Source of the DNA: Candidatus Nanosynbacter sp. HMT-352
Lineage (GTDB): Bacteria > Patescibacteriota > Saccharimonadia > Saccharimonadales > Saccharimonadaceae
Direction: 5' to 3'
Length of the DNA stretch: 64,000 nt
NCBI RefSeq assembly: GCF_022819385.1
Contig: NZ_CP089290.1
Location: forward strand, 682,001-746,000
Part shown: piece after piece, positions 1 to 64,000 of the stretch
Numbering within the stretch: position 1 is the stretch's first letter
Layout of the letters: each line of letters opens with the position of its first letter
Position numbers and translations under genes: made by a program
Notes under the pieces: generated by a model
Database searches by the model: none
What the model saw: the letters and a program-made list of their open reading frames with translations, nothing else
What the model was told of the DNA's origin: nothing

Positions 1-571
1 TAATCTTCACGTCAATTAAAGCCGCCGCCTGCGAAGCGTCTGTATGAAAAATCAACGGCAAAGATTCATTATTTTCTTGGCGCCTAAGTCGCTCGGCTTT
101 TACGATTTCCGCAATTTCTTCAATTGGCTGGATGTAGCCCAGCTCATGATTCACCAGCGCAACACTAACAAATCCAATGTCTGGCGTTAACATTTTTTTA
201 ACCACATTCGGGTCTATTCGTCCATTTTTCATTGGCGGAATTAGCTTCACTTCCGAACGCGCTTTTGCGGAATTAATCACCGAATCATGCTCAATTGCCG
301 AAATTAAACTTACGCCATTTGCTGCATTAAACGCCAAATTGACAGACTCAGTTGCTCCAGCCGTCATTATCAATTCATCAGCCATCACACCCAAGCAGCG
401 CGCCAGCCGAGCCTTCGCGTCTTGATATTCACGCTTTGTAAATATTGCTGGAGCGTACGGACTAGACGGATTGAAAAACTTTTCAGAAAAATATGGCAAC
501 ATCGCATCAATCACCAACGGATCCATTGGCGTAGCAGCAGCATGATCAAGATAGATATAGTCTTTATTCAC
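1..571 (-). CDS. Cysteine desulfurase (NifS/IscS family), C-terminus cut by window edge
   Basis: This PLP-dependent class V aminotransferase-fold enzyme would move sulfur from cysteine to a protein persulfide for Fe-S clusters or tRNA thiolation. The first 190 codons are visible. They begin VNKDYIYLDHAAATPMD, the classic NifS N-terminus, and continue with FNPSSPY, then GATESVNLAF (PLP phosphate region), then ISAIEHDSV with the conserved His, and finally FHTDASQAA with the PLP-binding Asp. The PLP lysine and catalytic Cys lie beyond the edge. The start is GTG at 571. A TATAAT box (minus strand, 578-583) ends 6 nt before it and there is no Shine-Dalgarno sequence, so a leaderless transcript is likely in addition to read-through from the gene 12 bp upstream. 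NifS and SufS types cannot be told apart from this part. Confidence 0.9.
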   Translation of the reverse strand, partial: MNKDYIYLDHAAATPMDPLVIDAMLPYFSEKFFNPSSPYAPAIFTKREYQDAKARLARCLGVMADELIMTAGATESVNLAFNAANGVSLISAIEHDSVINSAKARSEVKLIPPMKNGRIDPNVVKKMLTPDIGFVSVALVNHELGYIQPIEEIAEIVKAERLRRQENNESLPLIFHTDASQAAALIDVKI

Positions 572-583
572 TTTTTTATTATA

Positions 584-1021
584 TCAAAGCGGCCGACCGG
601 TTTGCGGATCTTTCTTATACAATTGTCGAGAAACTCGCTCGTAATATTCCTTAGTTGCCAAGACAAAATTCTGAAGCTCGTCGCCCTCCAAATAGCTATA
701 TCTATAATTCGGCTGAATCTTCAAAATTCCCTTTGGTTGCACTTCATAACGCGTCGTCAATTCTTGCCGACCACCCTTACCGTCAGCAACTTCTTCATAC
801 CAAATCCAGGTATCTTTATCTAAATTAAAAAATTCTCGTCGCGCAACATACGCCGGCTTCTCGCCAAAAATTGTTGCGCCAATTTCACTTTCCAATTGGA
901 TTAGTTCGCGCTCGGTAAATTTCTTTAATGGACGATCTTTTTTACGGAATTTCAACAAAGACACCGCGTCACTATCATCAGCAAAAACCAAACTCCGTAC
1001 TTTTTTCAAAAGCTTAGTCAC
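584..1021 (-). CDS. Conserved hypothetical protein, 145 aa
   Basis: I do not recognise a family. The protein is soluble, charged, has no signal peptide or membrane helix and contains no cysteine. The N-terminus is basic (MTKLLKKVRSLVF). The middle has an aromatic stretch, FFNLDKDTWIWYEE, and a QPKGILKIQPNYRYSYLEG segment that looks like a beta-rich domain. The end is helical (FVLATKEYYERVSRQLYKK). Its start overlaps the stop of the upstream gene by 4 bp, and the desulfurase follows 12 bp downstream. It is therefore part of the metG-tatD operon and is almost certainly translated. Function unknown. Confidence 0.75.
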   Translation of the reverse strand: MTKLLKKVRSLVFADDSDAVSLLKFRKKDRPLKKFTERELIQLESEIGATIFGEKPAYVARREFFNLDKDTWIWYEEVADGKGGRQELTTRYEVQPKGILKIQPNYRYSYLEGDELQNFVLATKEYYERVSRQLYKKDPQTGRPL

Positions 1022-1353
1022 TCGCAGATCTCCTTGGTTTTATATTCACGTAAGCGTTGGAGTGAATTACCGATTGCCTGCACAGTTTCAAGCGGACTGT
1101 TGTTAATGTAGTCAAGACTTTTTCCATAGCTACCAAGTGCTTGATTACAGAAATCAACCGCCCCATTATCAGCAAAGTCCATCTTAATATCAATCGCAGT
1201 CTTCCCCAATTCAGGGTTCACCTTAGAGTTATCGCGTTGCTCGGCGTCAGAAAAAATAGCGGCAAGTTTTTCGCGAGCTTCTTTTTTGCGAGATTCAATT
1301 TCAGGTGTTTTTGTAACACATTCCGGCGTACTATTCATTTTCTCCACTTTCAA
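1018..1353 (-). CDS. Hypothetical protein, 111 aa
   Basis: No family recognised. The protein is hydrophilic and probably helical, with a Lys/Glu-rich N-terminal third (IESRKKEAREKLAAIFSDAEQRD) and a C-terminal helix (VQAIGNSLQRLREYKTKEICE). It has three cysteines and no membrane segment. It overlaps tatD upstream and the 145-aa gene downstream by 4 bp each. This stop-start overlap suggests translational coupling within one operon, which is the main support for it being real. Confidence 0.65.
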   Translation of the reverse strand: MKVEKMNSTPECVTKTPEIESRKKEAREKLAAIFSDAEQRDNSKVNPELGKTAIDIKMDFADNGAVDFCNQALGSYGKSLDYINNSPLETVQAIGNSLQRLREYKTKEICE

Positions 1354-2168
1354 ATGCCAAAAAGTTCTTTTGTGTTGTGAAGAGTAGCTTGGCTTAAAAC
1401 ATCAAAATCAATATTTCGCTGCTTTGCCCAATGTTCAGCCACCAATCTCACATATTCTGGCTTGTTTATATTACCACGAAACGGCGCTGGTGTCAAGAAT
1501 GGCGCGTCAGTTTCTAGCAATAATCGCTCCAGCGGAATTGAAGCGAACAATTCTTTCTGCAATTGATCCTTTGTGAATGTACTAATTCCATTAAGTCCAA
1601 CGTACAAATTTCGCGAAAAACCTTTTTCCAAATTTTCACGCGTATCTGTAAAACTATGCAACACGCCGCGAAGCCCGTGAAAATTGTCAAAAATTGGCCA
1701 AAAATCACCCCAAACTGATGGCTGATCCTTCGCACCATCGCGAACATGAAAACTTACTGGCAAATTGTAATCAATCGCCATTTGAAGCTGCGCTTCCAAG
1801 CCTTCAATTTGCATTTCCCGCGGACTGTTATTGTAATAATAATCAAGTCCAATCTCACCAATTGCCACAATCGGAGAATTTTCCGTCTTATTTTCCAGCA
1901 AAGTTTTGACATCTTCCCAGCCATCTTTCGTATCGTGCGGATGAACACCAATTGCCGCCCAAGTAAACTCATGATTCGCGGCAAATTCCACAGCTTGGCG
2001 GCTACTTCGCTGGTCAGTACCGACACAAATCATGCCAATATTCGCCTCGACCGTTTCTTTGTAAAATTGCTCGCGATTGTCCGTAAAAAATTCCGTATCG
2101 TGCAAATGACAATGCGAATCTATCAGACGTAAACCATCAGTCGCACTTTTCTTATCAGCCTCAATCAT
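1350..2168 (-). CDS. tatD: TatD family metal-dependent hydrolase
   Basis: TIM-barrel amidohydrolase-like nuclease; family members are 3'-5' DNA/RNA exonucleases. Visible family features are LIDSHCHLHD near residue 16 (metal-binding HxH), VAIGEIGLDYYY (metal Glu), FHVRDG, GVLHSFTD and the C-terminal LLLETDAPFLTP with the metal-binding Asp. Length (272 aa) is normal for the family. It begins 3 bp after the metG stop. The metG-tatD order is common in bacteria, which supports the call. The start ATG at 2168 has no strong Shine-Dalgarno sequence and is probably coupled to metG translation. Confidence 0.93.
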   Translation of the reverse strand: MIEADKKSATDGLRLIDSHCHLHDTEFFTDNREQFYKETVEANIGMICVGTDQRSSRQAVEFAANHEFTWAAIGVHPHDTKDGWEDVKTLLENKTENSPIVAIGEIGLDYYYNNSPREMQIEGLEAQLQMAIDYNLPVSFHVRDGAKDQPSVWGDFWPIFDNFHGLRGVLHSFTDTRENLEKGFSRNLYVGLNGISTFTKDQLQKELFASIPLERLLLETDAPFLTPAPFRGNINKPEYVRLVAEHWAKQRNIDFDVLSQATLHNTKELFGI

Positions 2169-2171
2169 AAA

Positions 2172-3683
2172 CTATTTAACCTGAGATTCTGTTTTCGGAG
2201 CGCGTAGATCTGGCGTGTGAATATATTTGCGCGGGAACAAAGGCATCAATTCTGATGGCACAACACCACTAGCAAACATATCATGAATTTTTTCGGCAGT
2301 TTGCGGCATAAATGGACGAAGCATGTCAGACACTTGCAATAATGTGCCACAAGCGTGCGCCAAAATCTCACTCAAATGTGACTCTGCTTCTGGATCTTTA
2401 TCGCGATTTTTAGCAACTTGCCAAGGCTGAACTCGCTCAATATATTGATTCAAAGAGCGAACAATTAGCCAAATTTCGTCCATTGCTTGATCGAACATAT
2501 AACTTTCCATTGCCTGACGATACGGCCCCATGTCGTGCTCTGATTGTGGAGCGTCACCAATAACGCCCGCTTGATAACTCTGCACCATTTTAGCGACTCG
2601 CTGAACCAAATTGCCCAAATCATTGCCAAGCTCACCATTATACGCAGCTTCAAACTTTTCCCAAGTAAAGTCGCCGTCATCTTGCGTCGGTACGTGGCGC
2701 AAGAAATAATATCGAAACGCCTCAGCGCCGTAATCTGGAATAATGTCAGTCGGACCAACACCATTTCCGAGACTCTTTGCCATTTTCATTCCGCCAGAAT
2801 TGATAAATCCATGAACAAGCAGAACCTTCGGAAGCGGTAAATCTAGCGCCATGAGCATTGCTGGCCAAATACCAGCGTGGAAACGGAGAATATCCTTACC
2901 GATGACTTGCACGTCAGCCGGCCAAAAAGATTGCCACTCTTCTGGACGATCAGGATAACCAATAACCGTAATGTAATTACTCAGAGCATCCAACCAAACG
3001 TACATGACTTGATTATCATCACCAGGAACCGGCACGCCCCAGCTAAGATTTTTACGCGGACGAGAAACCGACACATCTTTCAAGCCATCTTTCATCAATT
3101 CCAAAAACTCTTTTTTACGGAATTCAGGCACGATTCTCATTTTATTTGACTCAATCGCCTGACGAATATTGTCCGAAAAAGCACTGGTTTTAAAATAATA
3201 ATTTTCCTCACTCAAGCGCTGATACGGAGTTTGGTGATCTGGACAAACCCCATTATTATCGGCAGCTTCTTTATCCGTAACGAAAGCTTCGCACCCCTGA
3301 CAATACCAGCCTTCATACGAACCTTTGTAAATGTAACCAGCCTCAACGAGTTTCTGCCAAATATATTGCACCGCAGCAACGTGATGCGCGTCAGTTGTTC
3401 GAATAAAATCCGTCACTGAGATATTCAGCTCATTAATCATCTTCTTAAAATTGACGTGCGTTTGATCGACGTATTCTTGAGGGGTTTGATTTTGGCTGGC
3501 AGCTTTGGCGGCAATTTTATTGCCATGCTCATCTACACCAGCTTGAAAACGAACTTCACGCCCGTTCTGTCTGGAATATCGCGCCCACACGTCTGCCAAC
3601 ATATAATCCATAGCATGCCCAATGTGCGGCAAGCCGTTTACGTAAGGAATAGCAGTAGTGATGTAAGCGTGTTTCTTAGTCAT
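2172..3683 (-). CDS. metG: Methionyl-tRNA synthetase
   Basis: Class I aminoacyl-tRNA synthetase charging tRNA-Met. The HIGH motif is intact (GLPHIGHAMD, His20-His23) and the KMSKS loop reads KMAKSLGNG near residue 295. The connective peptide carries CQGC and a second CPDH pair, so the zinc knuckle appears to have one Cys replaced by His. The C-terminal helical anticodon-binding domain is present. At 503 aa it lacks the C-terminal EMAP-like dimerisation domain found in longer MetRS. The start ATG at 3683 is 6 nt after a TATAAT box (minus strand, 3690-3695), so the mRNA is predicted to be leaderless. It heads the leftward operon that runs to the desulfurase. Confidence 0.97.
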   Translation of the reverse strand: MTKKHAYITTAIPYVNGLPHIGHAMDYMLADVWARYSRQNGREVRFQAGVDEHGNKIAAKAASQNQTPQEYVDQTHVNFKKMINELNISVTDFIRTTDAHHVAAVQYIWQKLVEAGYIYKGSYEGWYCQGCEAFVTDKEAADNNGVCPDHQTPYQRLSEENYYFKTSAFSDNIRQAIESNKMRIVPEFRKKEFLELMKDGLKDVSVSRPRKNLSWGVPVPGDDNQVMYVWLDALSNYITVIGYPDRPEEWQSFWPADVQVIGKDILRFHAGIWPAMLMALDLPLPKVLLVHGFINSGGMKMAKSLGNGVGPTDIIPDYGAEAFRYYFLRHVPTQDDGDFTWEKFEAAYNGELGNDLGNLVQRVAKMVQSYQAGVIGDAPQSEHDMGPYRQAMESYMFDQAMDEIWLIVRSLNQYIERVQPWQVAKNRDKDPEAESHLSEILAHACGTLLQVSDMLRPFMPQTAEKIHDMFASGVVPSELMPLFPRKYIHTPDLRAPKTESQVK

Positions 3684-3689
3684 AAAGAA

Positions 3690-3695
3690 ATTATA
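3690..3695 (-). promoter_or_regulatory. -10 box of metG, leaderless-type
   Basis: TATAAT on the minus strand ends 6 nt before the metG ATG, which puts the expected transcription start at or next to the A of the start codon. It is divergent to the promoter at 3743-3751. Confidence 0.7.
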
Positions 3696-3742
3696 ACAGA
3701 TTCAACAGAGCGCCGCCACTGGCGTAAATGTCAATCATAGTA

Positions 3743-3779
3743 TGTTATAATAAAAATTGAAACAATACTTAATAGGAGG
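3743..3779 (+). promoter_or_regulatory. Extended -10 promoter and strong Shine-Dalgarno for the surface protein
   Basis: TGTTATAAT (extended -10, 3743-3751) is followed by a short leader with AGGAGG at 3774-3779, 5 nt before the GTG start at 3785. Unlike most genes here, this one has a real leader and a consensus Shine-Dalgarno sequence, as expected for a highly expressed or acquired gene. Confidence 0.7.
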
Positions 3780-3784
3780 AGATT

Positions 3785-5206
3785 GTGAAGAAAATTTTAA
3801 AAAGCTTAGTGGCGGCAATGATCGTAAGCGCCACCATAGTCACAGCAAGCACACCTACAATAACCCATGCAGCAGGCGGAGATTGGCGCAAAGACTCAAT
3901 CGGATGGTGGTATAGAAATTCGGACGGCAGCTACCCAAAGAGCAAATGGGAGAGGATTGGCGACAAATGGTACTACTTCGATGGGCGCGGATATATCATT
4001 CACAGTAAATGGGAATATATAAACGGACATTGGTATTACTTTAATACCAGCGGTCATATGACAGAAAACACCTGGAAGATGATCGGAGACAAGTGGTACT
4101 ACTTCGACACTAAAGGTCACATGCTACACGACCAGTGGGTCGGCGACTACTACGTCGGTAAAAATGGCGATATGTTAAAGAATACCGTCACACCAGACAA
4201 CTATGTAGTTGGAAGCGACGGAAAATGGGACAAGAGGTTTTCAAGAGAATTAGCAGAGAAAGCTAAATATCAAAACCTAGATAACGCCATATACTCTAAG
4301 TTTGCAGCTGCACACTTCATTTCAACCTACTACAAACTAGACTACACTGCAGCACTCCAATTACTAGAGATAATATATCCAAATTACAATCCCATCAATA
4401 ACGCAAAAAGAGCAATAAAATTTTTCATGCCATCAGCCGATATAAATAAAGACCCTCACGCATGGACTTCCAAAAGTCGATTAATGGAAAGATTTACCAA
4501 TACGGGACCTAAAGGTGATTTTAGATTCTCAAAGGAAGAGGTTGAAAAAGCGCTTGATGAGCTAAACCATGAAATCGACGTTGCTAAGATGTTCCAGATG
4601 CAGGCTATAAAGGCTCTAAAAGCCCTAGATTCCTACAACCATACATCAAAAGTAAACTATGAAGATCTTCTCACCTTGCAAGGATTTACTAAAGAAGAAA
4701 TAGACAATGCCCTTAATACAGTAAAGATTGACTTTGCACATAACGCTCAACTAAAAGCCAGCGATATGCTATCAGGACAGAAACCCACCATCTCAAGAAA
4801 TTTCATCCTAAGACACTTACAAGGGACCGATAAATTCACTAAGGAAGAGGCAGAAGAAGGTTTACAGCGTCTGAATTATGACTTCAAGATCAGCATACGT
4901 AATCTTATTGAGAAAAATTACACCACAAGCAGTAACTATAATGGTATGCTTTCAAAAAAATCCATAATAATCAGTATAGCCCGCGATCAAGAGATGAAGG
5001 ATTCAGAATCATACATCCGTGAAGTATTAGAAGAATATGATATTAATTACACCGAGCGAGCAAAGCTGCGTGCTATAGATACTCTAAAAAATATAAAATA
5101 CAGCAGAAGCGATTTAATAAAATCTCTTGTCGACGGATGGGGGTTCACCAAAGAAGAAGCTACCAACGCTGTTAAAGATTTAAAGCACGATAATTTGATA
5201 GATTAA
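3785..5206 (+). CDS. Secreted cell-wall-binding protein with CW_binding_1 and Ltp-like repeats
   Basis: A Sec signal peptide (MKKILKSLVAAMIVSATIVT, cleavage near THAAGG) is followed by about four choline/glucan-binding type repeats (residues 32-150) of the form WYYFD-G-I-S-KW, such as IGDKWYYFDGRGYI. The remaining 320 residues are helical. They contain four copies of an F(T/S)KEE-x(4)-AL-x(3)-D motif (FSKEEVEKAL, FTKEEIDNAL, FTKEEAEEGL, FTKEEATNAV), like the Ltp repeat of Gram-positive surface lipoproteins and the phage TP-J34 exclusion lipoprotein. There is no lipobox, since no Cys follows the signal peptide. I infer a surface protein that anchors to wall polymers of this cell or of its Gram-positive host. 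Its AGA and ATA codon use and strong Shine-Dalgarno differ from the neighbours and suggest acquisition from Firmicutes. GTG start at 3785. Confidence 0.8.
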   Translation: MKKILKSLVAAMIVSATIVTASTPTITHAAGGDWRKDSIGWWYRNSDGSYPKSKWERIGDKWYYFDGRGYIIHSKWEYINGHWYYFNTSGHMTENTWKMIGDKWYYFDTKGHMLHDQWVGDYYVGKNGDMLKNTVTPDNYVVGSDGKWDKRFSRELAEKAKYQNLDNAIYSKFAAAHFISTYYKLDYTAALQLLEIIYPNYNPINNAKRAIKFFMPSADINKDPHAWTSKSRLMERFTNTGPKGDFRFSKEEVEKALDELNHEIDVAKMFQMQAIKALKALDSYNHTSKVNYEDLLTLQGFTKEEIDNALNTVKIDFAHNAQLKASDMLSGQKPTISRNFILRHLQGTDKFTKEEAEEGLQRLNYDFKISIRNLIEKNYTTSSNYNGMLSKKSIIISIARDQEMKDSESYIREVLEEYDINYTERAKLRAIDTLKNIKYSRSDLIKSLVDGWGFTKEEATNAVKDLKHDNLID

Positions 5207-5223
5207 TTCAGTCTTTTAGCGTA

Positions 5224-5267
5224 AAGAACGACTCAGTTTAAAACCTCTGAGTCGTTCTTATTTTTTT
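5224..5267 (+). terminator. Rho-independent terminator of the surface protein gene
   Basis: A 13-bp perfect stem pairs 5224-5236 with 5247-5259 around a 10-nt loop, and T7 follows at 5261-5267. It lies 17 bp after the stop codon. The leftward rsmA gene ends at 5305, but the minus-strand copy has only a short T run. Confidence 0.9.
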
Positions 5268-5304
5268 GATATTGTCACCTGTCTTTAAATAATTATAAAT
5301 TCCG

Positions 5305-6081
5305 TCACCCTTTCAGTAGTCTCTTCCAATCTTCAATCGCCAAATCTTCAGCGCGAGCATCTGGTGAAATTCCTGCATTTTTCAGCAATTCTTCCGCCAC
5401 ACTTTTATCAATCCCCAAACCACCACTCAAGCTAGAGCGTAATTTCTTACGCTTAGCAGAAAATCCAGCCTTAACAATGCGGAAAAAATCTCTCTGATCT
5501 TCTGAGGTGATTAACGGATTGTCGCGAGTCCTCAAAACTACAACCTGCGAGTCAACTTTCGGCGGTGGCGTAAAAAACTGCCTAGGAACTTCAATATCCA
5601 ACTCCACTTCGGCGAAAATCTGAACGCTCACAGACAGAATACTCATATTTCCAGCCTCTGCCGCAATTCGCTCGGCAACTTCTTTTTGCACCAATAGTAC
5701 CGCAATGCTCGGCTTATTTTCCGCAGTCATCAATTTCTCAACAATTTTGCTGGTAATGTAATACGGGACGTTAGCTACGACTTTGTAATTTTTTGGCAAT
5801 TGGTTCAGGTCAAATTGCAATATATCTTGATTTACGACAGTTAATTTTTTCCCAGGAAATTGCCCTGGTAATTTTCGCGCCAAATCCGCGTCAAACTCCA
5901 CAGCGGTCACCGAATTAGCCCGAGCCAACAAGCGACTAGTCAAAGTACCCAGCCCCGGGCCGATCTCCAATACGACATCATCACCCGTCAATTCGGCCGC
6001 TTCAGCAATATCCGCTAAAATCTCCGGATCCTTCAGCCAATGCTGTCCAAGCGATTTTTTTGGTCCACGAGAAGAAGTCAT
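5305..6081 (-). CDS. rsmA: 16S rRNA (adenine1518/1519-N6) dimethyltransferase
   Basis: KsgA/RsmA dimethylates two adjacent adenines in the helix-45 loop of 16S rRNA late in 30S assembly. Motifs seen are SLGQHWLKDP at the N-terminus (FxxN equivalent), the SAM-binding EIGPGLGTLTSRLL near residue 40, AVEFDADLA, the target-adenine motif VANVPYYITS and the C-terminal FSAKRKKLRSSL. The length (258 aa) is typical. Its ATG touches the TAA of the upstream wall-hydrolase gene with no gap, so the genes are co-transcribed. Confidence 0.96.
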   Translation of the reverse strand: MTSSRGPKKSLGQHWLKDPEILADIAEAAELTGDDVVLEIGPGLGTLTSRLLARANSVTAVEFDADLARKLPGQFPGKKLTVVNQDILQFDLNQLPKNYKVVANVPYYITSKIVEKLMTAENKPSIAVLLVQKEVAERIAAEAGNMSILSVSVQIFAEVELDIEVPRQFFTPPPKVDSQVVVLRTRDNPLITSEDQRDFFRIVKAGFSAKRKKLRSSLSGGLGIDKSVAEELLKNAGISPDARAEDLAIEDWKRLLKG

Positions 6082-7107
6082 TTAGCGCCCATCTCCATTC
6101 GTCCAGTCGGTCGCTAAGTCGAATCCGTGCGGATGTTTGGCTGCAAATCCACCGGTATCATAAACCTTGCCCGGGCCCATGCTGGTCTCAACCACCGAAC
6201 ATCGTGGATAATTGCCATAATTGGCCGCCACCAAAATATAGCCGTCCTTATCGACCTTCGCACCATCCGCCCGCACTGTATAAGTACCGCCGCTACCGCA
6301 AGCTTTTATCACAATATTCATCGGCAAGTCATAATACGTTTCACGATGCGCTACGCCCTTGGAGTCGGTAAATATCTGCGCGCCCTTACTTTTCGTCAAT
6401 GGATTTTTAGGCTTCGTGCCAATTATTTCAATCTGCTTCTTTGGCTGCTTTGTGATTTCGCTAGCAACTTCCTTACGACTAATCTCGCGCTCATTCTCTA
6501 CTTCAATCTGATAAGTCACCTTCCGCACACCTTTTTCCCCAAGCTGCTTAACACTCTTAAATCCAATCGGCTGAGAATCGTCCTTAATCTGCTCAATCTC
6601 AAAATTAATATCAACTTCTTCAGTTATCGTTCGCTGTTTTGATCGATCAATCTTCATTACCAGACCCACACCGTTCACCAAAAGATCGTCGGAATTCGTA
6701 AAATGCGTCTTATCTTCGCGGTACAAAGTCAGTCCGGCAGCCTTCGCAATTAAAGCCGGCGTCTGCTCGGCGGTAGTTATTTTTAGACGTTTATTTCCAT
6801 CGACGATTGTTATTGGGCGAGCGCGGAAAATATTGACCTGGTATTTTGCACCCGTCAATTCCATATCAATATTTGGCTCAACCGCGTCAATCTTTTCGTC
6901 AATCGTAATCTTAGCCGCACGCAAGGCCTGCCGAACGGTCAATGCATTTGTGATAATGGTCTTTTCTTCACCGCGATCATAAATACGAACCAAATGTTCA
7001 CCAGAAGTCTTTCCGTCAGCAAACGAAATCATTGGAGTCGCAATCGCAACTAACACGGCTAATCCAATAATTTTTCCAAAAAATAAACCTTTTGCGCGCA
7101 TAATCAT
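6082..7107 (-). CDS. RpfB/YabE-like protein: DUF348, G5 and 3D domains
   Basis: Secreted or membrane-anchored peptidoglycan-active protein. After a signal or anchor segment (GKIIGLAVLVAIATPMISFA) come two ubiquitin-like DUF348 units (VRIYDRGEEKTIITNALTV and the NIFRARPITIVDG unit), a G5 domain (about residues 165-235) and a 3D domain. The 3D domain carries the three characteristic aspartates, with DTGG near VYDTGGFAAKH and FDLATDW near the end. 3D domains are MltA/YabE-type lytic transglycosylase relatives. TTG at 7131 extends the frame, but a TATAAT box at 7136-7141 would start transcription inside or past that codon. ATG at 7107 or 7101 is therefore more likely. It is a paralogue of the next gene upstream, with a different catalytic end. 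Confidence 0.85.
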   Translation of the reverse strand: MIMRAKGLFFGKIIGLAVLVAIATPMISFADGKTSGEHLVRIYDRGEEKTIITNALTVRQALRAAKITIDEKIDAVEPNIDMELTGAKYQVNIFRARPITIVDGNKRLKITTAEQTPALIAKAAGLTLYREDKTHFTNSDDLLVNGVGLVMKIDRSKQRTITEEVDINFEIEQIKDDSQPIGFKSVKQLGEKGVRKVTYQIEVENEREISRKEVASEITKQPKKQIEIIGTKPKNPLTKSKGAQIFTDSKGVAHRETYYDLPMNIVIKACGSGGTYTVRADGAKVDKDGYILVAANYGNYPRCSVVETSMGPGKVYDTGGFAAKHPHGFDLATDWTNGDGR

Positions 7108-7198
7108 ATAATGACTTGTAAACCTAGTCAAATAAATTATACCAAATTAAGCACTTTTTATCTATAGACTACAGCCAACTTACGCCACCAGCATTAGT

Positions 7199-8389
7199 CT
7201 ACCACCATTTTTGGCGATTCCACGCGTCGTAAGCTCCAGCCCAACTACCATATCTACTCACGGCATAATCATTGAAAACTCTAATCTGACAGACTGGATC
7301 ACTTTGCCAGTTTGGACAAGCCTGAGAAAGCTTATCTATATTCGTCTGACCGAGCCCAGCATATTGCCCATACCTAGCCGTCGTTCGCCAAGTTGACTCT
7401 TTCGTAAAAATGAAGTTCACATAGCCATAATCATCAGGGCTAATACCAGCCGCAGACATCCAATCCGAATGAGATCCAGAAGGTAGGCTAACTTTCGTCC
7501 CCACAATCTCAATCTGCTTCTTTGACTCTTTTGTCACAACGCTAGCGATTTCCTTGCGGCTCACCTCCACACCGTTCTTCATCTCAACTTCATAAGTGAC
7601 ATTTTTCTTACCGTTCTCGCCCGCTTGTTTTACTTCGCGATATCCCGAATCTCGATTCGCGTCTTGAACTTTTTCAACCTCAAATTTCACATCTTCTTCT
7701 GCGGTTATAGTTTGCTTGCCATTACGCCAAAGCTCAATTTTCATTCCAGGAATAATTTTCACCGAACGATCCACGGACAGCGTATCATCTTTCTTTGGGT
7801 CGATATTTTTCTCTTTTAATAGCTCGCCAACCGTCTTAGCATGTGTACGAATGACAGATTCTTTACCATAAAGTACAAAATTAACTATCGAAGCTCTGTC
7901 AATTTTCATCACCATGTTTGCGCCATCAACCGCCATATTATCGGAATTGGATAGAGTAGTTTTGTCCTCTTCAAAAACTTCGATTCCAGCAACCTTCGCA
8001 ATCAAAGCCGGCGTCTGCTCGGCAGTAGTTACCTTTAGACGCTTATTTCCATCGACAATTGTTATTGGGCGAGCGCGAAAAATGTTAATATTGTACTTCT
8101 CTGCCACCATCTCCGAATCAAGGCTCGGCTCGACTACGTCTTGGCGTTCATCAATAGAAAACTTAGCCAATTTCAAAGCCTCGCGAATCGTCCTCGCTTT
8201 TGTAACAATCGTCTTTTCTGCGCCTCTGTCGTAAATCGTCACCAACTTTTCGCCAGCCTTAGTTGCCGGCTTAGTAGCGTCAGCCAACGCTTGATTGACA
8301 AAAAATAAACCGCCAACCAGCATCAATATCGCGCCAGAAACGAACGTAATTTTCTTAGAATAGTGTTTTGCTTGTAATCTTATACCCAT
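7199..8389 (-). CDS. RpfB-like protein: DUF348 repeats, G5 and lysozyme-like transglycosylase domain
   Basis: 396 aa. An N-terminal membrane or signal segment (ITFVSGAILMLVGGLFFVN) is followed by three DUF348 ubiquitin-like units (residues 45-215) and a G5 domain (about 220-295). The C-terminal lysozyme-fold domain has the likely catalytic Glu in FTKESTW and the YAGLGQ turn typical of SLT/Rpf-type transglycosylases. The architecture matches actinobacterial resuscitation-promoting factor RpfB. It probably remodels its own wall or that of the bacterium it grows on. A TATAAT at 8419-8424, directly after the pcrA stop, gives a leader of about 22 nt with no clear Shine-Dalgarno. One segment is nearly identical to the downstream paralogue. 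Confidence 0.86.
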   Translation of the reverse strand: MGIRLQAKHYSKKITFVSGAILMLVGGLFFVNQALADATKPATKAGEKLVTIYDRGAEKTIVTKARTIREALKLAKFSIDERQDVVEPSLDSEMVAEKYNINIFRARPITIVDGNKRLKVTTAEQTPALIAKVAGIEVFEEDKTTLSNSDNMAVDGANMVMKIDRASIVNFVLYGKESVIRTHAKTVGELLKEKNIDPKKDDTLSVDRSVKIIPGMKIELWRNGKQTITAEEDVKFEVEKVQDANRDSGYREVKQAGENGKKNVTYEVEMKNGVEVSRKEIASVVTKESKKQIEIVGTKVSLPSGSHSDWMSAAGISPDDYGYVNFIFTKESTWRTTARYGQYAGLGQTNIDKLSQACPNWQSDPVCQIRVFNDYAVSRYGSWAGAYDAWNRQKWW

Positions 8390-8424
8390 AAGTTCACACC
8401 CACAATGTAGGTATTCTTATTATA

Positions 8425-10527
8425 TCAAATTTTCTCCAAGCGCGCGAACTCAACGTTCAATTTCTTAATATTTCCATTGTCAAACTGAACCGTAACACTC
8501 AGCCCTTCGCTATCAATAATTTCTCCCGAACCAAAACTCGGACTGCGAACTCGATCGCCAACTTCCAAACCAATATCTTCCGAATAAAAATCAGGCTCTA
8601 TCATCGGCTGAGCTGGTCTATCAACACCACCAGCCATCAAGCCCATTTCGTCCAAAAACCTCGATGGCATGTTATAGCCAATCTGACCAAATTGCGTCCG
8701 AGAGCTGGCACAACTAACGAACAATTCTTCCCTCGCCCGAGTTACGCCAACATAACACAACCTGCGCTCTTCTTCTACGTCATCAGCGTTGCCGCTATCA
8801 AACACTCTTGCGTGCGGCAAAATCCCCTCTTCCAGTCCCGCCAGAAAAACCACCGGGAACTCCAAACCTTTAGCCGCATGAAGCGTCATGAGCGTTACTT
8901 GCTGATCGGCAGTTGTGTCCGTCGAAGACATCAAAGCCATCTCTTCCAAAAACGTCGCCACGTCAACGTAAGTCTTCGCCTCTGACAAAAGCACGCCGAT
9001 ATTTTCCATTCGCTCCTCAGCTTGCGGCGTTCCATCGTTTATAAAATCTTCATAGCCAGTACTTTTCATGATTTTTTCAATCAGTTCGGCTGGAGATCCG
9101 TCAATTTCCTGCTGCAAATCGTGCAGTTTTTGACCAAACTCTAGCAACGGACGTTTTGCACGCGCCGTCAAAGTATCCGCCTCCTCAACCGCCAGCAACC
9201 CGCTAATTATGTCCTTCCCTGACGCGTCATTCCAGTCCAAAAACTTAGAAATACTCACTGCGCCAACGCCACGTTTTGGCGTATTCACAATTCGCAAAAA
9301 ACTAACTCGATCACTCGGCTGATACAACAATCGCAGATATGCCAATAGATCCTTAACGACCGCTCGATCCAAAAATCGCAGACCACCGACGATTTTATAC
9401 GGAATATAACTCTGACGCAAGGCTCGCTCAATTGCGTAACTTTGTGCGTTCGTTCGGTACAACACCGCCACGTCGCCATATTGACGACCGTTCGCAATTT
9501 GCGCCTGAATCTCATTCGCAATCGCCAAAGCCTCCTCAGATTCATTGTATAATTGCCATAATTTCGGCTCAACACCGTCGCCATTCGCCGTCCATAAATT
9601 TTTATCAGTTCTATGAATATTATGGCTAATCAGCGCATTTGCCATATTCAAAATCGCGCCAGTCGAACGATAATTTTGCTCCAACTTAACTACTGTCGTA
9701 CCTGGAAAATCACGCTCAAAATTGAGAATGTTAGTATAATCAGCCCCGCGAAAACTATAAATCGACTGGGCATCATCACCAACCACGCATAAATCACGAC
9801 GCGAATTCACCAGCAACTTAATTAGCGCATACTGCACCGCATTCGTGTCCTGATACTCGTCAATCAGAATATGCTCGAATTGCTGCTGCCATTTATGACG
9901 AATGTCCGGCTTATTTCTCAATAATTCCACGGTTTTTATCAATAAATCGTCAAAATCCAACGCCGAAGCATCTTTCAGGGCTTTTTCATAAGCAAAAAAC
10001 AATTCAGCTATTTTTTGCTCTCTTGGGCCGCGAGTCGAAGCAGAAAAATCCTCAGCATTTCTCATCTCATTTTTAGCGTTCGAAATAGTCGAAAGTACAG
10101 CTCGAGGTTTAATGTCTTTATCAGTCAAGCCGCGAGCCTTCATAATTTGCTTCATCAAGCTTATTTGATCATCGGTATCGTAAATTAAGAATCGCTTATT
10201 CAGACCAATATTTTCACCATCCATCCGCAACATTCGCACGCAAATACTGTGAAAAGTTCCCATCCACGGCATAAATTGCCGATTTTCAGGATCTTCACCC
10301 AATATTTGTGCCAATCGCTGACGCATTTCCTTCGCAGCTTTATTAGTAAATGTAACTGCCAATATTCGACTAGGAAATATTTTCAACTCGCCAATCAAAT
10401 AAGCGATTCTATGAGTTAGAGTTTTAGTCTTTCCAGATCCAGCTCCGGCCAAAATCAACAGTGACCCATCAGCGTGCGTCACCGCTCGAGCCTGCTCGCT
10501 ATTTAATCCGTCAGTAAATTTAGACAT
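8425..10527 (-). CDS. pcrA: ATP-dependent DNA helicase PcrA/UvrD
   Basis: Superfamily 1A 3'-5' helicase for repair and for clearing RecA or replication conflicts. Motifs seen are Q-motif GLNSEQARAVTH, Walker A AGAGSGKT near residue 30, motif Ia TFTNKAAKEM, motif II LIDEYQDTN, motif III VVGDDAQSIYSFRGA, motif IV LEQNYRST, motif V TLHAAKGLEF and motif VI YVGVTRARE. The C-terminal 45 residues form the Tudor-like RNA polymerase-binding module (GDRVRSPSFGSGEI). Length of 700 aa is normal. The upstream gene stops 5 bp before it. A TAAAAT box at 10534-10539 sits 6 nt from the ATG, so a second, leaderless start is possible. Confidence 0.97.
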   Translation of the reverse strand: MSKFTDGLNSEQARAVTHADGSLLILAGAGSGKTKTLTHRIAYLIGELKIFPSRILAVTFTNKAAKEMRQRLAQILGEDPENRQFMPWMGTFHSICVRMLRMDGENIGLNKRFLIYDTDDQISLMKQIMKARGLTDKDIKPRAVLSTISNAKNEMRNAEDFSASTRGPREQKIAELFFAYEKALKDASALDFDDLLIKTVELLRNKPDIRHKWQQQFEHILIDEYQDTNAVQYALIKLLVNSRRDLCVVGDDAQSIYSFRGADYTNILNFERDFPGTTVVKLEQNYRSTGAILNMANALISHNIHRTDKNLWTANGDGVEPKLWQLYNESEEALAIANEIQAQIANGRQYGDVAVLYRTNAQSYAIERALRQSYIPYKIVGGLRFLDRAVVKDLLAYLRLLYQPSDRVSFLRIVNTPKRGVGAVSISKFLDWNDASGKDIISGLLAVEEADTLTARAKRPLLEFGQKLHDLQQEIDGSPAELIEKIMKSTGYEDFINDGTPQAEERMENIGVLLSEAKTYVDVATFLEEMALMSSTDTTADQQVTLMTLHAAKGLEFPVVFLAGLEEGILPHARVFDSGNADDVEEERRLCYVGVTRAREELFVSCASSRTQFGQIGYNMPSRFLDEMGLMAGGVDRPAQPMIEPDFYSEDIGLEVGDRVRSPSFGSGEIIDSEGLSVTVQFDNGNIKKLNVEFARLEKI

Positions 10528-10531
10528 ATAT

Positions 10532-11770
10532 CTATTTTATCAGCAAAAAGTACGAAACAGCGCCGCCAGCCATACCAATTGCCAAAAATAGAACAATAAG
10601 CAACGCTATTAATAATCCAGATTTTTTCTTTTCTTTGTCAGCTGAAGGTTTGACCTCCGTAGATACAGCGGCAAACATCGGTGCCGGCTCAGAATCCATA
10701 GTTTCTTTTTCGGATAATTCGGAAGACTCGATCAAAGAACTGTCAATATCGGTAGATATTTTATCGTCTGAATCTTCAGGAACGCCAGCCTCCTCAATTG
10801 CTATAATTTCTGGACTCAAATCCATTGGCGAGTCGGGTGCATCGCCCAAAGAATTTTCACTCATGCTGTAATTAGATAAATTGGTATTATATTGATGTTC
10901 CAATTTTATATCCTCAGAATCAGCAGACATAGACGCATCTTCATCGCCATTCATCTCAGAATTAGTCATAGTTTGGTTAACAGAACCAAGCGGTCGCTTC
11001 TCCACTTCAACATTAGCAATAAACGGAGACTCCAGCGGCGCAGTCATCGGTATAGCAGGAGCTTCGCTATTACTTACAGCTAATGATTGAGCTATCTTAT
11101 CAGTCAACGACAATTCCTCAGCAGGCACATCTTCAATCTCCGCAAAAGTAGATTCATTATGCACGTCCTTAAGATCAGGGGTGTCGCTAAAATCATCTGA
11201 TTGAGAAACTATATCAGACATTTCTTTCCTTACCGCAGAATGCCTATTATTTGTGCTAATCACGTCCACCAAATCAGGTGAAGGCTGAATTGTCGTGCCA
11301 GTTCGAGATGGAGCGGGAGTGGTAGGTTTTTGGATAGCGCTAACAGATGAAGGTCTAACAACATCCATGAAACGACCAGTCGAGCGTCTCGCGATTACTG
11401 GCACAGCTTTGACTTCGCTAGCAGCCATGCCAGGAGCCCTGTTGGCTATTGAGTCGTCAGTAACTTTCTCGCTCGTAGGGCTATCAACCTCTTTAGGAGT
11501 CGCATTATCGCTAGAAGGCTCTTTTTTTGCTTCAGGCTGAGAGATCGATGATAAAGGAGTAGAAGCAACAGACGAAGGCGTAAATGGAGTTACTGGAGGT
11601 GCAAAGCTAGTGCCAATAGAGTTCTCTGATGCAGGTTTTTCCTCTACGGACGCAGGCATAGAAACCTCGCTATTATTTTCATTAGCCACCACTGGAGCTT
11701 CCTTTTCTCGCTGCTTATCCATAAGAGAGCTTACCGCTCTATCCAACTCATCAAAATCAATATCTGTCAT
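10532..11770 (-). CDS. Acidic low-complexity protein with C-terminal membrane anchor
   Basis: 412 aa and no family recognised. About 370 residues are disordered and rich in Ser, Pro, Glu, Asp and Ala. A run of lysines (KEKKKS) and one hydrophobic helix (GLLIALLIVLFLAIGMAGGAVSYFLL) then end the chain, as in a tail-anchored protein with the bulk in the cytoplasm. The start ATG at 11770 has a GGGGG Shine-Dalgarno. It sits between tpiA and pcrA in the same direction. Similar acidic tail-anchored proteins are common in CPR genomes, but no role is known. Confidence 0.75.
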   Translation of the reverse strand: MTDIDFDELDRAVSSLMDKQREKEAPVVANENNSEVSMPASVEEKPASENSIGTSFAPPVTPFTPSSVASTPLSSISQPEAKKEPSSDNATPKEVDSPTSEKVTDDSIANRAPGMAASEVKAVPVIARRSTGRFMDVVRPSSVSAIQKPTTPAPSRTGTTIQPSPDLVDVISTNNRHSAVRKEMSDIVSQSDDFSDTPDLKDVHNESTFAEIEDVPAEELSLTDKIAQSLAVSNSEAPAIPMTAPLESPFIANVEVEKRPLGSVNQTMTNSEMNGDEDASMSADSEDIKLEHQYNTNLSNYSMSENSLGDAPDSPMDLSPEIIAIEEAGVPEDSDDKISTDIDSSLIESSELSEKETMDSEPAPMFAAVSTEVKPSADKEKKKSGLLIALLIVLFLAIGMAGGAVSYFLLIK

Positions 11771-11784
11771 ATGCCCCCTATTTT

Positions 11785-12543
11785 TTAACCTTTATGTGCT
11801 TTCGAGATTATCTCCTTAAATTGATATGCATCCAAACTGGCTGTCCCAACCAATAAACCATCAAGTTCATCAATTGCCAAATAATCCGCGGCGTTTATTG
11901 AAGTAATACTTCCACCATAAACAACTCGAACTGATTCCGCCGCTTTTTTACCATACAAATGAGAAATATGTCGTCGAATCATCTGTGTAGCTTTTTTTAC
12001 ATCAGACGCTTTAGCGCTGTCGCCAGTACCGATCGCCCAAACCGGCTCGTATGCAATAACTACTTCATCCAGCTCGTCCGCCGTCACGTTGGCCAGACCG
12101 CTAGTCAATTGATCAGCCAGAACATCCTTCGTTTCACCAAGAGTCTTCTCTTGAATCGTCTCACCGACACACAGAATCGGATGAATACGATTTCGAATTG
12201 CCGCCTGAACTTTCAGTCGAATGTCTTTTTCGCTTTCAATGAAAATATAGCGACGCTCCGAATGTCCAATTATCACATAATCAGCAATTCCACGAAGATG
12301 CGCCGCTGGAATTTCTCCCGTGTACGCCCCCGAATCTCGCCAATAGCAATTCTGGGCTGCCAACTTAGCGATTCGACGATTAATTTGCAAACTCAAACTC
12401 TGCAGCGTCAAAATAGTAGGCGCCAGCACCACTTCAACATCTCTATGCGAGGGCAGCGTATTCATCAGCTTATGCAAATATAAGCTAGCCTCTTGCATAT
12501 TGAAGTTCATTTTCCAGTTACCGATGATTAACTTTTTTCTCAT
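11785..12543 (-). CDS. tpiA: Triose-phosphate isomerase
   Basis: Interconverts dihydroxyacetone phosphate and glyceraldehyde 3-phosphate. The catalytic Lys is in GNWKMNFN (residues 9-15), the catalytic His in IIGHSERR, the catalytic Glu in AYEPVWAIGTG, and the phosphate-binding VVYGGSI near the end. 252 aa is the usual size. An AAGGAT Shine-Dalgarno precedes the ATG. It follows pgk by 24 bp in a pyk-pgk-tpiA operon. Confidence 0.97.
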   Translation of the reverse strand: MRKKLIIGNWKMNFNMQEASLYLHKLMNTLPSHRDVEVVLAPTILTLQSLSLQINRRIAKLAAQNCYWRDSGAYTGEIPAAHLRGIADYVIIGHSERRYIFIESEKDIRLKVQAAIRNRIHPILCVGETIQEKTLGETKDVLADQLTSGLANVTADELDEVVIAYEPVWAIGTGDSAKASDVKKATQMIRRHISHLYGKKAAESVRVVYGGSITSINAADYLAIDELDGLLVGTASLDAYQFKEIISKAHKG

Positions 12544-12567
12544 GAGATAATCCTTATGCTTAGTTTA

Positions 12568-13806
12568 TCACCTCAAACCGTATGCGTCTAGTAAACTTTC
12601 AATTCCAGGCAATTTTTTACCAGCCATCAAGGCCATACTAGCTCCGCCGCCAGTGGAAACATGAGTAAAATTGGCGCCGTCATGTCCGTCCCATTTCAAT
12701 ATAAAATCAGCCGTATCTCCGCCGCCAACTATTGAAACAACCCCTTTATTTTGGGCAATAGCTAGCGCTACTCGCGCTGAACCGATTGCAAAATTATCAA
12801 TTTCAGCATAACCCAGCGGACCGTTCCAAATAACCATCTTCGCGCCGGCCAGTATTTTCGTGAATTTCTCAATTGTCTGACTTCCGATATCCAGCGCCAT
12901 ATCTGAGTTTTTTATTTTATCAATATTAACTTCTTGACGAGGAAAATCCTTAGAAATCTCTGACGCAACCGCCACGTCAATCGGCAATACCAAAAAATCG
13001 TCAACGTTCTCTGCGCCAACCTTAGCCGCCGCCAAATCATAAATTTCCGCGACAACCTTTTCCATTCCCGACTCGAACACGCTCTTGCCGACATTAAATC
13101 CACGACAATGTAAAAACGTGTTTGACATGGCGCCGCCAATTAAAATCCGATCCGCCTTTTTAATCAGACGCTTAATCAGTAATATTTTATCGCTAACTTT
13201 CGCGCCGCCAATAACCGCAACCAACGGACGTTTTGGCTTATTCATCGCCTCGGTGATAGTTACATATTCTTTTTCTAATAGTAATCCCGCTAGCCCTGGA
13301 ACACACAATGCAATCGCATGAGTGCCGGCATGTGCCCTGTGTGCAACTGCAAATCCGTCTTGCACAAAATAATCCGCTCGGACAGCGCGCTGAATTGACT
13401 TGGCAAATGTTAAATCATCAGCCTCCTCCTCATCATAAAAGCGCAAATTCTCCAACATGAGAATACTGCCTCGTGGCGCGCGACGAACAGCTTGGTGAAC
13501 GGCTTCACCCACGCAATCATCCAGTAATTCTACCGGACAGCCCAGCAACTTGGATAGGTGATCTGCGACAACTTTCAAGCTAAACTTAAGATCCTTACCT
13601 TTTGGTCGCCCCAGATGAGACATGATAACAATCTTGCAATTCTGCTCCAGCAAATATCGGAGTGTGGGCAGCGAAGCACGAACTCTTAGATCATCAGAAA
13701 TCTGACCGCGCTTTGTTAGCGGCACATTATAATCTGCTCGCAGAAGAATAGTTTTTCCACGTAGATCAACATCGCGAATTGTTTGCTTCGGAAATTTTCT
13801 GCCCAC
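12568..13806 (-). CDS. pgk: Phosphoglycerate kinase
   Basis: Makes ATP from 1,3-bisphosphoglycerate. Motifs are LLRADYNVPL with the substrate Asp and Asn, MSHLGRPKG, the ENLRFYDEEE loop, the hinge GGAKVSDKI, VIWNGPLGYAE and VGGGDTADF. 412 aa is typical. The start is GTG at 13806, supported by AGGAG at 13814-13818 (spacing 7). This Shine-Dalgarno overlaps the stop of pyk, which indicates tight coupling. Confidence 0.97.
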   Translation of the reverse strand: MGRKFPKQTIRDVDLRGKTILLRADYNVPLTKRGQISDDLRVRASLPTLRYLLEQNCKIVIMSHLGRPKGKDLKFSLKVVADHLSKLLGCPVELLDDCVGEAVHQAVRRAPRGSILMLENLRFYDEEEADDLTFAKSIQRAVRADYFVQDGFAVAHRAHAGTHAIALCVPGLAGLLLEKEYVTITEAMNKPKRPLVAVIGGAKVSDKILLIKRLIKKADRILIGGAMSNTFLHCRGFNVGKSVFESGMEKVVAEIYDLAAAKVGAENVDDFLVLPIDVAVASEISKDFPRQEVNIDKIKNSDMALDIGSQTIEKFTKILAGAKMVIWNGPLGYAEIDNFAIGSARVALAIAQNKGVVSIVGGGDTADFILKWDGHDGANFTHVSTGGGASMALMAGKKLPGIESLLDAYGLR

Positions 13807-13817
13807 CCAAATTCTCC

Positions 13818-15239
13818 TTATGACAGCGTCTTGACTTGAATATTGTCAGTTTTGCCTGGCTCTGGATTGTGGCCACTAACAAGCACAACCGTAACTGGGT
13901 CTGCACCAAAATAGCCTTCTTGTTTCAACTCATCAGCTAGCTTAGTTGCTGCATTTGGGTCATTTGGTCGAACATATGGGCGAGAAGCGTACCTTAGTGC
14001 TAATTTTTGCGCAGTCTTCACATCTTCGGTTACACAAACAATTGGTAGGTTCGGACGATATGCGGCAACGTTAATTGCAGTAGCACCAGTGTGCGTTTCC
14101 GCAATAATAGCTCGAGCCTTAATTCTCCTTGCCAATTGAGCTGCTGTGTAGCTTAAAATCGCGTCAGTTTTTTCACGCATTTCAGCCTTTTCTACCAACA
14201 TTACTTCACTGTGTTCTTGAGTGTAGATAATAGTCTTGCGCATCGCACGAACGGTCTCAACAGGATATTTACCATTGGCAGTTTCGTCAGACAACATAAC
14301 CACGTCAGCGCCTTGGATTACGGCATTTGCAACGTCGCTAACTTCAGCGCGACTTGGCTCTGGATTGTCAACCATACTGCCCATCATTTGTGTCGCAACG
14401 ATCACTAGCTTGCAATATTTACGACACAAGGCAATAATTCGACGCTGTACAACTGGGACAATTTCTGCGCCAGCTTCCACTGCCAAGTCACCACGAGCGA
14501 CCATAATACCGTCACTAGCCTTAACGATTTCCTCCAAATTCTCTGGATCAACGGCAGACTTAGTCTCAATCTTGGCAATAATATTGGCTGTCGAGCCCAG
14601 GTCTGTCAATCGACGACGCAAATCAATAATATCATCAGCTTTTTGAATAAAGCTCAATGCAACGTAATCAAAATCTTGGCTTGCGCCCCATTCCAAATCG
14701 TTAATATCTTTCTGAGTAAGAATATCGCCACCAAAATCTGTGTCTGGCAAATTCAAACCCTTACGGCTCATCAAAAAACCGTCGTTCTGAACTTCTACGC
14801 GAATTGCAGTTGGGCTAACAATTTCTCGCACAACCGTCCTGATCTTGCCGTCAAACATGTAAAGTGGCTCACCGACTTTCATCTTCTCCGCCAAATTGTA
14901 CTGCACTGGCAAATTGAAGCTGCCGTCATGCTCAGTAATTTCTGAATCCAAGACCAGCATATCGCCAACCTTAACATTCAGCATGTTATCTTTCAAAACG
15001 CCCAAGCGAATCTTCGGACCTTGCAAATCTTGTAGGATTGCGACAGGCTTGCCCAACTGCTTACTAGCTGTGCGCACCCAATCGATCTGTTCAATTCGCT
15101 CCTCATTAGCGCCGTGGCTAAAGTTCATACGGATGCCGTTAACGCCGGCCTCCAACAATTGGTAAACCTTTTCTTGGCTGAACGTTGCTGGCCCAATTGT
15201 TGCTAATATTTTTGTTCGTTTAAATATATTATCACTCAT
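13818..15239 (-). CDS. pyk: Pyruvate kinase
   Basis: Last ATP-yielding step of glycolysis. Family features are KILATIGPATFS at the N-terminus, GIRMNFSHG, the Mg/K site VARGDLAVEAGAE, IVATQMMGSM and the regulatory domain with ARRIKARAIIAETHTG. 473 aa, without the extra C-terminal PEP-utiliser domain of some Firmicutes enzymes. The frame is open for 33 more codons upstream. However, TATAAT at 15247-15252 lies 7 nt before ATG 15239, and the protein family begins at MSDNIFKRTK, so 15239 is the start and the mRNA is leaderless. It heads the glycolytic operon. Confidence 0.97.
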   Translation of the reverse strand: MSDNIFKRTKILATIGPATFSQEKVYQLLEAGVNGIRMNFSHGANEERIEQIDWVRTASKQLGKPVAILQDLQGPKIRLGVLKDNMLNVKVGDMLVLDSEITEHDGSFNLPVQYNLAEKMKVGEPLYMFDGKIRTVVREIVSPTAIRVEVQNDGFLMSRKGLNLPDTDFGGDILTQKDINDLEWGASQDFDYVALSFIQKADDIIDLRRRLTDLGSTANIIAKIETKSAVDPENLEEIVKASDGIMVARGDLAVEAGAEIVPVVQRRIIALCRKYCKLVIVATQMMGSMVDNPEPSRAEVSDVANAVIQGADVVMLSDETANGKYPVETVRAMRKTIIYTQEHSEVMLVEKAEMREKTDAILSYTAAQLARRIKARAIIAETHTGATAINVAAYRPNLPIVCVTEDVKTAQKLALRYASRPYVRPNDPNAATKLADELKQEGYFGADPVTVVLVSGHNPEPGKTDNIQVKTLS

Positions 15240-15323
15240 TTTTAAAATTATATCACGAAATAACAGTGATGAAAAACGCTTGATATAATATAATATGACA
15301 ATAATCATTAACAGGAAATAAGC

Positions 15324-15386
15324 TTGCAAAACCCTCAAGACAAAATTTTAATTGGTGAAGCCTATTATTTTGATGCGGGATCTTGA
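15324..15386 (+). pseudogene. Possible 5' remnant of a rightward gene (20 codons)
   Basis: A rightward promoter (TATAAT repeated near 15284-15295) and AGGAAA are followed by TTG at 15324. The 20-codon frame reads QNPQDKILIGEAYYFDAGS and ends in TGA. It looks like the coding N-terminus of a protein whose remainder is missing. It runs into the truncated end of the leftward gene at 15365, so this point may be a deletion junction. Confidence 0.35.
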
Positions 15387-15625
15387 ATAGCGATACCATA
15401 AAAACCTGATGAACTATTTGAATAGGTATCAATAATAATCCAGTCCTTAATAGTAGATAAAGCAGAAAATTCCGGAGAGACAGAACCATCTTTACCTAAA
15501 TAGTCCTTGATTCTATTATTACCTATAAGATAGCCTATTGTTGTCTGTTTCTTATTGTAATATGTGCTTATATCCGAATACGCCAGCGCACTTAAGGCCA
15601 AATACTGCTCATTAGTTATGTTCAC
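15365..15625 (-). pseudogene. Probable truncated lipase-like (DUF2974/Mbeg1-type) N-terminal fragment
   Basis: 86 aa. The N-terminus NEQYLALSALAYSD and the later GFYGIAIQDPAS resemble the first strand-helix-strand unit of class 3 lipase-like alpha/beta hydrolases. In those proteins the chain would next enter a strand and then the nucleophile GxSxG. Here it stops right after QDPASK with two tandem stop codons, and no continuation is visible in another frame. No catalytic residues remain. It overlaps the upstream membrane protein gene by 14 bp. It could be expressed, but a decayed gene is more likely. Confidence 0.5.
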
Positions 15626-16424
15626 TCCACCCCCTCTTTATATATTTATCTACGTCACTCGAAGATTTCATATTACTAATGTCCTGATCCTCCAGCCATA
15701 GCTCATGTAGTGAATCATGATAGTCTATAGCCAGCATTACGCCCATTTGCTTTCTTATTTCAGAAGTCACTCTATATATATGCTCTGACAAATCATCAAA
15801 ATTAACGTCATTCTCTAAAGATATTGTCATATATATTTTTCTGCCAAATTTATTAAATGCATCTTTATAGGAGGGTATGTTTTTCGTAATAGCTCTACCA
15901 ACCTCTATATTGCTGTTTATTCTTATTGATTTGAGTCTAACTCTACCGCCAAACTGCTTGCTAACTAGGTTAGCTATATCATTCCTAGACTCTCTTTCCC
16001 AAATACGATCTGGATAGGTATCAGAGTAAGCACTCTCGCCTTTTCTATAGTCAGCTCTATTCCACACTTCAAACCTAAGACTACTATCATCAACCGAATA
16101 AGCATCCACATACGGATCGCCCTCAACTCCAATACCACCACCCTCAATGCGATAATTTTCTACTACAAACTCTTTCCCATACTTTTCCTTAAGGTATTGC
16201 GCCATTTTATGTTGCTCTACCAAGGCACCGCCATTGATGAGCAAGTAGATAGCAGCTATTAATATAGCAGCTCCAGCTATAATCCAGAATTTTAATATAC
16301 GCTTTCGGGTGGATTTTAGTTTAGAGTGTACTTTTTGCACAGGAGTGTTTTTAGGCGATCTTTTACCGCCCTGGACCTTTCTAACGTTTGCGTGTTTTGT
16401 TTTTATCGCGCTACTCTTTATCAC
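15612..16424 (-). CDS. Single-pass membrane protein, extracellular domain of unknown function
   Basis: 270 aa. A basic cytoplasmic tail of about 45 residues (many Lys/Arg) precedes one helix (ILKFWIIAGAAILIAAIYLLI). The outside domain begins MAQYLKEKYGKEFVVENYRI, a pattern seen in uncharacterised lipoproteins and membrane proteins of Firmicutes. It has no cysteines and no catalytic motif I recognise. With its downstream partner it forms an AT-rich accessory pair between pyk and tRNA-Glu, plausibly acquired from a Gram-positive neighbour. Confidence 0.7.
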   Translation of the reverse strand: MIKSSAIKTKHANVRKVQGGKRSPKNTPVQKVHSKLKSTRKRILKFWIIAGAAILIAAIYLLINGGALVEQHKMAQYLKEKYGKEFVVENYRIEGGGIGVEGDPYVDAYSVDDSSLRFEVWNRADYRKGESAYSDTYPDRIWERESRNDIANLVSKQFGGRVRLKSIRINSNIEVGRAITKNIPSYKDAFNKFGRKIYMTISLENDVNFDDLSEHIYRVTSEIRKQMGVMLAIDYHDSLHELWLEDQDISNMKSSSDVDKYIKRGWSEHN

Positions 16425-16500
16425 TAGATCCCTATCTTGCTACTACTATCTTAGCATCATTTTATAGTAAGCATAAGTTCCTTGCAAGATTAAAAACAAA

Positions 16501-16522
16501 TAAAAAAGACCAGTAAGGTCTT
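16501..16522 (-). terminator. Terminator of tRNA-Glu
   Basis: On the minus strand AAGACC (16522-16517) and GGTCTT (16511-16506) pair across a 5-nt loop and run into a T6 tract (16507-16502). It lies just downstream of the leftward tRNA-Glu. Confidence 0.75.
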
Positions 16523-16534
16523 CTGTCTGTTACA

Positions 16535-16609
16535 TGGTGACCTTACCGGGAATCGAACCCGGATTGCCAGGATGAAAACCTGGTGTCCTAACCGTTAGAC
16601 GATAAGGCC
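16535..16609 (-). tRNA. tRNA-Glu (TTC)
   Basis: Full cloverleaf: acceptor GGCCTTA pairs with TAAGGTC. The anticodon stem CCAGG/CCTGG encloses loop TTTTCAT, anticodon TTC. The T-arm contains GGTTCGATTCC, and CCA is encoded in the gene. Confidence 0.97.
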
Positions 16610-16700
16610 ACGACTCCAGATATCATAACAAATTACCGTCGAATTGTCTATAGCAAATCAACCACTTCTCCGCCGTTATCTATTAATGTATAATATTTCC

Positions 16701-16916
16701 ATGACAAAGCAGAAGAAAAAGCGCAATAAAAAATATTCTGGAATGGACGCGACACCTCGGCGACCAAAAGTAACAAGGATTACAGCAACGAATCGCTCCA
16801 AATTATCTCAATGGTTTTTTGATCGAAAAAAGCTCATTCGCACCATTGGTATGGCGGGACTCGTTGCAATTGCTTTAATTATCGTTATTTCTGGAATACT
16901 GAGTTTATTTCGTTAA
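16701..16916 (+). CDS. Small basic membrane protein, 71 aa
   Basis: Lys/Arg-rich N-terminus (MTKQKKKRNKKYSG) followed by one C-terminal helix (TIGMAGLVAIALIIVISGILSLF). No family recognised. A longer frame from 16644 exists, but TATAAT at 16689-16694 ends 6 nt before ATG 16701, so the shorter form is right and is leaderless. Its stop overlaps the stop of the leftward sensor kinase by 4 bp. Possible roles such as ribosome or membrane tethering are guesses. Confidence 0.7.
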   Translation: MTKQKKKRNKKYSGMDATPRRPKVTRITATNRSKLSQWFFDRKKLIRTIGMAGLVAIALIIVISGILSLFR

Positions 16917-19072
16917 CGAACCGGCAGCTTAAATCCAAAGGTACTACCTTTTCCCTCTTCTGATTCAAAGATCATTTCGCCGTCGTGCGACAAGATAACT
17001 TTCCTCGCCAAAAATAAGCCAACGCCAGTGCCGTCTGGTCGCTTTTTTCTGGCATTTGTGCCGCGGAAGAATTTACCAAACAGATTTGCTTGCTCTGATT
17101 TCGGTACACCAATTCCCGAATCTTTCACCGTAAACTCAATCTCATTAGCGCCACTCTTTAGAGAAATTATTACCTTTTTATGTGGATTTGAATAGTAAAT
17201 GGCATTGTCAATCATATTCAGCATAACTTGACGAATCTTCTCAGCGTCAGCCGTAATCAATGGAACTTTTTTATCAATCTTTAGGTCCATTTCGACAGAT
17301 CTCTGATCCGCCACAACCTTAAGCAAAGCAACTTCATCCCGAAGAATTTGAGCAACGTCTGTCTCCTGTTTATCAATGTTAAATTTACCAGTCTGAAGCC
17401 TAGAAACATTAAGAAAGTCGTTTATCAGCCTCACCATACGCTCACTCGAAGAAAACGCCTCTCTAAGAACCGCACGCTGCGTCGGCGTAATCTTTCCCAA
17501 ATCGCCCTCCAACATCATATCCAGATAACCTTTAATACTAGTCAACGGCGTTCTTAACTGATGTGATGCCATAGAAATAAATTCGTTCTTCGCCTCATCC
17601 AGTCGCTGAAGCTGTCGATTACTGAACCTCAACTCTTTCGTCGCCTCGTCAATTTTACGCTGCAAACTCTTATTCAGCTCATTAATTTCTTCCAATGACA
17701 AAGAATTTCGAATCGACACCGCCAATTCCCCAGCAATCGATTCCAGCATTTCAATATCGCGAGAACTATACTCCAAACTCTTATGCTCGCCCAGAAATAG
17801 AATTCCTGTTTCTTGATTTTGATGCAGCAGCGGCATAACAATTTTCGTGCGATGAATATCCAAAAGTTTCTTCAGTTCTGGATCTTTTACTTGATTTGCC
17901 AAAATAACTTCCGGAAAACTACAATTCTTATAATAGTAATCCATAATCCTGTGAACATCTTCCTCAACAACAGATATTCGTCGCCGACCCGCCCGACCGT
18001 ATATTCCTTTTTCTGGAATACAAAACGCCACTTTTTCTGCCTTAAGAGAAGTCGCTATATAATTGCCAACACGTCGAGTTAGCAATTGCAGATCTGCTGT
18101 ATAGGTTAATATCTTGCTAATCTCACGCGTAAACGTATCAGCATCATATTCTCCGTAATAAAAAACTCTATCAGTAAATTTATCAAAGATTTTCTTCACT
18201 GGTTGATATACGACCGCCAAAACCATAGCCAAAATCATATTCATGAGATTTACGTGACTATCAACCGTCAGGCTGCGTTGGAAAACCAAAATTGAAATGA
18301 CATATGCAGAAATCACGTAAACGACAGCTAGTGCGATTAATAGCAACATATACGAAACGCTTCGAGCCACCGCCATTTTTACGTCCATCAATCGGTATCT
18401 GACAATGCTATACATAATTGCAAATAAGAAAATAATCGTAGCAATTGGACCAATCCATATATATCGATAATCACCAAGCGCCGGAAGAAACAGATCCACT
18501 ACAAAGCCAGGAATGCTACATATCAACAGACCAATCATGTAAATCGCGACTTGCTTGCGTCGAACGGGATCTGATTTGCGCCACGCTATATGGCCAAAAC
18601 ACATAGAAATTAAGAAGAATACTGAGAAAAAAGTTGCAAAAATGACATAGTTGACTGCATGAATCGGAATTCGAGAAAAATCTACTGGAGTGACAATTTC
18701 TGATGTATTGATAATAAATTCAGGCACCAAAATAATGTATAGCGAAAAAATCGTTATCAATATACTAGATGCGCAAATAAAACTCTTCGTTGATTTTGTC
18801 GATGGAAGAAACGACTTTGTAGTAAAAATAGCTAACGCAGGACAAAAAACAGCCGAAGCTACATAAAACCATCTGGACGCAGTGTCTAATACTACCCCAT
18901 TGTCCGCCAGAGAAAACACCTCAAGTCCAGCTGACCACACGGCCAAACATAGACAAACCAGAAAAAACCAATGCTTCGCATCATGACGATGCTTCGACTT
19001 TTTAAGTACGAGCACGCCCAAAATTAGCGCCATCAACGCAACCAATCCTAGCACTAATGCTCGTATCATCAT
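16913..19072 (-). CDS. Membrane sensor histidine kinase (7TM, GAF, HisKA, HATPase)
   Basis: 719 aa. The first 245 residues form about seven or eight helices, like the histidine-kinase 7TM input module. A GAF-like domain follows (about 300-460, containing GILFLGEHKSLEYSSRDIEMLESIA). The HisKA H-box is ISMASHQLRTPLTSIKGY near residue 500. The HATPase domain has the N-box NMIDNAIYYS, G1 DSGIGVP and G2 GTGVGLFLA. No response regulator is adjacent on the same strand. The nearest is the stand-alone receiver at 20489, a likely partner. TATAAT at 19083-19088 lies 10 nt from the ATG, giving at most a 2-4 nt leader. Confidence 0.92.
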   Translation of the reverse strand: MMIRALVLGLVALMALILGVLVLKKSKHRHDAKHWFFLVCLCLAVWSAGLEVFSLADNGVVLDTASRWFYVASAVFCPALAIFTTKSFLPSTKSTKSFICASSILITIFSLYIILVPEFIINTSEIVTPVDFSRIPIHAVNYVIFATFFSVFFLISMCFGHIAWRKSDPVRRKQVAIYMIGLLICSIPGFVVDLFLPALGDYRYIWIGPIATIIFLFAIMYSIVRYRLMDVKMAVARSVSYMLLLIALAVVYVISAYVISILVFQRSLTVDSHVNLMNMILAMVLAVVYQPVKKIFDKFTDRVFYYGEYDADTFTREISKILTYTADLQLLTRRVGNYIATSLKAEKVAFCIPEKGIYGRAGRRRISVVEEDVHRIMDYYYKNCSFPEVILANQVKDPELKKLLDIHRTKIVMPLLHQNQETGILFLGEHKSLEYSSRDIEMLESIAGELAVSIRNSLSLEEINELNKSLQRKIDEATKELRFSNRQLQRLDEAKNEFISMASHQLRTPLTSIKGYLDMMLEGDLGKITPTQRAVLREAFSSSERMVRLINDFLNVSRLQTGKFNIDKQETDVAQILRDEVALLKVVADQRSVEMDLKIDKKVPLITADAEKIRQVMLNMIDNAIYYSNPHKKVIISLKSGANEIEFTVKDSGIGVPKSEQANLFGKFFRGTNARKKRPDGTGVGLFLARKVILSHDGEMIFESEEGKGSTFGFKLPVR

Positions 19073-19098
19073 ACTAATGCTTATTATAGCATTTTATT

Positions 19099-20448
19099 CT
19101 ACGTTTCAATCGCAAAAACTGTGTAAACACCGCTTGCGGTAACTGTAGCTTCAATAGATTTTTTTGGTATGCCAGATTTTTGGAGCAATTTAAAACCTTC
19201 TTTAATTGAACGCATCCTAACCTTTGGAACCCACCCCATTAGTCCATGCAAAAATTCTTTTTGTGGGCGATTTACGTTCATATTGCCAGTAATCATTAGT
19301 CCACCGGTTCGTAAAAATTTCAATGATTCTCGTGTCAATTGCTTGTAGACACCATCTGGCAAATATTCTCGCAAGCCAGAATCTTCCGCAATATCCAGCT
19401 TACGATCACCCAGAACTCCCTTCAAGCTCAAAGGCTTGCCAAGCTTACTGAATAATCGTTCACAATGAACTTCAATCTTATCTTCCAAATTCCATTTCTT
19501 AGCCAAGCTCTGCGCCGCCGCCAGAGACAACGGATCTTGATCTAGCAGGATAACCGTTGGTGTCTCACCCGTTTCATCCTTAAGTTTTTTCAGCATCTTC
19601 AAAGTCGCCAGTCCCGTTCCGCAGCCAAAACTCATCACCAACATATCGTCAATTGAACGATTCTCTTTTTCTGCCACTTTCTTCAAATGATCAATCGACA
19701 AACCATTCACTGTTTCCACTCGCTCACGAATACCAAGCGAATCCGCACAATGTCGAATGACGTTAGAAAACTTCTCCGTCACCGGCGCCTGAATAAACTC
19801 TCGAACTTCACCAATTCTCTTCTCTACTTCTTCAATAGCCGTCGCTTTATCCACGCCGTTGTTGATTTTATCTTGAATCATAACTTCTGTCAGCGGCAAG
19901 CCATTAATCTTCTCATCAAATACCGACTCATCCAGTGGGCCACTCATGCTCGGATATTCACCTTCTGCCAATATTTTGCCATTTTCACCAGAAACTCTTA
20001 ATCTATAAGCTTCAGAAATTGTCAAAAACGTCAGTGCGGAACCTCGTTGATTGTGCCACGGCTTCGAATTAGTCTGATTTTTACCGTACAATAAATTGTC
20101 GCGGAAAAACTCCAGATACGAATCTATCTTTTCACTCCACTTGCCCATCTTCACAAAAGGAGTTTTATCTAAAACATTCGCAATTGCCGCGGTGGCTAGA
20201 TTTTTATGAATAAAATATTTACGAATCTCTTTTAATTCTGCATCGCCCCGCTTCAAATAGTTATATGTATCTTTAATACCATCGGGGTTGTTATATGCAA
20301 GATCGGTCTTTTCTCCAATTTCAACCCTGCAATCCTCACTCCTAAGATCCGCAATTTCCTTATTTAATTTTTCATTAGCTTCATGATCAACTCCATTAAG
20401 AAAATCACCCGCTTCTGCAATACACCATTCGTTCCTAAAGTTTTCCAT
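19099..20448 (-). CDS. SAM-dependent methyltransferase-like protein, 449 aa
   Basis: The C-terminal half has a Rossmann methyltransferase core: motif I VMSFGCGTGLATLKML (about residue 275) and motif II VILLDQDPLSLAAAQSLA. A later strand, FLRTGGLMITGNMNV, takes the post-IV position. The N-terminal 240 residues are helical and unassigned. Substrate unknown. The ATG at 20448 is 7 nt after TATAAT (20456-20461), leaderless. Its promoter faces away from, and nearly overlaps, that of the receiver protein at 20489, so the two are probably co-regulated. Confidence 0.75.
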   Translation of the reverse strand: MENFRNEWCIAEAGDFLNGVDHEANEKLNKEIADLRSEDCRVEIGEKTDLAYNNPDGIKDTYNYLKRGDAELKEIRKYFIHKNLATAAIANVLDKTPFVKMGKWSEKIDSYLEFFRDNLLYGKNQTNSKPWHNQRGSALTFLTISEAYRLRVSGENGKILAEGEYPSMSGPLDESVFDEKINGLPLTEVMIQDKINNGVDKATAIEEVEKRIGEVREFIQAPVTEKFSNVIRHCADSLGIRERVETVNGLSIDHLKKVAEKENRSIDDMLVMSFGCGTGLATLKMLKKLKDETGETPTVILLDQDPLSLAAAQSLAKKWNLEDKIEVHCERLFSKLGKPLSLKGVLGDRKLDIAEDSGLREYLPDGVYKQLTRESLKFLRTGGLMITGNMNVNRPQKEFLHGLMGWVPKVRMRSIKEGFKLLQKSGIPKKSIEATVTASGVYTVFAIET

Positions 20449-20455
20449 GCCAAAA

Positions 20456-20482
20456 ATTATAACATAGTTTATATGATATACT
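20456..20482. promoter_or_regulatory. Compact divergent pair of leaderless-type promoters
   Basis: Minus-strand TATAAT (20456-20461) and plus-strand TATACT (20477-20482) lie 15 bp apart and face outward, 7 and 6 nt from their start codons. The -35 region of each lies across the -10 of the other, so both polymerases cannot bind at once. Confidence 0.6.
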
Positions 20483-20488
20483 TAGAGC

Positions 20489-20860
20489 ATGATAAAAATC
20501 GCTATCATTGAAGACGACCCAACTATCAGCCAAATGTACCGAATGAAGTTCGAGTCGGACGGATTTGACGTTCGCTTGGCCGCCAACGGACAAATTGGCA
20601 TAGAAGTAGTCGAAAAGTTTCAGCCAGATATTATTTTGCTAGATTTACAAATGCCGGAAATGGACGGCGCGGAGGCTTTGAAACGAATTAGATCTAAAGA
20701 TTGGGGAAAAACTATTCCCGTTATCGTCCTCACTAATCTCGGCGAAGAAGAAGCTCCGCACGATTTGAAGAAATTAGGAATTCATAGCTATATCGTAAAA
20801 GCAAATCTCACACCGCGCCAAGTTGTCGAGCAAGTCAAAACTGCCATAAAAGCCGCTTAA
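20489..20860 (+). CDS. Single-domain response regulator (CheY-like receiver)
   Basis: 123-aa receiver with no output domain. The acidic pocket is EDD near residue 8. The phospho-acceptor Asp is in ILLDLQMPEMDG (about residue 53). The switch Thr is in VIVLTNLGEE and the conserved Lys in YIVKANL. It probably acts by protein contact, with the kinase at 16913 as the obvious candidate. The ATG is 6 nt after TATACT, with no Shine-Dalgarno. Confidence 0.93.
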   Translation: MIKIAIIEDDPTISQMYRMKFESDGFDVRLAANGQIGIEVVEKFQPDIILLDLQMPEMDGAEALKRIRSKDWGKTIPVIVLTNLGEEEAPHDLKKLGIHSYIVKANLTPRQVVEQVKTAIKAA

Positions 20861-21669
20861 CTTTTTGATTGATTCGCAATTTTTAGACAAGCCGTAATTA
20901 CATTATCAAACAGCGCAGAAACCGTTAATGGACCAACTCCGCCTTTTTTTGGTGTAATAATTACATCATTACGCTGACGCACTTCTTCAGATACATCGCC
21001 AACAATTTTTCCATTTTCCGAAGCAGTTCCCGCGTCAACAACGACCGCCTTAGTCTTAATCATCTGGCTTTTAATCAGCCCCGGAACTCCAGTTGCCGAC
21101 ACGATAATATCGTAATTTATCAATTGAGATAAATCGTCACCTTTTTCAAAAACCGTCACATCGACATCAGACTTTAGCCATATCTTCTCAAGAGGGGCGC
21201 CAACCAAACGACCTCGCCCGACAATTGCAACTTTCTTACCCTTCAAATCAACGCCATATCCAGCTAGCAGCCAATTGATAGCCGTTGGTGTGGCCGCCTG
21301 AAAAATCGCCTTTTTACGCAAACCGTCAACGTCTTTATCTTCTCGAATACTCTCGAGCAATTCCTCGGTCTGCTCAGGATTACTAATCGGCAATTGCAGA
21401 ATTATTCCTTGAACATCGTCTCGATTGTTCAATTCTTGAATCACCTCCAAAGCACCGCCCGCAGGGACTCGATGAATCTCCACGTCAATCAAAATATCAG
21501 CGCCATATCTCTGTTTCAAACGCATGTACGTTTCAATAACTGGATTTTCGACATCAGTAACAATTGCCAAACGAGGATTAATATGCCAAGCCTGTCTTAA
21601 AGCTCGCACCTGTTTCGCCTGGCGCTCCTTGATAAATCCAGCTAATTCTGAGCCATTTAGTTCTCTCAT
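20857..21669 (-). CDS. folD: Bifunctional methylene-THF dehydrogenase / methenyl-THF cyclohydrolase
   Basis: Interconverts 5,10-methylene- and 10-formyl-tetrahydrofolate, and works with glyA (26071) in one-carbon metabolism. The active-site Tyr and Lys are in ETYMRLKQR. The substrate loop is IILQLPISN, and KDVDGL and the NADP-binding IVGRGRLVGAPL are present. The C-terminus KKGGVGPLTVSALFDNVI is typical. The longest frame starts at 21696, but TATACT at 21678-21683 supports ATG 21669 (MRELNGSELAG), giving 270 aa. Its stop overlaps the stop of the receiver gene by 4 bp. Confidence 0.95.
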   Translation of the reverse strand: MRELNGSELAGFIKERQAKQVRALRQAWHINPRLAIVTDVENPVIETYMRLKQRYGADILIDVEIHRVPAGGALEVIQELNNRDDVQGIILQLPISNPEQTEELLESIREDKDVDGLRKKAIFQAATPTAINWLLAGYGVDLKGKKVAIVGRGRLVGAPLEKIWLKSDVDVTVFEKGDDLSQLINYDIIVSATGVPGLIKSQMIKTKAVVVDAGTASENGKIVGDVSEEVRQRNDVIITPKKGGVGPLTVSALFDNVITACLKIANQSKS

Positions 21670-21744
21670 TGTCATTAAGTATAGCAATTTTACCATCTTG
21701 AGTACAGATATAGTGTGTGCTATAATTTGAAAAGCTTGGTTTAT

Positions 21745-21823
21745 GGCGGATGTAGCTCAGTTTGGTTAGAGCGCTGGATTGTGGCTCCGGAGGCCGTGGG
21801 TTCGAACCCCATCATTCGCCCCA
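21745..21823 (+). tRNA. tRNA-His (GTG)
   Basis: Encoded G-1 (21745) pairs with C73, as required by HisRS. Acceptor GCGGATG/CATTCGC, anticodon loop TTGTGGC with anticodon GTG, encoded CCA. A TATAAT box lies about 20 bp upstream. Confidence 0.97.
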
Positions 21824-21908
21824 AGTTTTACGACAATTTATTCACACCGATAAATTATTTTCAATAAAACGGTAGACATTTTTGTTGATTGTTGTATAAT
21901 GAAATTGT

Positions 21909-21985
21909 GGGCCAGTAGCTCAGCTGGTTAGAGCACCTGCCTCTTAAGCAGGGTGTCGAGGGTTCGAGCCCCTCCTGGCCCTCCA
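21909..21985 (+). tRNA. tRNA-Lys (CTT)
   Basis: Acceptor GGGCCAG/CTGGCCC, anticodon stem CCTGC/GCAGG with loop CTCTTAA (anticodon CTT), encoded CCA. The discriminator base is T. A TATAAT box lies upstream. Confidence 0.96.
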
Positions 21986-22018
21986 AAAAATAACCTCACA
22001 TTGAAGTGAGAATTTTTT
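21986..22018. terminator. Bidirectional terminator between tRNA-Lys and the 137-aa gene
   Basis: CTCAC (21995-21999) pairs with GTGAG (22006-22010). T6 follows on the plus strand, and an A6 run (21985-21990) gives a T run on the minus strand, so it can serve both convergent units. Confidence 0.75.
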
Positions 22019-22020
22019 AT

Positions 22021-22434
22021 TTATCCAAATGGATTATATCCGCGAGAAGGCGGCTCACGAAAAGTAGTTCGATTAGCATTAAACGATTGACGAGAATTGT
22101 TCGCGCCCGACGAAGCATTATTATTCTGTAAACTATTAGCCCGTCGATTTCCGCCAGACAGACCAGCATCATCAGGATTATTGTTAGCGACTCTCGACCG
22201 AGGCGCTACACCTATTTCCGTACCAAATCGTCTTCGATTGTCAGAATTATTGGCAGATATCGAAGATTCGTATCCTTTAATATATCGACGCCCTGAATTC
22301 ACGCTACGATTAGCGGTCAGCATTCTGCCCGTATCTCCATACGCTTTAGAGCCGTTGTCGCTCAACGTATTCATACGACCATATAGCCTTTCCATCATTT
22401 CTCGCGTCATTTGCGGCTTCTGATTCGCGTCCAT
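22021..22434 (-). CDS. Asn/Ser/Arg-rich low-complexity protein, 137 aa
   Basis: No family recognised. It is disordered and rich in Asn, Ser, Gly and Arg, with a short helical N-terminus (MTREMMERLYGRMNTL) and an aromatic-proline end (PPSRGYNPFG). It has no Cys, signal peptide or membrane helix. GGGGGA precedes the ATG, which supports translation. Nucleic-acid binding is possible from the Arg/Gly/Asn content but not shown. Confidence 0.6.
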   Translation of the reverse strand: MDANQKPQMTREMMERLYGRMNTLSDNGSKAYGDTGRMLTANRSVNSGRRYIKGYESSISANNSDNRRRFGTEIGVAPRSRVANNNPDDAGLSGGNRRANSLQNNNASSGANNSRQSFNANRTTFREPPSRGYNPFG

Positions 22435-22458
22435 ATATCCCCCATTAGTTATATGAAA

Positions 22459-22535
22459 TGGCGCCCCGAGTAGGATTCGAACCTACGACCTTAGGCTTAG
22501 AAGTCCTCTGCTCTATCCAACTGAGCTATCAGGGC
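22459..22535 (-). tRNA. tRNA-Arg (TCT)
   Basis: Acceptor GCCCTGA/TCGGGGC, loop CTTCTAA with anticodon TCT, T-arm GTAGG/CCTAC, encoded CCA. The anticodon stem is weak: GAGGA opposite GCCTA gives only three canonical pairs, with G27-A43 and A31-G39 mismatched. Confidence 0.93.
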
Positions 22536-22578
22536 GTATTCACATTATAACATCTTTCTGCTACAATAGTAAAAGCTT

Positions 22579-22653
22579 GCGGGTGTAGTACAGCGGTTAG
22601 TATGCAAGTTTTCCAAACTTGAGATGGGAGTTCGATTCTCCCCACCCGCACCA
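22579..22653 (+). tRNA. tRNA-Gly (TCC)
   Basis: Acceptor GCGGGTG/CACCCGC, anticodon stem CAAGT/ACTTG, loop TTTCCAA (anticodon TCC), encoded CCA. A TACAAT box is at about 22562-22567. The phosphorylase gene begins 32 bp downstream and may be co-transcribed. Confidence 0.97.
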
Positions 22654-22685
22654 AGTTAGACAATTTCAATCCATAAAGGGCATCG

Positions 22686-24491
22686 ATGGATCCATATATT
22701 TATACAGAAAAACCAAAATACCAGCCGCATGATATTGAAGATGCGTCCGAATTTTATGATGTAATTGAACGAAGCAGCTTAACGCATCAATTATCTGAAA
22801 ACCGACCATACGTCTATTGGACGATGGAAATTTATGATAAATCCAATGGTATTAAAGGTGGCGGCGGACTCGGAGTTCTTGCGGCGGACACGCGACGTGT
22901 AGCTGAAAAATTAGAAGTTCCATTCGTAGTGGTGACACCGTTTTATCGTAGCGAATCACACCAGAAAATCACCAACCTCGCACAAGAAGAGTTTTCGGAA
23001 TCCGTTTCACCTCAAGATTACGGATTTGAATATATTGACGAAGTTTTCGTAAGTTCAAATGGATTCCCAGATGCAAGCTTAAGCATTTTTAAGAAGACGC
23101 TCGGTTCAACGCAATTTGTTACAATTTCAGAACCGAACTTTGGGCAATTGTACGAAGGCGACGGATCTGGCGATCATAGACTATACCAAGAAGTAGCGCT
23201 GGGATTTGGTGGCTATAAAGCATTAAAACTCCTCGGTATCAAGCCAGCCGTCGTTCAGCTTAATGAAACCGCAACGATTTTTGCCGCATTGGCACGACTA
23301 GACGAACTGTGCGCTAACGGAATGAATTTATACGAAGCCATCGTTTACGTTCGTAAGCACACACTTTACACGAACCACACGCTTCTTCAAGCAGCCGAAC
23401 CGGAATTCCATCGTTCACAATTTGAAAAATTAGTTCTGCCAAATATAAAAAGTAATGCTGTGCGTTGCTGGCTAATGGAGCAATTCCGCAACGACAGACT
23501 GAGACCGAATCTTTTGGCAATTGAACTTACTGAAGCGAAGAATGGCGTAAGTAAACTACACGCCCGTGTAGCAAATTTCCGCGACCGCAACAACGACAAA
23601 GTTAAATTTCAAGCCATTACTAATGGAATAGATCTTGAAACGTGGGTGCTGCCTGAAACGTTGCAAACATATCGCAATCATGGCATTATCGATAAATTTG
23701 GATTGCCCACAAATGATTTTTCTGAAAAATTAGACTCGCTGAGTAGCGCGGATTTGAGGTATTTGAAAAAACTCGGTCGAAAGGAATTGAATCGAGTCCT
23801 ATTGAATCGCCAAGATCAGTACGGAAAATCCATACAAATCCCAGAAAATGCAATATTATTCGATTTCAAGCGAAGATTCGCCAATTACAAACGACCTTAT
23901 ATGCCATTTGAAAACCCAAATTCGTTGCGCCAAATTCTCATTAGCCACAACGCGCATTATATTCTGACAGGAAAAGTTCACCAAGGTGACGTGACGATGT
24001 ATCAGAAATTGCTCGAAGTATTAAAATTGATTGACAACGATCCAGTCCTCAAGGAGCGCGTTCATTATATACAAGATTACGACGAAGAGTTGGGGCGAGC
24101 GTTAGCAATCGGCTCAGATGTCTCAATAAACATTCCTATCGTCGGATTAGAAGCGTGCGGCACTTCATGGGAGAAAGACGTCGCCAACCTGAAGCTCCTC
24201 ATTTCCACCAGTGACGGCGGTGTTGCCGATGTCCAGCCAATTGCTTGCCTTGAGGTTACCGGGAGAAACTACGAAGCCGAAGTTTCATCTTTGTACGTCA
24301 ACATGCATAAAGCTGCCGCTATTTTGAAAAATGACCAATTGTTAGAAAAACATATCCGCCACCAATTAAGCAACTATTTGCCAATTATTTCTGGCGCCCG
24401 AATGATGAAAGATTATCTCAAATTTATTTTTCCAAAACCGCAAATCCAGCCTAAAAAAGAACCGCAAATTAAGCGAATTCCTATTCAATAA
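22686..24491 (+). CDS. Alpha-glucan phosphorylase-like protein (GT35, short form)
   Basis: 601 aa. It matches the short glycogen/maltodextrin phosphorylase type in order: YWTMEIY, GGGGLGVLAAD (family GGLGVLAGD), LNETATIFAAL, YTNHTLLQAAEPEF (family FTTHTP), TNGIDLETWVLP, FDFKRRFANYKRP, and GLEACGTSWEKDVANL. The last aligns with EASGTSGMKAALNG and keeps the lysine that binds PLP, but most other residues of that motif are changed. It would release glucose 1-phosphate from alpha-glucans, yet the divergence leaves activity uncertain. The frame overlaps the end of the convergent murA gene by 11 bp. No Shine-Dalgarno is obvious. Confidence 0.8.
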   Translation: MDPYIYTEKPKYQPHDIEDASEFYDVIERSSLTHQLSENRPYVYWTMEIYDKSNGIKGGGGLGVLAADTRRVAEKLEVPFVVVTPFYRSESHQKITNLAQEEFSESVSPQDYGFEYIDEVFVSSNGFPDASLSIFKKTLGSTQFVTISEPNFGQLYEGDGSGDHRLYQEVALGFGGYKALKLLGIKPAVVQLNETATIFAALARLDELCANGMNLYEAIVYVRKHTLYTNHTLLQAAEPEFHRSQFEKLVLPNIKSNAVRCWLMEQFRNDRLRPNLLAIELTEAKNGVSKLHARVANFRDRNNDKVKFQAITNGIDLETWVLPETLQTYRNHGIIDKFGLPTNDFSEKLDSLSSADLRYLKKLGRKELNRVLLNRQDQYGKSIQIPENAILFDFKRRFANYKRPYMPFENPNSLRQILISHNAHYILTGKVHQGDVTMYQKLLEVLKLIDNDPVLKERVHYIQDYDEELGRALAIGSDVSINIPIVGLEACGTSWEKDVANLKLLISTSDGGVADVQPIACLEVTGRNYEAEVSSLYVNMHKAAAILKNDQLLEKHIRHQLSNYLPIISGARMMKDYLKFIFPKPQIQPKKEPQIKRIPIQ

Positions 24492-26004
24492 TCACTTCAA
24501 TCTCAGCGCCTAGCGAATTTAAGCGTGCCGCCAATTCCTCGTATCCGCGATTAATTGAATATACATCGCGAAGAATCGATACACCTGGAGCAGCAAGCAT
24601 TGCCAAAAGTATCACAACGGACGGACGAAGCGCTGGCGGAGCAACAACGTCGGCTGGCTTCCATTTTGTTGGACCAGTGATATAAACACGGTGTGGATCA
24701 ACCAACTCGATTTGCGCATTCAGCTTGCTTAGCTCTGTAAAGTAAATTGCTCGGTTTTCGTAGCTCCAGTCGTGGACCAACGTGCGCCCCTTAGCCACCG
24801 TCGCGATAAGCCCCAAGAACGGCAAATTGTCCATATTAATTCCAGGAAACGGCAAGGCGTGAAGTTTATCCTTTGCTGCCTGGAGTTTGGAACGCTGCAA
24901 TTTAATATCAACCAAACGAGTTTGTCCATTATTAGCAAAATATTCCTTGCTGAGTTCAAACTTAAGACCCATTTCCGCCAATGTCGCTAGTTCAATTTCC
25001 AAGAATTCAATCGGCGCACGACGAACAGTAATTTCCGAATCCGTCACTGCAGCCGCTGCAATAAAACTCATCGCTTCAATCGGATCTTCGCTCGGATAAT
25101 AGTCCAGATTTTTACTAATTCGTTTACGGCCCGTAATTTTCAAGGTCGTCGTACCAATTCCCTCAATTTTCACGCCCAATTTCTTCAAGAAGAAGCAGAC
25201 GTCTTGAACCATGTAATTTGGGCTAGCATTACGGATGATGGTAGTGTTTGGCGACAACGCCGCAGCCATAATTATATTTTCCGTCACCGTATCGCCACGC
25301 TCTGTCAATAAAATCGTTCGATCACCAGAATTGATATCAGTTTTTGCGTGATAATAATCAGTCTCCGCCGTGACGTTCATTCCAAAATGCCTCAAACCAC
25401 TAAGATGTGGCTCAACCGTGCGCTTGCCTAAATTACAGCCGCCAGCAAACGGCAATTTGAAATCGTCATATTGATGTAGCAGCGGACCAAGAAACATAAT
25501 CACAGTCCTAGTTCTCTTCGCCGCAGCAATATCCATATCTTCAAGTTTCAAGCGCGCTGGCGGCACAATCTCAAGATCACTGCCATCCAACCAACGAGTT
25601 TTAACGCCAATCGAATTCAGAACCTCGATAATTCGGTTAACCTCTTCAATTCGCGCCACTTTCCTAAGCGTCGTCTTTCCCTTATTCAACAAACTTGCAC
25701 AGAGAAGACCCACTGCAGCGTTTTTACTAGTCTTAACTTGTATCTCACCAGACAATTTTTTGCCGCCAGTTACCTTAAAATTCATTTTTCCGGAATGATT
25801 TACAGTCACAATATTGTTATTAAGCACTTCACTAATTCGGGCAATCATCTCAATACTAATATTCTGACCCCCGTTTTCAATGCGATTAATAGCGCTTTGC
25901 GACGTGCCAATCGCCTCAGCTAATTGCGTCTGCGTCAGACCTTGTTTTTGACGATTTTCAGCGATTAAATTGCCGATTTTTTGAAGATACTTGTCTTTTA
26001 TCAT
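24481..26004 (-). CDS. murA: MurA-type UDP-GlcNAc 1-carboxyvinyltransferase with N-terminal XRE HTH domain
   Basis: First committed step of peptidoglycan synthesis, adding enolpyruvate to UDP-GlcNAc. Residues 1-70 form a Cro/C1-type helix-turn-helix (NRQKQGLTQTQLAEAIGTSQSAINRIENG). Residues 75-507 form the EPSP-synthase fold, with the substrate Lys-Asn in VKTSKNAAVG and the catalytic loop FAGGCNLGKRTVEPH keeping the fosfomycin-target Cys. The fusion is unusual for MurA outside CPR genomes and suggests self-regulation. The start ATG at 26004 is 6 nt after TATAAT (26011-26016), leaderless. A palindrome at 26013-26030 covers this box. Confidence 0.93.
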   Translation of the reverse strand: MIKDKYLQKIGNLIAENRQKQGLTQTQLAEAIGTSQSAINRIENGGQNISIEMIARISEVLNNNIVTVNHSGKMNFKVTGGKKLSGEIQVKTSKNAAVGLLCASLLNKGKTTLRKVARIEEVNRIIEVLNSIGVKTRWLDGSDLEIVPPARLKLEDMDIAAAKRTRTVIMFLGPLLHQYDDFKLPFAGGCNLGKRTVEPHLSGLRHFGMNVTAETDYYHAKTDINSGDRTILLTERGDTVTENIIMAAALSPNTTIIRNASPNYMVQDVCFFLKKLGVKIEGIGTTTLKITGRKRISKNLDYYPSEDPIEAMSFIAAAAVTDSEITVRRAPIEFLEIELATLAEMGLKFELSKEYFANNGQTRLVDIKLQRSKLQAAKDKLHALPFPGINMDNLPFLGLIATVAKGRTLVHDWSYENRAIYFTELSKLNAQIELVDPHRVYITGPTKWKPADVVAPPALRPSVVILLAMLAAPGVSILRDVYSINRGYEELAARLNSLGAEIEVIIE

Positions 26005-26010
26005 GCGTAA

Positions 26011-26048
26011 ATTATATCACTAATGATATATATAAGCAATGATATAAT
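26011..26048. promoter_or_regulatory. Divergent murA/glyA promoter region with candidate operator
   Basis: The minus -10 of murA is at 26011-26016 and the plus -10 of glyA (TATAAT) at 26043-26048. A perfect inverted repeat TATATCA-CTAA-TGATATA lies at 26013-26030, with a third half-site TGATATA at 26040-26046, so both -10 boxes are covered. The spacing fits an XRE dimer, and MurA carries such a domain. Confidence 0.5.
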
Positions 26049-26070
26049 AAGTATTAACGGAGGTTTAGTC

Positions 26071-27339
26071 ATGAAAGACAAGCAAATTGAAGAACTTATA
26101 AAAGCAGAAAAAAAGCGCCAAACGGACGGCCTGGAACTAATTCCTAGCGAGAATTACGTTTCGTCAGACGTGCTTCAGGCGCTCGGTAGTGTTTTCACTA
26201 ATAAATATTCAGAAGGCTACCCTGGTCGACGTTATTACGGCGGACAAGAAAACACTGATCAAGTCGAGCAGTTGGCAATTGACCGTGCTAAAAAACTTTT
26301 CAAAGCAGATCACGCTAACGTCCAGCCACATTCTGGCGCGCAGGCTAATGAGGCGGTGTATTACGCTTGGTGCGAGCCTGGCGATACTATTCTGGCTATG
26401 GATCTAGCTCACGGCGGACATCTTACTCACGGCGCTCCGGTCACTCGTAGCGCCAGAGAATACAACTTCATTCGCTATGGTATAAAAAATATCGACACTG
26501 GCGAAATTGACTATGAAGAAATCCGTCAATTGGCCTTAAAACACAAACCAAAGATCATTTTGGCGGGATTTTCGGCATATCCACGAGAGTTAGATTACGA
26601 AAAATTTGCTAAAATTGGTAATGAGGTCGGCGCTATGCTAATGGCAGACATGAGCCATATTGCGGGACTAATCGTTAGTGGCGTTGCTAAAAACCCGTTC
26701 GACTATGGCTTTCATGTAATTACCACAACAACTCATAAAACTCTACGTGGACCACGAGGCGGGCTGATTCTTAGTCGAGGAATAGTTGGCAATCCATTGA
26801 AAAAACCAGAGAAAACTCTCGAAAATTTACCTACGTTGATTGATCGAGCAGTCTTCCCTGGCACGCAAGGTGGACCGCACATGCACACCATCGCTGCAAA
26901 AGCCGTAGCGTTCGGTGAAGCTTTACAGCCAGAATTCAAAGATTACGCCGAGCAAATTGTTAAAAATGCGAAAAGATTGGCGGAAGAGTTGCAAAAGCGT
27001 GGATTTAAGCTAGTAACTGGCGGCACCAGCAACCATTTGATTCTGGCAGATATTCACAGCAGCTTCGGTATTGACGGCAAGGAAGCGGAAATCGCCATGG
27101 ATAAAATCGGTCTGACACTGAATGCTAATGCGATTCCAGATGACCCACTACCAAGGTTCAGACCAAGCGGCATTCGCTTAGGCACTCCAGCCGTCACGAC
27201 GCGAGGCGCCAAAGAAGACGACATGGAAAAAATCGCAGGATGGATGAGGCGGTCAATAGATAATCGCGACAATGACAAAATGTTGGCTGAACTACGTAAA
27301 GAAGTCGTAGAATTCTGCCATACTCTACGCGATATTTAA
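26071..27339 (+). CDS. glyA: Serine hydroxymethyltransferase
   Basis: PLP enzyme converting serine and THF to glycine and methylene-THF, paired with FolD. Features are ELIPSENYVS, YSEGYPGRRYYGG, the PLP Lys in TTTTHKTLRGPRGG and SGIRLGTPAVTTRG. 422 aa is the usual size. The frame is open from 26023, but TATAAT at 26043-26048 and GGAGG eight nucleotides before ATG 26071 (MKDKQIEELI) define the start. Divergent to murA. Confidence 0.97.
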   Translation: MKDKQIEELIKAEKKRQTDGLELIPSENYVSSDVLQALGSVFTNKYSEGYPGRRYYGGQENTDQVEQLAIDRAKKLFKADHANVQPHSGAQANEAVYYAWCEPGDTILAMDLAHGGHLTHGAPVTRSAREYNFIRYGIKNIDTGEIDYEEIRQLALKHKPKIILAGFSAYPRELDYEKFAKIGNEVGAMLMADMSHIAGLIVSGVAKNPFDYGFHVITTTTHKTLRGPRGGLILSRGIVGNPLKKPEKTLENLPTLIDRAVFPGTQGGPHMHTIAAKAVAFGEALQPEFKDYAEQIVKNAKRLAEELQKRGFKLVTGGTSNHLILADIHSSFGIDGKEAEIAMDKIGLTLNANAIPDDPLPRFRPSGIRLGTPAVTTRGAKEDDMEKIAGWMRRSIDNRDNDKMLAELRKEVVEFCHTLRDI

Positions 27340-27353
27340 TGTAAACCCGCACA

Positions 27354-27384
27354 TAAAAAAACTCCGACTAACGCCGGAGTTTCT
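27354..27384. terminator. Bidirectional terminator between glyA and the pilin gene
   Basis: Stem 27359-27366 with 27375-27382 (AAACTCCG/CGGAGTTT). On the minus strand the A7 run becomes T7, a strong terminator for the pilin unit. On the plus strand the T run is broken by a C. Confidence 0.85.
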
Positions 27385-27406
27385 TATTTATACGATTCTT
27401 AGCTAA

Positions 27407-27841
27407 TTAACAGCCAGTACCAACTACGCGGTTCTCGACAGTATTACTACTGTAGTTGTAGTATGAAATCTTTGCGCCTGTTGGGTCGCCAGTACCGGTA
27501 GTAGGACATTTTTCGTATTTAACTGTTGTAGTTGGAGTGCTTGAACCAAAAGTACCAGTACCTAATTCAGTAACATTGGCTGGAGCAATGTAGTAAGACT
27601 TCTTTGTGTCTGCGCCAGTTAATTTTGTGATATCCTCTGGATACTTACCCTCTTCAGTGTTGTATAGTTCAGCTTTCTTAGCAACTGCGTCAACTGTTGA
27701 TTTAGCAGCAGATGTCTTTGCCTGGTTTTGCAAACCGTTGTATGCAACCAAAGAAACGACTGTCAAAATTGCAATGATCACGATAACGATCAAAAGCTCA
27801 ACTAGTGTAAAACCTTGATTTTTGATATTCTTTGTAGTCAC
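27407..27841 (-). CDS. Major-type type IV pilin
   Basis: 144 aa. Leader MTTKNIKNQG is cut before FTLVELLIVIVIIAILTVVSLVAYNG, the hydrophobic assembly helix with Glu5. The C-terminal domain has two cysteines (YEKCPTT and the final C) that could close the D-region loop. The promoter is clear: TTGCGC (27906-27911), 17-bp spacer, TATTAT (27883-27888), leader with AGGGGG 9 nt before the GTG start at 27841. It has its own promoter and a strong terminator while the minor pilins lie upstream, which suggests it is the main subunit. Confidence 0.9.
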   Translation of the reverse strand: MTTKNIKNQGFTLVELLIVIVIIAILTVVSLVAYNGLQNQAKTSAAKSTVDAVAKKAELYNTEEGKYPEDITKLTGADTKKSYYIAPANVTELGTGTFGSSTPTTTVKYEKCPTTGTGDPTGAKISYYNYSSNTVENRVVGTGC

Positions 27842-27882
27842 GATAATGTGCCCCCTAAATTGTTAGTTTGATTTGTAACTTG

Positions 27883-27911
27883 ATAATACTACAACGTTTT
27901 TAAAAGCGCAA
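27883..27911 (-). promoter_or_regulatory. Full -35/-10 promoter of the pilin gene
   Basis: TTGCGC at 27906-27911, 17-bp spacer, TATTAT at 27883-27888. With the AGGGGG Shine-Dalgarno this is one of few genes here with a conventional long leader. Confidence 0.65.
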
Positions 27912-27918
27912 GCGTTTT

Positions 27919-29682
27919 TTAATATATATATCGATTTTGCACTGGACGAAGGAATAATGATTCTGTTGGACTAAATCTATTCTCATTTGTACCGTCGCCG
28001 ATTTGCCCTTCATCATTTAACCCCCAACAGTACGAACGCTTATTTGACATAATCACACAGCCACGATTCGCTCCAGCCGCAATATCCACCACCGACTCTG
28101 TTAATGGCAATCCATCATCACCAGAATGTACAAGCACCGGGTTGCTAGATTTTTGTATTGCCTTAGAAGCATTATCATTACCCTTACCCAGCTGACCAAG
28201 CTTATTATCACCCCAGCAATACACTTCCTTATTTCCGCCATTATTCACTAAGGCGCAAGAGTGAGCAATCCCAACCTCAATTCGTAGCGGAACTCCCGGT
28301 AGACCATCAACTTTTGCTGGCTGGAAATGCACACCAAAGGGACCGGTCCCCGGAGACCCGGACTGCCCACGACCAGCACCACCCCAGCAATACACATCAG
28401 TTGTAGTACCAGTTGGAGTACGAGTTAAAGCAATAGCACAGGTGTGCGATACGTAGCTATGATCCGATGCCCAAGTATAACCATCTTGAGATATGTCAGT
28501 TACACCTTCTAAACCCTTAACTAGGGTAGCATGGCTGTAGTGATTACCAGATATTGGACCAATACCCATCTGCCCAAACCTAGCTAACCCCCAACAATAA
28601 GCCTTTTTTTCAGTAGTTATAGTACACATCGTTTGCGAGCGTGATCCACCGGTCGCCAACTTAGTCGCAAAATAATTGATAGGGAGTCTATTATAGCCGC
28701 CTGAGTTAATCTGCACTGGCGTGGCACGAAGTCCGGGGTTTTCAGGATTTCCGAAGCCCAATTGACCCATATTGTTCCGACCCCAGCAGTAAATTTTACC
28801 AGACGCAACAGCACAGGAGACGTCACCAGTTCCGCCAATTGATGTAACGTCTTTACCTGCGAGATCGCCACCAACCTCAACCGGAACGCTAGAGTAATTA
28901 CCAGCCCCAGACGACCCGTTGCCTAGCTGACCAAACCTATTATCGCCCCAACAATATACTTTTTTATTACTGCCCAGCTGGGTTAAAACACAGCTATGAT
29001 GCTGTGCTGTAAAAATATCAATAATCTTACCATTCCTCATATCGCCAATAGAGCGAACTTTCACTGGGATATTGGAGCTGTGAGTAGTTCCATCTCCTAA
29101 TTGACCCATATCATTTTTTCCCCAGCACCATACATTATTTGATAAAATCGCACACGTACGATTAGTACCACTCACCGTACGTGTTGCATCAATGTCAGCC
29201 GGCCAAGTAACTGATTTTTTTACAACAGCGACATAAGTCTTTAGAACAACACCGCTACCATTTGTTATTTCAACTCGACCCACAGATGAAATCTGAGCAG
29301 TAGCAGCCGACAGGGCTGTGCTTCTAGTCGAAGCCTCCAAATCACCGACCTCAAAAGTCGTCCTAAATTTATTGCCTTCATCAAATACATATTTCTCATA
29401 ACTCGGATTTACAGCCCCCTTACAATTAGTTTCCGGACGAAGCGGTCCAATTCCACCAGGAACCGAACTCCATGATTGCTCAGCTCCATTGGCGTCCAAA
29501 CAAGCATTAGCGTAAGCTGTACCCGCCTCACCAGCCTCCTGGGCTAATTTATAATAGTACTCCTCCTGAGAGTAAATATACGATTGAGTCACGACCCTCA
29601 TAGCACCAGCCAAAAGCGCCAATATAAAAGTGCTCATAAGGATAATCAGCACCAAGGAATAGCCGTTTTTTCGTTGAATCAT
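27919..29682 (-). CDS. Pilin-like anchor fused to a seven-repeat RCC1 beta-propeller
   Basis: 587 aa. The N-terminus (KNGYSLVLIILMSTFILALLAGAM, then EAGEAGTAYANACL) resembles PilX-type minor pilins but lacks a clean prepilin site and Glu5. From about residue 165 there are seven RCC1-type blades ending in YCWG-N-GQLG. Each has a paired C-x(8-16)-C such as CAILSNNVWC, so the blades are probably disulfide-linked outside the cell. Seven blades make a closed propeller. Its place among pilin genes suggests a pilus-tip adhesin. It overlaps the PilW-like gene by 4 bp. Confidence 0.82.
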   Translation of the reverse strand: MIQRKNGYSLVLIILMSTFILALLAGAMRVVTQSYIYSQEEYYYKLAQEAGEAGTAYANACLDANGAEQSWSSVPGGIGPLRPETNCKGAVNPSYEKYVFDEGNKFRTTFEVGDLEASTRSTALSAATAQISSVGRVEITNGSGVVLKTYVAVVKKSVTWPADIDATRTVSGTNRTCAILSNNVWCWGKNDMGQLGDGTTHSSNIPVKVRSIGDMRNGKIIDIFTAQHHSCVLTQLGSNKKVYCWGDNRFGQLGNGSSGAGNYSSVPVEVGGDLAGKDVTSIGGTGDVSCAVASGKIYCWGRNNMGQLGFGNPENPGLRATPVQINSGGYNRLPINYFATKLATGGSRSQTMCTITTEKKAYCWGLARFGQMGIGPISGNHYSHATLVKGLEGVTDISQDGYTWASDHSYVSHTCAIALTRTPTGTTTDVYCWGGAGRGQSGSPGTGPFGVHFQPAKVDGLPGVPLRIEVGIAHSCALVNNGGNKEVYCWGDNKLGQLGKGNDNASKAIQKSSNPVLVHSGDDGLPLTESVVDIAAGANRGCVIMSNKRSYCWGLNDEGQIGDGTNENRFSPTESLFLRPVQNRYIY

Positions 29683-30533
29683 AGGTTATTTATCTTTCGT
29701 ATTGTTAAGGTTTGCGAATCAGAAACTTGCTTGCTAGGTGATTGAATTGTCAGAGTAATTTCTACACTATCCGCGCCATCAAGAGCTTTCTTATCGCTAT
29801 CTGGAGCGTCGCTATTTTTGCTTATTAGCGTTTTTCCATCATAGTAATTAATCTTAAATTCCGAAACTCCAGTTGCCAAAATCGAATCTTCACGAAGCTT
29901 CATGGCTCGATCCTTAAACTTATCAGCATCCAGGCTATTCATACAGAAATATCCCGCAGCAGAACCTGAATATGGCGCTGGAGGGTAACTGGAGAAATCA
30001 ACTAAATCATTATAGATAGTTCGTCGATGCAGCTCTCCATTCTTCAAAAAATATATGACTATTTTTTTATACTTCGGCTGCTGAGTCTTATTTGCATTAC
30101 AGTCAAACTTTGGAGTTCTTAGATATACAATCTCCCTAGAATCGGCGCCTCGTCCCATATTTGTAGCATATTGAAGCAATATAAGTGAGTTCTTTTCGGG
30201 ATCAGTAACGGCACTACTTGAATACGGATTACTTCTATATCTCCATTCTCTAGGCGTCGCACTAGGGAAATTTTTATCGGTAGCAAACGTATCCTCTCCA
30301 TCATAACTGCTCACCTTAAAGCGCGAAGCTTGGCGAACGTCAGTTTCAATTGCATCCATGGAATTATGCATATTTCGACTAATCTCAACCTTCGCCTTAC
30401 TGATAGACGCACTTTGGTTCGCCGAAATTAACATCTGACTAAACACGCCGACAACCATTGCGATGATGACCATCACCATTGCCAATTCGACCACAGTAAA
30501 ACCGCCCTCATTAGAACGCCACATACGTCGCAT
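29679..30533 (-). CDS. Minor prepilin, PilW-like
   Basis: 284 aa. Leader MRRMWRSNEGG is followed by FTVVELAMVMVIIAMVVGVF, a class III prepilin signal with Glu5. The large C-terminal domain holds ISRNMHNSMDAIETDVRQASRF, typical of PilW/GspJ-type minor pilins, which sit in the tip-initiation complex. Its start lies 23 bp inside the end of the upstream pilin gene. Confidence 0.85.
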   Translation of the reverse strand: MRRMWRSNEGGFTVVELAMVMVIIAMVVGVFSQMLISANQSASISKAKVEISRNMHNSMDAIETDVRQASRFKVSSYDGEDTFATDKNFPSATPREWRYRSNPYSSSAVTDPEKNSLILLQYATNMGRGADSREIVYLRTPKFDCNANKTQQPKYKKIVIYFLKNGELHRRTIYNDLVDFSSYPPAPYSGSAAGYFCMNSLDADKFKDRAMKLREDSILATGVSEFKINYYDGKTLISKNSDAPDSDKKALDGADSVEITLTIQSPSKQVSDSQTLTIRKINNL

Positions 30534-30960
30534 GTACCACCTTCTTTCCGCTACCTATGCCAGAGCTTGGCAATCCATATTCTACGATAGATTCCACTTT
30601 AATCGGCATCCCCAGGCTAACTGTTCCACTCTTACATCCGTATGGCGCTGATGCATATACTTGCTGCCTAACCATTCCAGGCAGCCCATCGACACTACCA
30701 ATAGTTCTCGTAACTTCATACCTAGTATTCGACGACGCCGTGTTACACTTAAACCACGACGGAGCGGAGTCATTCGCGTAACGACGCATATTATTATACG
30801 CCAGAAGACTTGCTTTATTATGCTGAGCGCTTAAAACCGATATCTGGCTGACCTGCGCTTGCATACTTAATATAACGACCATGAAAATACCAATAACAAC
30901 CAGAGTAACCGCAACTTCGACAATAGTAAATCCATCACTTTTCCCTGTTAATCGCGCCAT
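30511..30960 (-). CDS. Minor prepilin, 149 aa
   Basis: Leader MARLTGKSDG then FTIVEVAVTLVVIGIFMVVILSMQ, with Glu5 and the assembly helix. The C-terminal domain has two Cys (FKCNTAS, PYGCKSG). GspI/PilV-like by size and position. Its frame overlaps both neighbours (13 bp upstream, 23 bp downstream), so the minor pilins are one translationally coupled operon. Confidence 0.85.
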   Translation of the reverse strand: MARLTGKSDGFTIVEVAVTLVVIGIFMVVILSMQAQVSQISVLSAQHNKASLLAYNNMRRYANDSAPSWFKCNTASSNTRYEVTRTIGSVDGLPGMVRQQVYASAPYGCKSGTVSLGMPIKVESIVEYGLPSSGIGSGKKVVHATYVAF

Positions 30961-31433
30961 ATGCTATTCACCTTTTTTTCCGACCCCGTCGAAAATTCCT
31001 TATATATAATGTTATATTTCACACAAGTTACCGCCGCCACGTCAGTTATAGGACCAGAAGTCGGCTTCGTACAATCTCCATCGTCTATGTTTGCCGCCTC
31101 GTACAACAATTCGCCATTACTACCGCCAGACCAATCACTACGATTGCACTTGATCATCTCCTTTTTCAGAGAATCACTTCCTACAATTGACGAAAAACTC
31201 TTAATAAGGTCAGCGCAGGAAGGATACTCGTGCCCAATAGAGCTTACATTTTTATATTTGTAATATCGCTCCAACCTCAAGGACAGCTCAGATACATCAG
31301 CTTTTTGCTCCTGATCTCTAGTCAAGTTCAAAAATCTTCCGCCACCAACAAACGCAATACTAGCCAAAATCGACACAACCACAATAACTACTGCCACTTC
31401 AACTATCGTATAGCCACCCGTCCCACGATTCAT
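30948..31433 (-). CDS. Minor prepilin, 161 aa
   Basis: Leader MNRGTGG then YTIVEVAVVIVVVSILASIAFV, a prepilin with Tyr at position 1 and Glu5. Four Cys in the C-terminal domain (PSCAD, IKCNR, GDCTK, VTCVK) could form two disulfides. TTG at 31451 lengthens the frame, but TACAAT at 31440-31445 ends 6 nt before ATG 31433, which fixes the start and makes it leaderless. First gene of the leftward pilin operon. Confidence 0.85.
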   Translation of the reverse strand: MNRGTGGYTIVEVAVVIVVVSILASIAFVGGGRFLNLTRDQEQKADVSELSLRLERYYKYKNVSSIGHEYPSCADLIKSFSSIVGSDSLKKEMIKCNRSDWSGGSNGELLYEAANIDDGDCTKPTSGPITDVAAVTCVKYNIIYKEFSTGSEKKVNSIWRD

Positions 31434-31471
31434 ATCAATATTGTAGCGCAAATCTACAAAAAAGCATATGC

Positions 31472-32500
31472 TTATTGTCGGGAAAGTTCTAGCGGCTCTT
31501 GCTCAATTTTTATACCGAACTTGTCAAAGACAATTTGCACAATTTCCTCACGAATCGCCGCCAAATCATCATATCCCGTTGCCGAATCGTTCACGAGCAC
31601 CAACGCATTCTTTTCGTAAACTCGCATGCCGTGACTGCGATAACCCCTTAAGCCAGCCTTATCTATCAACCAACCTGTCGGGATTTTATATCTTCCGTCA
31701 GACATTGCATAATTTGGAATGTCGCTGTATTCTTTTTGCAATTCTTCCAATTTCCATTTTTCAACCAGCGCGTTTTTGAAGAAAGAACCTGCACTTGGCA
31801 ATTCCGCTGGGTCTGGCAATTTTTCCGAACGAATATTAAGAACTGCCACGCGAATCACTGACAAATTAACCTCACGAATGTCATTCTTGTCAATATATCT
31901 CTGTAAAGAAGCGTAATACGGCGGTTTCGGCTCTGCTTTATTTAGGCGCAAAGTAATATTCAGAATGCAATATCGTCCTTTTTCCTTATCGCGAAAAATG
32001 CTATTTCGATAAGAAAAGTCACATTCATCGGCAGAAATAGTTACAATTGTGTCGGTTTTTGAATCGTAAGCTTCCAGACTAATCAACGTGTCGGCAATTT
32101 CTTGCCCGTACGCCCCAACATTCTGGACTGGCGCAGCTCCAGCCGTTCCAGGAATCCCCGACATAGCTTCAATTCCCTGAAGTCCAAGCTCAATAGCCTT
32201 CTCAACAACCTCATCCCAGACTTCGCCCGCACCAATTTTCACATCAGTTGTTTCGTCAGTTTCAGAAATAACCTCAAAACCTTTAATCTTATTCAACAGT
32301 ACGATTCCTTCAAAAACCTCGTCATGCGTAATCACATTGCTGCCGCCACCCAACACAAAAATCGGCAGATTTTCCTTTCGGGCATTACGATATAGCGACA
32401 CAACATCACTAGCAGAATCCGCTGTCGCCATATAGCGAGCCTCACCTCCCAATTTCATAGTCGTGTATTGTTTCAGTGATATATTAGTCATGACGTCCAT
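31472..32500 (-). CDS. murB: UDP-N-acetylenolpyruvoylglucosamine reductase
   Basis: FAD enzyme reducing the MurA product to UDP-MurNAc. FAD-binding features are TTMKLGGEARY, LGGGSNVITHDE and GIPGTAGAAPVQNVGAYG. The catalytic Ser is in AGSFFKN, and the C-terminal LVNDSATGYDD with a later Glu fits type I MurB. TATACT at 32507-32512 ends 6 nt before the ATG at 32500, leaderless. Confidence 0.96.
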   Translation of the reverse strand: MDVMTNISLKQYTTMKLGGEARYMATADSASDVVSLYRNARKENLPIFVLGGGSNVITHDEVFEGIVLLNKIKGFEVISETDETTDVKIGAGEVWDEVVEKAIELGLQGIEAMSGIPGTAGAAPVQNVGAYGQEIADTLISLEAYDSKTDTIVTISADECDFSYRNSIFRDKEKGRYCILNITLRLNKAEPKPPYYASLQRYIDKNDIREVNLSVIRVAVLNIRSEKLPDPAELPSAGSFFKNALVEKWKLEELQKEYSDIPNYAMSDGRYKIPTGWLIDKAGLRGYRSHGMRVYEKNALVLVNDSATGYDDLAAIREEIVQIVFDKFGIKIEQEPLELSRQ

Positions 32501-32554
32501 GCATATAGTATATCATTTTACTCGACCGTCATCTATGATATAATAACTTCATAC

Positions 32555-32631
32555 GCACCCGTAGCTCAGCGGATTAGAGTACTTGGCTTCGAACCAAGGG
32601 GTCGCAAGTTCGAATCTTGCCGGGTGTACCA
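32555..32631 (+). tRNA. tRNA-Arg (TCG)
   Basis: Acceptor GCACCCG/CGGGTGT (G1-T72 wobble), anticodon stem CTTGG/CCAAG, loop CTTCGAA with anticodon TCG, encoded CCA. A TATAAT box lies about 15 bp upstream. Confidence 0.96.
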
Positions 32632-32639
32632 AAATAGCT

Positions 32640-32660
32640 CGTCATTATGACGGGTTTTTA
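32640..32660 (+). terminator. Terminator after tRNA-Arg(TCG)
   Basis: CGTCA/TGACG stem with a 3-nt loop, then GG and a T-rich run (TTTTTATTT). It lies 9 bp after the tRNA CCA. Confidence 0.75.
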
Positions 32661-32701
32661 TTTATGATGACATCATAAAAAACGCTAGTCGAGCGGCTGA
32701 G

Positions 32702-35152
32702 CTAGCTATTCAGTGGCGGATTCTGAATTCCTGACGGCATTTGCGCAGATTGCGAACCTAAAATCTGGCGAATCTGATCAGCGGTGATAATTGTGGTCGA
32801 ACCGGGCGCGACAGTTCCCGCCAGCATTTGCTTGGCGACGGTATTCTCGACAGCTCGCTGGACGACGCGGCGCATCGGACGAGCTCCCAATCTTGGATCA
32901 TAGCCAGCCTCGACCAGCAATTTCTTACCTTCTTCCTCGACCGCAACTTGAATTTTTTGCGGCGCCAAAGTCTTATTAACTCCTGCCAAAATCAAATTGA
33001 CAACCTGCAGCAACTCATCTTTTCCTAGCGGACGGAACAAAACGATTTCATCAAAACGGTTCAAAAACTCTGGGCGGAATAAATTGGCGTTAATCAACTC
33101 GTTAATAAATGTCTGCTCGAATTGTTCCAATTGATAGCCCCGCTCAATATATTCACGAATTCTATCCGCGCCAGCATTTGACGTCGCAATCACAATCGTA
33201 TCGCGAAAACTAATTTCTCGGTTATTTTCATCGCGAAGTATTCCCTCATCCAAAAGCTGCAAAAGCGTCGTCAGAACCTGCGGATGAGCCTTTTCAATTT
33301 CGTCCAAAAGCACGACAGAGAACGGGCGCTTCTGAACTTGAGCAGTCAAACTCCCTGGATCTCGCGCGCCATCCGCAATTAACCTAGCCACGTCATCCGG
33401 CCTGACAAATTCGTTCAAATCCAAGCGAATCATATTGCCCTCACCGCCAAAATAAACATCCGCCAAAGCTTTAGAAAGCTCCGTCTTACCAACACCAGTC
33501 GGACCGAGAAACAGGAATGCGCCAATCGGTCGATTCTGATTTCTAACACCTGTGCGCGCGCGGCGAATAGCATCAGAAACAACTGTCACGGCTCGCGTTT
33601 GATTGATCATTCGCTGATGAATTAATGACTCCAAGTTTAACAATTTTTCCTTTTCGTCACTCAAAGATGCTACCGAAATTTTTATACCAAGAGTTTTTTC
33701 GATCGCATCGTCCACAGATTGCGCAGTCACTAGCCCGCCGCTGGCGTAACTTGCCGCCGCTTCCAAAATTTTCAACGCCTTACCTGGCATCACCAAATCT
33801 TGAACATAACGATCACCAACACGATATGCCTCCGCCAGCGCCTGATACATATATGTCACTTTGTGCTGTGCCTCAAATAAAACCAATTGATCGCGCATAA
33901 TTTTCATAGTTTCAGGTTCGTTTGACGGCTGAATTGCAATTGTGTTCAAAGCGTGAGCAAGCTGCGGCTTAGTCTGAGAAATTTGCAAAAATCGCTGATC
34001 GTCCATCGTTAAAATCGTCCTAAGTCTACCGGCCTCCAGAATTGGCAATAACACATTACTCAAGTCAACCGAACCAACGCCTTCTTCGAAGAATAATTGC
34101 GCATTGTCCAAGCATAAAATCACGTTTTTCGACAAGAAAGCTTCGTTCAAAATCATCGTGACTAGATTTTCCAATTCCCCGCGACCCGACGCCACACTAA
34201 TCAACGACGACGCGTCAAGCATAAAAACTTGCTGATACATCAGAGAACCAGGAACGCCTCGATGTCCGTCAATCAGCATTTCCGCAAACGCCGACACGAC
34301 AGTACTTTTTCCTGCACCATCAGCTCCAACTAGCGTAATATTCTGCCGCCCGCCAGAACTAAACGTTTTAAGCATCTGTCCCAACGCTTCCTCGTGTGCA
34401 GCCAACTTAGTTGTAAACGCGCCGCCAGATACACTGACGCTAACATTCTGAGCAAATCGACTCAGCAGTGGCGTATAACCAAAAGACCAATCCCTAGCAA
34501 TTCCGCCCGTATTTAGCGGCTTCTCTTTATATTGATCAATCAGCGCCTTTATTCGCTCGTACCATCGAATAGCCTCCTCGATATCATGAAAATCGATCTT
34601 CATATTCGCCAGCAAAGAATCGTGCTGTGGCAATTGCTTTACTATCGCCGCCGCCAAAACCGCGCTAGTAATCTTCGGACTTTCCGTGCTCTGCCAGATT
34701 TCAATCGCCGCCTTCCAAATCTGCTCCGTTCGGTTCGGATCGTCGACGGAAATATTACGCAAGAAATTCGGCGTCAAACCCAGCCGCACTGCCAAAAATT
34801 GCCCAGCTCGCGTGCCTGTAATCGCCTCAGCAATATCAATCGGCGTCGGTCTGCGCGGCAATTTACCCAAAACGTCCGCCGCCATCACATCGTCAATTGT
34901 CTTAGGATTTTTACTAATTTCTGCCGTCTTAAGATCTTTTTCCCACCAAATCGACACCATAATCATTGGACCGCTCAGACCAAATAATAGCCAGCCAATT
35001 GCCCCGTGTTCGATCAACGACCACACGCCAAGCAAAACTAACATAATGCCGACAGCTATCGCCACGATATGCCAGGCATTGCCAAACCTTACAGAAAATC
35101 GCGCTTTCTGGGCTCGTAAACTGTCGTAATTAAATCTCGGCTCTATTTCCAT
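32702..35152 (-). CDS. Membrane-anchored ClpC/ClpB-like double AAA+ ATPase
   Basis: 816 aa. Two helices (residues about 27-75) anchor the N-terminus. Then come a Clp-N-like helical region, D1 with Walker A GADGAGKST, and D2 with Walker A GPTGVGKTE, Walker B VVLLDEIEKAH, sensor-1 VIATSNAGA and the sensor-2 DPRLGARPMRR. In D1 the Walker B reads VILCLDNAQLFF, with Asn-Ala in place of the catalytic Asp-Glu pair, so D1 may bind but not hydrolyse ATP. No ClpP loop is obvious. The frame extends to 35239, but GGGAG upstream of ATG 35152 and the 10-bp overlap with the preceding gene favour the shorter start. Confidence 0.87.
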   Translation of the reverse strand: MEIEPRFNYDSLRAQKARFSVRFGNAWHIVAIAVGIMLVLLGVWSLIEHGAIGWLLFGLSGPMIMVSIWWEKDLKTAEISKNPKTIDDVMAADVLGKLPRRPTPIDIAEAITGTRAGQFLAVRLGLTPNFLRNISVDDPNRTEQIWKAAIEIWQSTESPKITSAVLAAAIVKQLPQHDSLLANMKIDFHDIEEAIRWYERIKALIDQYKEKPLNTGGIARDWSFGYTPLLSRFAQNVSVSVSGGAFTTKLAAHEEALGQMLKTFSSGGRQNITLVGADGAGKSTVVSAFAEMLIDGHRGVPGSLMYQQVFMLDASSLISVASGRGELENLVTMILNEAFLSKNVILCLDNAQLFFEEGVGSVDLSNVLLPILEAGRLRTILTMDDQRFLQISQTKPQLAHALNTIAIQPSNEPETMKIMRDQLVLFEAQHKVTYMYQALAEAYRVGDRYVQDLVMPGKALKILEAAASYASGGLVTAQSVDDAIEKTLGIKISVASLSDEKEKLLNLESLIHQRMINQTRAVTVVSDAIRRARTGVRNQNRPIGAFLFLGPTGVGKTELSKALADVYFGGEGNMIRLDLNEFVRPDDVARLIADGARDPGSLTAQVQKRPFSVVLLDEIEKAHPQVLTTLLQLLDEGILRDENNREISFRDTIVIATSNAGADRIREYIERGYQLEQFEQTFINELINANLFRPEFLNRFDEIVLFRPLGKDELLQVVNLILAGVNKTLAPQKIQVAVEEEGKKLLVEAGYDPRLGARPMRRVVQRAVENTVAKQMLAGTVAPGSTTIITADQIRQILGSQSAQMPSGIQNPPLNS

Positions 35153-35523
35153 ACAGAAACTCCCATTTGCCATAAAATAATTCCGATAAGCGGCATCAGC
35201 GGCAGCGCCAGCCACATAATAATTCCTAAAATCATCCACAAAAATCGTAGCAATATCATCAATATTCCAATAATTATCACCATAGAGCGCACCACCGCGC
35301 CAATTACTCGCGAAAACATTTTGTCAAAAAACGCAGATAGTTGCACGGATAAATCGCCACCAACCGGAGCGGCTGAAATCTGGCGGAACGGATTGAATAA
35401 GGTTTTCAAAAGTAGCCCGACTGAGAAAAAATCCGCGGTTCGTAAAACTCCCAGAAAACTTTGTCGGATATATTGCAACAAGCCATTGCCATACCACCAC
35501 TGAAAGATACCCACCAAAAACAT
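35143..35523 (-). CDS. Integral membrane protein, 126 aa
   Basis: About three helices (residues 1-20, around 60-85 and 90-120) with an amphipathic stretch FNPFRQISAAPVGG between them. No enzyme motif. TACAAT at 35530-35535 ends 6 nt before ATG 35523, leaderless; the open frame to 35574 is not used. It overlaps the AAA+ gene by 10 bp. Stop-start coupling with a membrane-anchored AAA+ protein suggests a shared complex. Confidence 0.75.
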   Translation of the reverse strand: MFLVGIFQWWYGNGLLQYIRQSFLGVLRTADFFSVGLLLKTLFNPFRQISAAPVGGDLSVQLSAFFDKMFSRVIGAVVRSMVIIIGILMILLRFLWMILGIIMWLALPLMPLIGIILWQMGVSVWK

Positions 35524-35529
35524 ATTGAT

Positions 35530-35560
35530 ATTGTAGCACATCGACCCGGCAGAGTATAAT
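35530..35560. promoter_or_regulatory. Divergent leaderless-type promoters for the membrane protein and murT
   Basis: Minus TACAAT (35530-35535) and plus TATAAT (35555-35560) face outward. They lie 6 and 7 nt from ATG 35523 and ATG 35568. Confidence 0.6.
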
Positions 35561-35567
35561 AGACAGT

Positions 35568-36830
35568 ATGGCAAGACAGATGATTAGTACTATTATTGGC
35601 AAAAGCGTCAAGAAAGTCGCTAAATTACGCGGTGGCGGTTCAGCCTTGCCGGGTTTGGTGATTGAAAAAATTGACCCAAAATTTATTCAGAGAACGTTGG
35701 CAGATTTACCGCAAGGCGTGGTGATTATCAGCGGAACGAATGGGAAAACGACGACGACAAAAATCGTCGTAGAATTGTTGGAATCAGTCGGATTGAAAGT
35801 CTTCACGAATCGCACTGGTAGCAATTTTTCCCGAGGTGTGGCAGCGGCGCTGCTCGATGAGGTCAATATCCGCGGCAAGCTGGACGCCGACATTGCAGTT
35901 CTGGAACTGGACGAGGCTTGGGCGGTTAAATTCGTGCAGATTGTTCGTCCGCGCTTTTCCCTGCTTCTGAATGTTATGCGCGATCAATTGGACAGATTTG
36001 GAGAAATCGACAATACAGCCGCACTGCTCCAAAAAATAGCTGAAGCCACTAGCGACACTGTCGTTCTCAACCGCGACGATCCGCGAATTTTTAAGATTAG
36101 CGAACATATTCAGGCTAAAAAAGTTTTCTTCGGTACAACCAGCGAATTACTTCAATTGATGCCAACGGACGACACCCTAAAATACGGAAACGCAGTCGCA
36201 AATCAAAGCGTGACGGCCGATGTTTTATTGAAAAAGATTAACGCTCAACAGGCTACTTTTCAAATTGACAATAAAGAAATTGACGTAGATCTGCAACTCA
36301 CTGGAGTTTACAATCTTCTCAATGCGGCGGCAGCGGTTGCCCTGGCTCGACAAATAGCGGGACCGGAAATTACCGATACGATTTTATCTGCGTTGAAAAA
36401 CATAAAGCCGGCGTTTGGTCGTGGCGAAACGATCTACCTGAATGGCACGCCAATTGAGCTTATTTTAGTGAAAAATCCAAGTGGCTTTCGGTTGGCGCTT
36501 CTGTCGTTTGCCAAAAATAATAGTGCTACGATGATCGCTGTTAATGACAATTACGCCGACGGACGAGATGTAAGTTGGTTCTGGGACGTCGATTTTTCGC
36601 TATTAAAAAACGTAGCGATGATCAGCGGTGCGCGTGCTTACGATATGGCTTTGCGACTTCAATATGACGACATTTTAATTGGGAAAATTGACACCAATAT
36701 TTCGAAAGCCCTGGAGGATTTCATTAATACTAATCCCGATGAGCCGAAACAGATTTTTTGTAGCTACACGGCCATGACAGCGATTCGTCGCCTGCTGAGC
36801 GAAAAAACCGACGTGGAGGAAATATCATAA
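35568..36830 (+). CDS. murT: Lipid II isoglutaminyl synthase, Mur-ligase-like subunit MurT
   Basis: With GatD it amidates the alpha-carboxyl of D-Glu in lipid II, using glutamine-derived ammonia and ATP. Seen: P-loop ISGTNGKTTTTK, the central Mur-ligase domain with VLNRDDPR, and the C-terminal MurT domain NDNYADGRDVSWFWD, whose Asp completes the GatD triad. The four-Cys zinc ribbon of Gram-positive MurT is absent, and the protein has only one Cys near its end. Leaderless start. Its stop overlaps the gatD start. Confidence 0.93.
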   Translation: MARQMISTIIGKSVKKVAKLRGGGSALPGLVIEKIDPKFIQRTLADLPQGVVIISGTNGKTTTTKIVVELLESVGLKVFTNRTGSNFSRGVAAALLDEVNIRGKLDADIAVLELDEAWAVKFVQIVRPRFSLLLNVMRDQLDRFGEIDNTAALLQKIAEATSDTVVLNRDDPRIFKISEHIQAKKVFFGTTSELLQLMPTDDTLKYGNAVANQSVTADVLLKKINAQQATFQIDNKEIDVDLQLTGVYNLLNAAAAVALARQIAGPEITDTILSALKNIKPAFGRGETIYLNGTPIELILVKNPSGFRLALLSFAKNNSATMIAVNDNYADGRDVSWFWDVDFSLLKNVAMISGARAYDMALRLQYDDILIGKIDTNISKALEDFINTNPDEPKQIFCSYTAMTAIRRLLSEKTDVEEIS

Positions 36831-37552
36831 TGAAAATAACAATTGCGCAACTTTACCCGCGAGATATGAATCTTTATGGCGACTGGGGTAATACGCTAGT
36901 CCTGAGAAAACGACTAGAGCGACGCGGCTTCGATGTTGAGATTATCGATCACAATCCGGGCGATTCAACGGATTTTTCTAAAATTGATATTTTTGTTGGC
37001 GGCGGCGGACAAGATTCTGGGCAGACGATTATCCAAAACGATCTTCTGGCGCGAGCCGATGAACTGCGACAATTAGCAAAAGACGGCGTGCCGATGCTGA
37101 TGATTTGCGGAATGTACCAATTATTTGGTCGGTTTTTCCGAACGCTCAAGGGCGAGGAAATTGTTGGCGCTAACATACTGCCAATTGAAACAATTGCTGG
37201 CGACGAGCGGATGATTGGTAACATTGTCATCAAAAGTCAGGAATTTAGAGATATCGTTGGCTATGAAAATCACAGCGGACAAACTTTCTTAGATAAGACC
37301 GCCAAACCTCTTGGGCAAGTTATTAAAGGCGCCGGCAATAATATGACTGACGCAAATGAGGGTGTTCGCTATAACAACATCATTGCCACTTACCTCCACG
37401 GCCCGATTCTACCCAAAAACCCGCAAATTGCAGACTTTCTTATCGGCGAAGCACTAGAGCGACGTGGTGTAAGCGCAGATTCGGGGCTGGAAAAAATTGA
37501 CGATACTTTGGCGGATAAAGCGAGAGAGATAGCGTTAAAATTATCCAGATAA
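36830..37552 (+). CDS. gatD: Lipid II isoglutaminyl synthase, glutaminase subunit GatD
   Basis: Class I (triad) glutamine amidotransferase giving ammonia to MurT. The nucleophile Cys is in MLMICGMYQLFG (about residue 94). The catalytic His is in ATYLHGPILPKNP near 190. GGGGQDSGQ fits the CobB/CobQ-like oxyanion region. The pair implies amidated peptidoglycan stem peptides, as in Gram-positive walls. Confidence 0.95.
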   Translation: MKITIAQLYPRDMNLYGDWGNTLVLRKRLERRGFDVEIIDHNPGDSTDFSKIDIFVGGGGQDSGQTIIQNDLLARADELRQLAKDGVPMLMICGMYQLFGRFFRTLKGEEIVGANILPIETIAGDERMIGNIVIKSQEFRDIVGYENHSGQTFLDKTAKPLGQVIKGAGNNMTDANEGVRYNNIIATYLHGPILPKNPQIADFLIGEALERRGVSADSGLEKIDDTLADKAREIALKLSR

Positions 37553-37555
37553 TTC

Positions 37556-39067
37556 ATGAAAAAAATCCGTGTATATCTTAAAAAGCTATATGCATTTCTT
37601 CATAAAATGCCCGGTTGGATTTGGCTAATTCCAATCTTAATCTTAGCCATCAACGTTCGACTTACCTATTTAACAAAAGCCGACATTTGGCATGACGAAG
37701 GATATACGGCGGCCATCATTCAGCAGCCAATCAGAGAAATTATCGCCATTACGACCACGGACGTCCACCCGCCGCTTTATTACGTTATTATGCACGTTTG
37801 GCAATTGATTTTCGGCAATTCCGTAGCTTCGCTCAGAGGATTTAGCGTTACGTGTGGAGTTCTGACGATTGCTCTATTATTTCTATTACTCCAAAAACTT
37901 TTTTCTAAAAGAATCGCCGTATTTGGAAGTTTTTTAGCAGCGCTAGGACCGTTCTTAATTCGCTATAGCGACGAAGCCCGAATGTATGCACTGGCGGCAC
38001 TTTTGGTCGTAGCAATGACATACGCATTTGTCGTGGCAGTCGAGCACAAAAATAAGAAGTTTTGGTGGGCGCTATATGGAATTTTAGTAGCGCTCGGTCT
38101 TTATACACAATATTTTCTAGCATTAATACTACCCGCGCATTTCGTATATATTTGGCTAAAACTTGGCGGAAATCACACTGCCATAAAAAATATATTTAAG
38201 GATAAAAACGTTTGGCTGGCCGCAGGAACATGCTTTTTACTATTCCTTCCCTGGTTACCAGTTATGATCTCCCAAACCAGCCGAGTAAGTGGCGGCTTCT
38301 GGATCCCCGAAGTCACCAAATTCACCATCCCGACAACACTATCGATGTTCTTAACTTATGACGACAGAATTGTCTGCTATTTTGGGTTGCTACTGCTGCC
38401 AATTATAATCGCAATTTCATTCATCCTAGCCAAAAAATGCCCAAAATACCAAGCAGCAATTTGGATTTTAACAATTTGGCTGCTGCTGCCGATGATCATC
38501 GTTTACATACTCAGCCAGGGTCGACCAGTTTACTTAGATCGATATTTCACTTATTCAGCGCCGGCGTTTTACGGCTTGATTGCGATATTCATCGGGCTTA
38601 TTTTTTCTAATAAAAAATGGTGGCCTATTGGAATATCTATCGTCCTGACATTATTTATCGGTCATTACATGTGGCATATCGGCAGTAAAAACATTGCAGA
38701 ATCGTCTTGGAATAACACCAACACAGCCATGAATCATATAAATGGAAATATCCGGAGTAGTGATGCTATTATCTCTGGCGAGATCTATACTTATTTTCAC
38801 ACTTCCTATTACAACTGCACAAATAAAGAAATTATACTTCTGAAGCCGAAAGAAGAGCTGGGCTGGGTTGGCGAATGGGGATTAATTAAAAAATTGAATA
38901 CTCCAGAAATTAGTTCTTTAGAGTCGGTAAAATCTCCAAGAATCTGGCTTATTCTTCGCGAAAAAACATATGACGAATATAAAAAACAAGTTCCACCCTA
39001 TTGGCAATTAAAGCAAGAATTCCATGACGGCGACTTGATTATCGGACTGTACGAAAATAAAAAATAA
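37556..39067 (+). CDS. GT39/ArnT-like polytopic membrane glycosyltransferase
   Basis: 503 aa with about ten or more helices. The first loop after helix 1 has IWHDEGYTAAI, whose Asp-Glu is the usual catalytic motif of GT-C enzymes, and DVHPPLYYVIMH, typical of polyprenyl-phosphate-sugar dependent transferases (family GT39/PMT_2). The C-terminal 110 residues form an outside soluble domain. It likely glycosylates a wall polymer or surface proteins such as pilins; the acceptor is unknown. It begins 3 bp after gatD. Confidence 0.85.
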   Translation: MKKIRVYLKKLYAFLHKMPGWIWLIPILILAINVRLTYLTKADIWHDEGYTAAIIQQPIREIIAITTTDVHPPLYYVIMHVWQLIFGNSVASLRGFSVTCGVLTIALLFLLLQKLFSKRIAVFGSFLAALGPFLIRYSDEARMYALAALLVVAMTYAFVVAVEHKNKKFWWALYGILVALGLYTQYFLALILPAHFVYIWLKLGGNHTAIKNIFKDKNVWLAAGTCFLLFLPWLPVMISQTSRVSGGFWIPEVTKFTIPTTLSMFLTYDDRIVCYFGLLLLPIIIAISFILAKKCPKYQAAIWILTIWLLLPMIIVYILSQGRPVYLDRYFTYSAPAFYGLIAIFIGLIFSNKKWWPIGISIVLTLFIGHYMWHIGSKNIAESSWNNTNTAMNHINGNIRSSDAIISGEIYTYFHTSYYNCTNKEIILLKPKEELGWVGEWGLIKKLNTPEISSLESVKSPRIWLILREKTYDEYKKQVPPYWQLKQEFHDGDLIIGLYENKK

Positions 39068-39089
39068 CTGGTCGAATGCCAGTTATTTT
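39061..39089. terminator. Bidirectional terminator
   Basis: An 11-bp stem pairs AAAATAACTGG (39061-39071) with CCAGTTATTTT (39079-39089). The A-rich 5' side (continuing 39054-39060) gives a T tract for the leftward tRNA-Pro, and the 3' T run serves the GT39 gene. Confidence 0.85.
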
Positions 39090-39110
39090 AATACACTGAA
39101 TGATTTCAAT

Positions 39111-39187
39111 TGGTCGGGGTGAAAGGACTCGAACCTTCGACCTCACGGTCCCAAACCGCGCGCGCTAGCCAACTGCGCCACACCCCG
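39111..39187 (-). tRNA. tRNA-Pro (TGG)
   Basis: Acceptor CGGGGTG/CACCCCG, anticodon stem CGCGG/CCGTG, loop TTTGGGA with anticodon TGG, encoded CCA. Confidence 0.96.
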
Positions 39188-39299
39188 AAAGATATCTCTA
39201 TCATTCGCTCTGATCTATCTTAACATATATCACTAAATAAGTACAGAATAAATTTGCAAACAAATTTCTATACTTTGCGAATCATAAAAATAACTTGGC

Positions 39300-39312
39300 A
39301 AGTAGCCTACTT
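39300..39312. promoter_or_regulatory. Perfect 13-bp palindrome upstream of the NrtR-like gene
   Basis: AAGTAG-C-CTACTT lies just upstream of the -10-like TAAGAT (39318-39323), where a -35 element would be. This is a candidate autoregulatory operator for the regulator at 39331. Confidence 0.4.
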
Positions 39313-39330
39313 CAGGATAAGATATATTGT

Positions 39331-40005
39331 ATGAATTACACAAAACCGTATACACCTCCAACTCTAACTGTAGACGCAGTAATTTTTCAAGTAAACAACA
39401 ATACCCTGGAAGTGTTATTATTAAAACGACCAAACGAACCTTTTAAAGGAGAATGGGCTCTTCCTGGAGGATATAATGCCGAAGGAGAGACGACTACAGA
39501 TGCGCTCGAACGTGTAGTTTTCCAAAAGACAGGCGTAAAAATTAAAGACGACCTACGATATATTGAACAGCTTTACACTTTCGATACGATCAATCGTGAT
39601 CCACGAGGACATGCAGTGTCTGTAACCTACATGGGTTGTGGACGCAATATTACATACAATGAAGATTTAGAAGTGGCATTTTTTGATGTAAATAAAATAC
39701 CAAAGCTGGCATACGATCACACCAACATCATTAAATACGCCAAAGAACGCCTAATTGCAAAAATGACATACACCAATTCGGCATTTGCTTTTCTGGATCG
39801 AAGATTTACCTTAACGCAACTGCAAACAGTTTACGAGATAGTTTTTGGTCGTGAATTTGACAAGCGTAATTTTCGAAAAAAATTCCTCAGCTTAAACTTA
39901 ATTCATGAAACTAATGAGTTGTGGCGAGACGGCGCACATCGTCCAGCAAAATTATATGAGTTCAATTCAAGCAAGCTCGAGAATTTAGATCGTAGTTTAG
40001 ACTAA
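39331..40005 (+). CDS. NrtR-like Nudix-domain transcriptional regulator of NAD metabolism
   Basis: 224 aa. Residues 10-135 form a Nudix fold (VDAVIFQVNNNTLEVLLLKRP, WALPGGYN). The catalytic box reads GGYNAEGETTTDALERVVFQKTG, where the canonical REUXEE is RVVFQK, so hydrolase activity is probably lost. The C-terminal 80 residues form the NrtR winged helix (FTLTQLQTVYEIVFGREFDKRNFRKKF). NrtR senses ADP-ribose or related metabolites and represses NAD genes. ATG 39331 is 7 nt after TAAGAT; the longer frame from 39295 is unlikely. Upstream of the NAD-salvage genes on the same strand. Confidence 0.85.
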   Translation: MNYTKPYTPPTLTVDAVIFQVNNNTLEVLLLKRPNEPFKGEWALPGGYNAEGETTTDALERVVFQKTGVKIKDDLRYIEQLYTFDTINRDPRGHAVSVTYMGCGRNITYNEDLEVAFFDVNKIPKLAYDHTNIIKYAKERLIAKMTYTNSAFAFLDRRFTLTQLQTVYEIVFGREFDKRNFRKKFLSLNLIHETNELWRDGAHRPAKLYEFNSSKLENLDRSLD

Positions 40006-40051
40006 CCTCCCTGTAAAAATCTAAAAAATTTATATTTTTCATAAATTAGTG

Positions 40052-40116
40052 TTGACAATACAATAACTGGCTATTAGACTAGATAGTAAGTGTAAGCTAT
40101 ACATTAAGTAAGGAGG
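40052..40116 (+). promoter_or_regulatory. Promoter, candidate operator and Shine-Dalgarno of the NAD-salvage operon
   Basis: Consensus TTGACA (40052-40057), 17 bp, TAGACT (40075-40080). A leader of about 40 nt holds an inverted repeat TGTA-AGCTA-TACA (40091-40103), which could bind the NrtR-like regulator, and AGGAGG (40111-40116), 11 nt before ATG 40128. Confidence 0.6.
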
Positions 40117-40127
40117 ATCTTAACATT

Positions 40128-40742
40128 ATGGAAAAGTCTAACTATATATTTGTCGGGGTTGACCCACAAAATGATTTTATCGATGGGAGTCTTGCCGTTG
40201 CCGAAGCAGAGCAAATCATCAAACCTATCAACTCCATTGCCGACGAGATACGAAAACACGACGGCACGGTTGTATTCACCCGAGACTGGCACCCCGAAAA
40301 AACACCGCATTTTGACAAATGGCCAGTTCACTGCGTAGCCAACACTAGAGGAGCTAATTTTCACGAAGACCTAAATATTCAGCCTGATGACATCATCATC
40401 AATAAAGGCACCGGTCAGACAGACGGATACTCTGGGTGGGAAGGTAGAAGCGACAAGGGCGAAACACTAGAATCTATCATAGAGCCAAAAACACCCCATG
40501 AAAAAGTTAAAGTATTTCTCGGCGGATTAGCAACAGATTTTTGTGTAAAATCTACCGCCCGAGATATCGCCGAACATTTCAAAGATGACAGACGTGTTAC
40601 TACATACCTACTTATAGATGCCATCCGCGCTGTAGGATTAACTCCAACAGCCGAAGAAGAAGCATTGTCCGCAATGAAGGAGGCTGGAATATTAGCAATA
40701 TCAACCGAAGAAGCAAAGAAGATGATTCAGGAGACAATTTAA
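40128..40742 (+). CDS. pncA: Nicotinamidase
   Basis: Isochorismatase-like hydrolase converting nicotinamide to nicotinic acid. Catalytic Asp in VGVDPQNDFIDGSLAV, metal ligands in FTRDWHPEKTPHF, catalytic Lys in IINKGTGQTDGYSGWEG, and the Cys nucleophile in LGGLATDFCVKSTA. 204 aa. The stop is directly followed by the pncB ATG, so the two steps are co-expressed. The typical extended -35 promoter is unlike the leaderless genes nearby. Confidence 0.95.
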   Translation: MEKSNYIFVGVDPQNDFIDGSLAVAEAEQIIKPINSIADEIRKHDGTVVFTRDWHPEKTPHFDKWPVHCVANTRGANFHEDLNIQPDDIIINKGTGQTDGYSGWEGRSDKGETLESIIEPKTPHEKVKVFLGGLATDFCVKSTARDIAEHFKDDRRVTTYLLIDAIRAVGLTPTAEEEALSAMKEAGILAISTEEAKKMIQETI

Positions 40743-41984
40743 ATGGAGAAGGGCTCAAAAATATCACAAGGATTAGATTATTACAAAATAACTATGGGGA
40801 TGAACGAGTTCTTAAAACATCCTGAAGTAGAAGTTACTTTCACATTGAAAAATCGCTCCCCTAATCTATTATCCGAATTTGTATCCCCAGTAGAATTACA
40901 GGATAGACTAAATAAGCTAGCTGAAGGATGGCGGCCTGATGAAATAGCCTACTTAGCCGGACTGCAAAACCAAGATGGTAAAGCGACGTTTTCGCAAGAA
41001 TACCTTGATTTTCTAATGAGTAACCCCTTGCCTCCGGTCAAGATCGGACATGATAAGCGCGGTGATCTAGCGGTTGAGGCTACGGGAAAATGGCCCCTAG
41101 TTACATTCTGGGAAACCGTTATCATGAGCGAGATAAATGAAATATATTTTCGTAATAAACTCGCATGTGAAGGTCGCTCTTTGGAAGAAGTATATGCCGA
41201 AGGAGATCGCCGATTAGACGAAAAGATCAAATTATTAAAAAGCCGCCCAGATATTAAATTTTCTGATTTCGGCACAAGGCGACGTTTTAGCTATGATTGG
41301 CATAGGCACGTAATTGAACGAGTTGCAAATGAACTCCCCAATAATTTTGTCGGAACTTCAAATATATACTTGGCGCATAAACTAGGATTAAAACCAATTG
41401 GAACTTTTGCACACGAAATGCCAATGGTTTACGCTGCACTGGCAGATAAAGCCGGAAACAACCCACTAAGTGGTCACAATCAGACACTAAGAGACTGGCA
41501 AGACACATACGGCGACGAGCTATCAATTGCCCTAACAGACACATTTACAACCGACTTCTTCTTTGCTGACTTTACGCCCGAACAAATGACTTCATGGAAA
41601 GGACTACGACACGATTCTGGCGACCCAATAGAATTTGGAAATAAGGCTATTGAAATTTACAAAAAGAACGGAATTGATCCTTTGGAGAAAACTATCGTCT
41701 TTAGTGACGGACTTGATGTGGGCGAAATTATTAGGATAGCTGATTACTTTAAGGGAAAGATAAATGTAACATTTGGCTGGGGTACAACTTTGACTAACGA
41801 CCTTGGAATTACACCAAATAACTTTGTTATGAAAGCTACAGAGGTTGATGGGGTATCTACGGTCAAATTGAGCGACACCCCTGGCAAACATACAGGTTCA
41901 GGTGATAAAATTAGAGAGTATAGTGAACGTGTAAAAGCAGCTTTGGCGGAAAATGCACTGAATAACACTCTAGTTGCTGTATGA
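40743..41984 (+). CDS. pncB: Nicotinate phosphoribosyltransferase
   Basis: Makes nicotinate mononucleotide from nicotinate and PRPP in the Preiss-Handler route. Visible: QGLDYYKITMGMNEF, SDFGTRRRFSYDWH, the catalytic-His region GTFAHEMPMVY, and the phosphate-binding GLRHDSGDP and FGWGTTLTND. 413 aa is typical. With pncA it lets the cell recycle host nicotinamide without de novo synthesis. Confidence 0.95.
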   Translation: MEKGSKISQGLDYYKITMGMNEFLKHPEVEVTFTLKNRSPNLLSEFVSPVELQDRLNKLAEGWRPDEIAYLAGLQNQDGKATFSQEYLDFLMSNPLPPVKIGHDKRGDLAVEATGKWPLVTFWETVIMSEINEIYFRNKLACEGRSLEEVYAEGDRRLDEKIKLLKSRPDIKFSDFGTRRRFSYDWHRHVIERVANELPNNFVGTSNIYLAHKLGLKPIGTFAHEMPMVYAALADKAGNNPLSGHNQTLRDWQDTYGDELSIALTDTFTTDFFFADFTPEQMTSWKGLRHDSGDPIEFGNKAIEIYKKNGIDPLEKTIVFSDGLDVGEIIRIADYFKGKINVTFGWGTTLTNDLGITPNNFVMKATEVDGVSTVKLSDTPGKHTGSGDKIREYSERVKAALAENALNNTLVAV

Positions 41985-41991
41985 AAAAACA

Positions 41992-43323
41992 ATGCCAATA
42001 TCTATAAATCGTAAATTATGGTATAACGGTCCAAATTACACTGCAGACAGTGTAATAATCAACCCAATCGCACAAAAAATTCTTTTGATAAAACGATCCA
42101 GTGGTGAATGGGCATTGCCTGGAGGGTTCATCAATTCCAAAGAAGATTCTTTTACCGCAGCAATTCGCGAAACAAAAGAAGAAACTGGAACAATAATTGG
42201 TGGCAATCCAATATTAATATATAAAGGACTGGTTAACGATCCACGCAACAGTCAGGCGTCATGGATCGAAACCAGCGCGTATCTGTTCATAGTCAACGAA
42301 CTATCAGAGGTGTCAGGACGAGACGATGCTATCGACGCAGCCTGGCTACCCCTCAATAATTTGCCTAAATTATACGCATCGCATGATGAAATAGTAACCA
42401 GGGCTATTGATTATTTGTCTTGTCGGTCGCTAATTAAGATAGCAGAGTTTTCCGAAAATTATCGCAATATTAACGGCGGTCATATGCAATACGACAAAAT
42501 TATCGCCACAAAAAATGGTCATTCGGTATTTATTAAACAAACATCTACTAAATATGGCGACGTAAAACGAAATAGACTGCGCCAATATCTAAGAAAAGAA
42601 GCGTTCACGATATCCTATCTGCGCTGTCATGGATATAGTGGAATCCCATCCAGATCAATACTGCGAGACGATGACACTTTCATCATGGAGGCAATGACGC
42701 CAGATGAAGGTTGGCTATGGCGAGCAAAGAAAGAAACGCTAGACGCTTATATCAAATCAGCGAAGGAAAAATTTAACGAGTTGGAAAATATACCATTGCC
42801 GCCTGATACTTTTGATATCGAATCGTCACGCGATAGCTTTATTAAGGAGGGGTGGGCTTCGTTAGACGAGCAGAAAATAGCTAAATTGAGAGAGTTGTCA
42901 TTAGGATTCTTGGATAGATTAACGCCCCATAGCCAAAATATAACTAAGAAATTATTGGCAGACTTACCCGCCTTACTAAATGCCGGAGGTCGACATAGCG
43001 ATATAAAAAAATTAGTTTTTTGTCATCACGACATTCGACAATCAAATATGGCTTGGCATCCCAAACGCGGCACTAAGTTAATCGACTGGAGTTGGTCTGG
43101 ACCTGGAGAATCTGGCAGTGATATCACTAGCCTATTAATTGACCTACATAAAAGCGGTTATAATATTTCAAACTATTACAAAGAAATAAATTTAGATCAT
43201 TGCCTAACCTTAATGGGTTTCTGGCTAAACCATGCGACGTGGCCATATCATGGCGACGACACTCTTAGATTTCAACAATTTTTATCGGCGTTAAGTGCAT
43301 ACGAAATATATACAACTGTTTAA
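41992..43323 (+). CDS. Nudix hydrolase fused to an APH/choline-kinase-like domain
   Basis: 443 aa. Residues 1-150 are a Nudix hydrolase with an intact box (GGFINSKEDSFTAAIRETKEETG). Residues 165-443 resemble small-molecule kinases of the aminoglycoside/choline kinase fold. The catalytic loop is VFCHHDIRQSNMAWH (HxD...N) and the metal motif KLIDWSWSG stands in place of DFG. ATG 41992 lies 7 bp after pncB; TTG 41974 would overlap it. As third gene of the salvage operon it may act on ADP-ribose, NAD breakdown products or a nucleoside such as nicotinamide riboside, but no substrate can be read from the sequence. It overlaps the convergent gpmA stop by 4 bp. Confidence 0.82.
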   Translation: MPISINRKLWYNGPNYTADSVIINPIAQKILLIKRSSGEWALPGGFINSKEDSFTAAIRETKEETGTIIGGNPILIYKGLVNDPRNSQASWIETSAYLFIVNELSEVSGRDDAIDAAWLPLNNLPKLYASHDEIVTRAIDYLSCRSLIKIAEFSENYRNINGGHMQYDKIIATKNGHSVFIKQTSTKYGDVKRNRLRQYLRKEAFTISYLRCHGYSGIPSRSILRDDDTFIMEAMTPDEGWLWRAKKETLDAYIKSAKEKFNELENIPLPPDTFDIESSRDSFIKEGWASLDEQKIAKLRELSLGFLDRLTPHSQNITKKLLADLPALLNAGGRHSDIKKLVFCHHDIRQSNMAWHPKRGTKLIDWSWSGPGESGSDITSLLIDLHKSGYNISNYYKEINLDHCLTLMGFWLNHATWPYHGDDTLRFQQFLSALSAYEIYTTV

Positions 43324-43955
43324 GCATTCACGGCTTCAATCTCAACCGACAGCACTTCTTTTTTGATTGGCAAAGATTGACCAGGCTCGAACGTATAAAC
43401 CAGTAATTGACCAAATGGCATCTCTACATTCGCCATCTCGGCTTCTGGAACTTGGTCAAGATGTTTAATTAAAGCCCGAATAGAATTGCCGTGAGCCACC
43501 AATAGAATATTCTCACCATTCTGCAATTTCGGCAAAATCTCTTGCTCAAAATATGGAACAACCCGTGCATAAACATCTTTCAAAGTTTCGCCGCCCGGCA
43601 CTGGATAATCCCAACCGCGTCGAATACCATTAAAAGCCTCTTCGCCAATCTCCGCTTTAACTTCCCATTTATTTTTTCCAGTCAAATCACCATAATCACG
43701 CTCGTTTAGTTCAGTTGCATGCGTTGTCGGTAGATTTTCAACACCGCACCCTTCGAGTAGCGCCGCCAAAGTTTGTTGTGTACGTTTTAATGACGAAGTG
43801 TAAGCCTCATTAAACGACAGACCTTTCAATAAAGCACCTAATCGCACGGTGTCATCGTGACCTTTTTCCGTCAAATTAACATCCGTCCAGCCAGTCCATT
43901 TACCAAGCAGATTCCACTCGCTCTCACCGTGCCGACTAATAACTAATATTCCCAT
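43320..43955 (-). CDS. gpmA: 2,3-bisphosphoglycerate-dependent phosphoglycerate mutase
   Basis: Interconverts 3- and 2-phosphoglycerate. The phospho-His is in VISRHGESEWN, followed by WTGWTDVNLTEKG, the TSSLKRTQQT helix, ERDYGDLTG, GGETLKDV and the second His in LVAHGNSIRAL. 211 aa. GGAGG 6 nt before the ATG. It overlaps the Nudix gene upstream by 1 bp and complements the pgk/pyk operon in lower glycolysis. Confidence 0.96.
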   Translation of the reverse strand: MGILVISRHGESEWNLLGKWTGWTDVNLTEKGHDDTVRLGALLKGLSFNEAYTSSLKRTQQTLAALLEGCGVENLPTTHATELNERDYGDLTGKNKWEVKAEIGEEAFNGIRRGWDYPVPGGETLKDVYARVVPYFEQEILPKLQNGENILLVAHGNSIRALIKHLDQVPEAEMANVEMPFGQLLVYTFEPGQSLPIKKEVLSVEIEAVNA

Positions 43956-44482
43956 TATTTACCTCCAATCATCGGCGCAAAAAAATCTACAACTTCTTTT
44001 TTCACGCCGTCATTATCAATAATTTTCGTATTTACGTAACCGAATTTATCAATTGCCCAAAATCTGATTGCCCAGAGCAGTGACATATCTTCAAAATCAA
44101 CCTCATTTTTGGCAATAAACTTACTAGCCACAATTTCCGATTCCTGCAATTTTATCTCAGAAAAAGCATCGTTTTCTAGCTTCGTAAAAAACACAAATTG
44201 ATGTGTCAAAAACTCATCAGAATGACGCGAAGCGACCATCGCAAGACTTAGATCCTTAGGATCGACTTGAATATCAACTTCTTCTTTTACCTCGCGCACT
44301 GCTGCTTCCAACGGAGATTCTCCAGCATCAACAATGCCACCAGGCAGCGACCAATGGTCTTTATAGCCAGCCTTGACGATCAATAGTTCGCCCTGCTCAT
44401 TTTCAATTAACACCGCCGCACTGGAAAAACGTCTGTCCAAACTTGCCAGCCAAGCCCGTCGCTCTTCATCTGTAAATTTCAT
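43955..44482 (-). CDS. Nudix hydrolase
   Basis: 175 aa with a complete Nudix box, GGIVDAGESPLEAAVREVKEEVD. The N-terminal helix and the region after the box fit ADP-ribose or nucleoside-diphosphate hydrolases, but the substrate cannot be assigned. It shares one base with the rny stop, so the genes are coupled. Confidence 0.9.
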   Translation of the reverse strand: MKFTDEERRAWLASLDRRFSSAAVLIENEQGELLIVKAGYKDHWSLPGGIVDAGESPLEAAVREVKEEVDIQVDPKDLSLAMVASRHSDEFLTHQFVFFTKLENDAFSEIKLQESEIVASKFIAKNEVDFEDMSLLWAIRFWAIDKFGYVNTKIIDNDGVKKEVVDFFAPMIGGK

Positions 44483-45972
44483 TATTTAGCAAACTCAATT
44501 GCTCGCGTTTCGCGAATCACGTTAACCTTAATTGTGCCAGGATATTGCATTGTCGACTCAATTTTCGTCGCAATATCTCGCGCCAATTTAATCGCCGACA
44601 AATCATCAATCGTCTGAGGCTTCACGATCACACGAACTTCACGACCAGCAGAAATTGCATAGGCTTTATCAATTCCCTCAAAGCTGGTAGCGACATTTTC
44701 CAAATCGCGCATTCTCTCTGCAAAATTCTCAGCAGAAACGTTACGCGCACCTGGACGCGCAGCCGAAGCCGCGTCACAAACTCGAACAATAATTGCCTCT
44801 GGAGTCGTCGCTTCGATATCATCGTGGTGCGCTTCGATTGCGTGGACAATTCTCTCATCCATGCCATATTTACGAGCCAATTCCGCCCCAATGTGATGAT
44901 GCTTGCCCTCAATTTTATGCGACACCGCCTTACCGACATCATGAAGAAGTGTAGCAATTTTCGTAATGCGCACGTCCGCACCAATTTCCTCAGCAATCAT
45001 TCCAGCAATTTGCGCCATCTCAGTCGAATGCTTCAAAACGTTCTGACCGAAGCTAGTACGAAACTTCAATTCACCAAGCAATAGCAGCATTTCCTTCGGA
45101 ATTCCAACTACACCAGTTTCGCGCATAGCATCTTCACCGGCTTGTCGAACCTCTTTTTCAATCTGTTTTTTAGCTTTAGCAACCACCTCTTCAATGCGCG
45201 CAGGATGAATACGACCATCCTTCATCAACATCTCAAGACTCAAGCGAGCCACTTGTCGGCGAACAGGATCAAAACTCGACAAAATAATCATGCCAGGTGT
45301 ATCGTCAACTAAAATATCGACGCCAGTTTCGCGCTGCAGCGCCTGAATATTACGCCCTTCCTTACCAATAATTCGACCCTTCATCTCGTCATCAGTCAAC
45401 TTGACCGCAGTCACCGTGCGCTCAGCAGTCACTTCACTACTCATTCGCTCCATTGCGGTCACGAGGATCATTTGCGCCCGTTCTTCAGCGTCATCCATTG
45501 CGTCATGTTGTAGTTTCGACACCAAACCGACCAAGTCTTGCTTAATGTCGCGCTCGGTCATCTGCATCAATTTATCTGCGGCATCCTTCTTTTTCAGGCC
45601 AGCGATTTTTTCAAGCTTTTCCTGCTGCCTGGAGCGGATGTCGCGAATTTCATTTTTAAGATTATCAACTTCATCCTCATGCGCGCGCAATTTTTCTGCT
45701 CGTCGATCAAGCTCTTCCAGCTTATTGTCCAGAGTCTTCTCGCGATCCGCCAAACGATTTTCGGTCTTTTGCCACTCCTTGCGACGTTCATTTTCAATCT
45801 TAAGCGCCTCATCCTTAGCCTTAAGGACGATGTCGCTCGCCTTAGTTTTCGCATCTGCCAGATCTCGCTCAATCTGATTTTTACCGTTAATTTGGCGAGT
45901 TCTCTGGTATCCAACAAGACCAGCAGCACCCGCGCCAGCTCCAACAGCCGCGGCAATAATTACTTCTATCAT
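44482..45972 (-). CDS. rny: Ribonuclease Y
   Basis: Membrane-anchored endoribonuclease starting bulk mRNA decay. N-terminal helix IEVIIAAAVGAGAGAAGLVGY, a long coiled coil (about 30-180), a KH domain with GRIIGKEGRNIQ, and an HD domain with LLHDVGKAV and HHHIGAELA. ATG 45978 would touch the Shine-Dalgarno (AAAGGA), so the next ATG at 45972, 6 nt from it, is more likely. TATAAT at 46091-46096 predicts a leader of about 110 nt. Confidence 0.95.
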   Translation of the reverse strand: MIEVIIAAAVGAGAGAAGLVGYQRTRQINGKNQIERDLADAKTKASDIVLKAKDEALKIENERRKEWQKTENRLADREKTLDNKLEELDRRAEKLRAHEDEVDNLKNEIRDIRSRQQEKLEKIAGLKKKDAADKLMQMTERDIKQDLVGLVSKLQHDAMDDAEERAQMILVTAMERMSSEVTAERTVTAVKLTDDEMKGRIIGKEGRNIQALQRETGVDILVDDTPGMIILSSFDPVRRQVARLSLEMLMKDGRIHPARIEEVVAKAKKQIEKEVRQAGEDAMRETGVVGIPKEMLLLLGELKFRTSFGQNVLKHSTEMAQIAGMIAEEIGADVRITKIATLLHDVGKAVSHKIEGKHHHIGAELARKYGMDERIVHAIEAHHDDIEATTPEAIIVRVCDAASAARPGARNVSAENFAERMRDLENVATSFEGIDKAYAISAGREVRVIVKPQTIDDLSAIKLARDIATKIESTMQYPGTIKVNVIRETRAIEFAK

Positions 45973-46073
45973 TATCATTCCTTTCCGATCAGCCGCCCCT
46001 GAGTATTCGTCTCAAGGAAAAATATCAACAGCCAATCAACTTCAAACTATCTAATTCGGCGAATCAAAAATCA

Positions 46074-46114
46074 CAAACCGCCGTAATTTAATTATACACG
46101 GTTTTGACGGTTTG
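46074..46114. repeat. Inverted repeat around the rny promoter
   Basis: CAAACCG (46074-46080) and CGGTTTG (46108-46114) flank the rny -10 box. A second CGGTTTTG copy at 46099 adds a half-site. Possible operator; no cognate regulator is evident. Confidence 0.35.
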
Positions 46115-46125
46115 GGCGATAAAAA

Positions 46126-46500
46126 TTATTTTCGCGGCGCAGTGATATTCGCAGCAGCACCGTACTCTGGCATAACAATTTTTTCATTCTCACCAGAACT
46201 CAATTTATCCAAAGCCAAATCACGCCAATTGTCGCCCATCGCACTAACAATAGGAATATCCAAGCTGTCCGCCAAGGTATTCACAACCGTCAAACCAATT
46301 CTCAGCCCCGTAAAACTTCCTGGTCCTTTCATCACGCCAATGCCGCTTATCAGGTGCAAATCGCCAGTCTTTTCTTCCAAAAATTTCAACAAATTCCGCG
46401 CCAACGTTCGCCCAGCTTCCCATTCAAAATCCTGACGATTTTCTCCATTGACTATTGTCAAAAAACATGTTGATGTTGAAGTGTCCAATAAAATTATCAC
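46126..46500 (-). CDS. tsaB: TsaB-like protein, shortened
   Basis: Partner of TsaD/TsaE in making tRNA t6A. MIILLDTSTSTCFLTI and GVMKGPGSFTGLRIGLTVVNTLA are the N-terminal ASKHA-fold signatures. At 124 aa it is about half the usual 220-230 aa, since the second ASKHA lobe is missing. It overlaps tsaE by 4 bp and ends cleanly, so this looks like a reduced form rather than a frameshift. Confidence 0.88.
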   Translation of the reverse strand: MIILLDTSTSTCFLTIVNGENRQDFEWEAGRTLARNLLKFLEEKTGDLHLISGIGVMKGPGSFTGLRIGLTVVNTLADSLDIPIVSAMGDNWRDLALDKLSSGENEKIVMPEYGAAANITAPRK

Positions 46501-46955
46501 GCCATATTCTCCTTTATTTTTCCAAAAAGTTCATCAGATTTTTTGCCGCCAGGATGAAATTCCACAAGCCGCCCTTCTTCGCTAGTCGCAGTAATTTTTA
46601 TCACCAACCGATCACTCGGTAATGCATCATCGACAGCGCCAGCCCATTCAACTACAACCACCGAATTAGAAGCCGCCACTTCGCGAATCTCCTCGCTCAT
46701 AATTCCAGCATTTCCCAATCTATAAAAATCGTAATGCGCCAAACTCAAACCGCGAGGCGAATCGTACACACGCGAAATCGTGAAAGTTGGACTCTGAACT
46801 GGCTCGTTGATCTCTAAAGCTTGCGCAATTCCCTTCGTCAACGTGGTTTTCCCTGCGCCAATATCACCAACCAATTCCAAAACTTCTCCACCAGAAACAG
46901 CCCGACCAATTGCCGCGCCCAATTCTCGCATTTTCTCTTCACTAGAAATATTCAC
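46497..46955 (-). CDS. tsaE: tRNA threonylcarbamoyladenosine biosynthesis ATPase TsaE
   Basis: 152 aa. Walker A LVGDIGAGKTTLTKGIA, switch VQSPTFTISRVYDS, and LAHYDFYRL followed by VVVVEWAG (Walker B-like). GTG start at 46955; TATAAT (46962-46967) ends 6 nt before it, leaderless with a GTG codon. Confidence 0.94.
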   Translation of the reverse strand: MNISSEEKMRELGAAIGRAVSGGEVLELVGDIGAGKTTLTKGIAQALEINEPVQSPTFTISRVYDSPRGLSLAHYDFYRLGNAGIMSEEIREVAASNSVVVVEWAGAVDDALPSDRLVIKITATSEEGRLVEFHPGGKKSDELFGKIKENMA

Positions 46956-47015
46956 TCTTTTATTATACTATGCTAGCTTTTTTTTGGCGATGATAGTACA
47001 ATAACCATAAGAGTT

Positions 47016-48794
47016 ATGCGTGTTTCAGACCAGACAATTGAGAGTATTCTGAAACAAGGTGGGGTTGTTGATGAGCCGCAGCTTGCTGATTTGAAATTGA
47101 TCGCTGAACGGTCGAAGCAAACATTGCAAGAGACCGCTATTGAACAAAAAGTCATTTCTGAGGAAGATTTGACAAAGTTGATCGGCGATTATATCGGTGT
47201 GCCTTTCGTGCGAATTGAGCCAAAGGATATTCCCGAAGATGTATTGAAACGAATTCCTGAACATATCGCGCGCCAGTATAATGTTGTGCTTTTTGAAAAA
47301 AACGAGGACGATAGTTTGTCGCTTGCGATGGAAGACCCAGACGACGTACAGGCGCTTAACTTTATTCAGAAAGAAATTGTCTACAACACTAAGGTTTTCC
47401 TAGCGACAAAAAGCAACATTTTGGACTGTTTGGAAAATTATCGCGGCAATATCAATGCCGAGCTCGACGAAGTTATTGCAGTGCAAAAAGACGCTTCCGC
47501 CGAAGACCAAAACGTTAGCCAAGATGATTTTGCGGAAAATTCACCAATTGCCCAAACTGTTAATTTGTTGCTGGAATATGCCATAAAATCCAACGCTTCC
47601 GACATTCACATTGAGCCGCGCGAAGATTATGTTCAGGTTCGTTATCGAATTGACGGTGTTTTGAAGGAAGTTAATAAATTGCCACGAAACGTTCACGGCG
47701 CTTTGGTGAGCCGCATTAAAATCCTCTCCAATCTGAAAATTGACGAACGCCGCGTGCCGCAGGACGGTCGATTTAAGATAAAAGTTTCAGGAAAACAATA
47801 CGCGCTTCGCGTTTCGACATTGCCAATCGCTGACGGCGAAAAAGTGGTCATGCGTATCTTGGACGAATCGAACCAGGCTGTTAAACTGGATCAGCTTGGC
47901 TATTGGGGTCTGTCGCTCGCAACGGTAAAGGATGCAATGGCCCAGCCGAACGGAATGATCCTGGTGACTGGGCCGACTGGATCGGGAAAATCAACCAGCT
48001 TGTTTAGCGTCTTGTCTGAACTCAATACTCCAGATGTCAATATTTCCACAATTGAAGACCCAGTAGAATATAAAATTCCTGGCGTAAATCAAACCCAGAC
48101 CAATGCCAAAGCCGGGATGACTTTCGCCTCAGGACTAAGGGCACTACTTCGCCAAGACCCAAATATCATTATGGTCGGAGAAATTCGCGATGGCGAAACC
48201 GCAAACCTTGGTGTTCAGGCGGCGCTGACTGGACACTTAGTGTTCTCCACTCTACACACAAATAACGCTGCAACATGTTTGCCACGTCTGCTGGATATGG
48301 GAATTGAACCATTTTTGATCGCTTCAACCGTGAAGGCGGTGATTGGACAGCGACTAGTTAGGCGCCTGTGTATGAATTGCCGCCAAGAATATACTCCAAA
48401 CGAAGAAGAAATAAAGTATATCACCGAGATGTTTAAGATAGACGACAAGTCAATTAAGAAAATCCACAATCTCGAAGAACAGGCTTTTGAGGATAAAATT
48501 GGTGGCGACACGCCTATGGGGTCAACCGATTCAGGAATTGAACGATTATGGAGGCCGAACCCAGAAGGCTGCGATGAATGTGGACATAATGGATTCAAGG
48601 GGCGTGTTGGTATTTATGAGGTTCTGGGAATATCCATCCCTATCCAAAAAATGATTACCGCCAATGCCACCAGCAACGATATTCAAGACCAAGCGATTTC
48701 CGAAGGCATGGTGACAATGCAGATGGACGGACTTATTAAATCACTGCGCGGGATCACCACCGTGGACGAAGTTTTGAGGGCAACAAGGGAGTAA
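47016..48794 (+). CDS. pilB: Type IV pilus assembly ATPase PilB
   Basis: 592 aa. N-terminal MshEN domain (about 5-150, VISEEDLTKLIGDYIGVPFV), then the secretion-ATPase core: Walker A GPTGSGKSTSL, Asp box TIEDPVEYKI, Walker B IIMVGEIRDGETA, His box LVFSTLHTNNA. A zinc-binding pair is present (CMNC and CDEC). It powers pilin polymerisation. TACAAT ends 13 nt before the ATG, so the leader is short. It leads a rightward operon. Confidence 0.96.
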   Translation: MRVSDQTIESILKQGGVVDEPQLADLKLIAERSKQTLQETAIEQKVISEEDLTKLIGDYIGVPFVRIEPKDIPEDVLKRIPEHIARQYNVVLFEKNEDDSLSLAMEDPDDVQALNFIQKEIVYNTKVFLATKSNILDCLENYRGNINAELDEVIAVQKDASAEDQNVSQDDFAENSPIAQTVNLLLEYAIKSNASDIHIEPREDYVQVRYRIDGVLKEVNKLPRNVHGALVSRIKILSNLKIDERRVPQDGRFKIKVSGKQYALRVSTLPIADGEKVVMRILDESNQAVKLDQLGYWGLSLATVKDAMAQPNGMILVTGPTGSGKSTSLFSVLSELNTPDVNISTIEDPVEYKIPGVNQTQTNAKAGMTFASGLRALLRQDPNIIMVGEIRDGETANLGVQAALTGHLVFSTLHTNNAATCLPRLLDMGIEPFLIASTVKAVIGQRLVRRLCMNCRQEYTPNEEEIKYITEMFKIDDKSIKKIHNLEEQAFEDKIGGDTPMGSTDSGIERLWRPNPEGCDECGHNGFKGRVGIYEVLGISIPIQKMITANATSNDIQDQAISEGMVTMQMDGLIKSLRGITTVDEVLRATRE

Positions 48795-48798
48795 CATT

Positions 48799-50025
48799 AT
48801 GCCAATTTTTGAATATTTGCTTGTCAATAAAAAGAAAGAGACCGTCTCTTCAACGATTGAAGCGGCCGACAAACTGTCTGCTATTAACAATTTGAGGTCA
48901 CGCGGACAATTGATAAAAATTGAAGAAAAAGGCGCAAAAAAAGAGCTTAGTTTTTCTTTCGGCAAGAAAAAGAAAGGCGCCAAGACCGAAGAATTGGTGA
49001 TGTTTACTCGCCAATTAAGCGCCATGGTTTCAGCTGGCGTTCCTATTCTTCGTTCCCTTAACTCTATGGCAAAACACGCCGAAAGCGCCAATTTCCGAGA
49101 CACGATCAACGCCGTGATTAAAGACATTGAAGGTGGTATGTCTTTTGCGGATGCCCTGAGCAAACACCCAGAAACCTTCAATGATATTTACGTGAACATG
49201 GTTGCTGCGGGTGAAACTGGAGGTATTTTGGATGACATCTTAAAGCGCCTGGCCCTACAACAAGAAAAAAACTCATCCATGAAGAAAAAAATTAAAGGCG
49301 CCATGACGTACCCGATCGTACTTTTAATCATTACGATTATTGCCTTCTTTATCCTGATGATCTTCATTATTCCAGTCATCGGTAAAACCATTAAAGACAT
49401 GGGCGGACCTGACGCCAAATTGCCACTTCTTACTGAGATTATGCTCGGAATTAGCGATTTTGTAGTGTCGTTTTGGTATATAATCATTCCAATATTTGCC
49501 GGAAGCATTTGGCTATTGATTCGCTATATTAAAACTCCAAAAGGTCGCGTAAAATTTCACAATATTATCATCAAAGTTCCAGCTGTCGGTCCAATTGTTA
49601 AGAAGGTGGCAATCGCCCGCTTTACTCGAACCTTCTCCGCTCTTATTGGTGCGGGTGTGGCTGTACTTGAAGCGCTGGATGTAACTTCGCGCGCTGTCGG
49701 AAATGTCGCCTACGAAAAGTCCCTAAAAGAAGCCACCAGGCGAGTCCAAAACGGTGAAGTTTTATCAAAAATTATCGCAGAGCAGGACGATTTATATCCG
49801 CCAATCGTAGCACAGATGTTGTCTGTCGGTGAAGAAACTGGACAAACAGACAAGGTTCTGGTTAAAGTCGCTGACTTTTACGAGGAAGAGGTCGATACCG
49901 CGATTGACGGCGTTAGCTCTATTATTGAGCCGGTGATGATCGTTGCTATGGGTATTGTTATTGCCCTGGTGGCGGTTAGTGTTATGGGTCCAATTACAAG
50001 TATGGCGGGTCAAGTTAAGGAATAA
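48799..50025 (+). CDS. pilC: Type IV pilus inner-membrane platform PilC
   Basis: 408 aa. Two T2SSF domains, each with a helical bundle and membrane helices (IVLLIITIIAFFILMIFIIPVIG; the C-terminal VMIVAMGIVIALVAVSVMGPI). Signature ELVMFTRQLSAMVSAGVPILRSL and MVAAGETGGILDDIL. It begins 4 bp after pilB, its motor partner. Confidence 0.95.
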   Translation: MPIFEYLLVNKKKETVSSTIEAADKLSAINNLRSRGQLIKIEEKGAKKELSFSFGKKKKGAKTEELVMFTRQLSAMVSAGVPILRSLNSMAKHAESANFRDTINAVIKDIEGGMSFADALSKHPETFNDIYVNMVAAGETGGILDDILKRLALQQEKNSSMKKKIKGAMTYPIVLLIITIIAFFILMIFIIPVIGKTIKDMGGPDAKLPLLTEIMLGISDFVVSFWYIIIPIFAGSIWLLIRYIKTPKGRVKFHNIIIKVPAVGPIVKKVAIARFTRTFSALIGAGVAVLEALDVTSRAVGNVAYEKSLKEATRRVQNGEVLSKIIAEQDDLYPPIVAQMLSVGEETGQTDKVLVKVADFYEEEVDTAIDGVSSIIEPVMIVAMGIVIALVAVSVMGPITSMAGQVKE

Positions 50026-50082
50026 TAGTTTTTCAAAAAAGCTTATGCTATAATACCGATATATAGGTGGGAAAATAATAAC

Positions 50083-51135
50083 GTGTCGAGCATATTTTAT
50101 AGAAAAAAACCAATCATCGGCCTAGATATCAGCCGAACAAGCATAAAAGTAATGTCGATTGATAGAAATCGGATGCTGGTTCATGGATATGGATCGATCA
50201 ACCTCGATTCTCAAAAAAGCGACGGAAATTCTGCAGACAACACTGAATATTTGGCGCAGAATATCAAAACATTATTGAAGAAAAACGTCGTAGGACAAAT
50301 TAACAGCAATCGCGTAGCGCTGGGTATACCAACTAACCGAACATTTTCGCGGACATTTAGCCTGCCTGTGAAAGAAGAAAGTAATATTCGCAGTGCGGTA
50401 AATTTGGAAGCCGAACAATACATTCCAGCTCCATTAGACTCTCTTTATTTGGACTATCGAATCATCAATCGCACGAAAGATGAACTTAGTGTGCTAATGT
50501 GTGCCGCACCGAAGAAAATGATCGACAGTATGCTGGATGCCACAAAACAATGCGGCCTGGAAGTTGCAATAATTGAGCCAAACATCAGTGCGATCGCTAG
50601 GCTTCTGAAGCGCACGGAAGAGGGAATGCTCCCCACTATTATCGTCGACATAGGCACATCAACTACAGATATCGCGATTCTAGATTCTGACATACGAGTG
50701 ACTGGCGGCCTAAATGTTGGCGGCTATTCGCTCACCTTAAATTTAGCTAAAAAAATGAATGTACCAATTGAGACAGCTCATCAATTTAAGGTATTAAACG
50801 GATTAAATCCCGGCCCAAGGCAAGCCAGAATCGCAGGAGCCTTGCGCCCAAGTTTGGAAAAAATGACCAATGAAGTTAAGCGCGTTATGCGATATTACAC
50901 AGACCGCTTCCCTGATGAGAAAAAAATTGAACAAGTTCTCATCGTTGGCGGTGGCGGCAACTTACCAGGAATCGGTGATTTTTTCACAAACGAATTATTA
51001 ATGCCAGCACGCGTGGCAAGTCCGTGGCAAATGCTGAATTTCGATGGACTAGAGCAGCCGGCAAAACAGCTCCGTTCTCAGCTATCACCAGTCGCAGGAC
51101 TAGCCTTAATCAAGCAGGAGGATATTTATGATTAA
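50083..51135 (+). CDS. pilM: Type IV pilus inner-membrane accessory protein PilM
   Basis: 350 aa, actin-like (ASKHA) cytoplasmic protein binding the PilN N-terminus. IIGLDISRTSIKVMSI is phosphate-1, IVDIGTSTTDIAILDS phosphate-2, and VLIVGGGGNLPGI the adenosine motif. GTG start. TATAAT at 50049-50054 and AGGTGG about 12 nt upstream of the GTG. Confidence 0.94.
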   Translation: MSSIFYRKKPIIGLDISRTSIKVMSIDRNRMLVHGYGSINLDSQKSDGNSADNTEYLAQNIKTLLKKNVVGQINSNRVALGIPTNRTFSRTFSLPVKEESNIRSAVNLEAEQYIPAPLDSLYLDYRIINRTKDELSVLMCAAPKKMIDSMLDATKQCGLEVAIIEPNISAIARLLKRTEEGMLPTIIVDIGTSTTDIAILDSDIRVTGGLNVGGYSLTLNLAKKMNVPIETAHQFKVLNGLNPGPRQARIAGALRPSLEKMTNEVKRVMRYYTDRFPDEKKIEQVLIVGGGGNLPGIGDFFTNELLMPARVASPWQMLNFDGLEQPAKQLRSQLSPVAGLALIKQEDIYD

Positions 51136-51703
51136 CCTTCTCCCTCCTCAAGAAAAAAAGCAAATCAGCGCCGGACGAGTAAATGTCATCTTAAGACGGT
51201 ACTGCATCATATCATTGATATTTGCGGGCTTGCTATTCTTAACTATTGGCGGATTTTATCTGTTCTTAGAAAATAGTCGCACCTCAGCTCAAGCTAACAT
51301 CGACGAAGGAAACGCTAAGCTTGCTCAATACCAATCGACACAAAAAGAAGTTAGCGAGTTTAAGAAAGACCTCGACTCAGCTAAGGCGATCATTAGCAGC
51401 GAGGCCCATTACTCTACAATTATTCCAAAAATTGCACAATATATACCATCAGGCATGGTTTTGGATTCTCTAACACTAGACACTTCAGCGTTAGATAAAC
51501 CATTGTCATTAACAGCTCTTGGAAAAAATAAGGATGATGCTATTCGAATAAAAACTAGTTTAGAAAAATCAGAGATATTTAGCGACGTTCACCTGGAGAC
51601 CGTTGTTTACAGCGGCGGCAACCAATCGTCAGACAAACCTGCGGATTATCCAATCACTATAACAATTAGCGTTACACCAAAGCCAGAGGTCTTAAAACAA
51701 TGA
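51128..51703 (+). CDS. pilN: Type IV pilus alignment protein PilN
   Basis: 191 aa. The cytoplasmic motif INLLPPQEKK binds PilM and is diagnostic. One membrane helix (YCIISLIFAGLLFLTIGGFYLF), a coiled coil and a ferredoxin-like periplasmic-side domain follow. It overlaps pilM by 8 bp. Confidence 0.92.
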   Translation: MINLLPPQEKKQISAGRVNVILRRYCIISLIFAGLLFLTIGGFYLFLENSRTSAQANIDEGNAKLAQYQSTQKEVSEFKKDLDSAKAIISSEAHYSTIIPKIAQYIPSGMVLDSLTLDTSALDKPLSLTALGKNKDDAIRIKTSLEKSEIFSDVHLETVVYSGGNQSSDKPADYPITITISVTPKPEVLKQ

Positions 51704-52293
51704 AAAAAGTTCTAAATGCCAGTATCGCGCGAATTGTCCTGTCGTTATTATTGCTCATAATATTGTCAGCAATGGTAGGACTAGTTATTTTCGCCTACTC
51801 ATTCCTAAGCAAAACATCAGAAGAAGTTGGGAAAATGCAAACAGAAGCAACTGCAGTTGATGCAAAAATACAAAGTTTGCTAGCGTCGAAATCTCAGCTC
51901 AATCGCAATTCCGACACGGTTAAAAAAGCAAAGAATATCGTCTCAGAATCGAAACTTTATCAATATCAAAATCAGATCATCCAAGATCTAAATACCTACG
52001 CCGACCGCGCCGGCATTCCGATTAAAGCTTTCTCTTTCCAAAACGAACCAACAACTTCTGCTAAGACAGCGAAATCTAGCAAGCGGACACCCGCCAGCCC
52101 TGCTGGGGTGAAAAGCACCTTCGTATCAATTCAATTGGGAGATCATATAGATTACACGAAATTCCTACATTTCCTTAGTCTTATTGAAAAAAATGTCACC
52201 CGAATGCAGCTTTTAGGCGTGTCAATTTCCAGAGGTGCAAATAATCATGAAATATCAATCCAATCACTTGAAGTAAAGGTTTATACACGATGA
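51700..52293 (+). CDS. pilO: Type IV pilus alignment protein PilO
   Basis: 197 aa, bitopic like PilN: helix IVLSLLLLIILSAMVGLVIFAYSFL, a coiled coil, then an alpha/beta domain (VSIQLGDHIDYTKFLHFLSLIE). Weak sequence similarity as usual for PilO; the call rests on topology and order. 4-bp overlaps on both sides. Confidence 0.87.
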   Translation: MKKVLNASIARIVLSLLLLIILSAMVGLVIFAYSFLSKTSEEVGKMQTEATAVDAKIQSLLASKSQLNRNSDTVKKAKNIVSESKLYQYQNQIIQDLNTYADRAGIPIKAFSFQNEPTTSAKTAKSSKRTPASPAGVKSTFVSIQLGDHIDYTKFLHFLSLIEKNVTRMQLLGVSISRGANNHEISIQSLEVKVYTR

Positions 52294-52574
52294 GTCCATC
52301 AATATCAGAACAGCTCGAACCAATCGTAAAATCACTATCTAAATTCCTGTGGCGATTTCATGTGATAATATATAGCGTTGTCGTAATCGGAGGCGTAGCA
52401 ATCGCGATATTTCTTTTAAGCGGACTTTTAGCGGTTCCTACCGAAGAACCACAAACCGCATCAATAAGCTTCGATAAAAAAACCATGCAAATTATTAAAG
52501 ACTTCCGACCGTCAACTTCAGCAAACGACTCATTTAGTCTGCCAGCTGGTCGCTCCAATCCATTTGCCGAATAG
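52290..52574 (+). CDS. PilP-like short bitopic protein
   Basis: 94 aa with one helix (VIIYSVVVIGGVAIAIFLLSGLLAV). A disordered tail ends in RSNPFAE, like the R-x-NPF motif found in PilP/GspC linkers. There is no lipobox and no beta domain, and no outer membrane is expected here. It probably closes the PilMNO complex. Confidence 0.72.
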   Translation: MSPSISEQLEPIVKSLSKFLWRFHVIIYSVVVIGGVAIAIFLLSGLLAVPTEEPQTASISFDKKTMQIIKDFRPSTSANDSFSLPAGRSNPFAE

Positions 52575-52598
52575 AACGTAACCGTTTATAATATAGTT

Positions 52599-53186
52599 AT
52601 GCTTATATCCGCAGATCGCTTCCTTGATATTCCCGTCATGAGTCTTCAGACGGGCTCCGAACTGGCGCGAACATCGCGGGAAATTATCAATCCGAAGAAT
52701 TTGTCCATAATCGCATATGAGCTCGAGGGGCGACTTTTGGACCAACATCCTAGCCTGCTTCGTATTGACGACGTCAGAGAAATTGGGCCGCTCGGTATGA
52801 TTATCGATTCAACCGATGAGATCATTGGCATTGATGACGTGATTGCTATAAAAGAAATTTATGACATCAATTTTACATTAAAAGACAAGTTGGTTATTGA
52901 TGAAAAAAATAAGAAAATCGGAAAAGTTATCGGATATACGTTGGCGGCTGGGAATTTTATTATACAACAACTCCGAGTTCGGCGACCGTTCTTGAAAAGT
53001 TTTGGCGACACAGAATTGCTTATTCATCATTCTCAGATTGTAAAAGTAACCGACGATAAAATTGTTGTAAAATCAGCAACCATCTCGCACATAGCCGAAA
53101 AAACACCTATTCCGCAGATAAATTCATACGAAAATCCATTTCGCAAGCAGCCTCGTCCGCAACCAGAATCTACAAAAGTCGATTAA
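52599..53186 (+). CDS. PRC-barrel domain protein
   Basis: 195 aa with two PRC-barrel-like beta units: residues 1-80 (MLISADRFLDIPVMSL, GRLLDQHP) and 80-165 (DKLVIDEKNKKIGKVIGYTL). A Pro-rich tail follows. It may be an RNA- or membrane-associated adaptor; the role is unknown. TATAAT (52587-52592) ends 6 nt before the ATG, leaderless. Confidence 0.78.
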   Translation: MLISADRFLDIPVMSLQTGSELARTSREIINPKNLSIIAYELEGRLLDQHPSLLRIDDVREIGPLGMIIDSTDEIIGIDDVIAIKEIYDINFTLKDKLVIDEKNKKIGKVIGYTLAAGNFIIQQLRVRRPFLKSFGDTELLIHHSQIVKVTDDKIVVKSATISHIAEKTPIPQINSYENPFRKQPRPQPESTKVD

Positions 53187-53836
53187 TCATTTGGGTTTTC
53201 AAGAGCCTTCTTAATGTCGTCGTAAGAAAAACCCTGCCTAGCCAAATATTGCATAAACTTCTGTTGGTTGCTATATCGATAACGTTTTTTAGTAATAATC
53301 TTCCGCAATTCCTCGTCATCAGAGCGAATATTCTCTTTAACTAACGACTCAATCGTTGTATTATCAATTCCCTTTTGCGCCAGTTCCAATTTCAAACGGC
53401 GAATACTGGCGCCTTTTTTCATGAACCGCTGCTCAAACCAAAATCGAGCAAATTTTTCATCGTCCAAATATTTTTTCTCAATAAGACGATCCAAGACGCG
53501 CTCAGTAATCTCCGGCTTCACTCCGGGGCGTTCAATAATTTTTCCAGTTTTCGCTGAACGTCGACGAGTGGTTAGTGTCTTCTTGCGCAGATAATCGCGC
53601 ACTTCTTTGATGGCTCGCGGACGCATTAAGCAGTATTCTATAGACCTAGCATACAACTTGCCAAACTGGCTATCGTCTTCTAGTTTCGAAATTTCCTCTT
53701 CCGTATATTCGCGACCAATCTTAATACCCAGCTCGCCGACCTGAAATACGTCCAAGCTAAAACGATATTTCCCGTCAACGCTTACATTGACACGATTTTT
53801 ATCACGAGCCTGAAGAGAAATATCGGTGATTTTCAT
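53183..53836 (-). CDS. recX: RecA regulator RecX
   Basis: 217 aa, three-helix tandem repeats typical of RecX: SIEYCLMRPRAIKEVRDYL, VLDRLIEKKYLDDEKFARFWFEQR, GASIRRLKLELAQKGI, and a final repeat YLARQGFSYDDIKKALE. It modulates RecA filaments. TATAAT (53843-53848) ends 6 nt before the ATG. Separated from recA by one gene. Its stop overlaps the PRC-barrel gene stop by 4 bp. Confidence 0.92.
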   Translation of the reverse strand: MKITDISLQARDKNRVNVSVDGKYRFSLDVFQVGELGIKIGREYTEEEISKLEDDSQFGKLYARSIEYCLMRPRAIKEVRDYLRKKTLTTRRRSAKTGKIIERPGVKPEITERVLDRLIEKKYLDDEKFARFWFEQRFMKKGASIRRLKLELAQKGIDNTTIESLVKENIRSDDEELRKIITKKRYRYSNQQKFMQYLARQGFSYDDIKKALENPND

Positions 53837-53879
53837 AAAACTATTATAACGCTAAAATTATACGCTAGCTACTGGTGGA

Positions 53880-54404
53880 CTATTCGATCACCTCAACCAC
53901 TTTGCCATGTACGCCGTTATAACAAGCAGCGGCACGCGGCTTAGTAATAGCCGGCAGTTGGCGCGGAATAGCGCTCATATCGACATCGCCAAGCGTACCA
54001 GCCTCAACAATGCCAAGCGTAATGTGTGGGCGAAATCCATCGATATCCAGCCCCGGATGAATATCATCCAGCATTTCAAGCAACTTCCGACGTACTTCAA
54101 TCATCCAGGAGGTTTTCTGTACGCGCAGTTCAACCCAAACACAGTTACCAGCTTCATCTGGCAAGAAGTTGACACCGTCAAGTACCAGTTTGTCTAGAGA
54201 CGGCAGCGCGGCGGCAGCTAACTTGAGACGCGGTATATCCTGCTCAGTTACATTAATCAGTGTCACGTGTGGGATAAACTCACCAAAGTCAAGGTTCATT
54301 GTTTCTGACAACTCGCGAAGATACGCATTTTGCTCATCATCAAAGACGAGACTGACTGACGCCATATGTTTTTCGACTGGATATGCAGTATCTGCTGCGC
54401 GCAT
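53880..54404 (-). CDS. 2H phosphoesterase (LigT / 2'-5' RNA ligase-like)
   Basis: 174 aa with the two diagnostic H-x-T-x motifs, FIPHVTLINV and FRPHITLGIV, one per lobe. Such enzymes act on 2',3'-cyclic phosphates or 2'-5' bonds in RNA. The recA stop and this ATG overlap as TAATG, implying re-initiation; MASVSLVF at 54365 is an alternative start. It appears richer in GC than its neighbours and splits the usual recA-recX pair, hinting at insertion. Confidence 0.87.
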   Translation of the reverse strand: MRAADTAYPVEKHMASVSLVFDDEQNAYLRELSETMNLDFGEFIPHVTLINVTEQDIPRLKLAAAALPSLDKLVLDGVNFLPDEAGNCVWVELRVQKTSWMIEVRRKLLEMLDDIHPGLDIDGFRPHITLGIVEAGTLGDVDMSAIPRQLPAITKPRAAACYNGVHGKVVEVIE

Positions 54405-55459
54405 TAGTTTTCTACTTCTTTTACCTTATCACGTACCTTCTGGTCAATTTCTGCCAGGACTTCAGGATTTTCTTTCAAATAAGTCTTCGTTTTATCGCGC
54501 CCCTGACCAATCGTTTCGCCGTTATATTTATAAAACGCACCCGACTTTTCAACTATACCGTGCGTTGCCGCCAAATCCAGGATATCGCCAGTTTTACTAA
54601 TTCCCTCGTTGTACATAATATCAAATTCAGCCACACGGAACGGCGGCGCAATCTTATTTTTCACGACCTTAATTTTCGTGCGGTTACCAATAATATCATC
54701 GCCAACTTTAATCTGACCAATTCGACGAATATCAATTCGCTGCGACGCGTAAAATTTCAACGCATTACCGCCAGTTGTCGTTTCAGGATTACCAAACATC
54801 ACGCCAATTTTCATACGGATCTGATTGATAAAGATAACCGTAGCTTTTGATTTATTGATAATTCCTGTCAATTTACGTAGAGCCTGGCTCATCAATCGAG
54901 CCTGAAGACCCATATGAGAATCACCCATATCGCCATCAATTTCAGCCTGTGGCGTCAAGGCAGCCACCGAGTCAACTATCACCAAATCCACCGCGTTAGA
55001 ACGGACCAACGTCTCCGTAATTTCCAATGCTTGCTCGCCGTTATCTGGCTGAGAAACCAACAAATTTTCCGTGTCCACACCCAGACGCTTAGCGTATGCT
55101 GGATCAAGCGCGTGCTCGGCATCAATAAACGCTGCCGTTCCACCCTGCTTCTGAATTTCTGCAATAGCGTGAAGCGTCAATGTTGTCTTACCCGAGCTTT
55201 CTGGCCCATAAATTTCTATGATACGACCTTTTGGATATCCGCCACCGAGCGCCAAATCCAAGCTCAAAGCACCAGAAGGAATTACTTCAACATCGACTTT
55301 ATGAGCCTCGCCCAATTTCATAATTGATCCGTCACCAAATTGCTTGGTGATTTGATCCATCGCTAGACCAAGCGCCTTAAGTTTGCCTTCATCAACTTTT
55401 TTATCCGATGCCTGACTTGACTTTTCTGGATTTACTGTTTTACTGTCTGATTTTGCCAT
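54404..55459 (-). CDS. recA: Recombinase RecA
   Basis: 351 aa. Walker [14 protein letters not shown], Walker [14 protein letters not shown]1 near [13 protein letters not shown]2 and [32 protein letters not shown] about 30 bp upstream and AGGAGG before the ATG. This gene has a normal leader and no intein. Confidence 0.98.
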
Positions 55460-55526
55460 AGCACTCCCTCCTTAGTTACTTCCTTTATTATACCGATTTG
55501 TCGCAAGATTTGCTATAATTACATTC

Positions 55527-55919
55527 ATGAATAAGCGAAACGGTTTCACTATTATTGAACTTTTGGTTGTAGCAACTTTCTTGATTATCATTGCAATCTT
55601 AGGTTTCTCACAATATACAAAATTGACCAACGAATCAAACAACGCCAAAAAACGCACCGCGATTAACGCTATGCATTATAGCCTGGAAGAAGGTTTTTAC
55701 GTTAAAAATGGCTATTACCCAGAAAAGTTAGAAGAAGGTACGCTTTCGACTATGGATCCCGCATTATTAAAAGATCCACAAGGTAAGAAAATTGGCGAAA
55801 AAGACAGCAGTTATCGTTATGAATCTTCAAATTGTAATGACGGAAAATGTAAGTCATACAAACTTGTCGCGACGCTTGTCGATGAAGATGACTACATAAA
55901 AGAAAGTCGCCATAAATAA
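55527..55919 (+). CDS. Prepilin-like protein, 130 aa
   Basis: Leader MNKRNG then FTIIELLVVATFLIIIAILGFSQY. The C-terminal domain has a Cys pair (SSNCNDGKCKSY). It lies away from both pilin clusters. TATAAT (55514-55519) ends 7 nt before the ATG. Possibly a minor or pseudopilin. Confidence 0.87.
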   Translation: MNKRNGFTIIELLVVATFLIIIAILGFSQYTKLTNESNNAKKRTAINAMHYSLEEGFYVKNGYYPEKLEEGTLSTMDPALLKDPQGKKIGEKDSSYRYESSNCNDGKCKSYKLVATLVDEDDYIKESRHK

Positions 55920-55923
55920 TTAG

Positions 55924-56760
55924 CTAATCATCACAAACAGGGCGGCCATTCTTGAAGTCTTCAATGGCATTATTGATTATCGCAATCTGCTTGCGTGGAT
56001 TTGCCACAAAATGGAATATATATGTCGTTTCTTCACCCTCAGTGCTGAGGCGAATCGTGCCATAATTGAAAAGAGTCTGAATAATTCCAGATTGGAGGAA
56101 GCTTGCATCTTCAATACTGCCTAAGCTCACCGTTTGCTCGTGCCTATAAAATAAGCTACCCTGGATTTCCTGAATTACACTTTCGTTGGTCATGTAAAAA
56201 TGATTTTGCAAATATATCCACAAAGACACCGCACCACCAAGCGCAACCAGCCCGATAAGCAACATCGCCACGCCAAATACATCGGTCAGCGAAGGCATCG
56301 GCGAGATAATTGCGTCACGAGCAATTGACGGATAAAACATCACAAACACCATGATCATCACCACCAAGAAAACCGAGATTCCCGTCGGAATTAGCATACC
56401 AATTGGATGGCGTTTAATATCCAAAATGATATATTCGCCTTCGCTCAAATTGAGATTCGGGTATTGTTGAACTGATTTTTCATGCTTTTGCCTCAGGTCA
56501 TCGCTAATAGTAAACGGCTTCGGGTCAATATCTCGCGCAACATGTACGACTTGCGGTTCATTAGCATATTGACTACGCAATCGCGGATCAAAATTCTCCC
56601 CATCAATAATTTCCGGTTTTGCCGTCACATAAGAATTCGTCTGCGCCACAACCGGAGCTGGACGACCAGTCTGCGGTGGATGATGATATAGTGGTCGACC
56701 ATCAGCATCGTACGCAACAGGCTGCGTTAAATCTTCTGACGAGGATGTTTGCGGATTCAT
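55924..56760 (-). CDS. Membrane protein with bacterial PH (YdbS/bPH2-like) domain
   Basis: 278 aa. A disordered Pro/Gln-rich N-terminus of about 90 residues precedes two helices (MLIPTGISVFLVVMIMVFVM; VFGVAMLLIGLVALGGAVSLWIYL). The PH-like domain begins with the typical NHFYMTNESVIQE and QTVSLGSIEDASF. Function unknown. TATAAT (56767-56772) ends 6 nt before ATG 56760; the frame open to 56784 is excluded by the promoter. Confidence 0.82.
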   Translation of the reverse strand: MNPQTSSSEDLTQPVAYDADGRPLYHHPPQTGRPAPVVAQTNSYVTAKPEIIDGENFDPRLRSQYANEPQVVHVARDIDPKPFTISDDLRQKHEKSVQQYPNLNLSEGEYIILDIKRHPIGMLIPTGISVFLVVMIMVFVMFYPSIARDAIISPMPSLTDVFGVAMLLIGLVALGGAVSLWIYLQNHFYMTNESVIQEIQGSLFYRHEQTVSLGSIEDASFLQSGIIQTLFNYGTIRLSTEGEETTYIFHFVANPRKQIAIINNAIEDFKNGRPVCDD

Positions 56761-56779
56761 GCCTATATTATACCATAGA

Positions 56780-56823
56780 AACAATCTGTTAATTACTTCA
56801 TAAATCGTAATTTCCAGATTGTT
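56780..56823. repeat. Long imperfect hairpin upstream of the PH-domain gene
   Basis: AACAATCTG (56780-56788) pairs with CAGATTGTT (56815-56823), and inner AATTAC (56791-56796) with GTAATT (56807-56812), with one 2-nt mismatch and a 10-nt loop. It covers the -35 region of the PH-domain gene and lies next to the prophage boundary. Operator or end-of-phage structure. Confidence 0.5.
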
Positions 56824-56912
56824 AAAGTGAAAGGTTCATGGCGGCAATCCTTGCTGTCCTTACCTTGATGTTTTCATTGTAGCAAACCTAAAGCGTTTTG
56901 TCAATATGTCGG

Positions 56913-57848
56913 CTAAACATTCACAATCTCGCCTCTTATACAAGCCGTCCCAGCATGCGCATTTGCCGCCAACTTATAATTCTTGATTTCGTCCCAAATC
57001 TCACACATATCGCCGTCCAAATTATGTAAATACCGCTGCGTTACTTGTAGGCTCGAATGCCGCAATAATCTCCGCACTACATCGACGTCAGCACCACGCT
57101 TGCGCACGTCAGTGGCGAAACTATGGCGCAGTTCGTGTAGCTGAAACCCCTCCAGCCCCGCCTCGCGAAATTGCCGCTGTATTTTCTTGCGGATACCGTC
57201 AACCGTTAGCGGCTCAAAGTAGTTGCGCCTTGTCGTCTTAATCCACATGTAGTCGATCACGCCAGCCGCCCTGATCCATGTGTCTAGCCGCTCGCGGGTC
57301 GTGTCAGAAATGTACACCCAGCCGTCCTTTCGTCCTTTGCCCACTGTATAGATCGTTCGTCCATTCAAGTCGTTCAGGCGTAAGTTCGCAAACTCCTGTG
57401 CGCGCATCCCCGTATCAAACAGTACACGAATCATCACCTCAGTAAGCAAATCATCGCAACCACTCAGCACCATTGCAATCTGCTCCGATGTATACCATTT
57501 TCGGCGGCATGGTGCAGGCTTTGGCTTTACTACCATCCGGGTTTTGATTTTCATCGGATAGTTCATGTCTCGCAGCCAAGCTATCCACGATATCACCGTA
57601 GCAACATTAGTGCGTATCGTTGTAGAATTACACCTCGAACCGAGCTGTCCCAATGCCTTTTTCTCAATCCATCGATCAAGCTTTTTATTAGTTAATTGCG
57701 ACATATCTTCAATATTTGTCTGGGCAATAAATCTACTTAAGACACTACGTTTTGTTGCCATAGTTGAAGGGGTTAGTTGCTTCACATTCATACACCACTT
57801 CAAGTAAACTCGCAACTGATTCTCTGCTGGCGTTCGCTTTATCTTCAT
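56913..57848 (-). CDS. int: Tyrosine recombinase / phage integrase
   Basis: 311 aa. SAM-like core-binding domain (1-100), then the catalytic domain with Arg in DTGMRAQEF, a beta-hairpin Lys near GKGRKDGW, HELRHSF (HxxR), LLRHSS and the nucleophile Tyr in TQRYLHN. AGGAG 6 nt before ATG 57848. It marks the left end of the prophage and may also act on the inversion site at 62451/63206. Confidence 0.95.
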   Translation of the reverse strand: MKIKRTPAENQLRVYLKWCMNVKQLTPSTMATKRSVLSRFIAQTNIEDMSQLTNKKLDRWIEKKALGQLGSRCNSTTIRTNVATVISWIAWLRDMNYPMKIKTRMVVKPKPAPCRRKWYTSEQIAMVLSGCDDLLTEVMIRVLFDTGMRAQEFANLRLNDLNGRTIYTVGKGRKDGWVYISDTTRERLDTWIRAAGVIDYMWIKTTRRNYFEPLTVDGIRKKIQRQFREAGLEGFQLHELRHSFATDVRKRGADVDVVRRLLRHSSLQVTQRYLHNLDGDMCEIWDEIKNYKLAANAHAGTACIRGEIVNV

Positions 57849-57876
57849 CGTAAAACTCCTAAATCTCCCACCTCGT

Positions 57877-57931
57877 GTCTATATAGATCGTTATAATCAT
57901 TGGAATATTTATTCCAAGTCTATATAGACCG
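57877..57931. repeat. Palindrome between two direct repeats, integrase upstream region
   Basis: The perfect palindrome TTGGAAT-ATTT-ATTCCAA (57900-57917) lies between GTCTATATAGATCG (57877-57890) and GTCTATATAGACCG (57918-57931), 41 bp apart. Each flank contains TCTATATAGA, itself a palindrome. The pattern fits arm-type or repressor sites. Confidence 0.55.
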
Positions 57932-57965
57932 TTTCTGGTTAATTATTATGAAAAATCACCCACTA

Positions 57966-58000
57966 TACCCTCCATTTTTCAAGCCAAGCTAGCTTTTTAG
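57966..58000. repeat. 35-bp direct repeat, copy 1
   Basis: Identical over 35 bp to 58121-58155, 155 bp apart. It begins TACCCTCCATTTTTC and ends AGCTAGCTTTTTAG. Confidence 0.85.
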
Positions 58001-58120
58001 GCAAAATTATTCACCTAATTCGTGCCAGCTGATGTTATTTGCTTTACAAATAGTGTTATTGGTTATCTAATATCTAGCAGTAGACACGCAAAAATCACGC
58101 CGCTAGATTTCTCCGGGCGC

Positions 58121-58155
58121 TACCCTCCATTTTTCAAGCCAAGCTAGCTTTTTAG
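58121..58155. repeat. 35-bp direct repeat, copy 2
   Basis: Second copy; it includes the last codons and stop of the gene ending at 58144. The copy at 57966 therefore carries a duplicated gene end. Confidence 0.85.
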
Positions 58156-58530
58156 ACAAATACCCATATCGCCATACATCTGCGATATCTTCGCTCTACC
58201 GCTATAATTCATATCTCGTCTGGCTCTTTCCTCCATTTTCCGTTGTTTCTTCTCTTGCCGCTGCCGCGCCAGTTCATTGATCGCTCTGGCAATTCGACCG
58301 CGCATCCACAATAGCGACTTCTCCAGATTTTTTAGCGACCAAATTGACGCGAGGTACCTCTCAGGGTCGCGTTTAGTTTTTGCTACTTCAACTGATTCGT
58401 CGAACTCTTGTTTATATTTCTTTTGCCGATTACGAAACATTGGCAAATATGCGTCGTCTTTGATTAGTTCTGACGCTTTGCCGAGGTGTTTGCGCATCGT
58501 GGCGATTCGTTTATTGTCTACAACGAACAT
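58144..58530 (-). CDS. Basic helical phage protein, 128 aa
   Basis: No family recognised. It is almost fully helical and very basic, with a coiled-coil centre (AIWS-like SLKNLEKSLLWMRGRIARAI) and RQRQEKKQRKMEERARR near the end. A GAGGG Shine-Dalgarno precedes the ATG. Its position next to the integrase suggests a DNA-binding or control role, which is only an inference. Confidence 0.65.
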   Translation of the reverse strand: MFVVDNKRIATMRKHLGKASELIKDDAYLPMFRNRQKKYKQEFDESVEVAKTKRDPERYLASIWSLKNLEKSLLWMRGRIARAINELARQRQEKKQRKMEERARRDMNYSGRAKISQMYGDMGICLKS

Positions 58531-58566
58531 ATTACCCTCACTTATTTTTGATATAAGTTTGAGGTC

Positions 58567-58611
58567 AAAAAAGAGAAAACCCCAGCAAAAAACATTACTA
58601 TTTTACTGAGG
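58567..58611 (-). terminator. Possible terminator in the prophage late operon
   Basis: Minus-strand CCTCAG (58611-58606) can pair with CTGGGG (58585-58580) over a long loop. A T-rich run of 13 follows (58579-58567). The loop is long, so this is tentative. Confidence 0.4.
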
Positions 58612-58665
58612 TCTCCCTTGCTCGATTGTTGTTCTCTATTAATATAGCAAATTATGATAGCGAAA

Positions 58666-58959
58666 TCAAGAAAGATGATTACCGCAACGAATACACTCAT
58701 GATCATATCCGCCGCCCTGATACTGTCCGCAATATTGACAATTATGACAGTGCCTGCAAATAATCGTCGGTGTTTCACTTGTGATGCCGCACCACACACA
58801 TTGATACGTCGCACACACCTTTGGGCTGTGCTCGATCTGCCTGTCAGTCATGATAACTTCACCCATCTCCGCCATGGCATTCTTTTTCAATCGCTTCTGG
58901 CTCGGACGTGGCGGCTCTACCGTATTCCTTGCGTAGTATAAACCATGTCCACTTTCCAT
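58666..58959 (-). CDS. Small zinc-ribbon phage protein, 97 aa
   Basis: Nine Cys and several His in the C-terminal half: CVWC, then CRHCHNCQYC, then CIRC. This suggests two zinc ribbons. The N-terminus is basic (PPRPSQKRLKKNAM). AAAGG precedes ATG 58959, which lies 43 bp inside the upstream gene. An alternative frame at 58542-58814 is less likely because it lacks such structure. Probably binds nucleic acid. Confidence 0.65.
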   Translation of the reverse strand: MESGHGLYYARNTVEPPRPSQKRLKKNAMAEMGEVIMTDRQIEHSPKVCATYQCVWCGITSETPTIICRHCHNCQYCGQYQGGGYDHECIRCGNHLS

Positions 58960-59393
58960 AATCTTACCTTTCCATACAACATTCCATTGCTACTTGAATT
59001 ACCGCAGCCAAACTCCAATCTAAGTGTTTTTGTGCCGTTAACTTCTGTTGGCTTGCCCTTTACTAGTCCAAATAGTTCCAGTTCATTTGAGAAATCATAT
59101 TTTACACTAGCGGCATCACCCTCCAATCCAGTATTAAATATCTTACGTCCGCCGCTACCGCCTATCCAGCCAATTTTACGCAGCTCTGGCGGCGTAGTGT
59201 TCTCTATCATTTGTCCCAGCTGTTCAATTTTGTCAAAACCAATTGCCAGATAAACAAACAGGTTTTTTATCTCTATCAAATCCCTTGGTAAAAATACCAC
59301 CAGCGTATGTGCCTCCAGCCATCTGCACTGCGCATCCGCCAGCGACACGGTCTTGCACTGGTAAGGATATTCCTGATTTCTGCTACCAATCAT
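58917..59393 (-). CDS. Unknown phage protein, 158 aa
   Basis: No family recognised. Mostly beta-type, with ARCRW-like aromatic and Gly-rich segments (GWIGGSGGRKIFNTG, LEFGCGNSSSNGM) and no membrane helix. It begins MIGSRNQE, much like MIGDRQEK of the next gene. It overlaps that gene by 4 bp. Located after the lysis genes. Confidence 0.7.
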   Translation of the reverse strand: MIGSRNQEYPYQCKTVSLADAQCRWLEAHTLVVFLPRDLIEIKNLFVYLAIGFDKIEQLGQMIENTTPPELRKIGWIGGSGGRKIFNTGLEGDAASVKYDFSNELELFGLVKGKPTEVNGTKTLRLEFGCGNSSSNGMLYGKVRLWKVDMVYTTQGIR

Positions 59394-59935
59394 AGACGCG
59401 CCTCGTAATCATACACTTTAGTTCGCATAGCTTCATATTCAGGGCTATTGTTTAGCAGTTTATCTCCTAATGGCGCCTTACCAGTGCTAATCATATCGAT
59501 AATTACATAGATTTTGCCGTTGTATCCAACATCTGTTGGTTGCGGTAGCATAGTCTCGTCAGCTACCAGCATCTTGCCAATGCCGGATCCAGCTACTACA
59601 TCGGTATTACTTTTAACCGCCGAATAATCCACCACGTCGCCAACGGGCGCTTTCGTTGACAATAATATTCGGTAGGCTTGAGCAGTATTTGTGGTGATTC
59701 CGGCATTTGGATCGATGTAGTGGTCAAATAGTTCAAAGTTATCATTGACGATCTCCAGTTTGGTGTTTAATACTGCCAACTTGTGAGCTTCTACCGCCCA
59801 CCATAAATATCTAAAAGGTGCGCCGCCTTTATTGCCGGCGCTACCGCCCATACCAGGCGTGCCAGTTATATAAATATAATCATTGCCTTTTATTTGCCCA
59901 GTTCGATAACCCTTCTCTTGCCTATCGCCAATCAT
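59390..59935 (-). CDS. Unknown phage protein, 181 aa
   Basis: No family recognised. Gly-rich N-terminal region (YIYITGTPGMGGSAGNKGGAPF) and a mixed alpha/beta remainder; no Cys. 4-bp overlaps with both neighbours tie it to a three-gene block (58917-60456) of similar-sized proteins that I cannot match to structural or lysis functions. Confidence 0.7.
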   Translation of the reverse strand: MIGDRQEKGYRTGQIKGNDYIYITGTPGMGGSAGNKGGAPFRYLWWAVEAHKLAVLNTKLEIVNDNFELFDHYIDPNAGITTNTAQAYRILLSTKAPVGDVVDYSAVKSNTDVVAGSGIGKMLVADETMLPQPTDVGYNGKIYVIIDMISTGKAPLGDKLLNNSPEYEAMRTKVYDYEARL

Positions 59936-60456
59936 ACCAATATCTCCGTTCCCAGTAGCAAATTTAATCGCTCCAACTTAAAGCTATGCGGCGGTGTGTC
60001 AAACGCTAACACCAACGCCATTAGCTCGCTCTCGCGCGTTCTCTCAGGAATGACTGGCTTCATATTAAGTCCAGCAATTCGAATCCTGCCGTTCTCTGCT
60101 TTTATTGAATCGCTCTTACCATACAGTCTACGCCACATCTCGTCAATCTGATCACTTAATAATGCTACTGGCGTTAAACCATCAACTGGCGCAAAAACCG
60201 CACGTACACCATTGTTACCAGCCACTACGCACCACAAATCCAAATAAGCCTCAACTATCTGCGCATAGTGAGGCATAAGCATGCGGATATACAGCACTGC
60301 CGACGATTGATTGCCTAGTGATATATACTTGGCAACGTCGCCAGCTCGAGACCCTTCCGCCTTATCTTCTGCTCCGACAGACAGGTCGCGCTCAGTTGCA
60401 TCGTAATAGCAGTGTCCGACGATTGAACCGCGAACTGGCACGACCTGTCTCAGCAT
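59932..60456 (-). CDS. Unknown phage protein, 174 aa
   Basis: No family recognised. Mixed fold (VRGSIVGHCYYDATERDLSVG, AYLDLWCVVAGNNGVRAVFAPVDG). GGAGG before ATG 60456 shows the start; the frame to 60534 lies inside the holin gene and is not used. It begins 1 bp after the holin stop. Confidence 0.7.
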   Translation of the reverse strand: MLRQVVPVRGSIVGHCYYDATERDLSVGAEDKAEGSRAGDVAKYISLGNQSSAVLYIRMLMPHYAQIVEAYLDLWCVVAGNNGVRAVFAPVDGLTPVALLSDQIDEMWRRLYGKSDSIKAENGRIRIAGLNMKPVIPERTRESELMALVLAFDTPPHSFKLERLNLLLGTEILV

Positions 60457-60457
60457 C

Positions 60458-60640
60458 TTATTCCTCCGTCTTAAACAACTGTATAGCGGTAACCAGCAAC
60501 ACGTTAATAATCGGGCCATAAATGCCGAACGCATCAGGGTTACCCTGCACGAACGCCGCTAGCGCGCCCAGCGCGTTTGAAACTCCCACATACAGCGCAA
60601 CTTTTAATATTTTGAGTAATTGTTCTTTAGTCAATTTCAT
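60458..60640 (-). CDS. Phage holin
   Basis: 60 aa with two hydrophobic helices (VALYVGVSNALGALAAFV and YGPIINVLLVTAIQLF) joined by a short turn, and charged ends, a class II holin layout. It lies directly downstream of the endolysin. It would permeabilise the membrane to let the amidase reach the wall. Confidence 0.82.
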   Translation of the reverse strand: MKLTKEQLLKILKVALYVGVSNALGALAAFVQGNPDAFGIYGPIINVLLVTAIQLFKTEE

Positions 60641-60656
60641 ATCATTGTCCTCCTTA

Positions 60657-61907
60657 TTATTTATTAAAATTTTTGAATAAATTGGTTAAAAATTCGATGA
60701 TCTTATTGACGAGCACCTCCAGCGCCGAAACTCGCTTTTCTAGGCTATCGATTGGCTTATCGCTTAGATACAGCTTATCGATTGCTAGCGTACCGCCCTC
60801 TAACACCATCAAGTCATCATCAACCAGTCTCGTAACATGAGTGACGCGAACCTTTGTTCCCATTGGTAATTTCTTTGCTAATTTTCCAGTAGTTAGGTCA
60901 GTAACCTCACACTCTGAACGCGTCCAGAAGTCTTGGTCGGCAATATCCTTCAGATTCTTTTGCCATGCCGGCTTATCTTTATTTGGATCAGCTGGCGCAA
61001 CTAGCTCTGTCGCCGCGATGCCGAACGGCTTGCTATTCTTAACGGCGTACTGCGATAGGTAGTATTTCTTGCCCTGCACTATCGTCTCCTTGGCGATATC
61101 GATAACCGTCCCTCTAGGAATCACGTTACCAAACGCTTCCATGGTTACCATATTGACGGCACGTAGTCCTGCGACTGGTGCGACGACCAGTTTTATATCT
61201 TCAATATCGTTCAGGTTACGCACCCACTCGCTTTGTTTCAATTCTTCCGCTTGGCGAGCCAGCTCTGCACGTCGTTGGTGCGCCTCCTGAGAGTTATTTA
61301 CATCAGCACGAATTTGGTCGATTGACCATCCCTTAGCAGCTTGCCCCAAGTAGTGTTGTAAACCCTCTGGGTCAACTTCACGCCCTAAAATTGAGCGGAA
61401 CACTTCGCGAATCTGCGTCTCGTTGACTGTCGGACGCGAACCGCCGCCAGCGTGATAGCGATCAGCGATTGCACGGATACGGTTCTTGTCGATTGGTGAG
61501 CAACTAGTGTTGAACCATTCTTTATGCACGTAAATATTTAGGCGGCGGCCGTAAGCTTTCTCCATATCGTAGTGGAACTCGCCCATCGTCTCATAATCAC
61601 CATCGCTAAGGCGTGTATTACATTCATAACCGACCGTTGTAGCGTTACCTCTAGCATTACCAGCGTGCCAAGCGGCGTTTACAGCATCTATAATCCATGC
61701 CACTCTGCCCGCCTCGCCGACAGTGTGCGCTGAGGTATTACCATTAGCGCGGCATAGATAATTCACTATCGACATAAAGTCTGAATTACTGCCCCACCAG
61801 TGATACGTTACACCCTCTACGACTCGTGCCATGCCATACACCGCTGATACTTGGCTTTCGGGCGTATAGTTCGGCGAGTTAAATTGTGTTAGTTCTTGGT
61901 ATGACAT
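60657..61907 (-). CDS. Endolysin: N-acetylmuramoyl-L-alanine amidase (Amidase_2)
   Basis: 416 aa. Residues 1-150 form a PGRP-type amidase with zinc ligands in YHWWG, AWHAGNA and NTSCSP. Residues 160-205 match a DUF4214-like helical unit (IREVFRSILGREVDPEGLQHYLG). Two further beta-rich repeats follow (each near W-NL-DI) and a C-terminal coiled coil with an amphipathic end. AGGAGG upstream of the ATG overlaps the end of the small upstream gene. The target is the wall of the CPR cell itself. Confidence 0.92.
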   Translation of the reverse strand: MSYQELTQFNSPNYTPESQVSAVYGMARVVEGVTYHWWGSNSDFMSIVNYLCRANGNTSAHTVGEAGRVAWIIDAVNAAWHAGNARGNATTVGYECNTRLSDGDYETMGEFHYDMEKAYGRRLNIYVHKEWFNTSCSPIDKNRIRAIADRYHAGGGSRPTVNETQIREVFRSILGREVDPEGLQHYLGQAAKGWSIDQIRADVNNSQEAHQRRAELARQAEELKQSEWVRNLNDIEDIKLVVAPVAGLRAVNMVTMEAFGNVIPRGTVIDIAKETIVQGKKYYLSQYAVKNSKPFGIAATELVAPADPNKDKPAWQKNLKDIADQDFWTRSECEVTDLTTGKLAKKLPMGTKVRVTHVTRLVDDDLMVLEGGTLAIDKLYLSDKPIDSLEKRVSALEVLVNKIIEFLTNLFKNFNK

Positions 61908-61910
61908 TTC

Positions 61911-62045
61911 CTACTCCTCCTTTAACACTTTCTTAATGAACCGATAAACAAATTTGAAAGTTGCCGCAAGCAGTAAACCAACTACTGCACCACTAAACGC
62001 GCCTGCAAATATCGCCATAAAAAATAACTGCTCCAACATACTCAT
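61911..62045 (-). CDS. Small membrane protein of the lysis cassette, 44 aa
   Basis: MSMLEQLFFMAIFAGAFSGA leads into a single long hydrophobic stretch and a basic end (FKFVYRFIKKVLKEE). ATG 62045 overlaps the TGA of the XhlA-like gene (ATGA), and the stop is 3 bp before the endolysin ATG. Likely a second holin or pinholin. Confidence 0.7.
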   Translation of the reverse strand: MSMLEQLFFMAIFAGAFSGAVVGLLLAATFKFVYRFIKKVLKEE

Positions 62046-62332
62046 TTCGCTATCCTATCGATAATTACCATTTTCAGTATTGCTCCAGCCACGGCGGCGA
62101 TGATGAACCAAACTATCCTTGCTTGGTTGTCTTCCAGCTTATCCAACCTATCTTCATGATTTCCTACGTCTTTTTCCAGCTTCACTAGCCGCTCTACTAC
62201 CACCGTCAGATCCAGTCTGTCAATCTTTGCGCTGATTGACTCTATCTGATTCCTGATGTTTTGTATATCGGCGTCCATCTTTCCTAATTTTTGCCATAGC
62301 TCCGCTTCGTTAGTATTATTTGCTGCTGCCAT
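62042..62332 (-). CDS. XhlA-like lysis protein (coiled coil plus C-terminal helix)
   Basis: 96 aa. Coiled coil (KMDADIQNIRNQIESISAKI through HEDRLDKLEDNQ) then one helix (IVWFIIAAVAGAILKMVII), the layout of haemolysin XhlA proteins that act with holins. AAGGAG 12 nt before the ATG. Preceded by the promoter-hairpin leader at 62376-62417. Confidence 0.85.
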   Translation of the reverse strand: MAAANNTNEAELWQKLGKMDADIQNIRNQIESISAKIDRLDLTVVVERLVKLEKDVGNHEDRLDKLEDNQARIVWFIIAAVAGAILKMVIIDRIAK

Positions 62333-62375
62333 GCTTTGTCAGTCTCCTTTCTCTCACCCCAGGCCGCAACCAAAT

Positions 62376-62417
62376 AAAAATATGCGTCCTGAAACGCATA
62401 TACTTACCTACATTATA
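62376..62417 (-). promoter_or_regulatory. Lysis-cassette promoter with immediate terminator-like hairpin
   Basis: Extended -10 TGGTATAAT (TATAAT at 62412-62417) is followed within about 10 nt by the stem ATATGCGT/ACGCATAT (62401-62394 with 62387-62380), 6-nt loop, and TTTTTATTT. Transcripts would have to pass a terminator to reach the lysis genes. Confidence 0.6.
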
Positions 62418-62450
62418 CCACGATTTTACCGTAAACATAATGCATTTTTC

Positions 62451-62467
62451 ATGGTTCTATACAACCA
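62451..62467 (+). repeat. Inverted repeat, left copy (inversion site)
   Basis: ATGGTTCTATACAACCA, exact inverse of 63206-63222. The inner 16 bp are dyadic: TGGTT and AACCA around a 6-bp CTATAC core, as in recombinase core sites. Confidence 0.85.
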
Positions 62468-62836
62468 CAACATATTGGCTGGAAAGATTTTATTCAATCG
62501 AAACAAGACAATGCCACTCTGCCAGTTGTACCTGCTATCATCCAGTATGGTCGAGCAAGAGTAAGAGTGCCGACTGATACCGTAGAAGCTACGACATCAG
62601 TCACGTTTCCAAAGGAATTTGAGAACGGAATGATACCAACTATCATTTGCACGTACAACGGCTACGGCAACGCTAGCGACCCGTGGTCAGATACACCAAA
62701 TCCGTCTTGGGCTGGGGCAACATTTGGAGCTGTTGGCGTTACTAATTCAGGGTTTACGGCACGTTGCCGGCGTTTTGACGGCGCTATGCTTAGAGGCGTG
62801 TATTACTTTAGTTGGGTTGCGATTGGTGCAGCTTAA
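62451..62836 (+). pseudogene. Silent alternative tail-fibre C-terminus (inversion partner)
   Basis: Open frame on the plus strand with no start, opening at the inverted repeat (a stop lies 10 nt before it). It encodes GSIQPQHIGWKDF, then a beta domain with VTFPKEFENGMIPTIIC and ends YFSWVAIGAA, like gp53-type fibre tips. It ends base-to-base with the expressed fibre gene. It reads in the same phase as the fibre gene at the repeat, so inversion would join it to the N-terminus. Confidence 0.8.
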
Positions 62837-63331
62837 TTATTTAACATACTCCATAGTAACACTCACTTCCGAACTGCCCCAAGCATAACTGCCAGAAATA
62901 GTAATATTCGTTTTATCAATGGAGGTAATACCAGCTTGGTGCGTCCCCTCAATATATGGCAGTGCCTGTTTTATGGGATTGTTTGACAATACGCCGGACA
63001 ATCTCATATTGCCAGACCACGAAATCAGCTCCCAGGCGTTAGTCAAGCCGGTAATGCCATGAGGCAGGATTGAGGTGTTGTTCCCACCAATCATATTGAC
63101 CGCACCACGCGCAACCTTACGATAAATCGGTCGACCATCGATCCATTTTCTGCCAGTATCCATCTCAGTAGATTTATAGGCTTTAAGGCTATCTGCTAAT
63201 TTATCTGGTTGTATAGAACCATCGCCTATCCCCGTTCCATCATGAAAACTAGCGTCATTTGCTGCCAAAAGATTCATTTTTGCCGCTGTTAAAATTTCGC
63301 CCGGCACAAAATTTAAGTTAACATACGCCAT
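62837..63331 (-). CDS. Short tail-fibre protein with invertible C-terminus
   Basis: 164 aa. The constant N-terminus (YVNLNFVPGEILTAAKMNLL) resembles the start of phage tail-fibre or receptor-binding proteins. From GDGSIQP at residue 36 on, the 127 residues lie within the 772-bp segment bounded by the inverted repeats. Segments include TGRKWIDGRPIYRK and a beta-rich end (TNITISGSYAWGSS). The alternative tip lies tail-to-tail on the other strand. Confidence 0.85.
   Translation of the reverse strand: MAYVNLNFVPGEILTAAKMNLLAANDASFHDGTGIGDGSIQPDKLADSLKAYKSTEMDTGRKWIDGRPIYRKVARGAVNMIGGNNTSILPHGITGLTNAWELISWSGNMRLSGVLSNNPIKQALPYIEGTHQAGITSIDKTNITISGSYAWGSSEVSVTMEYVK
63206..63222 (-). repeat. Inverted repeat, right copy (inversion site)
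   Basis: Minus-strand ATGGTTCTATACAACCA within the GSIQP codons of the fibre gene. Together with 62451-62467 it bounds two arms of exactly 386 bp each. Confidence 0.85.
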
Positions 63332-63332
63332 A

Positions 63333-63872
63333 CTATCTCACCCTTTCTATTTGAAATGTCTCAAATCGCTCAATAATCATACCTTTATCGCTATACTTCA
63401 GCTCGTAATCTGCCTGCTCTTTATGGACACTTTGCTTTAGTGCCACTTCACTCTCTAGCTGCGCTCGCTCGAACGGGCTCATAGCAAATGAGTTCACCAG
63501 CTCTACTGGACTAGCCTCGCCTGGTTGCACTGGATTTATTGTTCCTCTCTCAAATTTAGATAACCGCGTGTCGTTGCCGGTTAATGCTTCATAACCAATC
63601 ATCGGAAATCCTTCAGGCGTTTTATCTAGCCTCTCACGGGTCGTCAGAAATAGCCCCTGATAATCATAAATATCACGGTTGCCCCCACGCCTAGGTGCGT
63701 TAATTGCTGAAAAGCCTTGAATTGTCTTTGCCGGAAAACACTCAACTGCGACTACCAGATTAGTTTTCAGACATCTCACAAAGTACACCTGGCTGTAATG
63801 TTGAGCATAAAAATCTGCCATTTTCTCCAGTTCGGCTTGATCTTGCGTTTGCTTGGCTGTCTCGCTATCCAT
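63333..63872 (-). CDS. Unknown phage protein, 179 aa, upstream of tail fibre
   Basis: No family recognised; mixed fold (SQVYFVRCLKTNLVVAVECF, APRRGGNRDIYDYQGLFL) with a helical coiled-coil end. GGAGG lies 5 nt before ATG 63872; the TTG at 63884 would lie before the Shine-Dalgarno spacing. It stops 1 bp before the fibre ATG. Probably a tail or fibre-assembly protein. Confidence 0.7.
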   Translation of the reverse strand: MDSETAKQTQDQAELEKMADFYAQHYSQVYFVRCLKTNLVVAVECFPAKTIQGFSAINAPRRGGNRDIYDYQGLFLTTRERLDKTPEGFPMIGYEALTGNDTRLSKFERGTINPVQPGEASPVELVNSFAMSPFERAQLESEVALKQSVHKEQADYELKYSDKGMIIERFETFQIERVR

Positions 63873-63885
63873 TATTTCCTCCAAT

Positions 63886-63934
63886 AAAAATACGACCGCC
63901 GCTCTGGCTGGTCGTATATACTGCTTACATTATA
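63886..63934 (-). promoter_or_regulatory. Tail-operon promoter with immediate terminator-like hairpin
   Basis: TGGTATAATGTA (TATAAT at 63929-63934), then AGTATATACG and the stem ATACGACC/GGTCGTAT (63890-63897 with 63910-63917) and a T run. Nearly the same promoter and leader start as at 62376-62417. Confidence 0.6.
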
Positions 63935-63940
63935 CCACAT

Positions 63941-64000
63941 TTAGTTTGCTAGCACATCTCCGCCATCCAGTGTTGACTTGTCCAGCTCAAACGCACTAAT
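63941..64000 (-). CDS. C-terminal end of a phage gene, cut by window edge
   Basis: The last 19 codons and TAA of a leftward frame (ends STLDGGDVLAN). It stops 7 bp before the -10 at 63929-63934. Part of the tail operon; no domain can be seen. Confidence 0.5.
   Translation of the reverse strand: MSAFELDKSTLDGGDVLAN

What the first reader, a model, noticed from the sequence alone, without database searches (positions are those of the whole stretch)
62451..63222. Invertible tail-fibre cassette in a CPR prophage
A 17-bp inverted repeat (ATGGTTCTATACAACCA) lies at 62451-62467 and, inverted, at 63206-63222. It encloses two convergent frames that end at adjacent bases (62836 and 62837). Each arm is exactly 386 bp. 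Both frames read the repeat as GSIQP in the same phase, so inversion would join the constant N-terminus (35 residues) to either of two 127-residue tips with no visible similarity. The plus-strand tip has no start or promoter and is silent as sequenced. This is the layout of the Mu/P1 and Min-type fibre-switch systems, here with minimal fibres. Host-range switching in a phage of an ultra-small epibiont has, to my knowledge, not been described.
Basis: partly seen in the sequence, partly recalled or inferred. Interest (0 to 1): 0.95.

Follow-up and report, generated by a model that had tools for sequence, protein, structure and literature searches.

The report
Invertible tail-fibre switch in Saccharibacteria prophage
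A prophage in a Saccharibacteria chromosome carries two alternative tail-fibre tips facing each other between mirrored 17-base repeats, a segment predicted to flip and so swap the tip, and database relatives carry the same fibre start joined to either tip, although which enzyme would do the flipping is unknown.

Summary
Confirmed and strengthened. A perfect 17-bp inverted repeat encloses two convergent 127-codon frames that read it in the same phase (GSIQP) and stop at adjacent bases. The constant head is 37 residues, not 35. The outward tip (tip B) matches a tail-fibre domain (Pfam Gp53-like_C). Decisive new evidence: the protein database holds a 164-aa protein with the identical head joined to tip B (P0121, tip 96% identical), 30 with the same or nearly the same head joined to tip A, and head-less copies of both tips. 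So both junctions exist in nature, though seen only at protein level. Two other Saccharibacteria genomes carry cassettes of the same design; G153's repeat has a related core (GGTTCTATnnAACC), and G135's contig ends exactly at its repeat. A phage contig with a related endolysin holds a four-ended shufflon layout. No serine invertase was found. The nearest recombinase, a Xer-like tyrosine integrase 4.6 kb away, is my favoured invertase but weakly supported: no repeat-like site at the attachment junction, and cassette-linked integrases form no clade. It works like Gin/Cin/Rin fibre switches but misses a defining feature of each. My searches found no report from a Patescibacteria phage.

The parts
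62451..62467 (+). left crossover repeat ATGGTTCTATACAACCA (reads GSIQP into tip B)
63206..63222 (-). right crossover repeat, inverted copy, inside the fibre gene (reads GSIQP into tip A)
63221..63331 (-). constant fibre head, 37 codons (MAYVNLNF...TGIGD)
   Evidence: head matched by 58 database proteins
62837..63220 (-). tip A, joined to the head as sequenced: 127 codons including GSIQP, plus stop
62453..62836 (+). tip B, head-less and so presumably silent as sequenced: 127 codons including GSIQP, plus stop; Gp53-like_C, weaker H_lectin
56913..57848 (-). Xer-like tyrosine recombinase with no arm-binding domain match (integrase; candidate invertase)
56774..56775 (.). prophage/chromosome junction (about): homology to two uninserted relatives ends here
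58144..58530 (-). 128-aa gene near the integrase; a 35% identical homologue lies between cassette and integrase in genome G153
60657..61907 (-). endolysin (amidase)
62042..62332 (-). coiled-coil lysis-module protein: best PHROG 'hemolysin', Pfam XhlA below cut-off (best Pfam hit FlaC_arch)
63333..63884 (-). 183-aa gene directly upstream of the fibre; no family match

Best explanation
This prophage segment holds two convergent alternative tail-fibre tips between perfect 17-bp inverted repeats that both frames read as GSIQP, and site-specific inversion there is predicted to join the constant 37-residue head to one tip or the other. As sequenced, tip A is joined to the head; tip B lies head-less on the other strand. 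Shown: the anatomy; a fibre-domain match for tip B; database proteins with the same head joined to tip A, to tip B and to other tips at the same codon; head-less copies of both tips; independent cassettes of the same design in two other Saccharibacteria genomes and, with four ends, in a phage contig. Inferred: that recombination at the repeat is site-specific and reversible, that a phage population is mixed for the two tips, and that the tips bind different receptors. The recombinase is inferred to be a Xer-like tyrosine recombinase without an arm-binding domain; the prophage's own integrase (56913-57848) is my first choice at about 0.35 to 0.4, ahead of an unseen prophage gene or a host Xer acting in trans. 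The confidence given is for the inversion, not for the enzyme.
For: Repeat, phase and adjacent stops. Tip B hits Gp53-like_C (2.8e-6, above gathering) and a tail-fibre PHROG (5.2e-6). P0121 (a cluster of 294 members), P0122 and P0152 carry the head plus a tip B family tip; P0001-P0030 carry it with tip A. Of 39 proteins with a head at least 95% identical (of 58 found), 33 have tip A family tips, 3 tip B, 2 tip C, 1 another. Four 108-aa proteins are tip A starting at the same internal Met, as a silent copy would be called. A second head type is joined to tip A (P0031) and to tip B (P0124). G153: 24-bp perfect repeat with shared core GGTTCTATnnAACC, in-phase convergent tips, Xer-like recombinase 0.8 kb on. 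G135: contig begins exactly at its 19-bp repeat, which has just two copies in that genome. L003: four ends, each behind the same 17-bp site, in two convergent pairs. With repeats of 17 bp or more the signature was absent from 79 other collar-fibre loci (the best 80 kept of 214, less L003's own contig) and from 54 integrase or chromosome loci.
Against: No inverted molecule was seen; the window's own assembly, its reads and the DNA behind P0121 are not held or not found. The head-to-tip joints come from different contigs, so they could also arise by recombination between phages. For the integrase as invertase: no repeat-like site (up to 3 mismatches) at the attachment junction of the window or elsewhere in G153's contig; the three cassette-linked integrases are not a clade; of 49 further loci with such an integrase one passed the cassette test, with 14-bp repeats in paralogous genes, and was rejected (many of these loci are cut by contig ends); the four-ended contig has no detectable tyrosine or serine recombinase, though it may be a fragment.
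Confidence: 0.87

Rival explanations
1. Tip swapping is by ordinary recombination between co-resident phages at a conserved short stretch; tip B is a parked remnant or reservoir and does not flip back and forth.
For: The same head is joined to many unrelated tips (16 groups among 58 proteins), more than a two-state switch makes, so exchange between phages very likely happens too.
Against: Tip B is intact over 127 codons, in the same phase as the repeat, on the opposite strand, with its stop adjacent to that of tip A; the same head is found joined to it at the same codon. The convergent design recurs in G153, G135 and L003. A 17-bp identity is short for RecA-type recombination (general knowledge).
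Confidence: 0.1
2. Rival to the enzyme part only: inversion happens, but the recombinase is supplied in trans by the host (a chromosomal Xer or another mobile element) or by a gene in the unseen part of the prophage, not by the integrase.
For: No invertase gene adjoins the cassette; none was found in L003's 40-kb contig; relatives carry further Xer-type genes and G153/G135 have serine recombinases elsewhere. A recombinase-less inverted locus was described in bifidobacterial prophages (PMC6109161, passages read).
Against: In both relatives with this context a tyrosine recombinase lies 0.6-0.8 kb from the cassette. Rin uses a recombinase of that arm-less type.
Confidence: 0.5
3. The plus-strand frame is a separate small gene (89 aa from GTG 62567) with its own role.
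For: An ORF from GTG 62567 exists; many tip B relatives are listed as ORFs without a head.
Against: P0121, P0122, P0152 and P0124 show the tip as the C-terminus of a full fibre; homology begins upstream of the GTG, right at the repeat.
Confidence: 0.03

Closest known systems
Rin shufflon of Bifidobacterium prophages (PMC6109161; abstract and passages read) and of Eggerthella lenta prophages (PMC8778435; passages read)
   Same: Constant receptor-binding-protein N-terminus joined by (putative) inversion at short sites to alternative C-termini in a temperate phage; the recombinase is XerD-like and lacks an arm-binding domain.
   Different: Rin has several variable ends, an adjacent dedicated rin gene separate from a Lambda-Int-like integrase, and an 11-bp asymmetric site TTCCCTAACCC. 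Here there are two tips, a 17-bp near-palindromic site and no adjacent recombinase.
Recombinase-less inverted locus in tRNA-Met bifidobacterial prophages (PMC6109161, passages)
   Same: Two dissimilar segments exchanged at a short repeat with no recombinase at the locus.
   Different: 8-bp site, genes of unknown function, other phage and host phylum.
Gin (Mu), Cin (P1), Min (p15B) and E. coli e14 P segment (PMC12529663 and PMC6109161, passages read)
   Same: Alternative tail-fibre ends between inverted repeats inside the fibre gene; the convergent layout of Mu and P1 is recalled.
   Different: They use small serine invertases (PinQ acts in trans); segments of 1.8 kb (P), 3 kb (G) and 4.2 kb (C) as given in PMC12529663, against 0.77 kb here. 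No serine recombinase found here.
IncI shufflon with Rci (PMC5430464, search listing with start of abstract only)
   Same: Multiple end swapping by inversion; L003 resembles it in layout (Rci as tyrosine recombinase is recalled).
   Different: Plasmid pilus protein PilV, not a phage fibre.

Membership tests
Gin/Cin/Min/Pin serine-invertase fibre switches | alternative fibre ends between inverted crossover sites within the fibre gene | tested here: met
Gin/Cin/Min/Pin serine-invertase fibre switches | small serine DNA invertase encoded at the segment | tested here: not met
   none among 10 prophage frames scanned with Pfam, which include both neighbours of the cassette; no tblastn hit in the window to serine-recombinase ORFs of relatives (one search repeats this with an insensitive model); the prophage beyond 64000 is unseen
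Rin shufflon | XerD-like arm-less tyrosine recombinase directly flanking the variable ends | tested here: not met
   nearest tyrosine recombinase is 4.6 kb away, beyond the lysis genes; in G153 and G135 one lies 0.6-0.8 kb away
Rin shufflon | several (more than two) variable ends | tested here: not met
   two tips in window, G153, G135; four in L003
Site-specific fibre-tip inversion (general kind) | both junctions occur in nature | tested here: met
   protein level only, on different contigs: P0121/P0122/P0152 against P0001-P0030
Site-specific fibre-tip inversion (general kind) | inversion demonstrated at DNA level in one clone | not testable with these tools
   own assembly not held; no DNA relatives of the fibre in viral, genome or phage collections
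Prophage of Saccharibacteria | phage genes inserted in a Saccharibacteria chromosome, with an empty site in relatives | tested here: met
   left junction only

The most novel reading that the evidence does not exclude
Phages of the ultra-small Saccharibacteria share a common pool of receptor-binding tips and use short family-specific sites inside the fibre gene as universal docking points: a Xer-type recombinase supplied in trans both flips the resident pair (or shuffles four ends) and captures new tips from other phages, perhaps to alternate between the epibiont and its bacterial host as binding target.
Probability: 0.2. Interest if true: 0.85.

Novelty: new variant of a known kind. Interest (0 to 1): 0.68.

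Why it matters
Fibre-tip switching is described, for example, in phages of Proteobacteria (Mu, P1) and Actinobacteria (Rin); my searches found none from a phage of Patescibacteria. Saccharibacteria phages must find a very small cell that sits on another bacterium, and little is known of how they bind (general knowledge). A two-state tip with named sequences makes that directly testable: each tip is a candidate receptor binder. The tip families (A, B, C) shared across heads and genera also suggest how these phages trade adsorption parts, and the missing invertase raises the question of which recombinase a host genome of about 0.7 Mb lends its phages.

Tried and rejected
DNA relatives: scans of viral contigs with the fibre, its neighbour, tip A, tip B and head alignments gave none, nor did genome contigs with tip A or the phage collection with the fibre, P0121 and the G153 fibre. 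Only the endolysin reached a viral relative, L003. Family-wide genome search with tip B: 0 of 394, which the tool says shows nothing without a known positive; with the tip A fibre alignment: 7 of 394, mostly weak, of which G153 and G135 hold the cassette; the stretches fetched of G312, G319, G378 and G012 show none, and G116's short stretch showed no perfect long repeat. Genus search: 0 of 9.

Integrase as dedicated invertase: tested by a tree of 52 recombinases (L106 and L111 dropped because no open stretch gave a 200-residue match; several nodes poorly supported) and by looking for repeat-like sites at the junction; neither supports it. L114's convergent pair with 14-bp repeats was rejected: two paralogous genes, repeats inside conserved motifs. 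L157 and L221 14-bp hits were treated as chance (27 repeats in 751 kb). L083, L101 and L077 passed a looser test but their stops lie 0.5-2.2 kb apart.

Serine recombinase in the window: the model made for one search came from a single gene and missed a large serine recombinase in its own control contig, so that search is weak; the chromosomal part of the window was not scanned with Pfam.

Fold of the tips: not obtained (see below); by sequence no solved structure matches tip B, and the only hit of the fibre alignment (E 0.08) is meaningless.

Full report
Observation. The repeat ATGGTTCTATACAACCA lies at 62451-62467 and, inverted, at 63206-63222. No other site in the 64-kb window matches it within 3 mismatches (expected 0.13 matches by chance). 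Within it TGGTTCTATACAACCA is 14/16 self-complementary, which is what a recombinase core site with two inverted half-sites often looks like (general knowledge; inference). From the two repeats two convergent frames run 127 codons each, both reading the repeat as GSIQP, and their stops touch. The minus-strand frame continues upstream into a 37-residue head with its own ATG, giving a 164-aa fibre. The plus-strand frame has in-frame stops just upstream and no start until GTG 62567.

Host and prophage. Both relatives align with the window up to 56775 (SAG3 lacks a 0.57-kb stretch further left) and then continue with nearly the same sequence as each other, without the phage: an empty site. From there the window holds a tyrosine recombinase, lysis genes (amidase endolysin, a haemolysin/XhlA-like coiled coil) and the fibre. 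The other prophage end is outside the window.

What the tips are. Tip B matches Pfam Gp53-like_C (tail fibre C-terminus; 2.8e-6, above the gathering score) and, below its cut-off, H_lectin; its PHROG hit is a tail fibre. The head-tip A protein has no Pfam, PHROG or NCBIfam hit but 259 database relatives, 120 of them listed. The two tips are not similar at E 1e-4.

Both junctions exist. A search with the head alone (residues 1-42) returned 58 proteins. Cut at residue 42 and clustered, they fall into 16 tip groups: 36 tip A-like, 3 tip B (P0121, P0122, P0152), 3 tip C (P0151, P0156, P0157), groups of 3 and 2, and 11 singletons. Among the 39 with a head at least 95% identical: 33 A, 3 B, 2 C, 1 other. 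P0121 has a head identical to the window's over 42 residues and a tip 96% identical to the window's silent tip B. So the junction that inversion would make here is found in nature, in a close relative. Conversely, four 108-aa proteins (P0035, P0036, P0048, P0050) are tip A without the head, all starting at the same internal Met, as expected of gene calls on a silent copy. In all, 17 tip A and 26 tip B proteins among the 175 in hand have at most 25 residues before the tip; this list is limited by the 120 rows shown for tip A and by the length filter of the search. A head-less gene call could also come from a frameshifted head (P0139 looks like one), so this is supporting, not decisive. A second head type (...DIVLP) is likewise found joined to tip A (P0031) and to tip B (P0124). 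The limit of this evidence: it is protein-level, from different contigs, and no DNA of these contigs could be fetched.

Independent cassettes. (1) Genome G153, another genus of the same family: head plus tip at 8476-8976, a convergent tip at 9056-9466, 24-bp perfect inverted repeat read in phase as DGSIEPSK, core GGTTCTATCGAACC, that is the window's GGTTCTATnnAACC; then a homologue of the window's 128-aa gene (35% identity) and, 0.8 kb from the cassette, a Xer-like recombinase, then an elongation-factor-G-like gene (named from recall). Its silent tip is related to the tip C family found on the window's head type. (2) Genome G135, a third genus: the contig starts exactly at a 19-bp repeat whose only other copy in the genome closes the cassette 645 bp on; two convergent in-phase tips, one weakly related to tip A; a Xer-like recombinase follows. 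A contig ending at the repeat is what an assembler may do when both orientations are present (inference). (3) IMG/VR contig L003, found through a 45%-identical endolysin: a collar-type fibre (Gp10_C/Collar, below cut-offs) followed by three more ends; the 17-bp site AATACACCTTTTACGAC precedes each of the four ends in the same phase (NTPFTTLG), arranged as two convergent pairs: a shufflon layout. The host of L003 is unknown. L003 and G135 sites share TTTTACGAC.

Is the signature special? Requiring a perfect inverted repeat of at least 14 bp, in-phase frames of at least 60 codons from both arms and stops within -60 to 150 bp, hits were: window, G153, G135, L003; 3 of 80 collar-fibre loci (the best 80 kept of 214; one is L003's own contig, two have 14-bp repeats); 1 of 54 integrase or chromosome loci (14-bp repeats inside paralogous genes). 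With repeats of 17 bp or more only the four cassettes remain.

Which recombinase. In the window the only recombinase found is the tyrosine recombinase at 56913-57848 (311 aa; residues that I recall as the catalytic ones, R149, K171, H238, R241, H264, Y273, are invariant in a three-way alignment; best NCBIfam models are Xer types, all below cut-off; no arm-binding domain match; PDB relatives by sequence include XerA and XerD). Arm-less tyrosine recombinases are predicted to drive Rin, the closest known switch (PMC6109161, passages). In G153 and G135 such a gene lies 0.6-0.8 kb from the cassette. Against it: no repeat-like site at the attachment junction; window, G153 and G135 recombinases do not group together in a tree of 52; 47 of 394 family genomes carry a recombinase matching the model at E 1e-35, but of the 49 further loci fetched round them only L114 passed the cassette test and was rejected; many of these loci are cut by contig ends, so absence there is soft. 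L003's contig has neither tyrosine nor serine recombinase by Pfam or tblastn. So the enzyme stays open: integrase about 0.35-0.4, otherwise host Xer or a gene beyond 64000.

Known systems. Layout resembles Gin/Cin/Min and the e14 P segment; enzyme class probably differs. Rin of bifidobacterial and Eggerthella prophages is nearest in enzyme type but has multiple ends, an adjacent dedicated gene and an 11-bp site. Literature searches for Saccharibacteria/CPR/Patescibacteria with tail fibre or receptor-binding and inversion returned 0 papers; 'saccharibacteria, prophage, phase variation' returned one review (listing only); 'nanosynbacter, prophage' returned 5 (listing only; one of them is PMC13059738 below); 29 papers held 'saccharibacteria, prophage, tail' (25 listed), of which I read passages of two: one reports 120 Saccharibacteria prophages and its main text lacks 'invert' and 'recombinase' (PMC10746230), the other a patescibacterial phage, with 'invert' only for a microscope and terminal repeats (PMC13059738). 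The library lacks most subscription journals and holds no bioRxiv library, so the claim of novelty is bounded by that.

Verdict.

Noticed in passing
L003:8015-9876 (IMGVR_UViG_3300049571_000196): Four-ended shufflon-like tail-fibre cassette in a 40-kb phage contig that also encodes a chaperonin-family and a Rad52-like protein; no tyrosine or serine recombinase found in the contig.
   Followed up: yes
window 33883-33900 / 35974-35991: Perfect 18-bp inverted repeat CCAATTGATCGCGCATAA, 2.1 kb span, in chromosomal genes (by eye a Clp-like ATPase and a Mur-ligase-like gene); no convergent in-phase frames.
   Followed up: partly
window 62409-62421 and 63926-63938: TACATTATACCAC repeated; on the minus strand it holds TGGTATAAT, an extended -10-like element upstream of two phage genes (promoter consensus recalled).
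   Followed up: no
P0151, P0156, P0157 and L037:9056-9466: A third tip family (tip C) occurs on the window's head type and as the silent tip of the G153 cassette: tip repertoire shared across genera.
   Followed up: partly
proteins P0033, P0043, P0045, P0053 and relatives: Several different fibre heads end in IDFTTMP or IDFTTIP just before tip A, matching the G135 site peptide KIDFTT: probably a second crossover-site family in related phages.
   Followed up: partly
L114:12434-14413 (G337): Convergent paralogous genes beside a Xer-like recombinase, with two short inverted repeats in conserved motifs.
   Followed up: partly
window 58144-58530: 128-aa gene with a homologue near the integrase in G153 (35% identity), no family above cut-off; possibly an accessory recombination factor (guess).
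   Followed up: partly
window 53837-54402 against L136: TM7 oral taxon 352 SAG3 lacks a 0.57-kb chromosomal stretch present in the window and OX335598.1.
   Followed up: no
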